A stretch of DNA of 38,380 nucleotides from the IMG/VR virus record IMGVR_UViG_3300009183_000187, positions 1-38,380 of that record; one strand, 5' to 3'. This document shows positions 1 to 38,380 of the stretch, in pieces. A program made the translations under genes and the position numbers. Positions within the stretch are counted from its first letter, which is position 1, and each line of letters starts with the position of its first letter. The notes beneath the pieces were generated by a model that was given only the letters and a program-made list of their open reading frames with translations, ran no database searches and had not been told where the DNA came from. The DNA comes from a virus.

Positions 1-114
1 ATATATGAGGATAATCTTTATCACTTTGAATTCCAGGAAAATATGGGCGGACCAGAGTGTGATTGCCACCTTCATACCACTATGCAAACTATCGTTAAAT
101 ATTGGGGAGAGTAA
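1..114 (+). CDS. Hypothetical protein, 3' end only
   Basis: Open from the first base in frame 1 and stopped by TAA at 112-114, so the start lies outside the window. The 37 visible residues include C-D-C-H-L-H, a small Cys/His cluster that could bind metal. The stop overlaps the next ATG in a TAATG arrangement, so it probably belongs to the same operon. I do not recognise the family. Confidence 0.6.
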   Translation: MYEDNLYHFEFQENMGGPECDCHLHTTMQTIVKYWGE

Positions 115-308
115 TGTCATGTGAATGCGGAAGTCATCTTCCAGATATGGGCATAAAAGCATTAAGAGAGTATGTTCGTCTTCACATAATCTCATTGGAG
201 CAAGACTTGGACAATGAGGACGGTGCTGATAGTATTGTTCCTTACCTGGAAGGTGCTATTGAAGTCTCTAAGCATTATCTAGAAGTAATGGAAGGTTACG
301 ATGACTGA
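114..308 (+). CDS. Small hypothetical phage protein
   Basis: 64 residues. I start it at ATG 114, which overlaps the previous stop (TAATG), rather than at an upstream TTG at 102. The N-terminus carries a C-E-C motif and the rest looks helical and acidic. Its end overlaps the next ATG at 301 by eight bases. Function unknown; the size and packing are typical of phage early accessory genes. Confidence 0.7.
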   Translation: MSCECGSHLPDMGIKALREYVRLHIISLEQDLDNEDGADSIVPYLEGAIEVSKHYLEVMEGYDD

Positions 309-552
309 TAAGTATCCCCTTATCCCGTCGCATTTAGTCAAAGCACTTGAAGATAAGACTATTCCATTAATTGATCTTATGCACGGCCACCTCAAAGTTG
401 AAATGCTGGCATGCGAAGAAAAGTTAGAGCGCTGTGAAGGTGATGAGCGGGAATGGCTTGACGGATATATGCAGGGATTAGCAGACCTATACTGTATGAC
501 GTATAATCTAAGTATAGAACGAGCAGCACTTGACTTGACAAACAACCATTAA
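301..552 (+). CDS. Small hypothetical phage protein
   Basis: 83 residues, overlapping the previous gene and so probably translationally coupled. It is an acidic, helix-rich soluble protein with no signal peptide, membrane segment or recognisable motif. The last codons contain the -35 element (TTGACA, 535-540) of the next promoter. Function unknown. Confidence 0.7.
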   Translation: MTDKYPLIPSHLVKALEDKTIPLIDLMHGHLKVEMLACEEKLERCEGDEREWLDGYMQGLADLYCMTYNLSIERAALDLTNNH

Positions 553-564
553 GAACGGTATAAT
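535..564 (+). promoter_or_regulatory. Consensus SigA/sigma70-type promoter
   Basis: TTGACA at 535-540, an 18-base spacer, then TATAAT at 559-564. It lies across the end of the previous gene and drives the gene starting at 592. Both hexamers match consensus exactly, so a strong constitutive or early promoter is likely. Confidence 0.8.
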
Positions 565-591
565 TAATATCCCGACTACCCGAAGGACAAT

Positions 592-750
592 ATGAACTCA
601 TATGAGATTGAATTAATACATGAGCCCAGCGGGGCTTATATGAATTTCATTCTATTCAGTGAACTAAAACAAGATGACATTGATGTGGCCGAAACAATTT
701 GGGCGGACATGTCAGTAATTGTTTTAGATTATAAAGAAGGGGATGAATAA
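592..750 (+). CDS. Small hypothetical protein
   Basis: 52 residues starting at ATG 592, with a GAAGGA ribosome-binding site six bases upstream. It follows a consensus promoter (535-564). Composition is acidic and mixed alpha/beta with no clear motif. Its TAA overlaps the next ATG (AATAATG at 750), indicating coupling with the 130-residue gene that follows. Function unknown. Confidence 0.7.
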   Translation: MNSYEIELIHEPSGAYMNFILFSELKQDDIDVAETIWADMSVIVLDYKEGDE

Positions 751-1142
751 TGGGAGCACGTACTAACTTTCACTTCAAGACTAATGAGGATACTTTAACC
801 TTATACAGTCATTGGGGTGGAGATTCAAGAAAGAAAGACTTGGCCCGTGCAATGTATGCTGCACTACCAAGAAAAGGAGATAAGCCTTACGCATTGCGTA
901 TTATGGTTTCGCAATTGATTGGGACCTCTTGGGACGAGGAAACAGGTTATGGCCTATTTCTAAACGACCCTGCAGGAGCAGAGGAATCATACGGCTATCT
1001 TGAAATCAATCTAGACACCTGGACTGTAAACGATGATGGTAATGTTGTATCAATCGAACACTTCATCAGATACAATTCAGATTTCTTGACACTACCAAAA
1101 AAATACTTGACATCAGTGACCGCCACTGGTATAATTGAATAG
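750..1142 (+). CDS. Conserved actinophage-type hypothetical protein
   Basis: 130 residues. The N-terminus (M-G-A-R-T-N-F, then L-Y-S-H-W-G-G-D) resembles a family of small unknown proteins often seen in actinobacteriophages; that link is from memory of the motif, not a search. It is soluble, with an aromatic-rich core and no membrane segments. The start overlaps the stop of the previous gene. The 3' end carries the next promoter (1107-1135), so transcription is renewed here. Function unknown. Confidence 0.8.
   Translation: MGARTNFHFKTNEDTLTLYSHWGGDSRKKDLARAMYAALPRKGDKPYALRIMVSQLIGTSWDEETGYGLFLNDPAGAEESYGYLEINLDTWTVNDDGNVVSIEHFIRYNSDFLTLPKKYLTSVTATGIIE
1107..1135 (+). promoter_or_regulatory. 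Consensus SigA/sigma70-type promoter, extended -10
   Basis: TTGACA at 1107-1112, a 17-base spacer, and TATAAT at 1130-1135 preceded by TGG (extended -10). It is embedded in the end of the 130-residue gene and points at the 52-residue gene at 1174. Both elements are at consensus with optimal spacing, so this is among the strongest predicted promoters in the window. Confidence 0.85.
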
Positions 1143-1173
1143 TCAGACCTAACCCTAATCGAAAGGCAATAAC

Positions 1174-1332
1174 ATGGCAAAAGCAATCAAAGCAAAGACC
1201 TACCCGTACCTAGAGTCTTGGGACACACGTTACGGCACCTCAGAGCGAGTCGTTCTTCGTAAGAATGGTAAGTTCGTCGACAACGTATCCCTAACAGCAC
1301 TTAAGCGTGGGCAACGGGTAGCCTCTCGCTAA
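1174..1332 (+). CDS. Small basic hypothetical protein
   Basis: 52 residues, rich in Lys and Arg (K-A-I-K-A-K near the start, R-G-Q-R near the end). It has its own consensus promoter and is followed by two hairpins, so it is probably a monocistronic, well-expressed unit. Its base composition is visibly richer in G and C than the surrounding genes, with C-ending codons common, which may reflect selection for expression or a different origin. A small nucleic-acid-binding role is possible but unproven. Confidence 0.75.
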   Translation: MAKAIKAKTYPYLESWDTRYGTSERVVLRKNGKFVDNVSLTALKRGQRVASR

Positions 1333-1343
1333 CATAAGGATAA

Positions 1344-1410
1344 GGAGAAGGGGTTCTCCCTTATCTACAGGGCACTTGGTCTCTTCACCTTGTGCCCTTC
1401 ATCTTTTTCT
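1344..1410 (+). terminator. Tandem hairpins, probable intrinsic terminator
   Basis: The first hairpin is GGAGAA (1344-1349), loop GGGG, TTCTCC (1354-1359). The second is GGGCAC (1370-1375) pairing with GTGCCC (1392-1397), with an inner GGT/ACC pairing, followed by a T-rich run at 1398-1410. Together they would end transcription after the 52-residue gene. Confidence 0.65.
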
Positions 1411-1418
1411 GGTACAAT
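1390..1418 (+). promoter_or_regulatory. Promoter overlapping the terminator stem
   Basis: TTGTGC at 1390-1395 (a weak -35 lying in the 3' arm of the terminator hairpin), 17 bases, then TACAAT at 1413-1418 preceded by TGG (extended -10). It drives the gene starting with GTG at 1437. Confidence 0.6.
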
Positions 1419-1436
1419 TAAATAGACGGAGGTATA

Positions 1437-1667
1437 GTGAGTAGATTTCTTAAACACATAGAAACCGATGAAGAAAAAGTAGTAAAGAGATTGGGCACGT
1501 TGTTTTCAAATTTTAACTTAGATTTAGAATCTGTTGGATACTATTTATCTAGGGCATTACCATTTACAATATTTGAAAGAGTAATGATCACAATGGACGC
1601 AGCAGATTTCTACCGTGCTGGTGGAAATATAGATAAACTTGATACAGAAAGCGAGTACAGGGTATGA
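1437..1667 (+). CDS. Small hypothetical protein with GTG start
   Basis: 76 residues. The GTG at 1437 is chosen because GGAGG at 1429-1433 sits three bases upstream and no better ATG exists. The protein is soluble and mixed-charge with no recognised domain. Its stop overlaps the next ATG (1664), making it the first gene of a compact three-gene cluster (1437-2228). Confidence 0.7.
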   Translation: MSRFLKHIETDEEKVVKRLGTLFSNFNLDLESVGYYLSRALPFTIFERVMITMDAADFYRAGGNIDKLDTESEYRV

Positions 1668-1948
1668 AACCTCCAAGTATAGAAAGTATGATTCTCCAAA
1701 TGGAAGCCTCTAGGTTAATGGCAAATGGAATTAGAGAATATATTTATGTATTAGAGAAAGGTCAAGTTGCTGATGATCCTTTTTTCGATATAATTACAAT
1801 TTCCATAAAACACGATAATAAAAATTATGGAACCTTTGATAACTCAGAATTATATACAGACCTTGACTATCTTCGTGGTATGCTAGATGTATATGAAAGA
1901 GAAGTCGAATACTTGTCAGAGTTATTTGGAGAGGGTACAAATGAGTGA
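1664..1948 (+). CDS. Small acidic hypothetical protein
   Basis: 94 residues, overlapping the previous stop (ATGA-type coupling). It looks largely helical and acidic; the last third (L-R-G-M-L-D-V-Y-E-R-E-V) could form an amphipathic or coiled-coil helix. No membrane segment or catalytic motif is seen. The next gene starts inside its last codons at 1941. Function unknown. Confidence 0.7.
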   Translation: MKPPSIESMILQMEASRLMANGIREYIYVLEKGQVADDPFFDIITISIKHDNKNYGTFDNSELYTDLDYLRGMLDVYEREVEYLSELFGEGTNE

Positions 1949-2228
1949 TATGAACATCTATGCATCAAAGATTGCGGTACTGGCTGACTTCTATTTGAAT
2001 TATCGTGACCTAGACCCCTACAAGGACTTTGCAGAGTACAATGACATTGGTCTACCACTTGCCTATGTAGTACAGCAGGGCATGGCTGAAACTAACACAG
2101 AAGGCAGGGCATTCATAGAAGAAACCTATGACCTCCTATGTTCCGCTATGGATATAGACCCAGAGCAGCAATACGGATCTTTTGAAGATATGTTGAATGA
2201 ACAAGACATGGGAACTCAAGAACCTTAA
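1941..2228 (+). CDS. Small acidic hypothetical protein
   Basis: 95 residues. The start is ATG 1941, preceded by a GAGGG-like ribosome-binding site at 1931-1935; the frame is open further upstream, but that would overlap the previous gene heavily. It is strongly acidic and helical, soluble, with no motif I recognise. A new extended -10 promoter lies just after it (2235-2243). Confidence 0.7.
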   Translation: MSDMNIYASKIAVLADFYLNYRDLDPYKDFAEYNDIGLPLAYVVQQGMAETNTEGRAFIEETYDLLCSAMDIDPEQQYGSFEDMLNEQDMGTQEP

Positions 2229-2234
2229 ACCTCA

Positions 2235-2243
2235 TGTTATAAT
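2235..2243 (+). promoter_or_regulatory. Extended -10 promoter for a leaderless gene
   Basis: TGT then TATAAT (2238-2243), followed by exactly six bases and ATG 2250. The predicted transcription start coincides with the A of the start codon. There is no convincing -35 hexamer, as expected for an extended -10 promoter. Confidence 0.7.
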
Positions 2244-2249
2244 ATAGTT

Positions 2250-2417
2250 ATGAGTCCAAGACATTTTACCAAGGCTACCTTTGGTCCTTATTATATGTCT
2301 GGTAAGCACTATGATCCAAATAAGAAACCTCATATCCATCAAACCATTCTATGTAAGGTTTTGAAGTATACTGGTATTACCTATGTCATTGGTCTCTTTA
2401 AATCCCAGGAAAAATAA
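2250..2417 (+). CDS. Small basic hypothetical protein, leaderless start
   Basis: 55 residues from ATG 2250 to TAA 2415-2417. The start is supported by the extended -10 element ending seven bases upstream, which predicts a leaderless mRNA. The protein is basic with many His, Tyr and Lys residues (H-Y-D-P-N-K-K-P-H-I-H). Its stop overlaps the next ATG (TAATG at 2417). Function unknown. Confidence 0.65.
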   Translation: MSPRHFTKATFGPYYMSGKHYDPNKKPHIHQTILCKVLKYTGITYVIGLFKSQEK

Positions 2418-2746
2418 TGTCACGTATAAACCATATAATGAGGTTTATCTCAAAAGAACTTAGGGAAGTCAAACAATCTCAGGGGTTAGATAAATACGTA
2501 AGCGCTCAAGAGATACTAGAGGTATACAAACTAGACATGTTCCTATTGGCAGATGAGGTAGGACTTGGTGATGACGTTAAACTACTTCACCAACACCTAG
2601 ACTTACTGGAAGAAATCCTCGGAGAGGATTATGTTTTAAGATTAGAAAGATATCAATTGATAGATCTTTTAAAGGTTATAACTTATTTACAAACCAACTA
2701 TGTTGAGGCTACAAAACTTTTAATACAATATTACGAACGCTCTTAA
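2417..2746 (+). CDS. Helical hypothetical protein next to the putative origin
   Basis: 109 residues, coupled to the preceding 55-residue gene by TAATG overlap. It is leucine-rich and probably all-helical, with a possible coiled coil in the middle (L-L-H-Q-H-L-D-L-L-E-E-I-L). No HTH or enzyme motif is clear. It is the last gene before the 0.5 kb repeat-rich origin-like region, so a replication-associated role is conceivable from position alone. Confidence 0.75.
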   Translation: MSRINHIMRFISKELREVKQSQGLDKYVSAQEILEVYKLDMFLLADEVGLGDDVKLLHQHLDLLEEILGEDYVLRLERYQLIDLLKVITYLQTNYVEATKLLIQYYERS

Positions 2747-2763
2747 AAACCTCCCAAACCTCC

Positions 2764-2803
2764 TTTACGAAGGACCAAAAAATTTCCCCGAAGTTTACGA
2801 AGG
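2764..2803 (+). repeat. Direct repeat TTTACGAAGG, two copies
   Basis: Identical 10-mers at 2764-2773 and 2794-2803, exactly 30 bases apart, which puts them on the same helix face. They lie at the left edge of the origin-like region. Confidence 0.7.
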
Positions 2804-2861
2804 GGCTAAATATTTCACGGGATATATCAAACCACTCTCTCTAAATACCCCTATATAAAAC

Positions 2862-2991
2862 ATTACGAAATATAAATCTTTTCCCCTGATTATCAAACCT
2901 TTATATAATTATATTACGAAATACTTTAAAATATCCTGAAATTTGTTACCAAATTGTTATACATATTTGGCAACTTGACAAACCTTTATAT
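2862..2991 (+). repeat. Interleaved 11- and 12-mer direct repeats
   Basis: ATTACGAAATA occurs at 2862-2872 and 2913-2923. AAACCTTTATAT occurs at 2895-2906 and 2980-2991. These interleaved exact repeats look like iterons. Confidence 0.7.
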
Positions 2992-3105
2992 CTGTGGTAG
3001 GGGGCATATCTTCTAGATATAGGGTTTGATGGTTTGGTAGACACAAGATATAGTGGTTTGAGGTTTGGTAAAACATATTACGATCTTATATTAAAATGTT
3101 CTATA

Positions 3106-3130
3106 CTCCATTATCCTCCACTTTGCTCCA
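3106..3130 (+). repeat. CTCCA repeated three times with a 10-base period
   Basis: CTCCA at 3106-3110, 3116-3120 and 3126-3130, one helical turn apart, directly before the DnaA boxes. Helical phasing suggests a protein-binding array. Confidence 0.6.
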
Positions 3131-3135
3131 CTACA

Positions 3136-3211
3136 AAACCATATTTCCCCACTTAGTAAGATTTAATTGTGGATAAACCTGTGGATAACTATCATATCAA
3201 ACCATATTTCC
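3136..3211 (+). repeat. 13-base direct repeat AAACCATATTTCC
   Basis: Identical copies at 3136-3148 and 3199-3211, flanking the first two DnaA boxes. Confidence 0.7.
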
Positions 3212-3233
3212 AACGGTATTGACTTGTGGATAA
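3168..3233 (+). promoter_or_regulatory. Three perfect DnaA boxes
   Basis: TGTGGATAA, the exact reverse complement of the consensus DnaA box TTATCCACA, occurs at 3168-3176, 3180-3188 and 3225-3233, all in the same orientation. The first two are 12 bases apart. The third lies between the -35 and -10 of the promoter at 3219-3247. Host DnaA binding for origin firing and/or promoter control is the obvious reading. Confidence 0.8.
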
Positions 3234-3247
3234 CTATGTGCTATCAT
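3219..3247 (+). promoter_or_regulatory. Promoter containing a DnaA box, leaderless gene follows
   Basis: TTGACT at 3219-3224, a 17-base spacer containing a perfect DnaA box (3225-3233), then TGC plus TATCAT (3242-3247), six bases, and ATG 3254. DnaA bound here would compete with RNA polymerase. Confidence 0.7.
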
Positions 3248-3253
3248 GGATAT

Positions 3254-3373
3254 ATGGCACACCAATGTAAATTTGAATTAGACCTTGATGGACAAATCAC
3301 CTGCTCTCTATGTGGGGCTATGGATGATGACATGAAGCCAAGTATATTTGAATCACAAATAGATTTTGAGTGA
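3254..3373 (+). CDS. Small Cys-rich (zinc-ribbon-like) protein
   Basis: 39 residues from ATG 3254; the longer open frame from 3167 runs through the DnaA boxes and is rejected. It has H-Q-C near the N-terminus and C-S-L-C-G in the middle, a minimal zinc-binding pattern. The start codon is seven bases after a TATCAT -10, so the mRNA should be leaderless. Expression may be tied to DnaA because of the box inside the promoter. Exact role unknown. Confidence 0.7.
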   Translation: MAHQCKFELDLDGQITCSLCGAMDDDMKPSIFESQIDFE

Positions 3374-3379
3374 TATGAT
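3371..3379 (+). promoter_or_regulatory. Extended -10 promoter built on a stop codon
   Basis: TGA at 3371-3373 is the stop of the previous gene and also the TGn of an extended -10 with TATGAT (3374-3379). ATG 3386 follows after six bases, giving a predicted leaderless transcript. Confidence 0.6.
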
Positions 3380-3385
3380 GAATAT

Positions 3386-3568
3386 ATGATTACTTTACTT
3401 CTAATAACATTGTCTTGGTACTTAACAAAACTATACTACACAAGATCATTTAACTTTAAATTGCAAAAGAGTCAACTTAGCCAAACCATCTGCATCAGAT
3501 GTGGCCATGTATTCTTTATCTTTACAGAAAACCTTCGTAATCCTTTCTACTGTCCATCCTGTATTTAA
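3386..3568 (+). CDS. Small membrane-anchored zinc-ribbon protein
   Basis: 60 residues. Residues 2-18 form a hydrophobic membrane segment. The C-terminal half has C-I-R-C-G and, about 20 residues later, C-P-S-C, a four-cysteine zinc ribbon. An inner-membrane protein with a cytoplasmic zinc knuckle is likely. It has its own leaderless-type promoter. Function unknown. Confidence 0.75.
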   Translation: MITLLLITLSWYLTKLYYTRSFNFKLQKSQLSQTICIRCGHVFFIFTENLRNPFYCPSCI

Positions 3569-3602
3569 GGGTATGTTCTTATAGGGGTAATGTGGGTCTT
3601 TC

Positions 3603-3632
3603 TTGACTTCCCCCGAAAAAACCTGATATACT
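3603..3632 (+). promoter_or_regulatory. Promoter for the methyltransferase gene, leaderless
   Basis: TTGACT at 3603-3608, an 18-base spacer, TGA plus TATACT (3627-3632), then six T-rich bases and ATG 3639. Both a -35 and an extended -10 are present, so strong activity is expected. Confidence 0.75.
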
Positions 3633-3638
3633 ATTTTT

Positions 3639-4253
3639 ATGTCTAATACTGGTTGGCTAGGAACAAAGTTTGGTAAAGGGCATTATCCCAACTGGTTTTC
3701 ATACACAGGTGAATACAACTTTGAAGAACATTTATCCCAGTATAAAGACAAACCTAATCTAAATTATCTTCAATTAGGAGTATTTACTGGAGATACCAGC
3801 GATTGGCTATTAAATCATGTATTGACTCATGAAACCTCACATTTAACAGATGTTGATACTTGGTTAGGATCATCTGCTGAAAGTGATGTACATGACAATT
3901 ATGATTTTGAAGATGTCTATCAACTATACTTAACCAGAATGGAAGAGTTCTCTCCTCGTGTTCATAGCCAGAGATCCACAACTTTTGATTTTTTAAATGC
4001 TGATAAGAATAGTACTTATGACTTTATTTATATTGATGCAGATCATGTAGCAAGTGCTGTATTAAGTGATGCCGAACTGTCTTGGCCATTATTAAAACCT
4101 GGTGGAATTTTAGCATTTGATGACTATAGTTGGGGTGGAGACAAACCTGCACATTTACTACCTAAAACTGCTATTTTAGCATTTGTTGAGAAATATACAG
4201 ACCAACTAGAAACAATGGCTATGAATCATCAATATTGGATTAAAAAGATATAA
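3639..4253 (+). CDS. Class I SAM-dependent methyltransferase
   Basis: 204 residues. The Rossmann-type SAM site is visible as L-Q-L-G-V-F-T-G-D (residues 44-52). The later strand F-I-Y-I-D-A-D-H (129-136) and L-L-K-P-G-G-I-L-A-F-D-D-Y (151-163) are typical of the Methyltransf_24 type that modifies small molecules or sugars rather than DNA. It stands alone behind its own promoter with a leaderless start. Given the many sugar enzymes downstream, O-methylation of a glycan is plausible but the substrate is not shown by sequence. Confidence 0.85.
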   Translation: MSNTGWLGTKFGKGHYPNWFSYTGEYNFEEHLSQYKDKPNLNYLQLGVFTGDTSDWLLNHVLTHETSHLTDVDTWLGSSAESDVHDNYDFEDVYQLYLTRMEEFSPRVHSQRSTTFDFLNADKNSTYDFIYIDADHVASAVLSDAELSWPLLKPGGILAFDDYSWGGDKPAHLLPKTAILAFVEKYTDQLETMAMNHQYWIKKI

Positions 4254-4269
4254 CAGTATATTAACCAAT

Positions 4270-4300
4270 AGTGCCCGTATAGGGCATAGGAAGGTTTGCT
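4270..4300 (+). repeat. Stem-loop repeat, copy 1
   Basis: TGCCC-GTATA-GGGCA hairpin followed by TAGGAAGGTTTG. A near copy lies at 4839-4869, and the two bracket the Dps-like gene. There is no T-run, so it is more likely an RNA-processing or recombination element than a classical terminator. Confidence 0.55.
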
Positions 4301-4328
4301 CCTTGTATACATTATAAAGCAATTAGTG

Positions 4329-4337
4329 TGGTACAAT
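4329..4337 (+). promoter_or_regulatory. Extended -10 promoter for the Dps-like gene
   Basis: TGG plus TACAAT (4332-4337), six bases, then ATG 4344. A leaderless transcript is predicted. Confidence 0.7.
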
Positions 4338-4343
4338 CTATAT

Positions 4344-4796
4344 ATGAATGAAAAGTTAATTGAACTATTAAAGGCTCTTCTTGCAGATACTGTAGCCTTA
4401 AAGTTTAAAGCACATGGATTCCATTGGAATGTTGAAGGAGATGATTTTCCTCAAGCACATGCTTTTTTTGAAATGATTTATAATGATTATGAAGAAGCAA
4501 TTGATGGCTTTGCAGAAAACCTTCGTCGTTTAGATACATATGCTCCATTTAAACTTTCACGTTTTATAGAACTATCAAAGAATGTAGCAGAAACTGATGT
4601 TAATTCTGATTTTGTAGTAATGGCTGGCGATCTTCTTATATCAAATGATGCAGTTTTAGTAGTTTTAAAAGATACATATGATGTGGCTGATATGACTCGT
4701 GAACAGGGTGTTGCAAACTTCCTTTCAGAACGTATTGATCAACATCAAAAATGGCATTGGCAACTTAAGGCAGTTACTAAGCCTTCAATGAATTAA
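4344..4796 (+). CDS. Dps-like ferritin (DNA-binding, starvation-type)
   Basis: 150 residues, ferritin-like four-helix fold. Dps ferroxidase residues align by spacing: H27, H39, E43 (Asp in E. coli Dps), D54 and E58, within the signature H-W-N-V-x-G-x-x-F. Dps proteins form 12-mers that oxidise and store iron and protect DNA from peroxide. The start is ATG 4344, set by the leaderless promoter; the open frame extends upstream to 4296 but without support. It lacks an obvious long basic N-terminal tail, so DNA binding is uncertain. A phage copy could protect DNA from oxidative damage during infection. Confidence 0.9.
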   Translation: MNEKLIELLKALLADTVALKFKAHGFHWNVEGDDFPQAHAFFEMIYNDYEEAIDGFAENLRRLDTYAPFKLSRFIELSKNVAETDVNSDFVVMAGDLLISNDAVLVVLKDTYDVADMTREQGVANFLSERIDQHQKWHWQLKAVTKPSMN

Positions 4797-4801
4797 TAAT
4801 T

Positions 4802-4858
4802 ATGTCTACAATAGTAGATATTGATGGAACACTACTAAGTTGCCCTTTTAGGGCATAG
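4802..4858 (+). pseudogene. Remnant N-terminus of a HAD-type phosphatase
   Basis: The 18-codon frame M-S-T-I-V-D-I-D-G-T-L-L matches motif I (DxDGTL) of HAD hydrolases such as phage 5'-nucleotidase or polynucleotide-kinase phosphatases. It then runs into the second stem-loop repeat and stops within it (TAG 4856-4858). The rest of the enzyme is absent. It probably marks a deletion or recombination at the repeat; a functional mini-peptide is unlikely. Confidence 0.55.
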
Positions 4859-4869
4859 AGTGGTTTGTT
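4839..4869 (+). repeat. Stem-loop repeat, copy 2
   Basis: TGCCC-TTTTA-GGGCA hairpin followed by TAGAGTGGTTTG, a close copy of the element at 4270-4300. It truncates the HAD-like remnant. Confidence 0.55.
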
Positions 4870-4898
4870 ACTTCTATTTCGCGCCGAACTTTAAAGAT

Positions 4899-4927
4899 TT
4901 GACAATTTCCGTGCCGTAACGTATACT
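4899..4927 (+). promoter_or_regulatory. Strong SigA/sigma70-type promoter
   Basis: TTGACA at 4899-4904, 17 bases, TATACT at 4922-4927. It drives the gene group starting at 4955. Confidence 0.8.
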
Positions 4928-4954
4928 GGTTATAACAACTAACAAAGGATAATA

Positions 4955-5119
4955 ATGAACATAACACACGAAGTACTCAGTTTTGTAAAACAACGTCAAC
5001 ATGGACATGGTTTTGGAATTAACAGCCAGGAAATTGAAGACTTTTTAAAAGAAATTGATCCAGACAACTATAACTCTTTTGAATTTGATTACGCTTTAGT
5101 AAGTGAAGCACAGGTTTAA
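4955..5119 (+). CDS. Small hypothetical protein
   Basis: 54 residues from ATG 4955, with AAAGGA about six bases upstream. It is His- and acid-rich and soluble. It is the first gene behind the strong promoter and directly abuts the next ATG (5120). Function unknown. Confidence 0.7.
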   Translation: MNITHEVLSFVKQRQHGHGFGINSQEIEDFLKEIDPDNYNSFEFDYALVSEAQV

Positions 5120-5329
5120 ATGTTTATATATACTATGTTAATGTCGTTAATATTTCTTAGTACCCCGTCAGTTTCTGACGATCCATACTACTCAGAGGTT
5201 AATTACTGTGATATTTATGCTTACTGTGATAACCCAGATCTTGATACAAGCCTAGATGATGAGGTTATTTCAGATGATCCTGATTGGGACTTAGAGGAGT
5301 TTTTAATTAGCATAGGTTGGTATGAGTAA
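5120..5329 (+). CDS. Small acidic exported or membrane-anchored protein
   Basis: 69 residues. Residues 1-17 are hydrophobic (M-F-I-Y-T-M-L-M-S-L-I-F-L), like an uncleaved anchor or signal peptide. The rest is strikingly acidic (many Asp and Glu) with C-D-I-Y-A-Y-C. It could be a periplasmic or wall-side small protein, for example an exclusion or lysis modulator, but this is a guess. It begins directly after the previous stop and overlaps the next ATG. Confidence 0.65.
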   Translation: MFIYTMLMSLIFLSTPSVSDDPYYSEVNYCDIYAYCDNPDLDTSLDDEVISDDPDWDLEEFLISIGWYE

Positions 5330-5541
5330 TGACACACGCTGAATTACTTGCAAATATTAACAGCCCACAGTTCCAGAATAGTAGAACTTTAGAGACTCCA
5401 TACCTTGCCCTTCGTGCAGTAGTAGAGTTACACAAAGGACAGTCAGATCTGGTCTCAAACCTCATTGGAAAGGTCTGTCACCCTTGTAGAACAAACTATC
5501 CATGCAAAACCATCAAGGCTATTGAGAAAGAGTTAAAATGA
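5329..5541 (+). CDS. Small Cys-containing hypothetical protein
   Basis: 70 residues, coupled to the previous gene by TAATG. The C-terminal C-H-P-C-R-T-N-Y-P-C suggests a metal- or redox-active cluster. The first 45 residues look helical. Its stop overlaps the next start (ATGA). Function unknown. Confidence 0.65.
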   Translation: MTHAELLANINSPQFQNSRTLETPYLALRAVVELHKGQSDLVSNLIGKVCHPCRTNYPCKTIKAIEKELK

Positions 5542-5663
5542 ACGGTATTCCATGCAAATTCTGTAATGAACTCAATGCCACACAAGCAATCATTGATGGT
5601 ATCTATTGTCTTAATTGTTATATAGGGATTACGAATGGGTCTTTAAATTCCCCGAAAGTTTAG
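5538..5663 (+). CDS. Mini zinc-ribbon protein
   Basis: 41 residues from ATG 5538 to TAG 5661-5663. C-K-F-C and C-L-N-C form a classic four-cysteine zinc ribbon. It overlaps the preceding stop by four bases, so it is translated by coupling. It probably binds nucleic acid or protein; no specific family is recognised. Confidence 0.7.
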   Translation: MNGIPCKFCNELNATQAIIDGIYCLNCYIGITNGSLNSPKV

Positions 5664-5667
5664 CCTA

Positions 5668-5676
5668 TGCTATAAT
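5668..5676 (+). promoter_or_regulatory. Extended -10 promoter, leaderless gene
   Basis: TGC plus TATAAT (5671-5676), six bases, then ATG 5683. Confidence 0.7.
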
Positions 5677-5682
5677 TGAAGT

Positions 5683-5826
5683 ATGATTGCCGTATACTCT
5701 GATATTATGAAAAGGCTTAATAGTGAGAAATGCCATTACTGCAGCGAGGTTGCCCTATATAACGATATGGCAGGCTATAGACTTATTGATGTATGCAAAA
5801 CCCATTTAAACTATCACACAAGTTAG
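5683..5826 (+). CDS. Mini zinc-finger-like protein
   Basis: 47 residues, leaderless start at ATG 5683. C-H-Y-C in the middle and C-K-T-H near the end give a C-x2-C/C-x2-H pattern, a likely zinc site. Neighbouring tiny zinc proteins (3254, 3386, 5538) suggest a set of small regulators or adaptors. Function unknown. Confidence 0.65.
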   Translation: MIAVYSDIMKRLNSEKCHYCSEVALYNDMAGYRLIDVCKTHLNYHTS

Positions 5827-5832
5827 GAAAAT

Positions 5833-5919
5833 ATGCCACTGCTTAAATTCTACAAACCAGCAATAGTTCTTTCATGTATGCTGGTTGTAGCGTATGTTTT
5901 AATATATTTATTTCTATAA
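5833..5919 (+). CDS. 28-residue single-pass membrane peptide
   Basis: ATG 5833 to TAA 5917-5919, with AGGAAAAT just upstream as ribosome-binding site. After a short basic N-terminus (K5, K9) the peptide is one hydrophobic helix (A-I-V-L-S-C-M-L-V-V-A-Y-V-L-I). Such micro-proteins often modulate membrane complexes; its specific role is unknown. Confidence 0.5.
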   Translation: MPLLKFYKPAIVLSCMLVVAYVLIYLFL

Positions 5920-5926
5920 GTGTTTG

Positions 5927-5955
5927 TTGCTTTTATTTGGTCTATATGGTATTCT
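5927..5955 (+). promoter_or_regulatory. Promoter for leaderless gene at 5962
   Basis: TTGCTT (5927-5932), 17 bases, TGG plus TATTCT (5950-5955), six bases, ATG 5962. Confidence 0.65.
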
Positions 5956-5961
5956 TGTAGT

Positions 5962-6153
5962 ATGTATTCTTCTAACCATGCTGCAGAAGTTTTGTTTCAA
6001 ATACAAGATCTTCATAAGAAATATGAAATAAATACTGGTAGAAGTGCAATTCATGATTTAATTACCATGAAAATTATACAGCATGAAGCAGCAAGTGAGT
6101 ATGACACAAGTGTATATGAGATATGGGATAAGGAATATAATGAAGAAAAGTAA
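5962..6153 (+). CDS. Small helical hypothetical protein
   Basis: 63 residues from ATG 5962, chosen by the leaderless promoter; the open frame from GTG 5920 lacks support. It is soluble and helical, with many His, Glu and Lys residues. The next gene starts within its last codons (6140). Function unknown. Confidence 0.65.
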   Translation: MYSSNHAAEVLFQIQDLHKKYEINTGRSAIHDLITMKIIQHEAASEYDTSVYEIWDKEYNEEK

Positions 6154-6349
6154 TACTAAGGTTTCTCAACATAAACAAAAACGAGCAAGTAAAAACAAAC
6201 TGCGCCTTGCCGATAAACCACATTTATCAAAGCAAGAACGACAAGAAGCAGCAGAGCGGTATAGACTTACAAGTCAAATTAAAAACAATAACATCTTGTT
6301 GGCACAAAAAGAACTTCAATCTATTGAAAATGAAAAAGTAAATGACTAA
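6140..6349 (+). CDS. Small, very basic protein
   Basis: 69 residues. ATG 6140 has AAGGAA eight bases upstream and overlaps the previous gene; an earlier in-frame ATG at 6083 would overlap more and lacks a site. Lys and Arg dominate the first 45 residues (K-Q-K-R-A-S-K-N-K-L-R), so nucleic-acid binding is likely. No family recognised. Confidence 0.65.
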   Translation: MKKSNTKVSQHKQKRASKNKLRLADKPHLSKQERQEAAERYRLTSQIKNNNILLAQKELQSIENEKVND

Positions 6350-6395
6350 TACTTCTCATGAGGATCGAAGGGTTAGAGATAAGTCGTACTAAGAA

Positions 6396-6515
6396 ATGAA
6401 ACTGTTTGCTAATCCTAATAGGTTTATGGCCTTTTGGGGTAATTTATGTGGCCTTTTTGCTACCTTTTTTTTAAGGCAGGCAGAAAAACATGGCGACTAT
6501 TTTGAAAATGATTAA
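6396..6515 (+). CDS. Small hypothetical protein with hydrophobic segment
   Basis: 39 residues, ATG 6396 to TAA 6513-6515. The central stretch F-W-G-N-L-C-G-L-F-A-T-F-F could be a membrane helix, flanked by charged ends. The ribosome-binding site is weak (TAAGAA). Plausible but short; function unknown. Confidence 0.4.
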   Translation: MKLFANPNRFMAFWGNLCGLFATFFLRQAEKHGDYFEND

Positions 6516-6526
6516 TATTATAATTA

Positions 6527-6535
6527 TGGTATAAT
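6527..6535 (+). promoter_or_regulatory. Extended -10 promoter
   Basis: TGG plus TATAAT (6530-6535), 38 bases before ATG 6574. It starts the 6574-7974 gene group. Confidence 0.65.
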
Positions 6536-6573
6536 AAATATCTGATTATTTATAATCACTATCAAAGGAAATC

Positions 6574-6723
6574 ATGGCAGAAGAAAAAAGTTTAAGGCCT
6601 AGAGTTATAATTGATGTAAACAAGCATGGAATTAGGCGAGAACGAAACATAGATTTTGTTAAGAAAAAATTTAAAGATGAAGATGAGTTGAATCCTAAAC
6701 GTAAAAAGAAAAACCAAAAGTGA
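6574..6723 (+). CDS. Small basic hypothetical protein
   Basis: 49 residues, with a ribosome-binding site AAAGGA at 6563-6568. The C-terminus is a run of Lys and Arg (K-R-K-K-K-N-Q-K). It is probably a nucleic-acid- or membrane-associating small protein. It overlaps the next GTG start (6720). Function unknown. Confidence 0.7.
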   Translation: MAEEKSLRPRVIIDVNKHGIRRERNIDFVKKKFKDEDELNPKRKKKNQK

Positions 6724-6929
6724 TAACAACTCCTTTTTCAGTTATAAAAAATATGTTGTGGGATGATTATGGATATACTCTTTCAGATGATCCTTCATAT
6801 ATGACTAAAAAAATTATTGATAAGTTAGAAAATAATGGATATAAAATTATTCCTTTTATTTTAAATGATAATCCTGATGGAATGAACGGTAGAGAAAGTA
6901 ATCCTAACAGACAAGGGCTAGATCAATGA
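6720..6929 (+). CDS. Small hypothetical protein, probable GTG start
   Basis: 69 residues if started at GTG 6720, which overlaps the previous stop by four bases (GTGA). The next in-frame ATG is at 6753. It is a soluble mixed alpha/beta protein whose tail has N-P-N-R-Q-G. Coupled at its end to the thioredoxin gene (ATGA at 6926). Function unknown. Confidence 0.6.
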   Translation: MITTPFSVIKNMLWDDYGYTLSDDPSYMTKKIIDKLENNGYKIIPFILNDNPDGMNGRESNPNRQGLDQ

Positions 6930-7177
6930 AACAGTTAATGCATTTTACTGCAAAATGGTGTACTCCATGTAAAGCAATGGAACCTGTTATTGAAGATTTT
7001 AGACGTAGACATCCAGATGTTATTTATACTAAGGTAGATATTGATGATGATATGCAAACTGCGGTTGATTTTGCTGTAATGGGTGTTCCAACATTTATAT
7101 CTATTATTGATGAGAATTTGTTTGAAAGAAAAAGTGGTAGGGCTACTATCTTTCAATTAGAAGCGTTGTTTAATTAA
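6926..7177 (+). CDS. Thioredoxin-like protein
   Basis: 83 residues, a compact thioredoxin fold. The active site W11-C12-T-P-C15 and the cis-proline loop G-V-P-T-F (P55) are both present. Such phage thioredoxins reduce disulfides, serve ribonucleotide reductases or act as polymerase factors; no partner is evident here. It is translationally coupled on both sides (overlaps at 6926 and 7177). It is shorter than bacterial thioredoxin (about 105 residues), lacking part of the C-terminal helix. Confidence 0.88.
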   Translation: MKQLMHFTAKWCTPCKAMEPVIEDFRRRHPDVIYTKVDIDDDMQTAVDFAVMGVPTFISIIDENLFERKSGRATIFQLEALFN

Positions 7178-7974
7178 TGCAAACAAGTAAAGATTATTTT
7201 AATCTTGATAAGGTTACTTGGGGAACATATTTAGATAAACAAGGACAAACAAAAAACAATATTTTTTATAGAAAAAATAATTATGGATATCGTTGTGATG
7301 ATTTTACTAATAAACATGATAAAAAACATATTTTATTTTCTGGTTGCTCTATGACTGCTGGCAATGGATTAGAAGAGTCTGAAACATGGGCTAAAATGTT
7401 ATATGAAGAATTAAATAAAAATGATGAATATTCAGGATATTTTAATTTAGCAATCTCTGGTGGTGCGGTTATAACAATAATTCATAATATTTTTAAATAT
7501 TTTAAATTGTTTGGAAATCCAGAAGTTATTTTTTTATTGCTTCCTCCAATAGATAGAGATAATGCTTTTCATGTCAAAGATTTTTATGAACAAATATTTT
7601 TTTATAATTATTTAATGCTTGAACAATATTGTTTTTCTAACAAAATAACATTAATAACAACATTTTGGAAAGACTATCAAGATAGAAAAATTTCTTATAA
7701 ATTTTTAAAATATAAATGGTGGGCTTTGTCTCGTGAGTTTGAAAAAAAAGATATATTTAGTTGTTTTGATACAATTTTTCAACCTTTGGCTTCTGAAAAT
7801 TATACAAAAGAAATATTTAATTATTTAGAATTAAATAAAAATCATCCAAGATTATGGAATGCAAACGATGGGGACAATAGTGCTGATATTCATCCTCATC
7901 CAGGAATAGAAAGACAATACTTATGGTATAGAGATTTCAAGAAACAATATGAAGATTCTTTAACTATCTTATAA
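7177..7974 (+). CDS. SGNH/GDSL-hydrolase-like protein
   Basis: 265 residues. Block I is present as F-S-G-C-S-M-T-A-G (nucleophile candidate S58, with Cys in place of the usual Asp). The pattern N-L-A-I-S-G-G (near residue 90) resembles block II. A C-terminal D-I-H-P-H-P-G supplies the D-x-x-H dyad. SGNH enzymes are esterases or acyl-transferring enzymes, often acting on O-acetyl groups of polysaccharides. A paralogue lies at 9381-10199 with the carbamoyltransferase between, so sugar decoration is the likely context. It converges on and overlaps the carbamoyltransferase by 11 bases. Confidence 0.7.
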   Translation: MQTSKDYFNLDKVTWGTYLDKQGQTKNNIFYRKNNYGYRCDDFTNKHDKKHILFSGCSMTAGNGLEESETWAKMLYEELNKNDEYSGYFNLAISGGAVITIIHNIFKYFKLFGNPEVIFLLLPPIDRDNAFHVKDFYEQIFFYNYLMLEQYCFSNKITLITTFWKDYQDRKISYKFLKYKWWALSREFEKKDIFSCFDTIFQPLASENYTKEIFNYLELNKNHPRLWNANDGDNSADIHPHPGIERQYLWYRDFKKQYEDSLTIL

Positions 7975-9400
7975 TCTTACTATTATATTTATTTTCCCAA
8001 TTCACTATATCTTTTTCATCATTTAAAAGAGGCTGTCCTTTTATATTTAAACTTGTATTTAAAAGAATTGGCACTCCAGTTTCTAAATAAAATTTATTAA
8101 GGACCCTGTATAATCCTGGATGCTGTTTTTCATTTACTGTTTGGACTCTAGAAGTTCCATCAATATGAACAACTGATGGTGTCTCACTTGGTCTTTTACA
8201 TTTAACGGCATACTGCATATATGGAATAGATGTAGTTGGCATTTCAAACCATTTATCTGCCAAGTGTTCTAATACTACTGGAGCAAATGGTCTAAACTCT
8301 TCTCGTTGTTTTATTTTATTTACCTTGTTTTTAATCTCTGGGTCTCTTGGGTCTGCTAAAATACTTCTATTTCCAAGTGCTCTTGGACCAAACTCGGCTC
8401 TTCCTGAAGCAACTGCTGCAATTTTATTTTGTTTTAATTGTTTTAAAATTTGATCAACGGGATATGTTCCACCTAAATCATGTCCTAAGTACGGATCATT
8501 CCAATTAATATGTTTTCCATATAATGCTGCTGCTGCGCCAAGAGAACTTCCAGCGTCTCCTGGATTAGGCATAATCCAAACATTATCAAACACTTCCCAC
8601 AATTGTGTATTAGCAGAACAGTTTAAAGCACAACCACCCATAAATACTAAATTCTTTTTACCTGAAATTTGTTTAGCCTTTAGCATAAAATCAAGCAGTC
8701 TGATTTCATATACTTTTTGAACTGCTGCTGCAATGTCAAATTTATCTTGTGCAAAAATATTATAAGGCCAATCAGATATCCCTTTATGAAAATTATATTT
8801 TTGTGTATTTACATTTGGAAAATATTCTACAACTTCTTTATAGTATTTTTTCCAATCTCCATACCCTGCCATACCCATCATAATATACTCTTCTTCGTTT
8901 GGTTTTAAGCCAACCAACTGAGTAAAAGCAGAATAAAATAATCCAAAACTAAATGGATAATTTTGTTTTTCTAATAAATTAATCTTATTATTTTCTCCAA
9001 TATAAATTGATGATGTTGTCCATTCTCCAACTGAATCCAAAACTACAATAACTGCATCATCAAATTCACTTGTAAAGTATCCTGCTGCTGCATGTGAGTA
9101 ATGGTGATTAAAATTTGTTATTTTTATTTTTGATGTGTCAAATTTAGTTTTAAATTTTGGTTTCCAATCTGAACTACCGCCAAAAAGTAATCTTGATTTT
9201 TTTAACCAAGGTTTTTCATAATATGCTATTTGATCTGGATATCCATACTGAAATGCATCATCAAATAATTCTTGGCAATTGTACCAATCGTTTTTTATTT
9301 TACTATATCTTTCAGAATGCCCAGCAAAAAGTATGTTTCCATCCTCTATTAAAGATATAGATGCGTCATGGGAGGTTCCATTAATTCCAAGAATAATCAT
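7964..9400 (-). CDS. Carbamoyltransferase, NodU/CmcH family
   Basis: 478 residues. N-terminal Kae1/ASKHA-like domain with G-I-N-G-T-S-H-D (5-12), a metal/phosphate site H-H-Y-S-H-A (99-104) and later G-G-C-A-L-N-C. The C-terminal YrdC-like part has G-R-A-E-F-G-P-R-A-L-G-N-R-S and L-N-T-S-L-N. The family transfers carbamoyl from carbamoyl phosphate to hydroxyls of sugars or antibiotics. The start is ATG 9400 with AGGA upstream; a TTG three bases earlier is in frame. It overlaps the SGNH gene upstream by 20 bases (co-transcribed). It is somewhat shorter than typical NodU (about 550) but all core motifs are present. Confidence 0.93.
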   Translation of the reverse strand: MIILGINGTSHDASISLIEDGNILFAGHSERYSKIKNDWYNCQELFDDAFQYGYPDQIAYYEKPWLKKSRLLFGGSSDWKPKFKTKFDTSKIKITNFNHHYSHAAAGYFTSEFDDAVIVVLDSVGEWTTSSIYIGENNKINLLEKQNYPFSFGLFYSAFTQLVGLKPNEEEYIMMGMAGYGDWKKYYKEVVEYFPNVNTQKYNFHKGISDWPYNIFAQDKFDIAAAVQKVYEIRLLDFMLKAKQISGKKNLVFMGGCALNCSANTQLWEVFDNVWIMPNPGDAGSSLGAAAALYGKHINWNDPYLGHDLGGTYPVDQILKQLKQNKIAAVASGRAEFGPRALGNRSILADPRDPEIKNKVNKIKQREEFRPFAPVVLEHLADKWFEMPTTSIPYMQYAVKCKRPSETPSVVHIDGTSRVQTVNEKQHPGLYRVLNKFYLETGVPILLNTSLNIKGQPLLNDEKDIVNWENKYNSKIIR

Positions 9401-10199
9401 CAAAAATCCTTTCTAAAACTTTGTTGGCCCAATATAAGTTTTCACCTTTGCCTGCGTGAATTTTATCTTTTGCTATTAAGAATAAGTTATCATTTTTATT
9501 TTTTACAGAATTTAATAAAAGATAATTTTCAACTTCTTGATTAGTAATAAGAATATATTCTTGAATATTCTTTAAAAGACTATTTCCAAACACAACTAAC
9601 TCATCACGTAAAGAAAATGATTTTAAAGGTTCATAATATGCCCAACTAAACATTATAAGTTTTATATTGTTAGTTTTACAATACTCTGTAAATAATTTAA
9701 TCATATCAAAACAATACATAGTCATAGATTCCATAATAATTTTATTTTTAGCAGTTTCTTCCAATTGGATATAATTAAATTTTTCATTATGAAGAAATTC
9801 TTTTGAATTTCTTTCAGGAAGGCCAGGTCCACCTTTGCTATTAATTGGAGATAGGCCATATCCTCGCCAGCATTCTGTTAAATTTAAAACTATAATATCT
9901 GGTTTTCCATATTCATTAATATAGTTTATAGTATTTTTAATTATGCTAAAATTATTATTGCCACCAAAAGCAATATTAAAATATCCAGAACAATCAATTT
10001 TATCATTTATATAATTATAAACAATTTTACTCCAAGTATCCTCTAAAGCATTTCCGTCTCCAAATGTTTGAGAACAACCATTAAAAAGTAGGTGCATTCC
10101 TTTGTGATCTTTAGCAAACTGATCAGATCGATAAAAATAATCATTTAAATTATATTCTTTGTTTTCCCTAACTTCGTTGCTTATTGCTAAGTTTGACAA
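9381..10199 (-). CDS. SGNH/GDSL-hydrolase-like protein (paralogue)
   Basis: 272 residues from TTG 10199, the first common start codon. It has F-N-G-C-S-Q-T-F-G-D-G (S43 candidate nucleophile) and a C-terminal D-K-I-H-A-G (D-x-x-H). It shares the Gly-Cys-Ser variant with the protein at 7177-7974, so the two are paralogues. The frame remains open without a stop up to 10256, where an ATT codon sits seven bases after GGAG; the true protein may therefore carry 19 more residues. It is co-transcribed with the carbamoyltransferase. The substrate is unknown, probably a glycan ester. Confidence 0.75.
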   Translation of the reverse strand: MSNLAISNEVRENKEYNLNDYFYRSDQFAKDHKGMHLLFNGCSQTFGDGNALEDTWSKIVYNYINDKIDCSGYFNIAFGGNNNFSIIKNTINYINEYGKPDIIVLNLTECWRGYGLSPINSKGGPGLPERNSKEFLHNEKFNYIQLEETAKNKIIMESMTMYCFDMIKLFTEYCKTNNIKLIMFSWAYYEPLKSFSLRDELVVFGNSLLKNIQEYILITNQEVENYLLLNSVKNKNDNLFLIAKDKIHAGKGENLYWANKVLERIFDDYSWN

Positions 10200-10273
10200 A
10201 ATTGTTTTTGAAACAAAACGTTTTAAAGTGTGAGGAATCCAGTATTGTGTTTTAATTTATGTTCTCCAAGCCT

Positions 10274-10282
10274 AGTATATAA
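10274..10282 (-). promoter_or_regulatory. Promoter for the SGNH-carbamoyltransferase operon
   Basis: On the minus strand TATACT spans 10279-10274, and GGAG (minus 10267-10264) lies between it and the ATT codon at 10256. The rest of 10257-10376 is a very T/A-rich gap with no gene and no clear terminator. Confidence 0.5.
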
Positions 10283-10376
10283 ATTTTCTTTTTTTTAATT
10301 GTTTTCTTATTTTACACAATATAAAATAATTTTTAATTTTGTTTGTTATTTTAAAAAATAAAATTTTCATCTTTAT

Positions 10377-10808
10377 CTAATGCTTTGTAAATCTAAAAGC
10401 AGAACCATCCCATAAAGACTTTCCAAATGCAGTTTGTGTTTCATCTTGTAAACTAAAAGCACTTCCTTGCCAAATTTTATCTGCTTTATTTTTTTCACGA
10501 TTAACTATTGCACGACTCCAACTAAATCCAGCATCTCCACCCCACGCATCCCACATAATTCTTCCATTTGATGGGAAGTCTGGGCCAGAATAAAACCCTT
10601 TGCCTTTTTTATCTACTTCATGACGGGAAAAGAAAGAATACATTCTTTTAACGGTATCAAGGGACATAACAGAACCATTAACAATATCTGTTGCTCTGCC
10701 CCAACCAACTGGAGTTCCTGCGCCTGTGGCTTTTCCATCTTCTTTCCATTTAAGTGCACGTCTTGCTGCAGCCTTCATTCCAGAAGTTGGACTATATGTA
10801 TCAGCCAT
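10377..10808 (-). CDS. Conserved phage protein with RHxVDK...WGGDAG motif
   Basis: 143 residues. The core S-R-H-E-V-D-K-K (61-68), P-S-N-G-R-I-M-W-D-A-W-G-G-D-A-G (79-94) matches a widespread phage and prophage domain usually found in virion-morphogenesis regions; its biochemical role is not established to my knowledge. The C-terminus has two copies of a W-[DQ]-G-S-A-F motif (112-118, 132-138), shared with the upstream gene. The start overlaps the upstream stop (TAATG), so the pair is coupled. Confidence 0.75.
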   Translation of the reverse strand: MADTYSPTSGMKAAARRALKWKEDGKATGAGTPVGWGRATDIVNGSVMSLDTVKRMYSFFSRHEVDKKGKGFYSGPDFPSNGRIMWDAWGGDAGFSWSRAIVNREKNKADKIWQGSAFSLQDETQTAFGKSLWDGSAFRFTKH

Positions 10809-11383
10809 TACTTATTAAAACCTCTTGTATCAAACATACTTCCATCCCAAACTGATTTTGTTGCAACTGAGTTTGATTTGTATGTTCCACCACGACGCTT
10901 GTATTCTTGAACTACCCAAGAATTTGCTACTGCACTTGGATAAACGTCAAACTTATCTTTTGCTGCCTGAACAACTCTAGCATAAAGTTTTGGATTTGAT
11001 GGATCAGATCCACCACTTCTTGGTTTGATAAAATCAGCATAGTTTGGTTTCTTTGCCTTATCAATTGATTCGTAATTTTCTTCCATTTTAAACTCCTTCA
11101 TAGTCATAGTATTAAATTTTCCATCAAGATCTGGAATAGTTAGTGGATCAATTTTAGTTACTAAAGAACCTTTTACTCCAACTAAACGTTCAGTTTCATC
11201 CCAGCCATAACCTTCTTCAAATTCAAGAATACGTACTAAAACTGCTGGTTCTTCTGTTGAAGCCATTAAAGAATAATCAGAGTATTGTATTCCAAACATG
11301 CCGTCTGTCATAACATGCTGAACAATTCCAACGTAGGTTTCATCGTCACCTTGTGCAAGAACAAAATCACCTTCAGATATCAT
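10808..11383 (-). CDS. Two-domain phage protein (beta-barrel plus YPSAVANSW domain)
   Basis: 191 residues. The first 60 residues look like an SH3-like small beta barrel (G-D-F-V-L-A-Q-G-D-D). Residues about 133-165 carry Y-P-S-A-V-A-N-S-W-V-V-Q-E-Y-K-R-R-G-G, a short domain common in phage structural or host-interaction proteins. The tail has W-D-G-S-M-F (179-184), the motif repeated in the next gene. The start is leaderless: TGT-TATACT ends seven bases before ATG 11383. Likely a virion or packaging accessory; function unproven. Confidence 0.75.
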   Translation of the reverse strand: MISEGDFVLAQGDDETYVGIVQHVMTDGMFGIQYSDYSLMASTEEPAVLVRILEFEEGYGWDETERLVGVKGSLVTKIDPLTIPDLDGKFNTMTMKEFKMEENYESIDKAKKPNYADFIKPRSGGSDPSNPKLYARVVQAAKDKFDVYPSAVANSWVVQEYKRRGGTYKSNSVATKSVWDGSMFDTRGFNK

Positions 11384-11389
11384 GCTTTC

Positions 11390-11414
11390 AGTATAACATA
11401 TATTCTGCTATAAT
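11390..11414 (+). promoter_or_regulatory. Back-to-back divergent extended -10 promoters (left)
   Basis: Minus strand TGT-TATACT (-10 at 11395-11390) serves the gene starting at 11383. Plus strand TGC-TATAAT (11409-11414) serves the glycan operon starting at 11438. Only 13 bases separate the two -10 hexamers, so two polymerases cannot occupy them together. Confidence 0.75.
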
Positions 11415-11437
11415 TGTAAAACTAACGATTGGAAACA

Positions 11438-12397
11438 ATGGCTCATATTGTATTTTTAGGTAACTTTGAAGTGTCATATAGTAGTGAGAATCATCATGCT
11501 AAATCTTTAGAGTCTCTTGGCCATACCGTTTGCAAATTGCAAGAAAGAACAATTAAGGATAGTTTTGTTCTTCAGCAAGCAATGAATAGTGATCTTTTTA
11601 TATGGGTGCATACACACGGCTGGGTGACTCCTGGAAGGCTTGGAATGGGTCATGTGCTAGAAGAGTTAAAGAAGGCTAATATCCCGACAATGACATACCA
11701 TTTAGACTTATGGTTTGGTTTAGAAAGACAGAAAGACTTAGAAGAAGATGATTTTTATAAAACAATTGGGCACTTTTTTGCAACAGATAAACTAATGGCT
11801 GATTGGTTTAATAAGAACACTAATGTTAAAGGACATTTCTTACCTGCTGGGGTATATGATAAAGAGTGCTACATCCATGAGGATTATAATAAAGATGAGT
11901 TTGAGTATGATGTAATTTTTGTTGGTAGTAAAAGGTATCATCATGAACATAAATACCGTGCAGAATTAATAGACTTTTTAAGACGAATCTATGGTAAAAG
12001 ATTTTTACACGTTGGTGGAGATGGAGACACTGGAACTGTACGTGGAAATGATTTAAATAGAATTTATGCAAAAAGTAGAGTAGCAGTTGGTGATAGTCTT
12101 AACATTGATTTTAATTATCCATACTATACAAGTGATAGATTATTTGAAAGTACTGGTCGTGGTGGATTCACTATCTACCCTCGTATTAAAGGTCTTGAAG
12201 AATATTTTATTGATGGAGAAGAAATTGTTTTTTATGAGCATGGCAATCTTGAAGATCTAAAATCTAAGATAGATCAATATCTTGATGATAATTCAACAAG
12301 GGAACTAATTAGATTAAATGGTCATAAAAGAACTAAACAAGAGCATACATATGTTCATAGATGGGCAAGCATATTAGAAACTTTAAACATAAAATGA
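11438..12397 (+). CDS. GT-B glycosyltransferase, CgeB-like
   Basis: 319 residues from ATG 11438 (an in-frame TTG nine bases upstream is less likely). The C-terminal half has the CgeB/Glyco_trans_1_2 pattern: Y-A-K-S-R-V-A-V-G-D, S-D-R-L-F-E-S-T-G-R-G-G-F and G-E-E-I-V-F-Y. It uses a nucleotide sugar donor, probably in the cytoplasm, to modify a glycan or protein. It opens a six-gene plus-strand operon (11438-16632) with four-base overlaps, so the products probably act in sequence. Confidence 0.85.
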   Translation: MAHIVFLGNFEVSYSSENHHAKSLESLGHTVCKLQERTIKDSFVLQQAMNSDLFIWVHTHGWVTPGRLGMGHVLEELKKANIPTMTYHLDLWFGLERQKDLEEDDFYKTIGHFFATDKLMADWFNKNTNVKGHFLPAGVYDKECYIHEDYNKDEFEYDVIFVGSKRYHHEHKYRAELIDFLRRIYGKRFLHVGGDGDTGTVRGNDLNRIYAKSRVAVGDSLNIDFNYPYYTSDRLFESTGRGGFTIYPRIKGLEEYFIDGEEIVFYEHGNLEDLKSKIDQYLDDNSTRELIRLNGHKRTKQEHTYVHRWASILETLNIK

Positions 12398-13290
12398 AAT
12401 ATTTAGTTACTGGTGGTGCTGGTTTTATTGGGTCAAACCTTGTTGATAAGTTAATTAGTCTTGGTCACAATGTTATTTGTATTGATGATGAGTCTGCAGA
12501 ATGTCATGAACAATTCTATTGGAACGATAAAGCACAAAACTATAAGTATGACATTTGTGATTATGATTTAATTGCACCACTTTTTAAAGATATTGACTGC
12601 GTGTTTCATGTTGCATCTGATGCAAGAATACAACCAGCAATATTAAATCCTAAAAAATCTATTCAATCAAACGCAGTAGGAACAGCCAATGTTCTTGAAC
12701 TTTGTAGGGTTAACAAAGTGAATAGACTAATTTATTCAAGCACATCTTCTTCTTATGGTAAAAGGGCTTTGCTTCCAAACCAAGAAACACAATCACCCGA
12801 TCCATTAACCCCATACTCTGCTGCCAAAGTTTTTGGTGAAAACCTTGCAAGAGTTTATTACAACCTTTATGGATTACAAACCATATCCCTTAGATATTTT
12901 AATGTTTATGGAGATAGACAACCATTAAAAGGTCAATATGCGCCAGTAATAGGTTTGTTTTTAAAGCAACACGAAGAAGGAAAATCATTAACAGTGGTTG
13001 GTGATGGATCTCAGCGTAGAGATTTTACACATATATCAGACGTAGTTCAAGCAAACACTCTTGCTTCTGAAGTTGAAAATGGATTTGGCGAAGTATATAA
13101 CATTGGTTATGGAAGTAATTACGCTATACTTGATATTGCCAACATGATTTCAGATGATATTAATTTTATACCGTCAAGAATTGGTGAAGTGCAAGAAACT
13201 CTTGCGTCTAATGAAAAATTTAAACAATTAACTGGATGGGTACCAAAAGTATCATTAAAAGAATGGCTCATGAAAGGGGCAATAAAATGA
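12394..13290 (+). CDS. NAD-dependent sugar epimerase/dehydratase
   Basis: 298 residues, extended SDR family. NAD site T-G-G-A-G-F-I-G-S (6-14); catalytic S-S-T-S-S-S-Y (115-121) and Y141-x3-K145; R-Y-F-N-V-Y-G and G-D-G-S-Q-R-R-D-F-T-H for substrate binding. It resembles UDP-glucose 4-epimerase or related nucleotide-sugar enzymes. The start is ATG 12394, overlapping the previous stop (ATGA), rather than an upstream in-frame ATG. It probably supplies the donor sugar for the neighbouring transferases. Confidence 0.93.
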   Translation: MKYLVTGGAGFIGSNLVDKLISLGHNVICIDDESAECHEQFYWNDKAQNYKYDICDYDLIAPLFKDIDCVFHVASDARIQPAILNPKKSIQSNAVGTANVLELCRVNKVNRLIYSSTSSSYGKRALLPNQETQSPDPLTPYSAAKVFGENLARVYYNLYGLQTISLRYFNVYGDRQPLKGQYAPVIGLFLKQHEEGKSLTVVGDGSQRRDFTHISDVVQANTLASEVENGFGEVYNIGYGSNYAILDIANMISDDINFIPSRIGEVQETLASNEKFKQLTGWVPKVSLKEWLMKGAIK

Positions 13291-14000
13291 CAGAAATGAT
13301 CAAAGCAGTAGTTAATGGAGATTTTGAAATTATGTTACCAAAGCATCGTGCAGATAGACCTGAGTGGTATCAACCTCATGGTTGGGAAAAACTAAGACTT
13401 AAATCAATGCATGAAAACATTGGTAAAGGAGATGTTGTTTACTATGTTGGTGCAGAAGAAGGAGAAATGCCTGCTTTGTGTCAAATGTGGGGAGCAGAAG
13501 TTGTTTTATTTGAACCCAATCCAAAAGTTTGGTCTCATTTTCCTCTTTTGTGGAGTGCAAATAATTTAGAAAAACCAATCGTTTGTATACCTGGTTTTGC
13601 ATCAGATAAAGATAATAAACTTGCACGTATTTATTATAATGAATTTCCACCAGAAGCAGATGCACCAATTGAAGCAGCACATGGTTTTAAAGAACTTCAA
13701 TATGAAGCAGATAAATATGGTCAAACAAAAATTGACACACTTGTTTATGAAAAAGGAATAAAACCACCTACCGCAATTTCATTGGATGTTGAAGGTAGTG
13801 AATGGCGTGTACTTGGTGGTGCTGAAAAAACAATGAGAGAATTTAGACCAAAAATTTGGTTATCAGGTCATCCAGAATTTATGATGATGTATTGGAAAGA
13901 ATATTTGCACGATTTAAGACAATTTATTAAAGGTATTGGATATCAAGAAACTCTTATTGATTATCAACACGAGGTACATTTATTCTATGAATCAATCTAA
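13287..14000 (+). CDS. FkbM-family SAM-dependent methyltransferase
   Basis: 237 residues from ATG 13287 (four-base overlap with the previous stop). SAM site V-Y-Y-V-G-A-E-E-G, then V-V-L-F-E-P-N-P; family hallmark S-L-D-V-E-G-S-E-W with R-P-K-I-W-L-S-G-H-P-E. FkbM proteins O-methylate sugars or polyketides. Here it most likely methylates a sugar hydroxyl in the glycan made by this operon. Confidence 0.9.
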   Translation: MTEMIKAVVNGDFEIMLPKHRADRPEWYQPHGWEKLRLKSMHENIGKGDVVYYVGAEEGEMPALCQMWGAEVVLFEPNPKVWSHFPLLWSANNLEKPIVCIPGFASDKDNKLARIYYNEFPPEADAPIEAAHGFKELQYEADKYGQTKIDTLVYEKGIKPPTAISLDVEGSEWRVLGGAEKTMREFRPKIWLSGHPEFMMMYWKEYLHDLRQFIKGIGYQETLIDYQHEVHLFYESI

Positions 14001-14841
14001 TTGTTATCTATACTCTTTTAATAAAGAAGACTGTGCTGCCGATAAATGGGATTACGGTCTTCTAAAAGAAATATTTGATAACCATAACATAGAACAAATT
14101 AAAGTTAACTCTTTACCTATAACAGATAGAGCGTTTGTTGTAATTCCTGGACCACAAAATATAGGACATGAAAAACATATATCAAAAGAATTAAAAAATA
14201 TATCTAGATTAGTTTTATTTATAACAGGGGATGAAGAAGGAGTCTTTGATATAGATAGAATAGATCATCCTAATGCTGAGATTTGGATTCAATACCCTCA
14301 TAAAAAACATGAAGCATACAACAAATTGCCAGTAGGTGTGCCACAACATTTAAAAAACAATTTGCCTAATTATAAGACTAAAACATATGACGTATTTTTT
14401 GCTGGGCAGATTACACATCAAAGAAGAGAACAGTTGGCAGGGGCAATAGCATTGGTTAACAATGCCCTTTATAAGCCCACAGATGGCTTTGCTAGAGGAG
14501 ATAAGCCAATTTATTACTATGACAACCTAGCCAGTTCAAAAATTGCTGCTTGCCCTGCAGGGGCTGTATCAATTGATTCATTTAGGCTATATGAAGCAAT
14601 AGAAATGATGTCTTTGCCAATAGTAGACTTTATAGATTCAAGTGGTTTAGAGGATGATTTCTATCAACGTCTTTTTAATGAGGTAGTTCCATTTTATAAA
14701 ACAAAAGATTGGAATGAATTATCAAACATTAATTTAAAACTATTAGAAGCATATCCAAACAATATGCATACTGTGGTATGCTGGTGGATTAAATATAAAA
14801 GAGATTTTGGAATTAAATTAATGAGGCAAGTAAATGAATAA
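13987..14841 (+). CDS. Exostosin-like glycosyltransferase
   Basis: 284 residues from ATG 13987. The pattern V-F-F-A-G-Q-I-T-H-Q-R-R followed by C-P-A-G-A-V-S-I-D-S-F-R-L-Y-E-A-I (near 195-215) resembles GT47/exostosin-type GT-B proteins, where the Glu after R-x-x-E binds the nucleotide sugar. The N-terminal domain is divergent. It is coupled by overlap on both sides within the operon. Confidence 0.7.
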   Translation: MNQSNCYLYSFNKEDCAADKWDYGLLKEIFDNHNIEQIKVNSLPITDRAFVVIPGPQNIGHEKHISKELKNISRLVLFITGDEEGVFDIDRIDHPNAEIWIQYPHKKHEAYNKLPVGVPQHLKNNLPNYKTKTYDVFFAGQITHQRREQLAGAIALVNNALYKPTDGFARGDKPIYYYDNLASSKIAACPAGAVSIDSFRLYEAIEMMSLPIVDFIDSSGLEDDFYQRLFNEVVPFYKTKDWNELSNINLKLLEAYPNNMHTVVCWWIKYKRDFGIKLMRQVNE

Positions 14842-15595
14842 AAATGATGTAACAATAATTTTAGCAACATCAATTGTTCCAGATCATCCAAACACTGAAA
14901 TGATAGAAGAAACAATACATAGTATTAGAGCACACTTTCCAGATAATGAAATCATTATGCAGATTGATGGGTTGAGAAAAGAACAGTTGCATAGAAAAAA
15001 TGATTACGATGAATATAAAAATCGCATACTTTGGAAATGTTTGCATGAATATAAAAATATATTGCCAATTATTTTTGATCAGCATAGCCATCAAACAACA
15101 ATGATGAGACAAACAATAAAAGAAATACAAACATCTTTACTTTTATATGTTGAGGGAGATACACCTCTAACTCCAGATATAGAGATTGATTGGCAAAAAT
15201 GTTTAGATATGATTGAGTATGAAAAAGCAAATACAATAAGATTTCATTTTGAAGCATCTATTCCAGAACCACACAAACATTTAATGTTTAAATTAGAAGA
15301 TGGATTTTTACAAACTGCTCAATGGAGTCAAAGGCCACATCTAAGTAGGGTTTCATATTATAAAAATGTAATCTTGCCACCGCTTGATGATTGTGCTTTT
15401 ATTGAAGATAAAACTCATGGAATAATTCAAGATGACCTTTTACCTTATAATATTTTTAGTGAAGAAGGATGGGAAAAACACAAACTTTGGATATATCATC
15501 CAGAAGAAAATATTAAAAGATCATATCATTTAGATGGTCGTAAGGGTACACTTAAATATACAAGCGATGATGAGATTAGAGGATATAAAGGATGA
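14834..15595 (+). CDS. GT-A-like glycosyltransferase
   Basis: 253 residues. The N-terminus T-I-I-L-A-T-S and E-T-I-H-S-I-R fits a GT2-like nucleotide-sugar fold. L-L-Y-V-E-G-D-T-P-L (117-126) occupies the place of the usual D-x-D, giving an E-G-D variant. Family membership is therefore probable, not certain. Overlaps previous and next genes by four to eight bases. Likely cytoplasmic, acting on the same acceptor as its neighbours. Confidence 0.65.
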   Translation: MNKNDVTIILATSIVPDHPNTEMIEETIHSIRAHFPDNEIIMQIDGLRKEQLHRKNDYDEYKNRILWKCLHEYKNILPIIFDQHSHQTTMMRQTIKEIQTSLLLYVEGDTPLTPDIEIDWQKCLDMIEYEKANTIRFHFEASIPEPHKHLMFKLEDGFLQTAQWSQRPHLSRVSYYKNVILPPLDDCAFIEDKTHGIIQDDLLPYNIFSEEGWEKHKLWIYHPEENIKRSYHLDGRKGTLKYTSDDEIRGYKG

Positions 15596-16632
15596 CACTT
15601 GGAATTATTGCTAGATCTGATAATACTGGACTAGGAAATCAAACACGGGAATTAGTTAAGATGCTTAATCCCGACAAAATTTTATTGATTGACTCAGAAC
15701 ACTTCAATGGCAATGAACAACACCCAGAATGGTATAAAGATTATAATGTAACAACTACATTGAGCGGGTTTCCAACAAAACAAGAATTAATAGAATTTTT
15801 AAGAAACATAGATGTAGTGCTAAGTTGTGAAACTTTTTATAGACAAGATTTTTTACATTATGCTAAACGAAGAGGCATTAAAACAATATTACAATATAAT
15901 TTTGAATTCTTACTTAATATGTCTGTTCCAGAAGCAGAACTTCCAGATGTTTTACTTGCCCCAAGTTTATGGAATATAGATCAAATTGAAAAAATGGTTG
16001 ATGGCAGATGTAAAGTAATTCACCTTCCACCTCCAACTGATTCAACTTTGTTTGAAAATGTTAGACAAAACAATATGTCAAAAGATCATAATAGGTTGTT
16101 GCACGTTGGTGGAAAGTTTGCAGCAAAAGATAGAAATGGAACTGAAACTGTTTTACAAATGCTTAAATATTCAAAAGCAAATTATGAATTAGTAATTACA
16201 ACACAAAAGTTTCCAGAACTAAATCTAAAAGATTCAAGAGTTACAGTTGATAATAGTAACCCAGAAAATAGGGAAGAACTTTATAATGGGTTTGATGCTA
16301 TGCTTTTGCCAAGAAGGTATGCTGGCCTATGTCTTCCAATGAACGAAGCATTGATTAGTGGACTTCCAGTATTTATGACGGACATATCTCCAAACAATTT
16401 AATTCTTCCTAAAGAATGGTTAGTAAAATCTGAACACATTAATGTTTTTCAGGCTAAATCATTAATAGATGTTTATGATGGCAATCCAGAACATTTAGCA
16501 GCCATTGTTGATGAGTATATGGATAACAAAGATAAGCGTGAAATGAAAGATTCTGCATTACAAATAGGATTAAATCATTTTGCTAAAAATAATCTAGAGG
16601 ATAAGTATTTAGATCTTATCGCTCATATGTAG
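15592..16632 (+). CDS. GT-B (group 1) glycosyltransferase
   Basis: 346 residues. L-L-H-V-G-G-K-F-A-A-K-D-R-N-G-T begins the C-terminal donor domain, and L-P-R-R-Y-A-G-L-C-L-P-M-N-E-A-L-I-S-G-L-P-V contains the E-x7-E-like sugar-nucleotide motif of GT4-type enzymes. N-terminal I-A-R-S-D-N-T-G-L-G-N-Q-T is a glycine-rich acceptor loop. Last gene of the operon; its 3' end overlaps the converging gene by 17 bases. Confidence 0.85.
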   Translation: MTLGIIARSDNTGLGNQTRELVKMLNPDKILLIDSEHFNGNEQHPEWYKDYNVTTTLSGFPTKQELIEFLRNIDVVLSCETFYRQDFLHYAKRRGIKTILQYNFEFLLNMSVPEAELPDVLLAPSLWNIDQIEKMVDGRCKVIHLPPPTDSTLFENVRQNNMSKDHNRLLHVGGKFAAKDRNGTETVLQMLKYSKANYELVITTQKFPELNLKDSRVTVDNSNPENREELYNGFDAMLLPRRYAGLCLPMNEALISGLPVFMTDISPNNLILPKEWLVKSEHINVFQAKSLIDVYDGNPEHLAAIVDEYMDNKDKREMKDSALQIGLNHFAKNNLEDKYLDLIAHM

Positions 16633-17305
16633 ATTTTTCTGAAAAGTTTGTAGTTAAATAATCTAACAAAAACATAAAAGAACTATCTGCGCTAGACAAG
16701 TAAGGAATTTGTTCTTGGTCTTGATTATATGATAGTGCAACTAACCCACCACTTTTGTGAACCTTGACATCTTTTACTGTTTCTCCGCCAATGTTAAATG
16801 TATTTCCATACTTTGATCTCCAAAGTGTTGAATAATTTTCTTCAAGAATAGTTATTAGTTTGCTTTTTTTCATTGGCATTGGCACGTGAACTTCATAACT
16901 AATAGGGTTTGGTATGTCTCTTCTTTGTAGATAGGCATATGTTTTTCCTAGTCTGTGTAAATAAGTAGACCTAAGCCCGAGATTATGATATTGATTTATT
17001 TGATCTTCAAGTGATCCATTGTTATATATTTTTACTTCATCTATTTTATTTGTAATATAGAAATCATCATTCATTAATATAAAATCTTCAGGTATTTCTT
17101 CAGAGGCGCAGGCAGCCCTAAGATTATTAAGTGCATTTTGATACTTATGTTGATCTTGTAATACTGGAATATGATTACCAACATACCAATCTGGTTTTCC
17201 ACCAACTACCCAAATTTTTGGATCATTAGTATTTTTTACAACAGATCTAATTGAGTATCTAAGTTCTTCGTTTTCACCATCTTTACATATGTATACAAAA
17301 TTCAT
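16616..17305 (-). CDS. Stealth-like sugar-phosphate or glycosyl transferase
   Basis: 229 residues. The N-terminus F-V-Y-I-C-K-D-G-E-N-E-E-L-R-Y-S-I-R-S resembles conserved region 1 of Stealth (capsule hexose-1-phosphate transferase) proteins, and F-I-L-M-N-D-D-F-Y-I resembles region 2 with its metal-binding aspartates. A general GT-A fold is the alternative. Its ribosome-binding site is AAGGAA. The promoter is divergent from that of the 99-residue gene. It faces the glycan operon tail to tail, so it probably serves the same glycan. Confidence 0.65.
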   Translation of the reverse strand: MNFVYICKDGENEELRYSIRSVVKNTNDPKIWVVGGKPDWYVGNHIPVLQDQHKYQNALNNLRAACASEEIPEDFILMNDDFYITNKIDEVKIYNNGSLEDQINQYHNLGLRSTYLHRLGKTYAYLQRRDIPNPISYEVHVPMPMKKSKLITILEENYSTLWRSKYGNTFNIGGETVKDVKVHKSGGLVALSYNQDQEQIPYLSSADSSFMFLLDYLTTNFSEKSTYER

Positions 17306-17323
17306 TTTTATTCCTTTTTATTA

Positions 17324-17346
17324 ATTATATCATGCTATGCTATAAT
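17324..17346 (+). promoter_or_regulatory. Back-to-back divergent extended -10 promoters (right)
   Basis: Minus strand TGA-TATAAT (-10 at 17329-17324) serves the gene at 17305. Plus strand TGC-TATAAT (17341-17346) serves ATG 17353 after six bases. The -10 hexamers are 11 bases apart, the same architecture as at 11390-11414. Confidence 0.75.
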
Positions 17347-17352
17347 TATTAT

Positions 17353-17652
17353 ATGTCAAGTCACCAGGTTTATAATGTATCAAAAACTTCAGAACCAATA
17401 CAAATTACTCCAAGCGTAGAGCATAATGGAATGAATATTTACATACAAAATATTAGCCATCACGGATATGTTTATATTGGAACTAATCATCAATATTCAA
17501 AGTTAACCTTAGATAATTTTGGACACAGATTAGGTCCAAATGAATCAATAAAAATCACAACTGCAACACTAATAGATCATTTATATTTAATAACACCTAA
17601 CGATAATATTAAAGTTGCTGTTTTAAGAAAAAACATTCCTACAAAATATTAA
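17353..17652 (+). CDS. Small beta-rich hypothetical protein, leaderless
   Basis: 99 residues; ATG 17353 follows TATAAT by six bases. It looks like a compact beta sandwich (alternating hydrophobics; N-I-Y-I-Q-N-I-S, V-Y-I-G-T-N). Similar small beta proteins decorate phage capsids or fibres, but I do not recognise a family. It is monocistronic between a divergent promoter and a terminator. Confidence 0.7.
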   Translation: MSSHQVYNVSKTSEPIQITPSVEHNGMNIYIQNISHHGYVYIGTNHQYSKLTLDNFGHRLGPNESIKITTATLIDHLYLITPNDNIKVAVLRKNIPTKY

Positions 17653-17658
17653 AAATAA

Positions 17659-17682
17659 CAGGGCAGTGATTGCACCACCCTG
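17659..17682. terminator. Bidirectional terminator hairpin between converging genes
   Basis: CAGGG (17659-17663) pairs with CCCTG (17678-17682), with an inner GTG/CAC pairing. It is flanked by A-rich sequence on the left and T-rich sequence on the right. It would end both the 17353 (+) and the 17696 (-) transcripts. Confidence 0.65.
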
Positions 17683-17695
17683 CTATAACTTATTA

Positions 17696-17980
17696 TTATT
17701 TTTTAACAGTTGTTGATTTCTTAGCAACTTTTTTTGCTGCTTTTTTAACTGGCTTGATATTCTTAAGCGCAACCTCTACATCTTTTGCAACTGCATCAAA
17801 CTTTCCAAAAGATTTATCCTTTGGATTTGCTGCACGAAGTGCGACTGGAACTAGGGCTGCTACAAGTGCTGCCCACATATCTTTAGGATCTGTAATTCCA
17901 GCGGTATACAAAGCAATTACTGCTGCAAGAACTGAGCGACCATAACTTGAAAGCATTGCTTTTAGTTGTTCTTTATTCAT
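17696..17980 (-). CDS. Holin-like membrane protein with Lys-rich tail
   Basis: 94 residues. Two hydrophobic segments, about 17-30 (V-L-A-A-V-I-A-L-Y-T-A-G-I) and 35-50 (M-W-A-A-L-V-A-A-L-V-P-V-A-L), match the layout of small actinophage holins, including the Y-G-R-S start and A-N-P-K-D tail. The end is very basic and contains A-A-K-K-V-A-K-K (81-88), also present in the endolysin. Holins permeabilise the inner membrane to time lysis. Strong ribosome-binding site GAGGTG (minus 17991-17986). Confidence 0.75.
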   Translation of the reverse strand: MNKEQLKAMLSSYGRSVLAAVIALYTAGITDPKDMWAALVAALVPVALRAANPKDKSFGKFDAVAKDVEVALKNIKPVKKAAKKVAKKSTTVKK

Positions 17981-18002
17981 TTAATCACCTCTTTCATATA
18001 CC

Positions 18003-18008
18003 ATTATA
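18003..18008 (-). promoter_or_regulatory. -10 element before the holin-like gene
   Basis: Minus-strand TATAAT (18008-18003), 23 bases before ATG 17980. No clear -35. Confidence 0.45.
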
Positions 18009-18030
18009 GCGTATATTGCTATAAATCTTT

Positions 18031-18420
18031 TTATTTTTGCTCAACTATAGGCTTGAGTTTTTCTAAAATAAACTTTAATTTTGCATCTGAGTATAAGTCT
18101 GCCAACTTTGGCTGTTCAATTTGTTGCTCACAATATAAGATAATATCATTAACGATATCCATTGTTTCTTCAATATAGTTAAAAGCCACGTCTCTAGAAT
18201 CTGATAGAAACTTAATAAAGTTTTCTTGAGTTTCATCTGTTTCATTTTTAATTAAATCTAATTGATCTTTTAAGGTTTCAGAAAAAGCCTTTAATATTCT
18301 TTGATCAAGAACAAGTTGTTTTAATAGTATTTTTAATGTATACACTTTATAGGACAAAGATACAATAACGCACATGCTTAAAAATAATCCAGTAAACGTA
18401 ATTAAATTAAAGAACTGCAT
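18031..18420 (-). CDS. Membrane-anchored coiled-coil protein
   Basis: 129 residues. Residues 5-24 form one membrane helix (N-L-I-T-F-T-G-L-F-L-S-M-C-V-I-V-S-L), followed by a long heptad-like helix (residues 30-90). The topology resembles i-spanins or small lysis proteins, which fits its place between the holin-like gene and other lysis-side genes. No family is assigned. It overlaps the next upstream gene by 14 bases. Confidence 0.65.
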   Translation of the reverse strand: MQFFNLITFTGLFLSMCVIVSLSYKVYTLKILLKQLVLDQRILKAFSETLKDQLDLIKNETDETQENFIKFLSDSRDVAFNYIEETMDIVNDIILYCEQQIEQPKLADLYSDAKLKFILEKLKPIVEQK

Positions 18421-18922
18421 TTAACAACTCATTTCTTTTTTCATGTGTTGGCCAATAATATTGGCAAGGAACTTTGCGTTCTGGACAGCACGGAACATTG
18501 TATGGGCTTGATTCTGCATACTGATATTTAATATAATAGATAGGATCTTTTTTAAATAGATTAGCCTTATGAGTTGTTGTAATACGCATTACTTCATTGT
18601 CATTAGACCAGAACATTGGTGGGGTATTTCCCCATCTACCCAAACATTTTGTTTTAAGATCATTAAGGTTGTTCTCATTGTTTATTGTCTTAATACCACG
18701 AACCTTAGCCTCTTCTATCATGTGCTGTATATAAGACCACAGGCCAGTCTCATAGCCCTTCCACATAAGCACTGCTGGATGATTACGCCATGCTCCAGAT
18801 GGGGACTCTCCTGACAATACCTTGAGTATTTGATATCCCTCAAGTATCTGTTTATTGAGTCTTTTACTATCTAAAGATTTTGCGGAATGTGAAATGTCAC
18901 TAGATGGAATAAATGTTTGCAT
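18407..18922 (-). CDS. Pyrimidine-dimer glycosylase-like (MSMEG_6728 family)
   Basis: 171 residues from ATG 18922, which overlaps the upstream stop (TGATG). Motifs M-Q-T-F-I-P, S-A-K-S-L-D-S-K-R-L-N-K-Q and W-R-N-H-P-A-V-L-M-W-K-G-Y-E are those of the MSMEG_6728/pyrimidine-dimer DNA glycosylase-like family found in actinobacteria and phages. A DNA-repair role is inferred from family annotation only. C-terminal C-C-P-E-R-K-V-P-C could bind metal. Confidence 0.8.
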   Translation of the reverse strand: MQTFIPSSDISHSAKSLDSKRLNKQILEGYQILKVLSGESPSGAWRNHPAVLMWKGYETGLWSYIQHMIEEAKVRGIKTINNENNLNDLKTKCLGRWGNTPPMFWSNDNEVMRITTTHKANLFKKDPIYYIKYQYAESSPYNVPCCPERKVPCQYYWPTHEKRNELLNAVL

Positions 18923-19044
18923 CAAATAACCTTTAGAACCTTACAACGAGTACATGCTAAATAAGTATTACCAGTAAATGGACATGAACCAGCATTTGCA
19001 AGTATGTGTCCCTTGATCTTACACAAGAGTTTTTTAATAATCAT
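18922..19044 (-). CDS. DUF1660-like mini zinc protein
   Basis: 40 residues, ATG 19044 to TGA 18924-18922. K-K-L-L-C-K-I-K-G-H, then S-C-P-F-T-G-N-T-Y and C-T-R-C match the Cys/His pattern of DUF1660 phage proteins. It overlaps both neighbours by a few bases, so it is part of a long minus-strand operon. It is very short and easy to miss. Function unknown. Confidence 0.7.
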   Translation of the reverse strand: MIIKKLLCKIKGHILANAGSCPFTGNTYLACTRCKVLKVI

Positions 19045-19271
19045 TTTCCACCAGTCCTAACTAGGAATACTATAGCCCCATTTTCTTCTAAGGCTTTTTT
19101 AACTCTTACCATATATTCTACAGCAACTCTTTTATCTCTGTCAAATAAATTCATAAAACTTTTTTCATCTGCTCTTACTGTAATGAAATGCTCATTATCA
19201 ATAATGTCTACACCAAATCCTTGTGGAGGAGTAAGGGATCTAACTGCTCGCTTCATTGCATCTGTATACAT
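19041..19271 (-). CDS. Small hypothetical protein
   Basis: 76 residues, ribosome-binding site GAGG just upstream. Alternating strands and a helix (V-E-Y-M-V-R-V-K-K-A-L-E-E-N-G) suggest a small alpha/beta fold. No motif recognised. It lies immediately after the WhiB gene with one base between. Confidence 0.7.
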   Translation of the reverse strand: MYTDAMKRAVRSLTPPQGFGVDIIDNEHFITVRADEKSFMNLFDRDKRVAVEYMVRVKKALEENGAIVFLVRTGGK

Positions 19272-19272
19272 T

Positions 19273-19554
19273 TTACCTCATTGTCAGATTCTGCCATATT
19301 TCAGACCATTTAGATTTTGTTTTATGACTATTAAACTCTCTGGATATTTTACCTTTGTCTAAATAAATACCGCCCCAAATTCCATATTCTTTCTGTGATA
19401 TTCCAACAGCAAAACAAGTTGCTGCCACTGGACATTTTAGACAAACACTGTCAACACCATGACGAATATCTGGAGTTTCCTCATACTTATCAAAAAATAA
19501 ATTTGTATCAAAATTTTTACAAGCAGCACTTTCTTTCCATAAATGTTTATTCAT
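19273..19554 (-). CDS. WhiB-family Fe-S transcription regulator
   Basis: 93 residues. The four iron-sulfur cysteines C12, C38, C41 and C47 (C-x2-C-x5-C) and the G-I-W-G-G turn (58-62) define a WhiB-like protein. A basic tail follows for DNA contact. WhiB proteins are restricted to Actinobacteria and their phages and bind the primary sigma factor region 4. A phage copy can reprogram host transcription, as with mycobacteriophage WhiBTM4. This is the strongest host marker in the window. Confidence 0.93.
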   Translation of the reverse strand: MNKHLWKESAACKNFDTNLFFDKYEETPDIRHGVDSVCLKCPVAATCFAVGISQKEYGIWGGIYLDKGKISREFNSHKTKSKWSEIWQNLTMR

Positions 19555-19762
19555 ACTGTTTGTACTTATCTGGCATAGTCCAGCCGTTACGGTTTGCTAC
19601 ATATCTTTTTTGAATATTCCATTTATTATTTTTATATACTCCGTTTTTTTCAAAGGCAGCAGAATCTAATGGATTTAGTTCAAGAACATCCCAACCATCC
19701 CAAGACAACTTGCTATTCATGGAAACAATTGATTCCATTTGTTTTAAATTATTTACAATCAT
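19547..19762 (-). CDS. Small hypothetical phage protein
   Basis: 71 residues with AAGGAG upstream. It has W-D-G-W-D-V-L-E-L-N-P and a basic aromatic C-terminus (N-R-N-G-W-T-M-P-D-K-Y). Tryptophan-rich, soluble. Overlaps the WhiB start by eight bases, so probably co-expressed with it. Function unknown. Confidence 0.7.
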   Translation of the reverse strand: MIVNNLKQMESIVSMNSKLSWDGWDVLELNPLDSAAFEKNGVYKNNKWNIQKRYVANRNGWTMPDKYKQYE

Positions 19763-19771
19763 TATTACTCC

Positions 19772-20134
19772 TTAGTATTGGAATGTTCCAAATTCAAAAT
19801 CTTGCTCTTGTGCAAGTCTTGCTATATTTGATAGTGCCTGGTTTGGTTTTGATAGATAGGAAAAGTAATCAATTTCATGTAAATTTTCTTCAACCCATGT
19901 ATAATGAACCTTAATAAACTTAACTTTGATTCCTCTAGCCTTTAGATTTCTTTCTGAAACATTGCAAAACTCAGAAGCAAAATCATTTACATTTGATGGT
20001 CCTAATGAATATACAATAAACTCATGATCAGTTTCTTTTAAACCAGACATCATTACACCCATAGAACGAAGGAAAACAGAATACTCATCGAACTCATTGG
20101 TTCCCTGTACTACGACCTTCATTTCTTTTTCCAT
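19772..20134 (-). CDS. Hypothetical protein, possible SLOG/Rossmann-like fold
   Basis: 120 residues. The start V-V-V-Q-G-T-N-E-F (7-15) resembles the first strand-loop of SLOG/YspA nucleotide-binding proteins, but the rest is not diagnostic. The start could be ATG 20134 or the in-frame ATG at 20122. It overlaps the upstream gene by about 40 bases. Function unknown. Confidence 0.6.
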   Translation of the reverse strand: MEKEMKVVVQGTNEFDEYSVFLRSMGVMMSGLKETDHEFIVYSLGPSNVNDFASEFCNVSERNLKARGIKVKFIKVHYTWVEENLHEIDYFSYLSKPNQALSNIARLAQEQDFEFGTFQY

Positions 20135-20507
20135 TCTTTAGGTGATCTAATATATCTAACATCTTTGCTACTTCTTTATTGTCCATATTTGTGAAGTCAA
20201 TTGGTTTTGCATTTTCCCTATCGACTTCGCCTTCTTCTACATTTGCTTGATAAAACACATTATTGTTTACCCAGTAAGCAGTTGGGCCAACAACTAAAAC
20301 ACGAAATGTATTTTTTTCTTTCAGTTTTGTAGTTTGAGATACACGTTTTATTTCTATACCTTCTGGCAAAAGGCTAGAAATAATACTGTGAATCCTAGTC
20401 TGACTATATTTAATTTTTGGTAAAACTTTTTTTTCTTGTTTCTTTACTGTATAAAGTATAGCCCAAATGCCATAAATTGTCAACAATAAAAGAACAATTT
20501 GATTCAT
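20094..20507 (-). CDS. Membrane-anchored hypothetical protein, leaderless
   Basis: 137 residues. Residues 4-20 are a membrane helix (I-V-L-L-L-L-T-I-Y-G-I-W-A-I-L), followed by a basic stretch and a soluble domain. ATG 20507 follows a TACAAT -10 by exactly six bases. Probably faces the cytoplasm. Function unknown. Confidence 0.65.
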   Translation of the reverse strand: MNQIVLLLLTIYGIWAILYTVKKQEKKVLPKIKYSQTRIHSIISSLLPEGIEIKRVSQTTKLKEKNTFRVLVVGPTAYWVNNNVFYQANVEEGEVDRENAKPIDFTNMDNKEVAKMLDILDHLKNGKRNEGRSTGNQ

Positions 20508-20513
20508 GTATCT

Positions 20514-20522
20514 ATTGTATCA
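20514..20522 (-). promoter_or_regulatory. Extended -10 promoter using an upstream stop codon
   Basis: Minus strand TGA (20522-20520, the stop of the upstream gene) plus TACAAT (20519-20514), six bases, ATG 20507. Leaderless transcript predicted. Confidence 0.65.
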
Positions 20523-20846
20523 CTGTTGCGATAAAATTCTTTTGATTTCATTCAAAACTGTTTTATAGATATTGTCTAACCAAGAAATAGCATTTTCATC
20601 AAAAGCCTTTTCTGTTAGTCCAACGTCTGGATTGTCTTGTAACAAATCAATTATTAAAAATCCTTGTTCCCATAAAAACATTACCTCACGGTTTAATTGT
20701 GTTTGGTGTATGTCAAATAAATCTGGATTAATATCTTTTAATTTGTCGGTAAAGTTATAAATTGCTTCACCTTCCTCATTTAAACCAGCATACTCAATTG
20801 CACCTTGTTCAACTAAATCTATAAATATTAAATCTTCTTGTTCCAT
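20520..20846 (-). CDS. Acidic hypothetical protein
   Basis: 108 residues, ribosome-binding site GGGAG. Very acidic and helical, perhaps with a winged-helix-like arrangement, but no conserved motif. Three bases separate it from the upstream oxygenase gene, suggesting co-transcription. Function unknown. Confidence 0.7.
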   Translation of the reverse strand: MEQEDLIFIDLVEQGAIEYAGLNEEGEAIYNFTDKLKDINPDLFDIHQTQLNREVMFLWEQGFLIIDLLQDNPDVGLTEKAFDENAISWLDNIYKTVLNEIKRILSQQ

Positions 20847-20849
20847 TTT

Positions 20850-21425
20850 TTACTCCCTATAGTCAATGTTAAGGATACATCTAAGTTCTGATTCTTTTGG
20901 TTGTGTTGATGAATGATAGTGCCTTCCATCAAATTTTATTGCAGCACCCATTTTTGGTTTAATGGAATGTAGAATTGGCAGATCATCAATATTTGATAAG
21001 TCTTCTCCAATTTTTTTATCAAAAATAACCGTATCTCCATCTGAAGAATTAAAATAATATAGAAAAACGTTGTGAGCAATTGGATTGTCTACGTGTGGAT
21101 AATTATAGTTATCATAGTTAGACTTGGTTAATATATTAACTCTTGCACGAAGAATTGCCTTTGGTTTAATATTATGTTTTGTACAAAATTTATCAAAAAT
21201 ATATTCATATTCTTTATTGTTTAAATCCTGTACAACTTGAAAATTATTATAGGATTCTTTTGCAACTAAAACCAAAGATTTAGGAATTCTTTGTTTTTGG
21301 CCAGGAATATTCATTACTTCTAGGGCTCTCCAAACTGCCCAATTTTTTTCCTTTTCATCAAAAATCTTGTTTGCAAATTCTACCTGTTCTTCATATGTTA
21401 AAAAACTATCATCATAAATAAACAT
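20850..21425 (-). CDS. 2-oxoglutarate/Fe(II)-dependent oxygenase
   Basis: 191 residues. The double-stranded beta-helix signature is present: H111-V-D113 (from Y-P-H-V-D-N-P), distal H171 (H-Y-H-S-S) and R182 for 2-oxoglutarate. V-F-L-Y-Y-F-N and G-D-T-V-I-F fit prolyl-4-hydroxylase-type strands. It would hydroxylate a protein or small molecule using O2 and 2-oxoglutarate. One of five such proteins within 8 kb. Start ATG 21425 overlaps the upstream stop. Confidence 0.85.
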   Translation of the reverse strand: MFIYDDSFLTYEEQVEFANKIFDEKEKNWAVWRALEVMNIPGQKQRIPKSLVLVAKESYNNFQVVQDLNNKEYEYIFDKFCTKHNIKPKAILRARVNILTKSNYDNYNYPHVDNPIAHNVFLYYFNSSDGDTVIFDKKIGEDLSNIDDLPILHSIKPKMGAAIKFDGRHYHSSTQPKESELRCILNIDYRE

Positions 21426-21679
21426 TATTGGTACGACTCGCCTTGTAGTCTATTTTCAATAAGTCTTTCTCTTTCATCTAGAAAAGAATACGCATAGGCC
21501 ATCATCTTTTCTTTTCCTACTGGGTCATTCATAATTTTATTATAGTGGTGGCTACAAAACATTAGTTCGCCATTTACTCCAGTTACAGACACGTATGCCT
21601 GTGCTAGACAAGAATCACACCTATCTAAAGGTGTAAGAAGCCATTTGCGTTCAGCGGTTTGCTCAGTCATTCTATTCAT
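21425..21679 (-). CDS. DUF7455-like zinc protein
   Basis: 84 residues from ATG 21679, with AGAAGG six bases upstream; the longer frame from 21736 would overlap the FmdB-like gene. The core W-L-L-T-P-L-D-R-C-D-S-C-L-A-Q-A-Y and F-C-S-H-H-Y matches a C-x2-C/C-x2-H zinc-binding family common in actinobacteria and their phages. Role unknown, perhaps regulatory. Confidence 0.8.
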   Translation of the reverse strand: MNRMTEQTAERKWLLTPLDRCDSCLAQAYVSVTGVNGELMFCSHHYNKIMNDPVGKEKMMAYAYSFLDERERLIENRLQGESYQ

Positions 21680-21680
21680 A

Positions 21681-21866
21681 TTATACCTTCTTATTGTCGG
21701 TGGAATAAAAACCCTTACTATTAAATTGTACACCAAATGAAGTGTATTGTCTAGTCAGGACACCGTTGCATTTTTCACAAAAATATTTAGGCTCATCTTC
21801 TAAGATGGATCTTTCTTTAGTGATGTTTATTGCACAAGGATAACATAGGTATTCATATTTTGGCAT
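21681..21866 (-). CDS. FmdB-type zinc-ribbon protein
   Basis: 61 residues. M-P-K-Y-E-Y-L-C-Y-P-C near the start and C-E-K-C in the middle form the four-cysteine ribbon of FmdB-family putative regulators. One base separates it from the next gene. Function unknown beyond zinc binding. Confidence 0.8.
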   Translation of the reverse strand: MPKYEYLCYPCAINITKERSILEDEPKYFCEKCNGVLTRQYTSFGVQFNSKGFYSTDNKKV

Positions 21867-21872
21867 TATAAA

Positions 21873-22517
21873 TTATTCAATCGGAAAAATTGTTATTTTA
21901 ATTTTTGGGCACTTAATTGATTTAAGTGCAAACGATTCTTTTGCATCTACAGCAAGTCCCCATCTAATTTTAACTGCTATCCAATTTGACAGATATTGAC
22001 ATTTATATTTTTCATTTGTTGGCATCCATTCAGAGGGATCTCTGTCCGATTTAGAGCGATTAGAGGCTCCTGTTACAGCAATTAAATGTCGTGCATCCGT
22101 TTGATCGTTTGCATATAGTTCACGTTTTTTATCATCCCATGCAGAGGCCCCAGAATCCCATGCTTCTGCAAGTGGAACCATATGATCTACATCTAATTTT
22201 CCAGCATCAGTTACTTTTATATTGTCATAAATACTAAGCCATTCTCCGCCTTTAATAACACAACCTTTTTCAACAACTGGTTTTATGATTGCTTCTGAAA
22301 TAATTACTGCTTTTCGTGAGTCACATCCATTACCAACACCAACCCAGTGTTTAAACTTGGTCCTTGCGTAACCTGTACGATCCTCTGGAACTATTTTTAA
22401 AGCATTTGCTGCCTGCTCTATAGAATTATAGGAAAGAGTGTTGCTAGGCAAAGCGTAGGCAGTATTTGTAAAGATAAAACTAATTAGTAATAAGGCTAAA
22501 ACCATTCTTGATTTCAT
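21873..22517 (-). CDS. Secreted HNH (GmrSD/DUF1524-type) nuclease
   Basis: 214 residues. A signal peptide (basic K-S-R, then V-L-A-L-L-L-I-S-F-I-F, cleavage after A-Y-A at about residue 22) directs export. The nuclease domain has G-Y-A-R-T-K-F (49-55), catalytic D111-H112 in L-D-V-D-H-M-V-P-L, and A-S-N-R-S-K-S-D-R-D-P (151-161). Similar secreted nucleases are common in actinobacteria. A phage copy could degrade external DNA for nucleotides or act at cell lysis. Confidence 0.85.
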   Translation of the reverse strand: MKSRMVLALLLISFIFTNTAYALPSNTLSYNSIEQAANALKIVPEDRTGYARTKFKHWVGVGNGCDSRKAVIISEAIIKPVVEKGCVIKGGEWLSIYDNIKVTDAGKLDVDHMVPLAEAWDSGASAWDDKKRELYANDQTDARHLIAVTGASNRSKSDRDPSEWMPTNEKYKCQYLSNWIAVKIRWGLAVDAKESFALKSIKCPKIKITIFPIE

Positions 22518-22660
22518 TTTTTTCCTTTTGTTTTAATTGGCTCTCCAGTAATTCTGTCTTTTCTATATCGTTCAGTGCCGTCTTTATTTAAAGCAACGAT
22601 ATTTCCATCACGCAGAATCATATGGTTAAAACCAATCTTAGTCTTAGCCTTGAATGACAT
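22514..22660 (-). CDS. Small basic hypothetical protein
   Basis: 48 residues from ATG 22660 to TGA 22516-22514. It overlaps the endolysin stop (TAATG) and the nuclease start (ATGA), so it is coupled on both sides. Beta-hairpin-like centre (I-L-R-D-G-N-I-V-A-L) and Lys-rich ends. Function unknown. Confidence 0.65.
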   Translation of the reverse strand: MSFKAKTKIGFNHMILRDGNIVALNKDGTERYRKDRITGEPIKTKGKK

Positions 22661-23247
22661 TACTTTGCTGCCTTCTTTGCTACCTTTTTTGCTGCTAAAG
22701 GTGCTAATTTTACTTCAAGTGGAGTTGCTTCTTCACCTTTATAAATTGGACGACCCCAACCAACAATAGTGTTTACTAATTTCTTTCCATTGTCTTTTAC
22801 ATATGCCCGTGTTTTTTCAGCACACATTCCACCATTACGCTGATCTCCCTTAGCAGATCCAGCAGTATTTCCTTCAATAGTTTGAATGGTTCCGTCCCCA
22901 TTGTTTTTAATGCATATTCCTACGTGTGAAATTCGGTTAACGCCATCTTCTGGGAAGTCAAAATAAATCCAGTCTCCAGGTGTTGGATCATCATTGCGAG
23001 CATCTGCCCATCGTTTATTTTTCTTAAACCAATCTGATGCTGTTACTGTTGAAGCAGACTTTGGATATTTCTTTGGATCTAGTCCTGATGTAAATGCAGA
23101 CCAGGAAACAAAAGACTGGCACCAAGGAAGGAAATTTGCACCTGTCCATTTACCATACTTTGTTTCATTATCTTTTGGACCTTCAATGGTTCCAACTTCT
23201 TTCTTAGCAATCTCAACGATTGCTTCTACTGTACCTTTTTCTGCCAT
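22660..23247 (-). CDS. CHAP-domain endolysin
   Basis: 195 residues from ATG 23247, set by AAAGGAG seven bases upstream; the frame is open to 23268. CHAP amidase/peptidase residues: C43 (L-P-W-C-Q-S-F), H108 (S-H-V-G-I-C) and E125/N127 (I-E-G-N-T). It cleaves peptidoglycan peptides or the amide bond at lysis. There is no separate cell-wall-binding domain, but the C-terminus is a Lys/Ala tail with A-A-K-K-V-A-K-K (185-192), shared with the holin-like protein. Confidence 0.9.
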   Translation of the reverse strand: MAEKGTVEAIVEIAKKEVGTIEGPKDNETKYGKWTGANFLPWCQSFVSWSAFTSGLDPKKYPKSASTVTASDWFKKNKRWADARNDDPTPGDWIYFDFPEDGVNRISHVGICIKNNGDGTIQTIEGNTAGSAKGDQRNGGMCAEKTRAYVKDNGKKLVNTIVGWGRPIYKGEEATPLEVKLAPLAAKKVAKKAAK

Positions 23248-23248
23248 C

Positions 23249-23416
23249 TTATTCTCCTTTGTTATCATTATAATTTAATTGTTCTTGAAAAGTATTACCA
23301 GTCTTTGTTACAAGGTTCTTTTTTATTAATTCCCCATAAGCAATACAGGTTTTTTCATACCTTGCATACATAAAACGAAGTTCTGCTTTTAATGCTTCTA
23401 TTGTATCATATTCCAT
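23249..23416 (-). CDS. Small helical protein upstream of the endolysin
   Basis: 55 residues, ATG 23416 to TAA 23251-23249, ribosome-binding site GAGG. Its last codons contain the ribosome-binding site of the endolysin, so the two are co-translated. It is helical and mildly basic. No family recognised. Confidence 0.65.
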   Translation of the reverse strand: MEYDTIEALKAELRFMYARYEKTCIAYGELIKKNLVTKTGNTFQEQLNYNDNKGE

Positions 23417-23422
23417 TTTTCC

Positions 23423-23983
23423 TCAATTCAAATCTGGGTCTATTGTAACAAACCCTTTTGGATGTGTTGTTTGAGTTGTGTGCATATAAAGGAGCGTCAT
23501 TCTTTTTCCAGACTCTACTGTTGTTATTCCATGCTTCCATAAGCCACCATCACTAATAAAGAAAACAGCAGAATATTTTTTAGGAGAGTAAGTAAATGAA
23601 AAACAAGGGAAAAAAATATCTCCGCCAGTAAAGTCATCATTTAAATATATAACAGAACTATATTCAATAAACTCTTCTGGATCTTGATCATCTATGTGCA
23701 CTTGCCCATAGCCTCCTGCACCCCAACTTGACCCAAAACATTTAAAAGTTTTTATATCTTTTTTTTCTTGAGGATTTAATTCTTGCAAAATTTTACTTGA
23801 TTTTAAAGCATATTTTTTTTGAAGTTCTAAAACTTTTTTATTATAAGGAAATGCTGTACCACCAAACCTAGTCTTATAGTATTCTGGGTATGGATTTATT
23901 TCAGAAGGACTATTTATTTCTTTTGATAAAACATCTGCATCTTCTGGACTTATGAAGTTTTCAATAATAACTGGTTTAATCAT
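23423..23983 (-). CDS. Prolyl-4-hydroxylase-like 2OG/Fe(II) oxygenase
   Basis: 186 residues from ATG 23983 with GGAGG upstream. Iron ligands H96-I-D98 and H151; 2OG-binding R161 (G-K-R-M-T-L-L-Y). The strand I-Y-L-N-D-D-F-T-G-G-D-I-F-F-P is a textbook P4H pattern. It would hydroxylate proline or another residue in a protein. Start follows the next oxygenase stop by two bases, so the two are co-transcribed with a GlcNAc-transferase-like gene. Confidence 0.88.
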   Translation of the reverse strand: MIKPVIIENFISPEDADVLSKEINSPSEINPYPEYYKTRFGGTAFPYNKKVLELQKKYALKSSKILQELNPQEKKDIKTFKCFGSSWGAGGYGQVHIDDQDPEEFIEYSSVIYLNDDFTGGDIFFPCFSFTYSPKKYSAVFFISDGGLWKHGITTVESGKRMTLLYMHTTQTTHPKGFVTIDPDLN

Positions 23984-23985
23984 TT

Positions 23986-24630
23986 TTAAGCCTCCCCTGT
24001 TGAAAAATATCTTTTTTCTGGGACTACATTGTGATACCAATTTGGCAAAGAATATTTAATTCCATTTGTAATAGGCTCTATTTGATGAACATATAAAAAA
24101 TTTGACGGAAAAAAAATCATACTCCCAGCCTCTGGTTTTAAAGAAACTTTTGAATTTGGAAAAGTAATGTTTCCACCTTCATAATTATCATTTAAATATA
24201 CTAAAACTGAAAGAGTCCTAGTGCTAACCCCTTGATCTGTGTGGGCTGGAAGAAATCCAGAGTTTTCATATTTAAGAACACGCATTATATCGTCTCTAGA
24301 TCTAATAGTTAAAAACGGATATATTTCCTTATACTTATTCATAAAAACATCTAGTGGTGTAAAAAGTTTTTCGGCAAGGTCTGACAGTTCATTATAAAAA
24401 AAATCTTTTTTATTAATTTGTGTTATTGGAAACAAATTTTTTTGTTTGCAGAAAAAATACCCGTTGTCTTCCCAAGGTTGCCATCTTTCTGCTTTAGTTT
24501 GGTTGCTGGGAAGATTGTGTTGTAAAACTTTTTTATCTAAATTTTCTAAATCTATAATTATTTGTTCTGGATTTAAAATAGCATTTTTAAAATAAACTAA
24601 TCCTAAATCTAATATTTCTATATCAGACAT
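23986..24630 (-). CDS. Prolyl-4-hydroxylase-like 2OG/Fe(II) oxygenase
   Basis: 214 residues from ATG 24630, set by GGAG; a TTG six bases upstream is in frame. Iron ligands H130-T-D132 and H182; K192 takes the 2OG-binding position (G-I-K-Y-S-L). V-Y-L-N-D-N-Y-E-G-G-N-I-T-F matches P4H. An N-terminal 90-residue region is unassigned. Overlaps the glycosyltransferase stop by eight bases, so hydroxylation and glycosylation may be linked. Confidence 0.88.
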   Translation of the reverse strand: MSDIEILDLGLVYFKNAILNPEQIIIDLENLDKKVLQHNLPSNQTKAERWQPWEDNGYFFCKQKNLFPITQINKKDFFYNELSDLAEKLFTPLDVFMNKYKEIYPFLTIRSRDDIMRVLKYENSGFLPAHTDQGVSTRTLSVLVYLNDNYEGGNITFPNSKVSLKPEAGSMIFFPSNFLYVHQIEPITNGIKYSLPNWYHNVVPEKRYFSTGEA

Positions 24631-25474
24631 TTTCAATCTCCTTTATAATAATACTTGTATTTATTGGAAAATATTTATTTGTTTTTTGATCTAAATCAGA
24701 CACAACACTTGAATATTGAACTCCAGTATTATCAAATGGTAAATAACAAAAGTCAGTAATGTTAATGTTTTTATTAATTTCAAACGTCTTTAATTGATTT
24801 CTATTTTGTTTTAAATATTTTATAGCATTATTATAATTATAATAAAGATCAATCATAGAGTAAGAATCTTCTAAATTATTTGTTTTTTTAATGCTATATA
24901 GATTAGATGGACAAGAATAGATAGCAATATTATTTTTCATTAATGTTGTTAGAAGAAAAATATCTTGACCATAGTATTTAAATATATCTAAAGATAATAA
25001 GAATTTAATATTATTTTGTTGTAAGAACAAAAAATTTGTATCTATCCAATTATTTAAATAAAAATTATCAGAATGTTTTTCTTCTTTTTTAATTACAAAA
25101 TCATTTAATGTTAAACTTAAATTTCCTTTGCCAGATATAACTGTATTACTATTTAATTTTAAAAAATTAACCAATTCTTGATCCCAATTTTCTGTCAATG
25201 TTATTTGATCGCTAATCTCTAAATAGTAATCACATTCATTATTTAACATTTGATTTCTATAATAAGGAATTCCCATAAAATCATCCCATTTTATAAACCT
25301 ATAGGTAATATTATGGTAAGAATAATAGTCTTTTTCTTTACTAACATTTGATTGGTCAAAAATAAAAAACTTTAAATAAAAGTTTTTACTAGATAAATTT
25401 ATTAAACTATTAATTGAATTTAATAAATTTTTATTTTTATACGAATATATAAAAATATTGATTTTTTGTTTCAT
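24623..25474 (-). CDS. GlcNAc-transferase-like (GT60-type) glycosyltransferase
   Basis: 283 residues. The N-terminal I-F-I-Y-S-Y-K-N-K-N and D-Q-S-N-V-S-K-E lead to P-Y-Y-R-N-Q-M-L and Y-L-E-I-S-D-Q-I-T-L-T-E-N-W-D, which parallels the A-R...L-Q-I-D-S-H...W-D region of PF11397 (Skp1-type hydroxyproline GlcNAc-transferases). The metal-binding D-S-H appears as S-D-Q, so activity or metal use may differ. Flanked by hydroxylase-like genes on both sides. Confidence 0.6.
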   Translation of the reverse strand: MKQKINIFIYSYKNKNLLNSINSLINLSSKNFYLKFFIFDQSNVSKEKDYYSYHNITYRFIKWDDFMGIPYYRNQMLNNECDYYLEISDQITLTENWDQELVNFLKLNSNTVISGKGNLSLTLNDFVIKKEEKHSDNFYLNNWIDTNFLFLQQNNIKFLLSLDIFKYYGQDIFLLTTLMKNNIAIYSCPSNLYSIKKTNNLEDSYSMIDLYYNYNNAIKYLKQNRNQLKTFEINKNINITDFCYLPFDNTGVQYSSVVSDLDQKTNKYFPINTSIIIKEIENV

Positions 25475-26097
25475 TATAGCAATGGAATCCAGTGCTGTTG
25501 GATTGCTTGTTCATTACCTAATAAACTTTTTAATGGAACAATGTCGTATGCAAGGGTAATTCTTGGACCTTCCCAAGACCAATCTGCCATCGCATGTGGA
25601 TGTGCCATTTCAGAAACAATCATTCTATTATTGATGTTATGGTTTTCAACATCTTTACCATTAACCTTATAATGTGTTGTTGATGGTTCTGCATTTACTG
25701 AGTAATAGCCATGAAAAAATGGTGCTGGATGTGGACCATGATCATGCCAATCTAATTTACCCTTTTTTGTATAATTGATATTAAACCAACCCTGAACCAT
25801 GTACTGCTGACTGTCAAAATCTATTTCATAATATTCACAAGCCTCATGAATTAATTTTGATAAATTTTTAAAAATTTTATGAATATCTGTATTATAAAAC
25901 TGAAAGACGTTATACTCTCTCCATTTAATTGTTGAAATGCTTTGAGATTCAACAAAATTATCTTTTTTTAAATCTAAAGGGGTTATTCCTTTAAGTTCAA
26001 TGTCATTAATTTTTTCATACTGTTTAATTAAATATCCTTGAAATCTTTTTAAATCAACATCTAAAAATGTTTCAAAGAACTTATGGTCTTTAGTCAT
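25474..26097 (-). CDS. 2OG/Fe(II) oxygenase-like protein, WHDH type
   Basis: 207 residues. W-H118-D-H120 with distal H168 (P-H-A-M) and R179 (G-P-R-I-T-L-A-Y-D) fit a cupin/2OG-Fe(II) fold. H-G-Y-Y-S-V-N-A-E-P-S is shared almost exactly with the paralogue at 28359-29075. First gene of the hydroxylase-transferase operon, behind its own promoter; ribosome-binding site GGAG. Substrate unknown. Confidence 0.8.
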   Translation of the reverse strand: MTKDHKFFETFLDVDLKRFQGYLIKQYEKINDIELKGITPLDLKKDNFVESQSISTIKWREYNVFQFYNTDIHKIFKNLSKLIHEACEYYEIDFDSQQYMVQGWFNINYTKKGKLDWHDHGPHPAPFFHGYYSVNAEPSTTHYKVNGKDVENHNINNRMIVSEMAHPHAMADWSWEGPRITLAYDIVPLKSLLGNEQAIQQHWIPLL

Positions 26098-26122
26098 TAA
26101 ATAACTCCATTTCGTTTATATA

Positions 26123-26131
26123 AGTATATCA
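26123..26131 (-). promoter_or_regulatory. Extended -10 promoter for the hydroxylase-transferase operon
   Basis: Minus strand TGA (26131-26129) plus TATACT (26128-26123), 25 bases before ATG 26097. It lies at the very end of the upstream gene. Confidence 0.65.
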
Positions 26132-26860
26132 TAAGTATGATTTCTTCTGCCAGGTTGTTCTTTTATAGTATCCAGTTATATCAGTTCTTCGTTTTTCCTC
26201 ATAGATATTTTTTTTATCATAGGCTTGGTTAGTAGTAATAACTTCTTTTTCCCAGTTATCTCTTTTTATAGGAATCATTTGACATATTGGGGTTCCTTTT
26301 GGAATTACCCCAAAAAAATTCTTTTTTAGAAAAAAGGGAATAAAGGCTGGAAGTCCCCAAACATCCGAATCAACTACAGCAGAAGATACATAAAATGGAA
26401 GATCATATCTATTTAGTGGATGCGTAATTAATATTGAATATCCTTTTGGAGTATCATAAAACCAATTCATACGCATACCAAAATGTATTGGATGGCAGTC
26501 TGATGGTATTGCTAAATCTACATTTGGCCTTTTATCCATCAATGCAATATTTTCTTTCCAATGTAATGATGGGATTCCTTTTTTATCTAATTCAACAATT
26601 AGATCATCTTCAAGACAATACATATATCCCATTGTTAACGCATCAAAAAATGGAAGACAAAGTTTAGTGGAAACATTGCTCCCATCTGCACCTCTATCAT
26701 TAACTGGAGATAAATCTTTAAATTTATTACTATCGCCACCGTATGGAGCAAGATTTTTATACCAATCTGGAATACATTTTATAGCCTCTGATGGTGCAAC
26801 AAAAACATCTTTTTTTGCTTCTCCACCGGAAGAAGTGAAAACTATTTTTTTATTTTTCAT
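26129..26860 (-). CDS. Conserved hypothetical protein (IPDWYK type)
   Basis: 243 residues from ATG 26860, chosen by AAGGAG four bases upstream; the frame is open to 26884. I-P-D-W-Y-K-N-L near the N-terminus and P-K-G-T-P-I-C-Q-M-I-P near the C-terminus recall a family of phage proteins of unknown role (possibly DUF6065-like, not verified). Cys, His and Trp are well represented. Overlaps the upstream gene by 11 bases. Confidence 0.65.
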   Translation of the reverse strand: MKNKKIVFTSSGGEAKKDVFVAPSEAIKCIPDWYKNLAPYGGDSNKFKDLSPVNDRGADGSNVSTKLCLPFFDALTMGYMYCLEDDLIVELDKKGIPSLHWKENIALMDKRPNVDLAIPSDCHPIHFGMRMNWFYDTPKGYSILITHPLNRYDLPFYVSSAVVDSDVWGLPAFIPFFLKKNFFGVIPKGTPICQMIPIKRDNWEKEVITTNQAYDKKNIYEEKRRTDITGYYKRTTWQKKSYL

Positions 26861-27506
26861 TGTACTCCTTAATAATTTTTTCAATAATTTTTTTATCTTT
26901 AACTATTATATCAAAAGCAGGGGTATTGCTTTTAATAACAAAAAATCCTTCTTTATCCATGCTGCTTTGTTTTTTAATTAAAATATATACCCATTTGGGA
27001 TATATATGATGTAAATCCATATTTATTTTATTAAAAGTTAAAGTATTAGGATATACAAAAAATGGAGATTCAGTTATTCCTTTAATCTCAACATCAACTA
27101 TGTCATCAATAATCCAAGGAGTATAAACTTTATATTGTGCAAGATAACAATCACTCTGCTCATCTAAGGTTTGATCAGAGGGATAAAATTGCCTCATCCA
27201 AGTTTTATCTAATGCATATAGTGTATTTTTTCTTTTTTCTTCAACCCAAATATCTGCATGTGTTGATTGCCTTAAAATAATATGGTTATCTTTTATAATT
27301 AATTGTGGTTTGATTCCAAAGTTAATAGCATATGCATTTATTGGTTTTATTATTTTATTTTTATATTTACTTTTTAAAACTGGTTCAATGTTAGTCCACT
27401 TGCCTGGAACGTTAGATGCAGATTGAATTTCATAAAAATCAATTTTTCCAGAGTTTACCCAATATTCTGATCCTAAAATATTATTTAATAATTTATGTTC
27501 AGACAT
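26850..27506 (-). CDS. Hypothetical protein
   Basis: 218 residues. Mixed alpha/beta, Tyr/Trp/Ile-rich; no catalytic motif recognised. It sits directly downstream of the tRNA gene and overlaps the IPDWYK gene, suggesting a transcript tRNA-26850-26129. Function unknown. Confidence 0.65.
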   Translation of the reverse strand: MSEHKLLNNILGSEYWVNSGKIDFYEIQSASNVPGKWTNIEPVLKSKYKNKIIKPINAYAINFGIKPQLIIKDNHIILRQSTHADIWVEEKRKNTLYALDKTWMRQFYPSDQTLDEQSDCYLAQYKVYTPWIIDDIVDVEIKGITESPFFVYPNTLTFNKINMDLHHIYPKWVYILIKKQSSMDKEGFFVIKSNTPAFDIIVKDKKIIEKIIKEYNEK

Positions 27507-27510
27507 ACAG

Positions 27511-27581
27511 AGCCTCTTGCAGGAATCGAACCTGCACCATCCGCTTACAAGGCGGAAGCACTGCCACTATGCTAAAGAGGC
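27511..27581 (-). tRNA. tRNA-Thr (anticodon UGU)
   Basis: 71 bases with a complete cloverleaf: acceptor stem GCCTCTT/AAGAGGC, anticodon stem TCCGC/GCGGA with loop CTTGTAA (anticodon TGT, reading ACA), and T stem TGCAG/CTGCA with loop GTTCGATTC. CCA is not encoded. It is the only tRNA found here and would help decode ACA, a frequent codon in this AT-rich DNA. Confidence 0.93.
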
Positions 27582-27587
27582 ACTTTT

Positions 27588-27788
27588 TTAATGTTGCCAT
27601 TTATCTTCAATGATTTTAAAGACAACCTGACAAGGATCTCCACCATCATTCCATTCTTTGGCTTCTTCTTCAGTCATATATGGATCTCCATCATGTGTAT
27701 TGCAAAATGGTTCTGTTATCCATCCCCGATCAATTCCATTATTAAGCCATATATCAAATTCTAATTCTTCTGTTTTATTTATAGACAT
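27588..27788 (-). CDS. Small acidic conserved hypothetical protein
   Basis: 66 residues. W-L-N-N-G-I-D-R-G-W-I-T-E-P-F-C-N-T-H-D-G and E-E-E-A-K-E-W look like a known small family in actinobacteria and phages, function unknown. Ribosome-binding site AAGGA. It begins ten bases after the peptidase-like gene. Confidence 0.75.
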   Translation of the reverse strand: MSINKTEELEFDIWLNNGIDRGWITEPFCNTHDGDPYMTEEEAKEWNDGGDPCQVVFKIIEDKWQH

Positions 27789-27797
27789 ATTATATCC

Positions 27798-28322
27798 TTA
27801 AATACTAACTGTATCAATTGGGCCAAGACATGATGTAGAAAACTTAATGGCAGATTGAACTGCATTAATAGATCTTTTACGAGCATCCTTTTGATTTTCA
27901 GTAGCGTATAAATGTCCTAATGCATATTGCATTCCAGATCCCATTACTAAATAATCTCCAGTATATTGTGTCAAAGACATATCTGCAGCACTATGTTCAA
28001 AAATCTTTCCTTTAACGCAAATAATCATTCCAAAATCAGAATCTTTTGATACATCTACCCACCACTCATTATAAAAATCACGAAGTTCTTTAATAAATTT
28101 AGTGTACATAAATTTTTCAATATTGTTTCCAGTTGGAATTGATGGTTTAAAATTATGTTTTATTCTATCGCCATCCATAGTTCCTGCGTATCCAAATAGG
28201 TATGGACCTTGTTGCCAAACTTTTGAGGTGGCACATTGAAGTATGATTTCATCGTCAGATACGCCTCTTTCGCCAGACATATAAATTTTTTCATCTTTGC
28301 GAACAACGACAATACAAGTCAT
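27798..28322 (-). CDS. HslV/proteasome-like Ntn-hydrolase
   Basis: 174 residues. After removal of Met1 the sequence aligns with HslV: Thr1 nucleophile (T-C-I-V-V-V-R), G16-E17 where HslV has G16-D17, and Lys33 (S-K-V-W). Also G-Y-A-G-T-M-D and G-S-G-M-Q-Y-A-L match strands of the fold. It probably forms a self-compartmentalised peptidase ring; no HslU-type ATPase is in the window. Acid D17 replaced by Glu is unusual. Ribosome-binding site GGGAG. Confidence 0.8.
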   Translation of the reverse strand: MTCIVVVRKDEKIYMSGERGVSDDEIILQCATSKVWQQGPYLFGYAGTMDGDRIKHNFKPSIPTGNNIEKFMYTKFIKELRDFYNEWWVDVSKDSDFGMIICVKGKIFEHSAADMSLTQYTGDYLVMGSGMQYALGHLYATENQKDARKRSINAVQSAIKFSTSCLGPIDTVSI

Positions 28323-28358
28323 GCTACTCCCTTAGTTTTGTTATTTTTTTTAATATTA

Positions 28359-29075
28359 TTATGCTTCATCATAAATTTGAGGTAGTGGAAAATAATGTTG
28401 TTCCCAAAAAGTTTCATGTTCTTGAAGATTAGAATTAAGAAAATCTTTTTGCAAAAGCATGTTTAGTGGAAGGACATCGTATGCAATTGTAATTCTTGGA
28501 CCATCAAAATCCCAATTAGACATTGCGTGTGGAAAACCAACTACAGACAATAATGCACGATTATTAATATTATTGTTTATTTTTATATCTCCATTAATAT
28601 TATAATGTGTTTCAGAAGGTTCTGCATTTACAGAATAGTATCCATGAAGAGCAAAAACTTTACTATCTGGATGTACGTGGTCATGCCAGTTTAACTTTCC
28701 GCCCTTTTCATTATTGTTAATATTAAACCATGCCTGACACACAAACTTTTGACTATTATAATCAACCTCATAATACTTGCATGCTTCTCTTGTCATGTCA
28801 ACAACAGAGGAGTAAAGATCATGAATAAATGGATAGTACATTTTAAAAGCATTGTACTCTCTAGATTTTATTGTAGAAATAGAATTTGAATCTTTAAAAA
28901 TTTCATTTTCTGGATGAGTAAAGTCAAATTTCTTTACTCCACGCATTTCACCATTAAGAATTCTATTATATTCAAGTTCTAAAATTTCTGTTGTTTCTTT
29001 TAAGTCTATGTTTAAATCTCTATAAAAAAACTTTTGTGATTTATAGTTTTTATTAAAATAAGGTACATTGCCCAT
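28359..29075 (-). CDS. 2OG/Fe(II) oxygenase-like protein, WHDH type (paralogue)
   Basis: 238 residues, clear paralogue of the protein at 25474-26097: I-S-T-I-K-x-R-E-Y-N, W-H131-D-H133, H-G-Y-Y-S-V-N-A-E-P-S, P-H183-A-M and G-P-R194-I-T. The copies have diverged strongly at both ends. It has its own promoter (29103-29111) and ribosome-binding site AAAGGGG. Likely a hydroxylase of unknown substrate. Confidence 0.8.
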   Translation of the reverse strand: MGNVPYFNKNYKSQKFFYRDLNIDLKETTEILELEYNRILNGEMRGVKKFDFTHPENEIFKDSNSISTIKSREYNAFKMYYPFIHDLYSSVVDMTREACKYYEVDYNSQKFVCQAWFNINNNEKGGKLNWHDHVHPDSKVFALHGYYSVNAEPSETHYNINGDIKINNNINNRALLSVVGFPHAMSNWDFDGPRITIAYDVLPLNMLLQKDFLNSNLQEHETFWEQHYFPLPQIYDEA

Positions 29076-29102
29076 AAAACCCCTTTACTAGTAGATACAT
29101 TA

Positions 29103-29111
29103 ATTGTACCA
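29103..29111 (-). promoter_or_regulatory. Extended -10 promoter
   Basis: Minus strand TGG (29111-29109) plus TACAAT (29108-29103), 27 bases before ATG 29075. Confidence 0.6.
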
Positions 29112-29148
29112 TTTAAAGGGGTCTTATGTCAACTAAGGGGATTTGTCC

Positions 29149-29439
29149 TTATTTAGCCTTTTTGTCCACTGAAGAAAATGCTGCATTGATCTCTTCAATC
29201 GTGAGTTTGCCATCGTCAAGAAACCCTCTAGCCAGTCTCTCAACTACTGTTGCAACTCCTAACGTTCCAGCCAAAATAACAGCCTTTGTTGTACTAATTC
29301 CCACTACTGCTCCAGCACCTATTACAGATAGTCCTGATGCTGCAAATACCGCAACAATTCGCATAACAATATTGTTTATGCTTGCAATTGCTCCTGATCC
29401 GACTTGGGTAGCCTCTTCAATTTGTTTTGCTCTTGCCAT
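29149..29439 (-). CDS. Small two-helix membrane protein (holin-like)
   Basis: 96 residues. Hydrophobic segments about 25-48 (I-V-M-R-I-V-A-V-F-A-A-S-G-L-S-V-I-G-A-G) and 50-66 (T-K-A-V-I-L-A-G-T-L-G-V-A-T), followed by a short acidic/basic tail. Ribosome-binding site AGGAGG lies inside the preceding gene. Either a second holin or an anchor working with the adjacent PA14 protein. Confidence 0.65.
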   Translation of the reverse strand: MARAKQIEEATQVGSGAIASINNIVMRIVAVFAASGLSVIGAGAVVGISTTKAVILAGTLGVATVVERLARGFLDDGKLTIEEINAAFSSVDKKAK

Positions 29440-29441
29440 TT

Positions 29442-29621
29442 TTATTCCCTCCTATTTCTGATCGGACTTGTAATTATCCAAAGAGCAGTTGTTGCTATGA
29501 TTCCATAACCAACAATAGTCTTTGCACTTCCGTCCAGAACAACCCAAGCAATAAACATACCGAGAAGGGTCCATGCTTGGTCTACCATATCCTTTAAGAT
29601 ATTTTTTATTATTCTTACCAT
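29442..29621 (-). CDS. 59-residue single-pass membrane protein
   Basis: ATG 29621 to TAA 29444-29442. A basic start, then hydrophobic stretches L-L-G-M-F-I-A-W-V-V-L and I-V-G-Y-G-I-I-A-T-T-A-L-W-I-I. An overlapping frame of similar length is a shadow. It overlaps the PA14 gene's stop and abuts the next holin-like gene, so the three are co-transcribed. Holin or antiholin is possible. Confidence 0.7.
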   Translation of the reverse strand: MVRIIKNILKDMVDQAWTLLGMFIAWVVLDGSAKTIVGYGIIATTALWIITSPIRNRRE

Positions 29622-31723
29622 CTTCTTCCTCCTCTTGAACCTGGTGAATTGGCTCCTCCGCCTCCGCCAGAACTTCCTCCGCCACCTGTGCTACCACCTG
29701 TGGCTCCCCCTGCTGCTACTGCTGCTGCGTTAATTGCAGCACCTGTTGCTACAACTGTTGCTACAACCATATCTGTTGCTTCTTCTCTTTCTTCTTTAGT
29801 CATATCAGCACCAATGCTTCCAAGTGCTGCTAATGCTGCTCCTGGATCAGTAAATGCTGCTGTTAATAATGCACCTGGATCTTGAACTAATTCAATATTT
29901 GCAGCAACTTCTGCAGTAATAACTAATGCATTTCCATTTTCATCTGTACGAACTTCAATTGGTGTTTCAGGTGGTAGGTCTGCATATGAGACTCCAGATG
30001 CCTTAACTTGTTCTGCTGATATTGATTCTCCAGGTTTAAGATTTTCAATTAATGCCTCAACAAGAATTTCTTTTTGTTCTTCAGTTAATTCTTTTCCATC
30101 TTTTGCTTCTTCAAGTATTTCTTTTAATTCTTCTTCAGCAGCCTTTTCTTCTTCTGCCTCAACAGCCTCTGCTTCTGCAATTTCCGCTAACTCTTCTGCA
30201 ATTTCTGCTTCTTCTTCTGCTATGGCTGCCTCCGCTTCTGCTTTAGCATTTTGTATTTCTTGTTCCATAGCCTCTTGTTCAGCAACAATTCTATCTGCTT
30301 CTGCTTGAGCATTTGCTTCTTCTTGTGCATCTGCTTCTTCTTGTGCAATACGGTCTGCTTCTGCCTGTGCTTCTGCTCTCATCTGTGCCTCTATTGCTTC
30401 AAGTTCTGCTGCTATACGATCTGCCTCTGCATTTGCATCAATCTCTGCCTGTATCCTTGCTGCCTCTTCAGCCATTTCTGCTGCTTCTTCTGCTAATTTT
30501 GCAGCAAGTTCTGCTGCTATTCTATTTGCTTCTGCATTGGCTGCAGCAAGGGCTGCAAGTCTGTTTGCTTCCGCCTGTGCTTCTGCTGCTTGTTGTGCAA
30601 TCATTGCTGCTGCTTCAGCCTGTATCCTTGCTGCTTCTGCTTGTTGTGCAGATGCTTGGGCTGCTACTTGTGCTGCAATTGCTGATGCTTGATCTGCTGC
30701 TGCTTGTGCATCGATGATTGCTTGGGCTGCTGCTGCAGCCTGTGCTTGTGCAGCCACTGTTGCCAACCTTATAGCCTCTTCTTCTGCAGCAATGGCTGCT
30801 AGTCTTGCATTTTCAGCATCTATAATTGCTTGCGCTGCTGCTTGTTCTGCAGCAATCTCTTCTGCAGTCTTACCAATTTTTAATGTAACAACGTTTGAAT
30901 TTGCAGAATACAAAGAAAGAGTATCGTTATCTGATCTAATATGAAATGACCAAACCGTACCGCTTGGTTTTAATCCTTCTAATAGTGAGTGACTAATTGT
31001 TATTGTTGTGTTAAGAGAGTTAGGTCCACCAACATTTCCAGTTGCTATTCCCCATCCCCCGCCATCTGCGCTAAAAGAAATAGCATATCTTTCTGGTTGT
31101 GTATTGCCAGTATCAGGCGCTTCCCAGGTTAATACTGTTGAAGTTTCACCATCAACTACAGTTAAGTTTCTTGGAGCACCTATAGTTAGGGATGCTTGTG
31201 AAGTAAAGGCTTCTGCTGGAATAATTTGCATTGACCCAGATTGATTCCAATATAGGAAAACATTTGCTCCCCCACCATTTTCGTAATACATTAATTCTAT
31301 AGTTTTAGGAACCCCTGCTGTAAAAGAAACTGGAGCACTTGTAGTTCCTCCGCCACCCTTATCACGCCAGTCATTTGTTATTAAAATTCCATCAAGATAT
31401 AGTTTAGTTCCATCATCTGCTGTTGCTAAAAATGATATGTCTTGGGTAGTATTACTAAGTATTGATCCAGTAAATTTTACAATGACATCTTCTGAAGGTC
31501 CTCCAAGAACACTTCCACTACCCCATTGAAGATTAATGTTAGGTACAGTTGTTGTAAGTATTGGAGAGGCTCCTTGTGGAATATATGGAGCATTATTTTG
31601 ACCTTGTACACTGTAAACTTGAGCAGTTAATCCTTCTGCAGCATGGGCTTTGTCTGAGTGCCCGAAAAGTAAAGACCCTACGACAAGGCCTAAAACAATT
31701 AACCCTCTAAATAATTTTTTCAG
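29615..31723 (-). CDS. Secreted PA14/FN3/coiled-coil fibre-like protein, CTG start
   Basis: 702 residues if started at CTG 31723; with ATG 31291 only 558. The CTG start gives a perfect signal peptide (K-K-L-F-R, L-I-V-L-G-L-V-V-G-S-L-L-F, cleavage after A-H-A, residue 28), then a PA14 carbohydrate-binding domain (about 30-175, with T-A-D-D-G-T-K-L-Y-L-D-G) and FN3 (about 180-285). A long Ala/Glu coiled coil (290-500) and a Gly-rich tail follow. No ATG, GTG or TTG is in frame between the upstream stop and 31291. GGAG lies eight bases before CTG. Likely a surface or adhesion protein. Confidence 0.8.
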   Translation of the reverse strand: MKKLFRGLIVLGLVVGSLLFGHSDKAHAAEGLTAQVYSVQGQNNAPYIPQGASPILTTTVPNINLQWGSGSVLGGPSEDVIVKFTGSILSNTTQDISFLATADDGTKLYLDGILITNDWRDKGGGGTTSAPVSFTAGVPKTIELMYYENGGGANVFLYWNQSGSMQIIPAEAFTSQASLTIGAPRNLTVVDGETSTVLTWEAPDTGNTQPERYAISFSADGGGWGIATGNVGGPNSLNTTITISHSLLEGLKPSGTVWSFHIRSDNDTLSLYSANSNVVTLKIGKTAEEIAAEQAAAQAIIDAENARLAAIAAEEEAIRLATVAAQAQAAAAAQAIIDAQAAADQASAIAAQVAAQASAQQAEAARIQAEAAAMIAQQAAEAQAEANRLAALAAANAEANRIAAELAAKLAEEAAEMAEEAARIQAEIDANAEADRIAAELEAIEAQMRAEAQAEADRIAQEEADAQEEANAQAEADRIVAEQEAMEQEIQNAKAEAEAAIAEEEAEIAEELAEIAEAEAVEAEEEKAAEEELKEILEEAKDGKELTEEQKEILVEALIENLKPGESISAEQVKASGVSYADLPPETPIEVRTDENGNALVITAEVAANIELVQDPGALLTAAFTDPGAALAALGSIGADMTKEEREEATDMVVATVVATGAAINAAAVAAGGATGGSTGGGGSSGGGGGANSPGSRGGRRW

Positions 31724-31738
31724 TTCCCTTTCTCCTAG

Positions 31739-31768
31739 GTCAACATTGTTGACTATTATATTATAACA
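31739..31768 (-). promoter_or_regulatory. Extended -10 promoter with 15-base palindromic operator
   Basis: Minus strand TGT-TATAAT (-10 at 31765-31760). The perfect palindrome GTCAAC-ATT-GTTGAC (31739-31753) sits at the expected transcription start and is operator-like. It controls the CTG-start gene. Confidence 0.6.
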
Positions 31769-31810
31769 TTATATTAAAAAGTGAGCAGTTTATAGACAAC
31801 TACTCAGGTC

Positions 31811-31908
31811 TATCGTTCACGGGTATTAGCCTAACGACTCTCTTTAGAGCATCCGTATTAAACATAATTTATTAATATTTCATAATCTTGTAACTATATA
31901 TTATACGG
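31811..31908 (-). ncRNA. Possible structured RNA between Hsp20 and PA14 genes
   Basis: A gene-free stretch with less AT-rich blocks. TCGTT (31813-31817) pairs with AACGA (31833-31837), CTCT (31838-31841) with AGAG (31846-31849), and CCGTAT (31853-31858) with ATACGG (31903-31908). No known family matches by eye; it could instead be a 3' UTR fold of the Hsp20 mRNA. Confidence 0.3.
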
Positions 31909-31910
31909 AA

Positions 31911-32327
31911 TTATTTAATCTTTATAGATTTTGGTTTCTTTTCTTCTGGAACATTACGTGTAACTTGAATGTTTAACATTCCATCAGTTAGATCAGCAGT
32001 TGTTACTTCCATATATTCACCAAGAGCAAATGAACGAGTAAACTTACGAGCAGCGATTCCTTTATGTAATACTTCTGCATCTGTTACTGTTGTTTGTTCT
32101 CCCTTGATAATTAAGGTTCCTTTATCTACCGCAATATCAAGGCTTTCTTTGCTAAACCCTGCTACTGCTAGAGTAATAATATAATTATCATCATCTAGTT
32201 TAAGTAGATCATATGGTGGAAATCCACCTGCATTAATTGAATGTGCTTGGTTTAATCTATCTAGTTCTCGATTAAATCCAATAAAAAAAGGATCTTTAAA
32301 AAGATCCATAGCGAACGTTGTTACCAT
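31911..32327 (-). CDS. Small heat-shock protein (Hsp20/alpha-crystallin)
   Basis: 138 residues. The alpha-crystallin domain spans about 35-125 (F-P-P-Y-D-L-L, I-T-L-A-V-A-G-F, T-L-I-I-K-G-E, R-K-F-T-R-S-F-A-L, D-G-M-L-N-I) and ends with the I-x-I anchor I-K-I-K. It holds unfolding proteins as oligomers. Ribosome-binding site AAGGAG; own extended -10 promoter. Hsp20 genes are known from cyanophages and here sit between two secreted structural proteins, perhaps helping their folding. Confidence 0.93.
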   Translation of the reverse strand: MVTTFAMDLFKDPFFIGFNRELDRLNQAHSINAGGFPPYDLLKLDDDNYIITLAVAGFSKESLDIAVDKGTLIIKGEQTTVTDAEVLHKGIAARKFTRSFALGEYMEVTTADLTDGMLNIQVTRNVPEEKKPKSIKIK

Positions 32328-32383
32328 TTTCTTTCTCCTTTTCAGCGAGTTAATTTATATCCCCGTTAGGCAGATACTATATT

Positions 32384-32392
32384 ATTATAACA
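32384..32392 (-). promoter_or_regulatory. Extended -10 promoter for hsp20
   Basis: Minus strand TGT (32392-32390) plus TATAAT (32389-32384), about 57 bases before ATG 32327. The leader contains no obvious thermosensor that I can see. Confidence 0.65.
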
Positions 32393-32397
32393 CAAAA

Positions 32398-32422
32398 GGC
32401 AGGGAACTTATGTTACCCTGCC
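32398..32422 (-). terminator. Intrinsic terminator of the surface-protein gene
   Basis: On the minus strand GGCAGGG, an 11-base loop and CCCTGCC, followed by TTTTG. Seven perfect pairs directly after the stop at 32439. Confidence 0.85.
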
Positions 32423-32438
32423 CTAAGTGTTGGACTAT

Positions 32439-35018
32439 TTACTTCTTTTGTAGTTTTGCTACTGCTTTAGTCAATGCATTAACAGACTTCATCAATGATG
32501 CAATCTGTGTAGTCAAAGAATCGATCAAGGTTGCAACTGAAGCCTGCAAAACAGTTACCTGTGTTGCAAGAGCCTTAACTGCTGCGTTTGCAGTTGCTAC
32601 GTCAGCCTTGACTGCTGTTACGTCAGTCTTGACAGATGTCACTGAATCAATAACGTTAACTGCTGGAAGAGATACGATTGCAATTGCAGTGCTTTCTCCT
32701 TTAGCAAAACCAGTTACTGGAGTGTCTGCTACATCTACTGACTGTGCAATAGTTACAAGGGATGCAATGATTCCAGCATCTGCAACTTTTCCATCAAAAG
32801 ATTGTAATATTGCAGAGGCATTTCCATTAGCATCGGTTACTGCTGAAGTTGAAGTTACTCCGTTGCCAAAGATTCCCTTAGAATCAACTGCAAAGTTAAC
32901 GCTAATTCCTTTAACTGGATTTCCCCAACCATCTTTAACAGTTGCAGTTACTTTTCCACTAGCAGTTGTTAATGTAATGTTTCTTGCTGTTGTTGCAACT
33001 GCATCATTAACCGTAAAGGTTGCAGTTTGTGTCAATCCTCCACCAACAACAGTTACTGTTGCAAGTCCAGGTTTGGTTCCAATTGCTGTAAATTCTTGTC
33101 CGCTTCCGATAGTAACAGTCTTCAAATCTCCTGTTAATGGACGAACGGTAGGTGCAGAAGTTCTAAGAACAACTCCTTCAGATGCAGTAACAACAAGTGC
33201 TACTCCAGAGACAGAAGTTCCTGAAGCATTCTTTAATGATGTTGCAATAGTTACTGCAGATGCAGTTCCTGCTGTTGTTGCTTGAACATCTTTTAATACT
33301 TTAACAGTCTCTGTGCTTCCACCAGTTAGTGTTAGTGATGCATATGATCCCGTTGCAGAATAGGTAACTGTAAGAACATTTGCAGATGTTAGCAGACCAG
33401 TTGAAGTTCCTGGCGCAGTAACCTGAATGGTCAATGCATCAACAAAGTTTGTTGTTGAAGTGCTTGAATCTTTAAATGTAATTGTTGCATCTCCATTAAT
33501 ATCAGTAACTGAAGTTGCAATTGTTGTTCCAAAGTTTCTGCTTGAAGAAGACAATGTTCCAGTAACAAAATAATATTGCTGAGCAGTGTCAAAGTTATTC
33601 TTTACATTAATCTTAAGGCTTGTGGTATCTCCACTTTTAACTACAGAGTTTGTAATTGATGCACTTAATAGTGATGTAGAAATTCCAGTTGTTCCTAATG
33701 CACCTTGAGAAACTGAAGGAGCAGTATAGGTAACTGTAACAACAGAGTTTCCTGTTGCTAGGGCAACTGTAATTGTGAATGATCCACTAGCAGTAGTAGC
33801 AGAAGTAACATATGTTCCAATTCCATTCGTTCCAATAACTACTGGATATGTTCCATTTGTAATTCCAGCAACGCTAGAAGATGTAATCTTAGCATTAACA
33901 ATCGATCCTGCTGTTCCACTAATTGACCAACCAAGTGTTGATGCAGAAGAGGTGCTAGCAAAATATGTTGTTGATGTTGGTGTTTCAATTGCAACTGGAG
34001 CAACATACTTAACTGTAGATGTTGAAACTCCGATAGCACTTGAAAGAGCAACCTTTGTTGCAGTTGCTACTGGATTTGTTGTAAATGTTACGACTTTGGC
34101 AACTGATGGAGTTAAAATTCCACCCAAGTTAAATGTAAGAGCAGAACTTGTTGAACCACTGTGCTTAGCATGAAGATCATAAGATCCTGTTGATGCTGTA
34201 AGTGAGTCTGTTGACTCTAAGAATGTGTTTGTTGTTGGTGTTCCAGATCGTGAAGCAGTTGTTAAAACACTTCCTGGAGCAGTTAACTTACCTTTTGTTA
34301 CCGTTAACGTTTCCGTTGATCCAACTGCAATAGTTGAAGAAACTGTAATTCTTTCTAGAGAATTACGAAGTAGTGTTGGAATACCATTGGTATCTTTAAG
34401 TGTAATTCCAAGATCAACTGAAACATCTCCTGCTGTTACTAAAGAAGAAGAACTTGTTTCTAATGAAACTGGAGTTCCTCCGACCTTAACATCTGCAGTA
34501 AAGTAAGCCTCTCCACCATCAATGGTTGAATTTCCGCCAATTGTGTTTCCCACATTGTCAATCCATAATAAAATCTTATATGTTCCTGGAGTTCTAAATG
34601 CATTTGACAAAACGCTTACAGAATCAACCGTAACTGTTTCATCACTTCCGCCTAGAACAACAGTTGCTGCAGTGTTGTTTGATAAAGTTGCAAGAGCCAC
34701 AAGAGTGTCTCCAACTGTAATTTGAGTTGTTGCATCAACTGTTACTGGTGTTGGATTTGAAATAATACGACCACGAACAGTTACTGTCTCGCTTGCTCCA
34801 GATGTATCTGAAAGAGCAATCATCGATACAGAGACCTTGTTATCTGCTGCAGTTGCTGATGCAACGCCATTAGATAATGATGATGAACGGTTTGGAACGG
34901 TATCTACTGATAGAATTCCAGTAATTGCTGCATTGGCTGGGGCTGATGTAATTACAGACACTCCAGACAGGGCAAGCGCACTAACTGCTGTAACAGCAAT
35001 CTTTTTAAATAAGTTCAT
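32439..35018 (-). CDS. Large secreted surface-layer-like repeat protein
   Basis: 859 residues from ATG 35018 with AGGAG upstream (open frame to 35039). Signal peptide L-F-K-K-I-A-V-T-A-V-S-A-L-A-L-S, cleavage after A-N-A. The body is Thr/Ser/Val/Ala-rich beta-strand repeats (Ig/invasin-like, with V-K-D-G-W-G-N-P-V-K-G-I typical of such folds), no cysteine seen. The C-terminal 80 residues form a coiled coil (V-K-T-D-V-T-A-V-K-A-D-V). It resembles abundant cell-surface proteins of Actinobacteria. Strong promoter and terminator suggest high expression. Confidence 0.8.
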   Translation of the reverse strand: MNLFKKIAVTAVSALALSGVSVITSAPANAAITGILSVDTVPNRSSSLSNGVASATAADNKVSVSMIALSDTSGASETVTVRGRIISNPTPVTVDATTQITVGDTLVALATLSNNTAATVVLGGSDETVTVDSVSVLSNAFRTPGTYKILLWIDNVGNTIGGNSTIDGGEAYFTADVKVGGTPVSLETSSSSLVTAGDVSVDLGITLKDTNGIPTLLRNSLERITVSSTIAVGSTETLTVTKGKLTAPGSVLTTASRSGTPTTNTFLESTDSLTASTGSYDLHAKHSGSTSSALTFNLGGILTPSVAKVVTFTTNPVATATKVALSSAIGVSTSTVKYVAPVAIETPTSTTYFASTSSASTLGWSISGTAGSIVNAKITSSSVAGITNGTYPVVIGTNGIGTYVTSATTASGSFTITVALATGNSVVTVTYTAPSVSQGALGTTGISTSLLSASITNSVVKSGDTTSLKINVKNNFDTAQQYYFVTGTLSSSSRNFGTTIATSVTDINGDATITFKDSSTSTTNFVDALTIQVTAPGTSTGLLTSANVLTVTYSATGSYASLTLTGGSTETVKVLKDVQATTAGTASAVTIATSLKNASGTSVSGVALVVTASEGVVLRTSAPTVRPLTGDLKTVTIGSGQEFTAIGTKPGLATVTVVGGGLTQTATFTVNDAVATTARNITLTTASGKVTATVKDGWGNPVKGISVNFAVDSKGIFGNGVTSTSAVTDANGNASAILQSFDGKVADAGIIASLVTIAQSVDVADTPVTGFAKGESTAIAIVSLPAVNVIDSVTSVKTDVTAVKADVATANAAVKALATQVTVLQASVATLIDSLTTQIASLMKSVNALTKAVAKLQKK

Positions 35019-35065
35019 TTTTCTCCTATAAGTTAACATGATTTTAGCCTTTATGACTATACCTT

Positions 35066-35095
35066 ATTATAGCAGATATATAAGAAGTGCGTCAA
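35066..35095 (-). promoter_or_regulatory. Strong promoter for the surface-protein gene
   Basis: Minus strand TTGACG (35095-35090), an 18-base spacer, TGC plus TATAAT (35071-35066). The leader to ATG 35018 is about 40 bases. Confidence 0.75.
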
Positions 35096-35100
35096 ACTGA

Positions 35101-36879
35101 CTATAATAAATTAAATTTTCCCAAAAACTCTTCAACATCTTTTGGCATTTGCATATTACGTCTATCTTCTCTTTCTTGAAACTCCTGCCTATTTCTTTCT
35201 TTTGCAGCACTGCCCCAAGTATGTACATCAATTTCTAAGTTTAAATCTTTTTGTGTATGTGCAATTGCTCCATAGACTGCACCACAAACAGCATCTGCTA
35301 AATCTTTAGATGATTTACGTGGGTGATCTACTCTGTTACCTTTCATAATCTTTAACTCAGAAAGTTCTTGAAGTAATAAATCAATCTGTGGCATTGCAAT
35401 TCTTTCTTCATAAACCATCATTGCTAAATCTTCATAATGTTTTTTAGCAACTGAGACTGTATCTGTATTTATTCCAACAGCCTTAAGTTCATTTTGAATA
35501 TCAAATGATTGCCATCTATCAAAAGATACAATGCCAATGTTAAATCCTTGCCTTCTTAGATTAATGATCCATTGTTTTACTTCAGATAAGTTTACTGGCC
35601 CCTCAATTTTTGGCTCCCACCATGCAACGGCATCTACAACAACAACTGGTGCAACCTGTTCATAGTCTTTAATAACTTGAATGTTAACCCATTTGTCAAC
35701 GTGTGCAATAGCAACAGCACACTTATCATGCTTCTGTGCAAGGTCTGCGTGTATATAATATGTTTTGTCTGGGTCTGGTTTAAAAGATTCATCAAACCTT
35801 CTATTAGAATCTAGTGGGTTTCTTAATGTCATACACTTAACTAACTTATCTTTTTGTTTAAAAAATGCATCTGATGAAAATGTTGGGATACATGCAAAGC
35901 GCATCATTGCATCACCTAAGTCTGTATAAAATGCATGTTTAAAATCTTCAATACTTCTTGTTGGGTTTACTTCCCATGTTGGTCTTTTTAATGCTAAGAT
36001 TCCAGGAAACTTATATGAAATAATATAATCTTCATCCCAGGAAATTTCAAATGAATTGTCTGGTGTGTCTCCTAGTTCTGGATTTAAAATAAACTTGTGG
36101 GTTTTTTCAACAACTTCTTTTTCAGCAATTACGCTATCATATTTTTCTGATATAAAGTCTCCTGGATATCTTGGAAAAGAAAGCAATACAACCTTGCCAA
36201 GATCTGGAAAACGAGAGTCTACAGAACCACGAAAGGCTTTATAAATGTTTTCTGCAGTCTTTCCTTGTTCATTGCCAGTTCCAACCTCAGAAGCAAATCC
36301 AGAAATTTCATCAAGTACAGCAAGTAATAAGTTTAAACCTTCATGCGACTCTCTTTCTGAGTGTCCAGAGTAAACAGTTATTGATTGATCAAATTCAATA
36401 GAGTCTGCTTTTGCATTATACTTTCCTGCAAACCAAGGAGATTTTTCAATCTTATTTTTAAACCCTTTAAAAAAAACGTTTTTTGCCTGCTGAGCATTTA
36501 TAGCAACGTTAATAAGATCTATTGCGTCTCCGCTTGGTTTTCCGAAGTATCTTGCGGGGTCTTTAAGACATAGTAACTTATAAACAATATAGGCACAAGC
36601 CACAGTCGAAGTAAAGTCCTTGCCACTACCCTTCCCAAGTTGTAGAATAATTTCGTTTTTAGTAAATTTGTCATAATATTTTTTACCTTCCACTGTTCCC
36701 ATTATTTTTTCTAAATCTTCTTGCTTGTATATTTGACTCATTGCTTCAACAATTTCATATTGTATTTTTGATAATGGTGGTTGACCTAAATAATTTGGAG
36801 ATTCAATAAATGTTTTTGCATCTACTGGCACCTCTAAAAAACTATTATCTTCAAGTACTTCTAGAAACTCATTGAACAT
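35101..36879 (-). CDS. terL: Terminase large subunit
   Basis: 592 residues from ATG 36879 (TTG nine bases upstream is in frame). ATPase: Walker A G-K-G-S-G-K-D (82-88) and Walker B L-L-A-V-L-D-E (185-191). The C-terminal RNase-H-like nuclease has I-H-A-D-L-A-Q-K-H-D and K-D-L-A-D-A-V-C-G-A. It cuts concatemeric DNA and pumps it into the procapsid. It overlaps the small subunit gene by 11 bases. Walker A carries an uncommon G-K-G-S-G-K form. Confidence 0.95.
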   Translation of the reverse strand: MFNEFLEVLEDNSFLEVPVDAKTFIESPNYLGQPPLSKIQYEIVEAMSQIYKQEDLEKIMGTVEGKKYYDKFTKNEIILQLGKGSGKDFTSTVACAYIVYKLLCLKDPARYFGKPSGDAIDLINVAINAQQAKNVFFKGFKNKIEKSPWFAGKYNAKADSIEFDQSITVYSGHSERESHEGLNLLLAVLDEISGFASEVGTGNEQGKTAENIYKAFRGSVDSRFPDLGKVVLLSFPRYPGDFISEKYDSVIAEKEVVEKTHKFILNPELGDTPDNSFEISWDEDYIISYKFPGILALKRPTWEVNPTRSIEDFKHAFYTDLGDAMMRFACIPTFSSDAFFKQKDKLVKCMTLRNPLDSNRRFDESFKPDPDKTYYIHADLAQKHDKCAVAIAHVDKWVNIQVIKDYEQVAPVVVVDAVAWWEPKIEGPVNLSEVKQWIINLRRQGFNIGIVSFDRWQSFDIQNELKAVGINTDTVSVAKKHYEDLAMMVYEERIAMPQIDLLLQELSELKIMKGNRVDHPRKSSKDLADAVCGAVYGAIAHTQKDLNLEIDVHTWGSAAKERNRQEFQEREDRRNMQMPKDVEEFLGKFNLL

Positions 36880-37405
36880 CGTGGACAATTGTTATTACCT
36901 CATTATCTTTAGCAATAGATGACAACCTTTTCATAATTTCATCTCTTACTTGTGGGTACTCAGAAGCAATATCACGTAGTATGCCAATCAACACTTCTTG
37001 TTTTTGTTCAACCTCTAGGATCTCTTCTGCTAGTTCTTTATTTTCTAACAGCCCTGCCTTTTGTAGCATATCAATTCTTTTAGATTCAATATCTAATACC
37101 AATTTAATTGCATTAGTCTTTGCTCCAAGATTATTGTTTAATCCAGCCTCATCAATAACTTCGTAGGCTTTAGAAATTAACTTACCGTAATGCTGATCCG
37201 CTGCTGCTAGTGCTTCTTTAGCCCTGCCTCGAATAGCATCGTTGGCAGAAGCCATAACCTTCCACTCATTTATAAGTGCAACAACTCTAACTCTAGGCAT
37301 ACTTAAATCTTTTGAAATCTTGGTTGGGTCGCTACCCTTTAAATATTCTTCTACTACTTTATTTATTTGATCTAAATGTTCAATAAGTTCTACTTCAGTT
37401 GACAT
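36869..37405 (-). CDS. terS: Terminase small subunit
   Basis: 178 residues. N-terminal HTH-like segment D-P-T-K-I-S-K-D-L-S-M-P-R-V-R-V-V-A-L-I, then a long helical oligomerisation region. The position directly before the large subunit, with overlap, supports the assignment. It recognises the packaging site. Sequence similarity alone is modest. Confidence 0.8.
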   Translation of the reverse strand: MSTEVELIEHLDQINKVVEEYLKGSDPTKISKDLSMPRVRVVALINEWKVMASANDAIRGRAKEALAAADQHYGKLISKAYEVIDEAGLNNNLGAKTNAIKLVLDIESKRIDMLQKAGLLENKELAEEILEVEQKQEVLIGILRDIASEYPQVRDEIMKRLSSIAKDNEVITIVHDVQ

Positions 37406-37673
37406 TTTTTCTCCTTTTGGGAATACGTTTAATTCTATCTATGTCAAACGATCTTATTGCTTTTGCTATACTCTTTTCATACTGAATGCAGTCAACCCAT
37501 TTTAAACCATTGTCATTGTTCTGAGTAAGACTCATAAATTTAAAAATAGAACCATGCTCACCTTTAATTTTAATAATGTCTCCACGTTCAATAATTCCAC
37601 CCACTACTGGCATTATTGGAATTTTAGTATACTTTTCATCATCAAAAATTTCAATTTTTTTCTTTTTACTCAT
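37395..37673 (-). CDS. Small basic hypothetical protein
   Basis: 92 residues from ATG 37673, overlapping the DUF3310 gene's end; the frame is open to 37685. Starts with S-K-K-K-K and ends with K-R-R-K. Middle part G-D-I-I-K-I-K-G-E-H-G-S suggests a small SH3-like barrel. Overlaps the small terminase start by 11 bases. Possibly nucleic-acid-binding. Confidence 0.65.
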   Translation of the reverse strand: MSKKKKIEIFDDEKYTKIPIMPVVGGIIERGDIIKIKGEHGSIFKFMSLTQNNDNGLKWVDCIQYEKSIAKAIRSFDIDRIKRIPKRRKNVN

Positions 37674-37905
37674 AGGTTTTTTCAATCCTGTTTATTTCGT
37701 CTTGAATATAAAAAATTGCTTTTTTTAAATCTTCAACATGTTTGTCTTCGTTTTTTAATCCTGCTCTCCAAAGATATTTAATAGCATTACCTATATTAAA
37801 ATTTCTATGTCTGGTTATTTCTAGACACTCAACACCAGACGGGTCACTAGTATAATGTTCTGGATGGCTAACTTGATCAACCGTAATTTTTAAATGATCG
37901 CTCAT
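37666..37905 (-). CDS. DUF3310 protein
   Basis: 79 residues. H-P-E-H-Y, G-V-E-C-L-E-I, F-N-I-G-N-A-I-K-Y-L-W-R-A-G-L-K and D-L-K-K-A-I-F-Y-I are the full DUF3310 pattern, widespread in phages and sometimes called nucleotide kinase-like without proof. Coupled to its neighbours by overlaps on both sides. Confidence 0.9.
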   Translation of the reverse strand: MSDHLKITVDQVSHPEHYTSDPSGVECLEITRHRNFNIGNAIKYLWRAGLKNEDKHVEDLKKAIFYIQDEINRIEKTYE

Positions 37906-38057
37906 CGCTTAGACTTCCTCAATCCAAATTTTGCAAGGTAAACGTAAACAGTCTCTATTGTACATCCACACTCCTTAGCAATCTCCTCTGGAGTCTTTTT
38001 ATCCATAACATATCGTTTACGCATAAAGACTTCTGATGTATACAGTTTAGCAGCCAT
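37902..38057 (-). CDS. Short HTH DNA-binding protein
   Basis: 51 residues from ATG 38057 (the open frame to 38144 overlaps the upstream gene). R-K-R-Y-V-M-D-K-K-T-P-E-E-I-A-K-E-C-G-C-T-I-E-T-V form a helix-turn-helix of the resolvase/sigma type found at the N-terminus of HNH and regulatory proteins. It may act as a small repressor or packaging-site helper. Confidence 0.75.
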   Translation of the reverse strand: MAAKLYTSEVFMRKRYVMDKKTPEEIAKECGCTIETVYVYLAKFGLRKSKR

Positions 38058-38061
38058 ATCG

Positions 38062-38380
38062 TTATTTGTCAACTTCTGTCTCAAGGATATCATAGTTGTA
38101 TGCGTTTGAGTCTTCAAGCGTCCACTTATCATAACTTTCAACATCCCATTTATTTGTATTAATAAGTCTTTGTATTACTAGATCTTTTTTTGTTACAAAG
38201 GATGGTTCTTTTAACCTTACCCTGTTATTTGGCTGTATTGCAAAGTTTCCATCGTCCCTTTGAATTACATGCCCACACTTGTGCTGTCCTGGATTTTCAG
38301 AGTATCCATCATCAAGTATGTTACTTTCTGGACTATGCCAATCAAGTGTAAATAAATATTTTCCAGGAACATTTGTTTTA
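38062..38380 (-). CDS. Hypothetical phage protein, start outside window
   Basis: About 105 C-terminal residues, TAA at 38064-38062, open to the window edge. Contains C-G-H-V-I-Q-R-D-D-G-N-F-A-I-Q-P-N-N-R and D-W-H-S-P. A similar unknown protein is seen in actinophages near terminase, in my recollection. Four bases separate its stop from the HTH gene start. Confidence 0.7.
   Translation of the reverse strand, partial: KTNVPGKYLFTLDWHSPESNILDDGYSENPGQHKCGHVIQRDDGNFAIQPNNRVRLKEPSFVTKKDLVIQRLINTNKWDVESYDKWTLEDSNAYNYDILETEVDK

Follow-up and report, generated by a model that had tools for sequence, protein, structure and literature searches.

A phage gene for an exported protein with PA14 and fibronectin type III-like (fn3) domains is, judged from its sequence and conservation, translated from a CTG codon at position 31723, and weak start codons, most often ATT, are the rule for this gene across the phage family. 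The start site is well supported by the evidence set out below. We consider it fairly likely that weak initiation of the secreted protein is maintained by selection, and we infer that the reason is probably to hold it below a membrane partner encoded by the overlapping next gene. The window, by which we mean the whole 38,380-nt stretch analyzed (record IMGVR_UViG_3300009183_000187), was taken for phage DNA in an earlier sequence-only reading. This was borne out by its large terminase, which matches those of large Streptomyces phages over the full length with 53–54% identity and, when taken with phage DSL-LC01, suggests actinobacterial hosts.

A CTG Codon Opens the PA14 Gene

The minus-strand CTG at 31723–31721 begins a 702-codon frame, closed by TAA at 29617–29615 (Table 1). 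The sequence-only reading had described a frame open for 144 codons upstream of the obvious ATG, free of ATG, GTG, and TTG as far as the CTG, and both coordinates and frame were confirmed: of the three codons, the first to appear in frame is ATG 31291 (codon 145), and gene finders restricted to these codons would truncate the gene, as had been predicted. The GGAG noted eight bases before the CTG is part of an AGGAG at 31736–31732, with a gap of 8 nt. The product begins with LKKLFRGLIVLGLVVGSLLFGHSDKAHA followed by AEGL, a typical Sec signal peptide with cleavage after KAHA. By eye, it consists of a basic region (LKKLFRG), a hydrophobic core (LIVLGLVVGSLLF), and a GHSDKAHA segment with the A-X-A site, in agreement with the A-H-A ending first proposed; the same basic, hydrophobic, and A-X-A pattern is seen by eye in relatives with other signal peptides. 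After the signal peptide come, in order, the PA14 domain, the fn3 domain, a long stretch rich in Ala and Glu, and a tail rich in Gly.

Table 1. Positions of the PA14 Gene, Its Leader Elements, and the Overlapping Membrane-Protein Gene in the Window
Feature	Position	Strand	Basis or remark
Extended -10 promoter element TGTTATAAT	31760..31768	-	Sequence; TGnTATAAT before the PA14 gene in most relatives
Inverted repeat GTCAAC-AAT-GTTGAC, predicted stem-loop at mRNA 5' end	31739..31753	-	Begins at the 7th base after the -10
Shine-Dalgarno AGGAG, 8 nt 5' of start	31732..31736	-	Sequence
CTG start codon	31721..31723	-	Same position is ATT, TTG, rarely ATG or GTG in relatives
Secreted PA14-fn3 protein gene, 702 codons	29615..31723	-	Sequence
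Signal peptide, residues 1–28, ends KAHA	31640..31723	-	Sequence and conservation across relatives
PA14 domain, residues 57–166	31226..31555	-	Pfam PF07691, above cutoff
Fibronectin type III-like domain, residues 183–253	30965..31177	-	Pfam PF00041, below cutoff
Ala/Glu-rich region, probably helical	30044..30865 (limits approximate)	-	Sequence
Shine-Dalgarno AGGAGG of the membrane-protein gene	29628..29633	-	Within the final codons of the PA14 gene
Membrane protein, 58–59 aa, ATG start, overlaps the PA14 gene end	29442..29621	-	Conserved next gene; proposed partner

The product scores 24.2–26.5 bits against PF07691 (cutoff 24), which all 16 of 16 family members match, and 22.5–23.8 bits against PF00041 (cutoff 25), which 13 of 16 match at E < 0.01. 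The PA14 part is related in sequence to the solved structures 6qe7 (RsgI3), 6qdi, and 6m8m (Lap adhesin), with E values of 2e-27 to 2e-8, and contains an Asp-Asp-Gly that is invariant in the family; by analogy with what is known of PA14 domains, it likely binds glycan. An AlphaFold prediction from 16 aligned sequences reached a mean pLDDT of 54, too poor for a fold search. ATG 31291 falls within PA14, as had been noted, and a product begun there would lose the signal peptide and most of the domain; the claim that the CTG start completes PA14 therefore stands, but the missing part is larger than the half that had been estimated.

Relatives are 77–90% identical to the window protein over the signal peptide, PA14, and fn3. 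The dN/dS ratio is 0.11–0.25 over the first 40 mature codons and 0.21–0.58 over the signal peptide, and because nucleotide changes are thus mainly synonymous, the segment 5' of ATG 31291 is under protein-level selection. All relatives that share the nearest leader type have the identical CTG (27 loci with duplicates, representing 9 distinct leaders), and it recurs in independent assemblies. Since it is shared by all of these relatives, a sequencing error can be excluded, and none of the relatives combines an out-of-frame ATG with a frameshift.

Weak Start Codons Are the Family Rule

Two scans of viral contigs yielded 160 loci, a count in which many contigs appear twice. The start was located at each locus from its distance to the mature protein and the Shine-Dalgarno (SD) site, with four loci left unresolved. 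Among 65 distinct leaders, the start codon is ATT in 39, TTG in 14, CTG in 9, ATG in 2, and GTG in 1; 48 leaders thus have ATT or CTG, and 17 have ATG, GTG, or TTG, the last an accepted canonical start. The start always lies 26–30 codons before the mature protein, with the SD 5–9 nt away, and is followed by basic residues, as in the typical ATT leaders AAGGAG-TTAAAG-ATT-AAAAAG and AGGGGG-AAGAGGT-ATT-AAAAAA. The family therefore has a conserved start outside ATG, GTG, and TTG, with a properly spaced SD and coding sequence directly after it. The sequence-only reading had called a CTG start unusual and had proposed comparing start codons and PA14 among relatives. The CTG itself holds, and weak starts prevail in the family; PA14 is found in 16 of 16 members.

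The 65 leaders are interrelated rather than independent and form about 8 clusters by the segment 5' of the SD. The tree of the mature domain requires a minimum of 18 changes of start codon, and ATG is involved in 2. Many of these changes are probably recombination swaps of a whole leader–signal-peptide block, and it is itself notable that newly acquired blocks also carry a weak start. Three family members have ATG or GTG, so the weak start is not essential. We note that the region upstream of the PA14 gene in L116 and L117 is without a clear SD and has an ATG 7 bases past TATAAT; these members may have switched to leaderless initiation at that ATG.

Start Codons of Other Genes in These Phages

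As a control, a simple caller based on codon usage and SD, and blind to the start, was applied to the window and ∼300 kb of three related phages. ATG opens 367 of the 424 genes called in the four phages, GTG 19, and TTG 17. The convincing rare starts (away from contig ends, backed by a good SD, and called with a clear margin) were those of the PA14 gene in three phages and ATT 10256 of the window; in the fourth phage, the PA14 gene starts with ATG. Most other rare starts in the raw calling were dismissed as lying at piece edges or having tiny margins. The ATT at L176:13290 is ambiguous, with an in-frame GTG just after TATAAT that may be a leaderless start; this possible leaderless gene of a related phage (L176:12853–13302, minus strand) has its GTG directly after TATAATAATAAG. 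The window gene at 9381–10256 (minus strand, 291 codons) is perhaps a second ATT-started gene: GGAG lies seven bases before ATT 10256, the first TTG comes much later and without an SD, and the sole relative found, in L164, is 73% identical and also has ATT at the start.

The membrane-protein gene that follows the PA14 gene starts with ATG in 29 and TTG in 2 of 31 distinct copies, and AGGAGG or AAGGAGG precedes it in 24 of the 31. The difference in ATG use (2/65 for the PA14 gene versus 29/31) gives a Fisher p of 7e-20, which serves as a guide only, the copies being related. Most genes behind the same extended -10 promoters likewise start with ATG.

These counts bear on neutral drift of the start codon, in which a strong promoter and SD would make the codon nearly irrelevant and near-cognates would be tolerated. 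Drift would fit the good SD in all leaders, the five kinds of codon, and the few members with ATG or GTG. However, ATT, CTG, TTG, and GTG each lie one substitution from ATG, which is yet nearly absent, and the neighbor, whose SD is equally strong within these genomes, uses ATG in 29 of 31 copies; most other genes likewise use ATG. We consider drift unlikely.

The Membrane-Protein Neighbor and Surrounding Genes

The 58-aa membrane protein is strongly conserved in relatives. In DSL-LC01, L183, and L184, one long protein with a signal peptide and the same type of Ala-rich part and Gly/Ser tail ends in a similar membrane segment at its C-terminus, and a profile comparison gave E 1e-5 and a probability of 82%. 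Because the segment is fused to the C-terminus in these distant relatives, the PA14 protein and the 58-aa membrane protein are probably physical partners. In L182, which is close to DSL-LC01, the membrane segment lies in a separate overlapping gene, yet the large gene starts with ATG, which contradicts the idea that a weak start always accompanies a separate membrane gene. L184 has a AAAGGAGG-type site before an in-frame ATG at the membrane segment, which may also be made alone. DSL-LC01, L182, and L184 all have ATG starts, and the weak start is therefore limited to the low-GC family of the window and does not extend to the wider set.

Several other genes of the window deserve mention. The PA14 operon is flanked by a phage Hsp20 (31911–32327, minus strand) and an HslV-like protease (27798–28322, minus strand). 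A second large signal-peptide protein (32439–35018, minus strand; 859 aa, ATG start) with a Big_1-like domain and a C-terminal coiled coil sits between the terminase and Hsp20, and G008 and G002 have similar secreted proteins at the corresponding position. The window protein resembles a surface-layer protein, and a scan of bacterial and archaeal genomes found no relative of it. On the 3' side of the membrane protein, a small protein conserved in relatives (29149–29439, minus strand) looks membrane- or holin-like (IVMRIVAVFAASGLSVLGA); its family is called nuclease by PHROGs. A cluster at 7964–16632 encodes a Nol-like carbamoyltransferase, a nucleotide-sugar epimerase, and a glycosyltransferase, and perhaps modifies surface sugars or DNA.

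The Weak Start Codon and Its Possible Purpose

The PA14 gene places a weak codon behind a good promoter and SD, and its overlapping neighbor an ATG behind a strong SD. The sequence-only reading had suggested that the CTG could limit translation, an idea strengthened by the family rule, under which the codon would act as such a limit. In the mechanism that we propose, the host ribosome would initiate at the weak codon with fMet, IF3 would reject many initiation attempts at the noncognate CTG or ATT, and the start would be inefficient. The secreted protein would thereby be made at a low, set level with the membrane partner in excess, and the partner would hold it at the cell surface, where PA14 would bind glycan. 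That selection actively excludes ATG in the family, setting the ratio of surface protein to membrane partner through host IF3, is an attractive possibility on which we lean slightly toward doubt, and we regard just as tentatively its component that a weak start (ATT, CTG, or TTG) is kept after a change of leader and signal peptide. If true, a whole virus group would be setting protein stoichiometry at the level of translation by its choice of start codon. A weak start would also suit limits on export load, toxicity of excess protein, or timing toward lysis.

A related alternative makes the weak start a sensor, with translation rising when IF3 is scarce relative to ribosomes during infection and the protein timed to late infection or lysis. 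The IF3 control of the AUU start of infC and the GUC start of sigR (PMC5472188) provides precedent, and the neighbors of the gene in G002 include a CHAP endolysin and small membrane proteins. Against this, IF3-mediated induction has not been shown even for sigR, and no IF3 homolog was found in ten contigs of these phages; the sensor seems to us an improbable account. An odd initiator tRNA was also considered and rejected: the tRNA-Met genes in two relatives are without the initiator GGG/CCC anticodon stem, and G001 has a CTG start but no tRNA-Met. With the PA14 part as query, no host relatives were found in bacterial and archaeal genomes.

Leader Elements and Other Routes into the Frame

TGnTATAAT is present in nearly all PA14-gene leaders and also before many other genes of these phages. 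With the mRNA 5' end placed from the -10 only, the predicted start, 7 bases beyond the -10, coincides with or adjoins the foot of the stem-loop in the main leader types. The stem sequence varies by leader type (combined p 2e-5 over 8 clusters, some of which are not significant by themselves), and similar 5' stems before some other genes leave a hairpin specific to the PA14 gene unsupported. A 5'-terminal stem-loop stabilizes the ompA mRNA, and by analogy the leader stem-loop could do the same here.

The CTG-type leader contains a tiny upstream open reading frame, ATG TTG ACC TAG, and the L099 type a different one; as a common feature it was rejected, being absent from some leader types. These short ATG frames are what would favor frameshifting from an out-of-frame ATG, or re-initiation once the tiny frame has been read, but in the commonest ATT-type leaders the stretch from the predicted mRNA start to the ATT is free of ATG, no slippery site was seen, and the SD spacing is normal, so that we find either route highly unlikely. 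Initiation at a downstream codon such as ATG 31291, the first standard start codon, with the upstream frame untranslated, deserves almost no credence, since the product would have a truncated PA14 and no signal peptide, while the upstream codons are under protein-level selection, PA14 is conserved at the identity given above, and SD and spacing suit the CTG.

Comparison with Known Systems

To our knowledge, very few well-characterized bacterial genes have conserved starts outside ATG, GTG, and TTG (infC and sigR). In the open-access literature searched, we found no phage family whose ATT or CTG starts are conserved; one isolated CTG open reading frame is mentioned there for phage phiB124-14 (PMC3338817). 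The class of mechanism is already known, and its family-wide use in phages, with drifting weak codons and near-absent ATG, did not turn up in that literature. The family offers dozens of natural leader variants that differ in start codon and are otherwise alike, a ready series for asking why weak starts persist. In practical terms, a secreted protein in a widespread freshwater phage group has its start cut short or lost in automatic annotation, so that its signal peptide and a domain go unseen.

Among proteins, a close parallel in layout is WJZ48438 of DSL-LC01, which shares the signal peptide, fn3, and Ser/Gly tail and whose C-terminal membrane segment resembles the separate 58-aa protein; it differs in its ATG start, in the fusion of that segment, and in an fn3 only 45% identical. 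The DSL-LC01-type relatives L182 and L184 carry PA14. The PA14 domains of RsgI3 (6qe7), 6qdi, and the Lap adhesin (6m8m) are related, but these are cellular proteins of other architectures.

Escherichia coli infC, which encodes IF3, likewise has a conserved ATT start with a good SD, but there the start serves IF3 autoregulation, whereas the phage product is not an initiation factor. In Streptomyces, sigR has a GTC start behind an extensive ribosome binding site and is repressed by IF3, its overlapping partner rsrA is made in excess from its own ribosome binding site, and changing the sigR start to any canonical codon unbalances the pair (PMC5472188). The phage operon differs in that it encodes a secreted and a membrane protein and uses ATT, CTG, and TTG rather than GTC; IF3 control, reported for sigR, is a proposal for the phage gene. 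What the two share is an overlapping gene pair whose first member has a weak start behind a strong SD, a partner gene with its own SD, and an actinobacterial setting, here the likely host class as we infer it.
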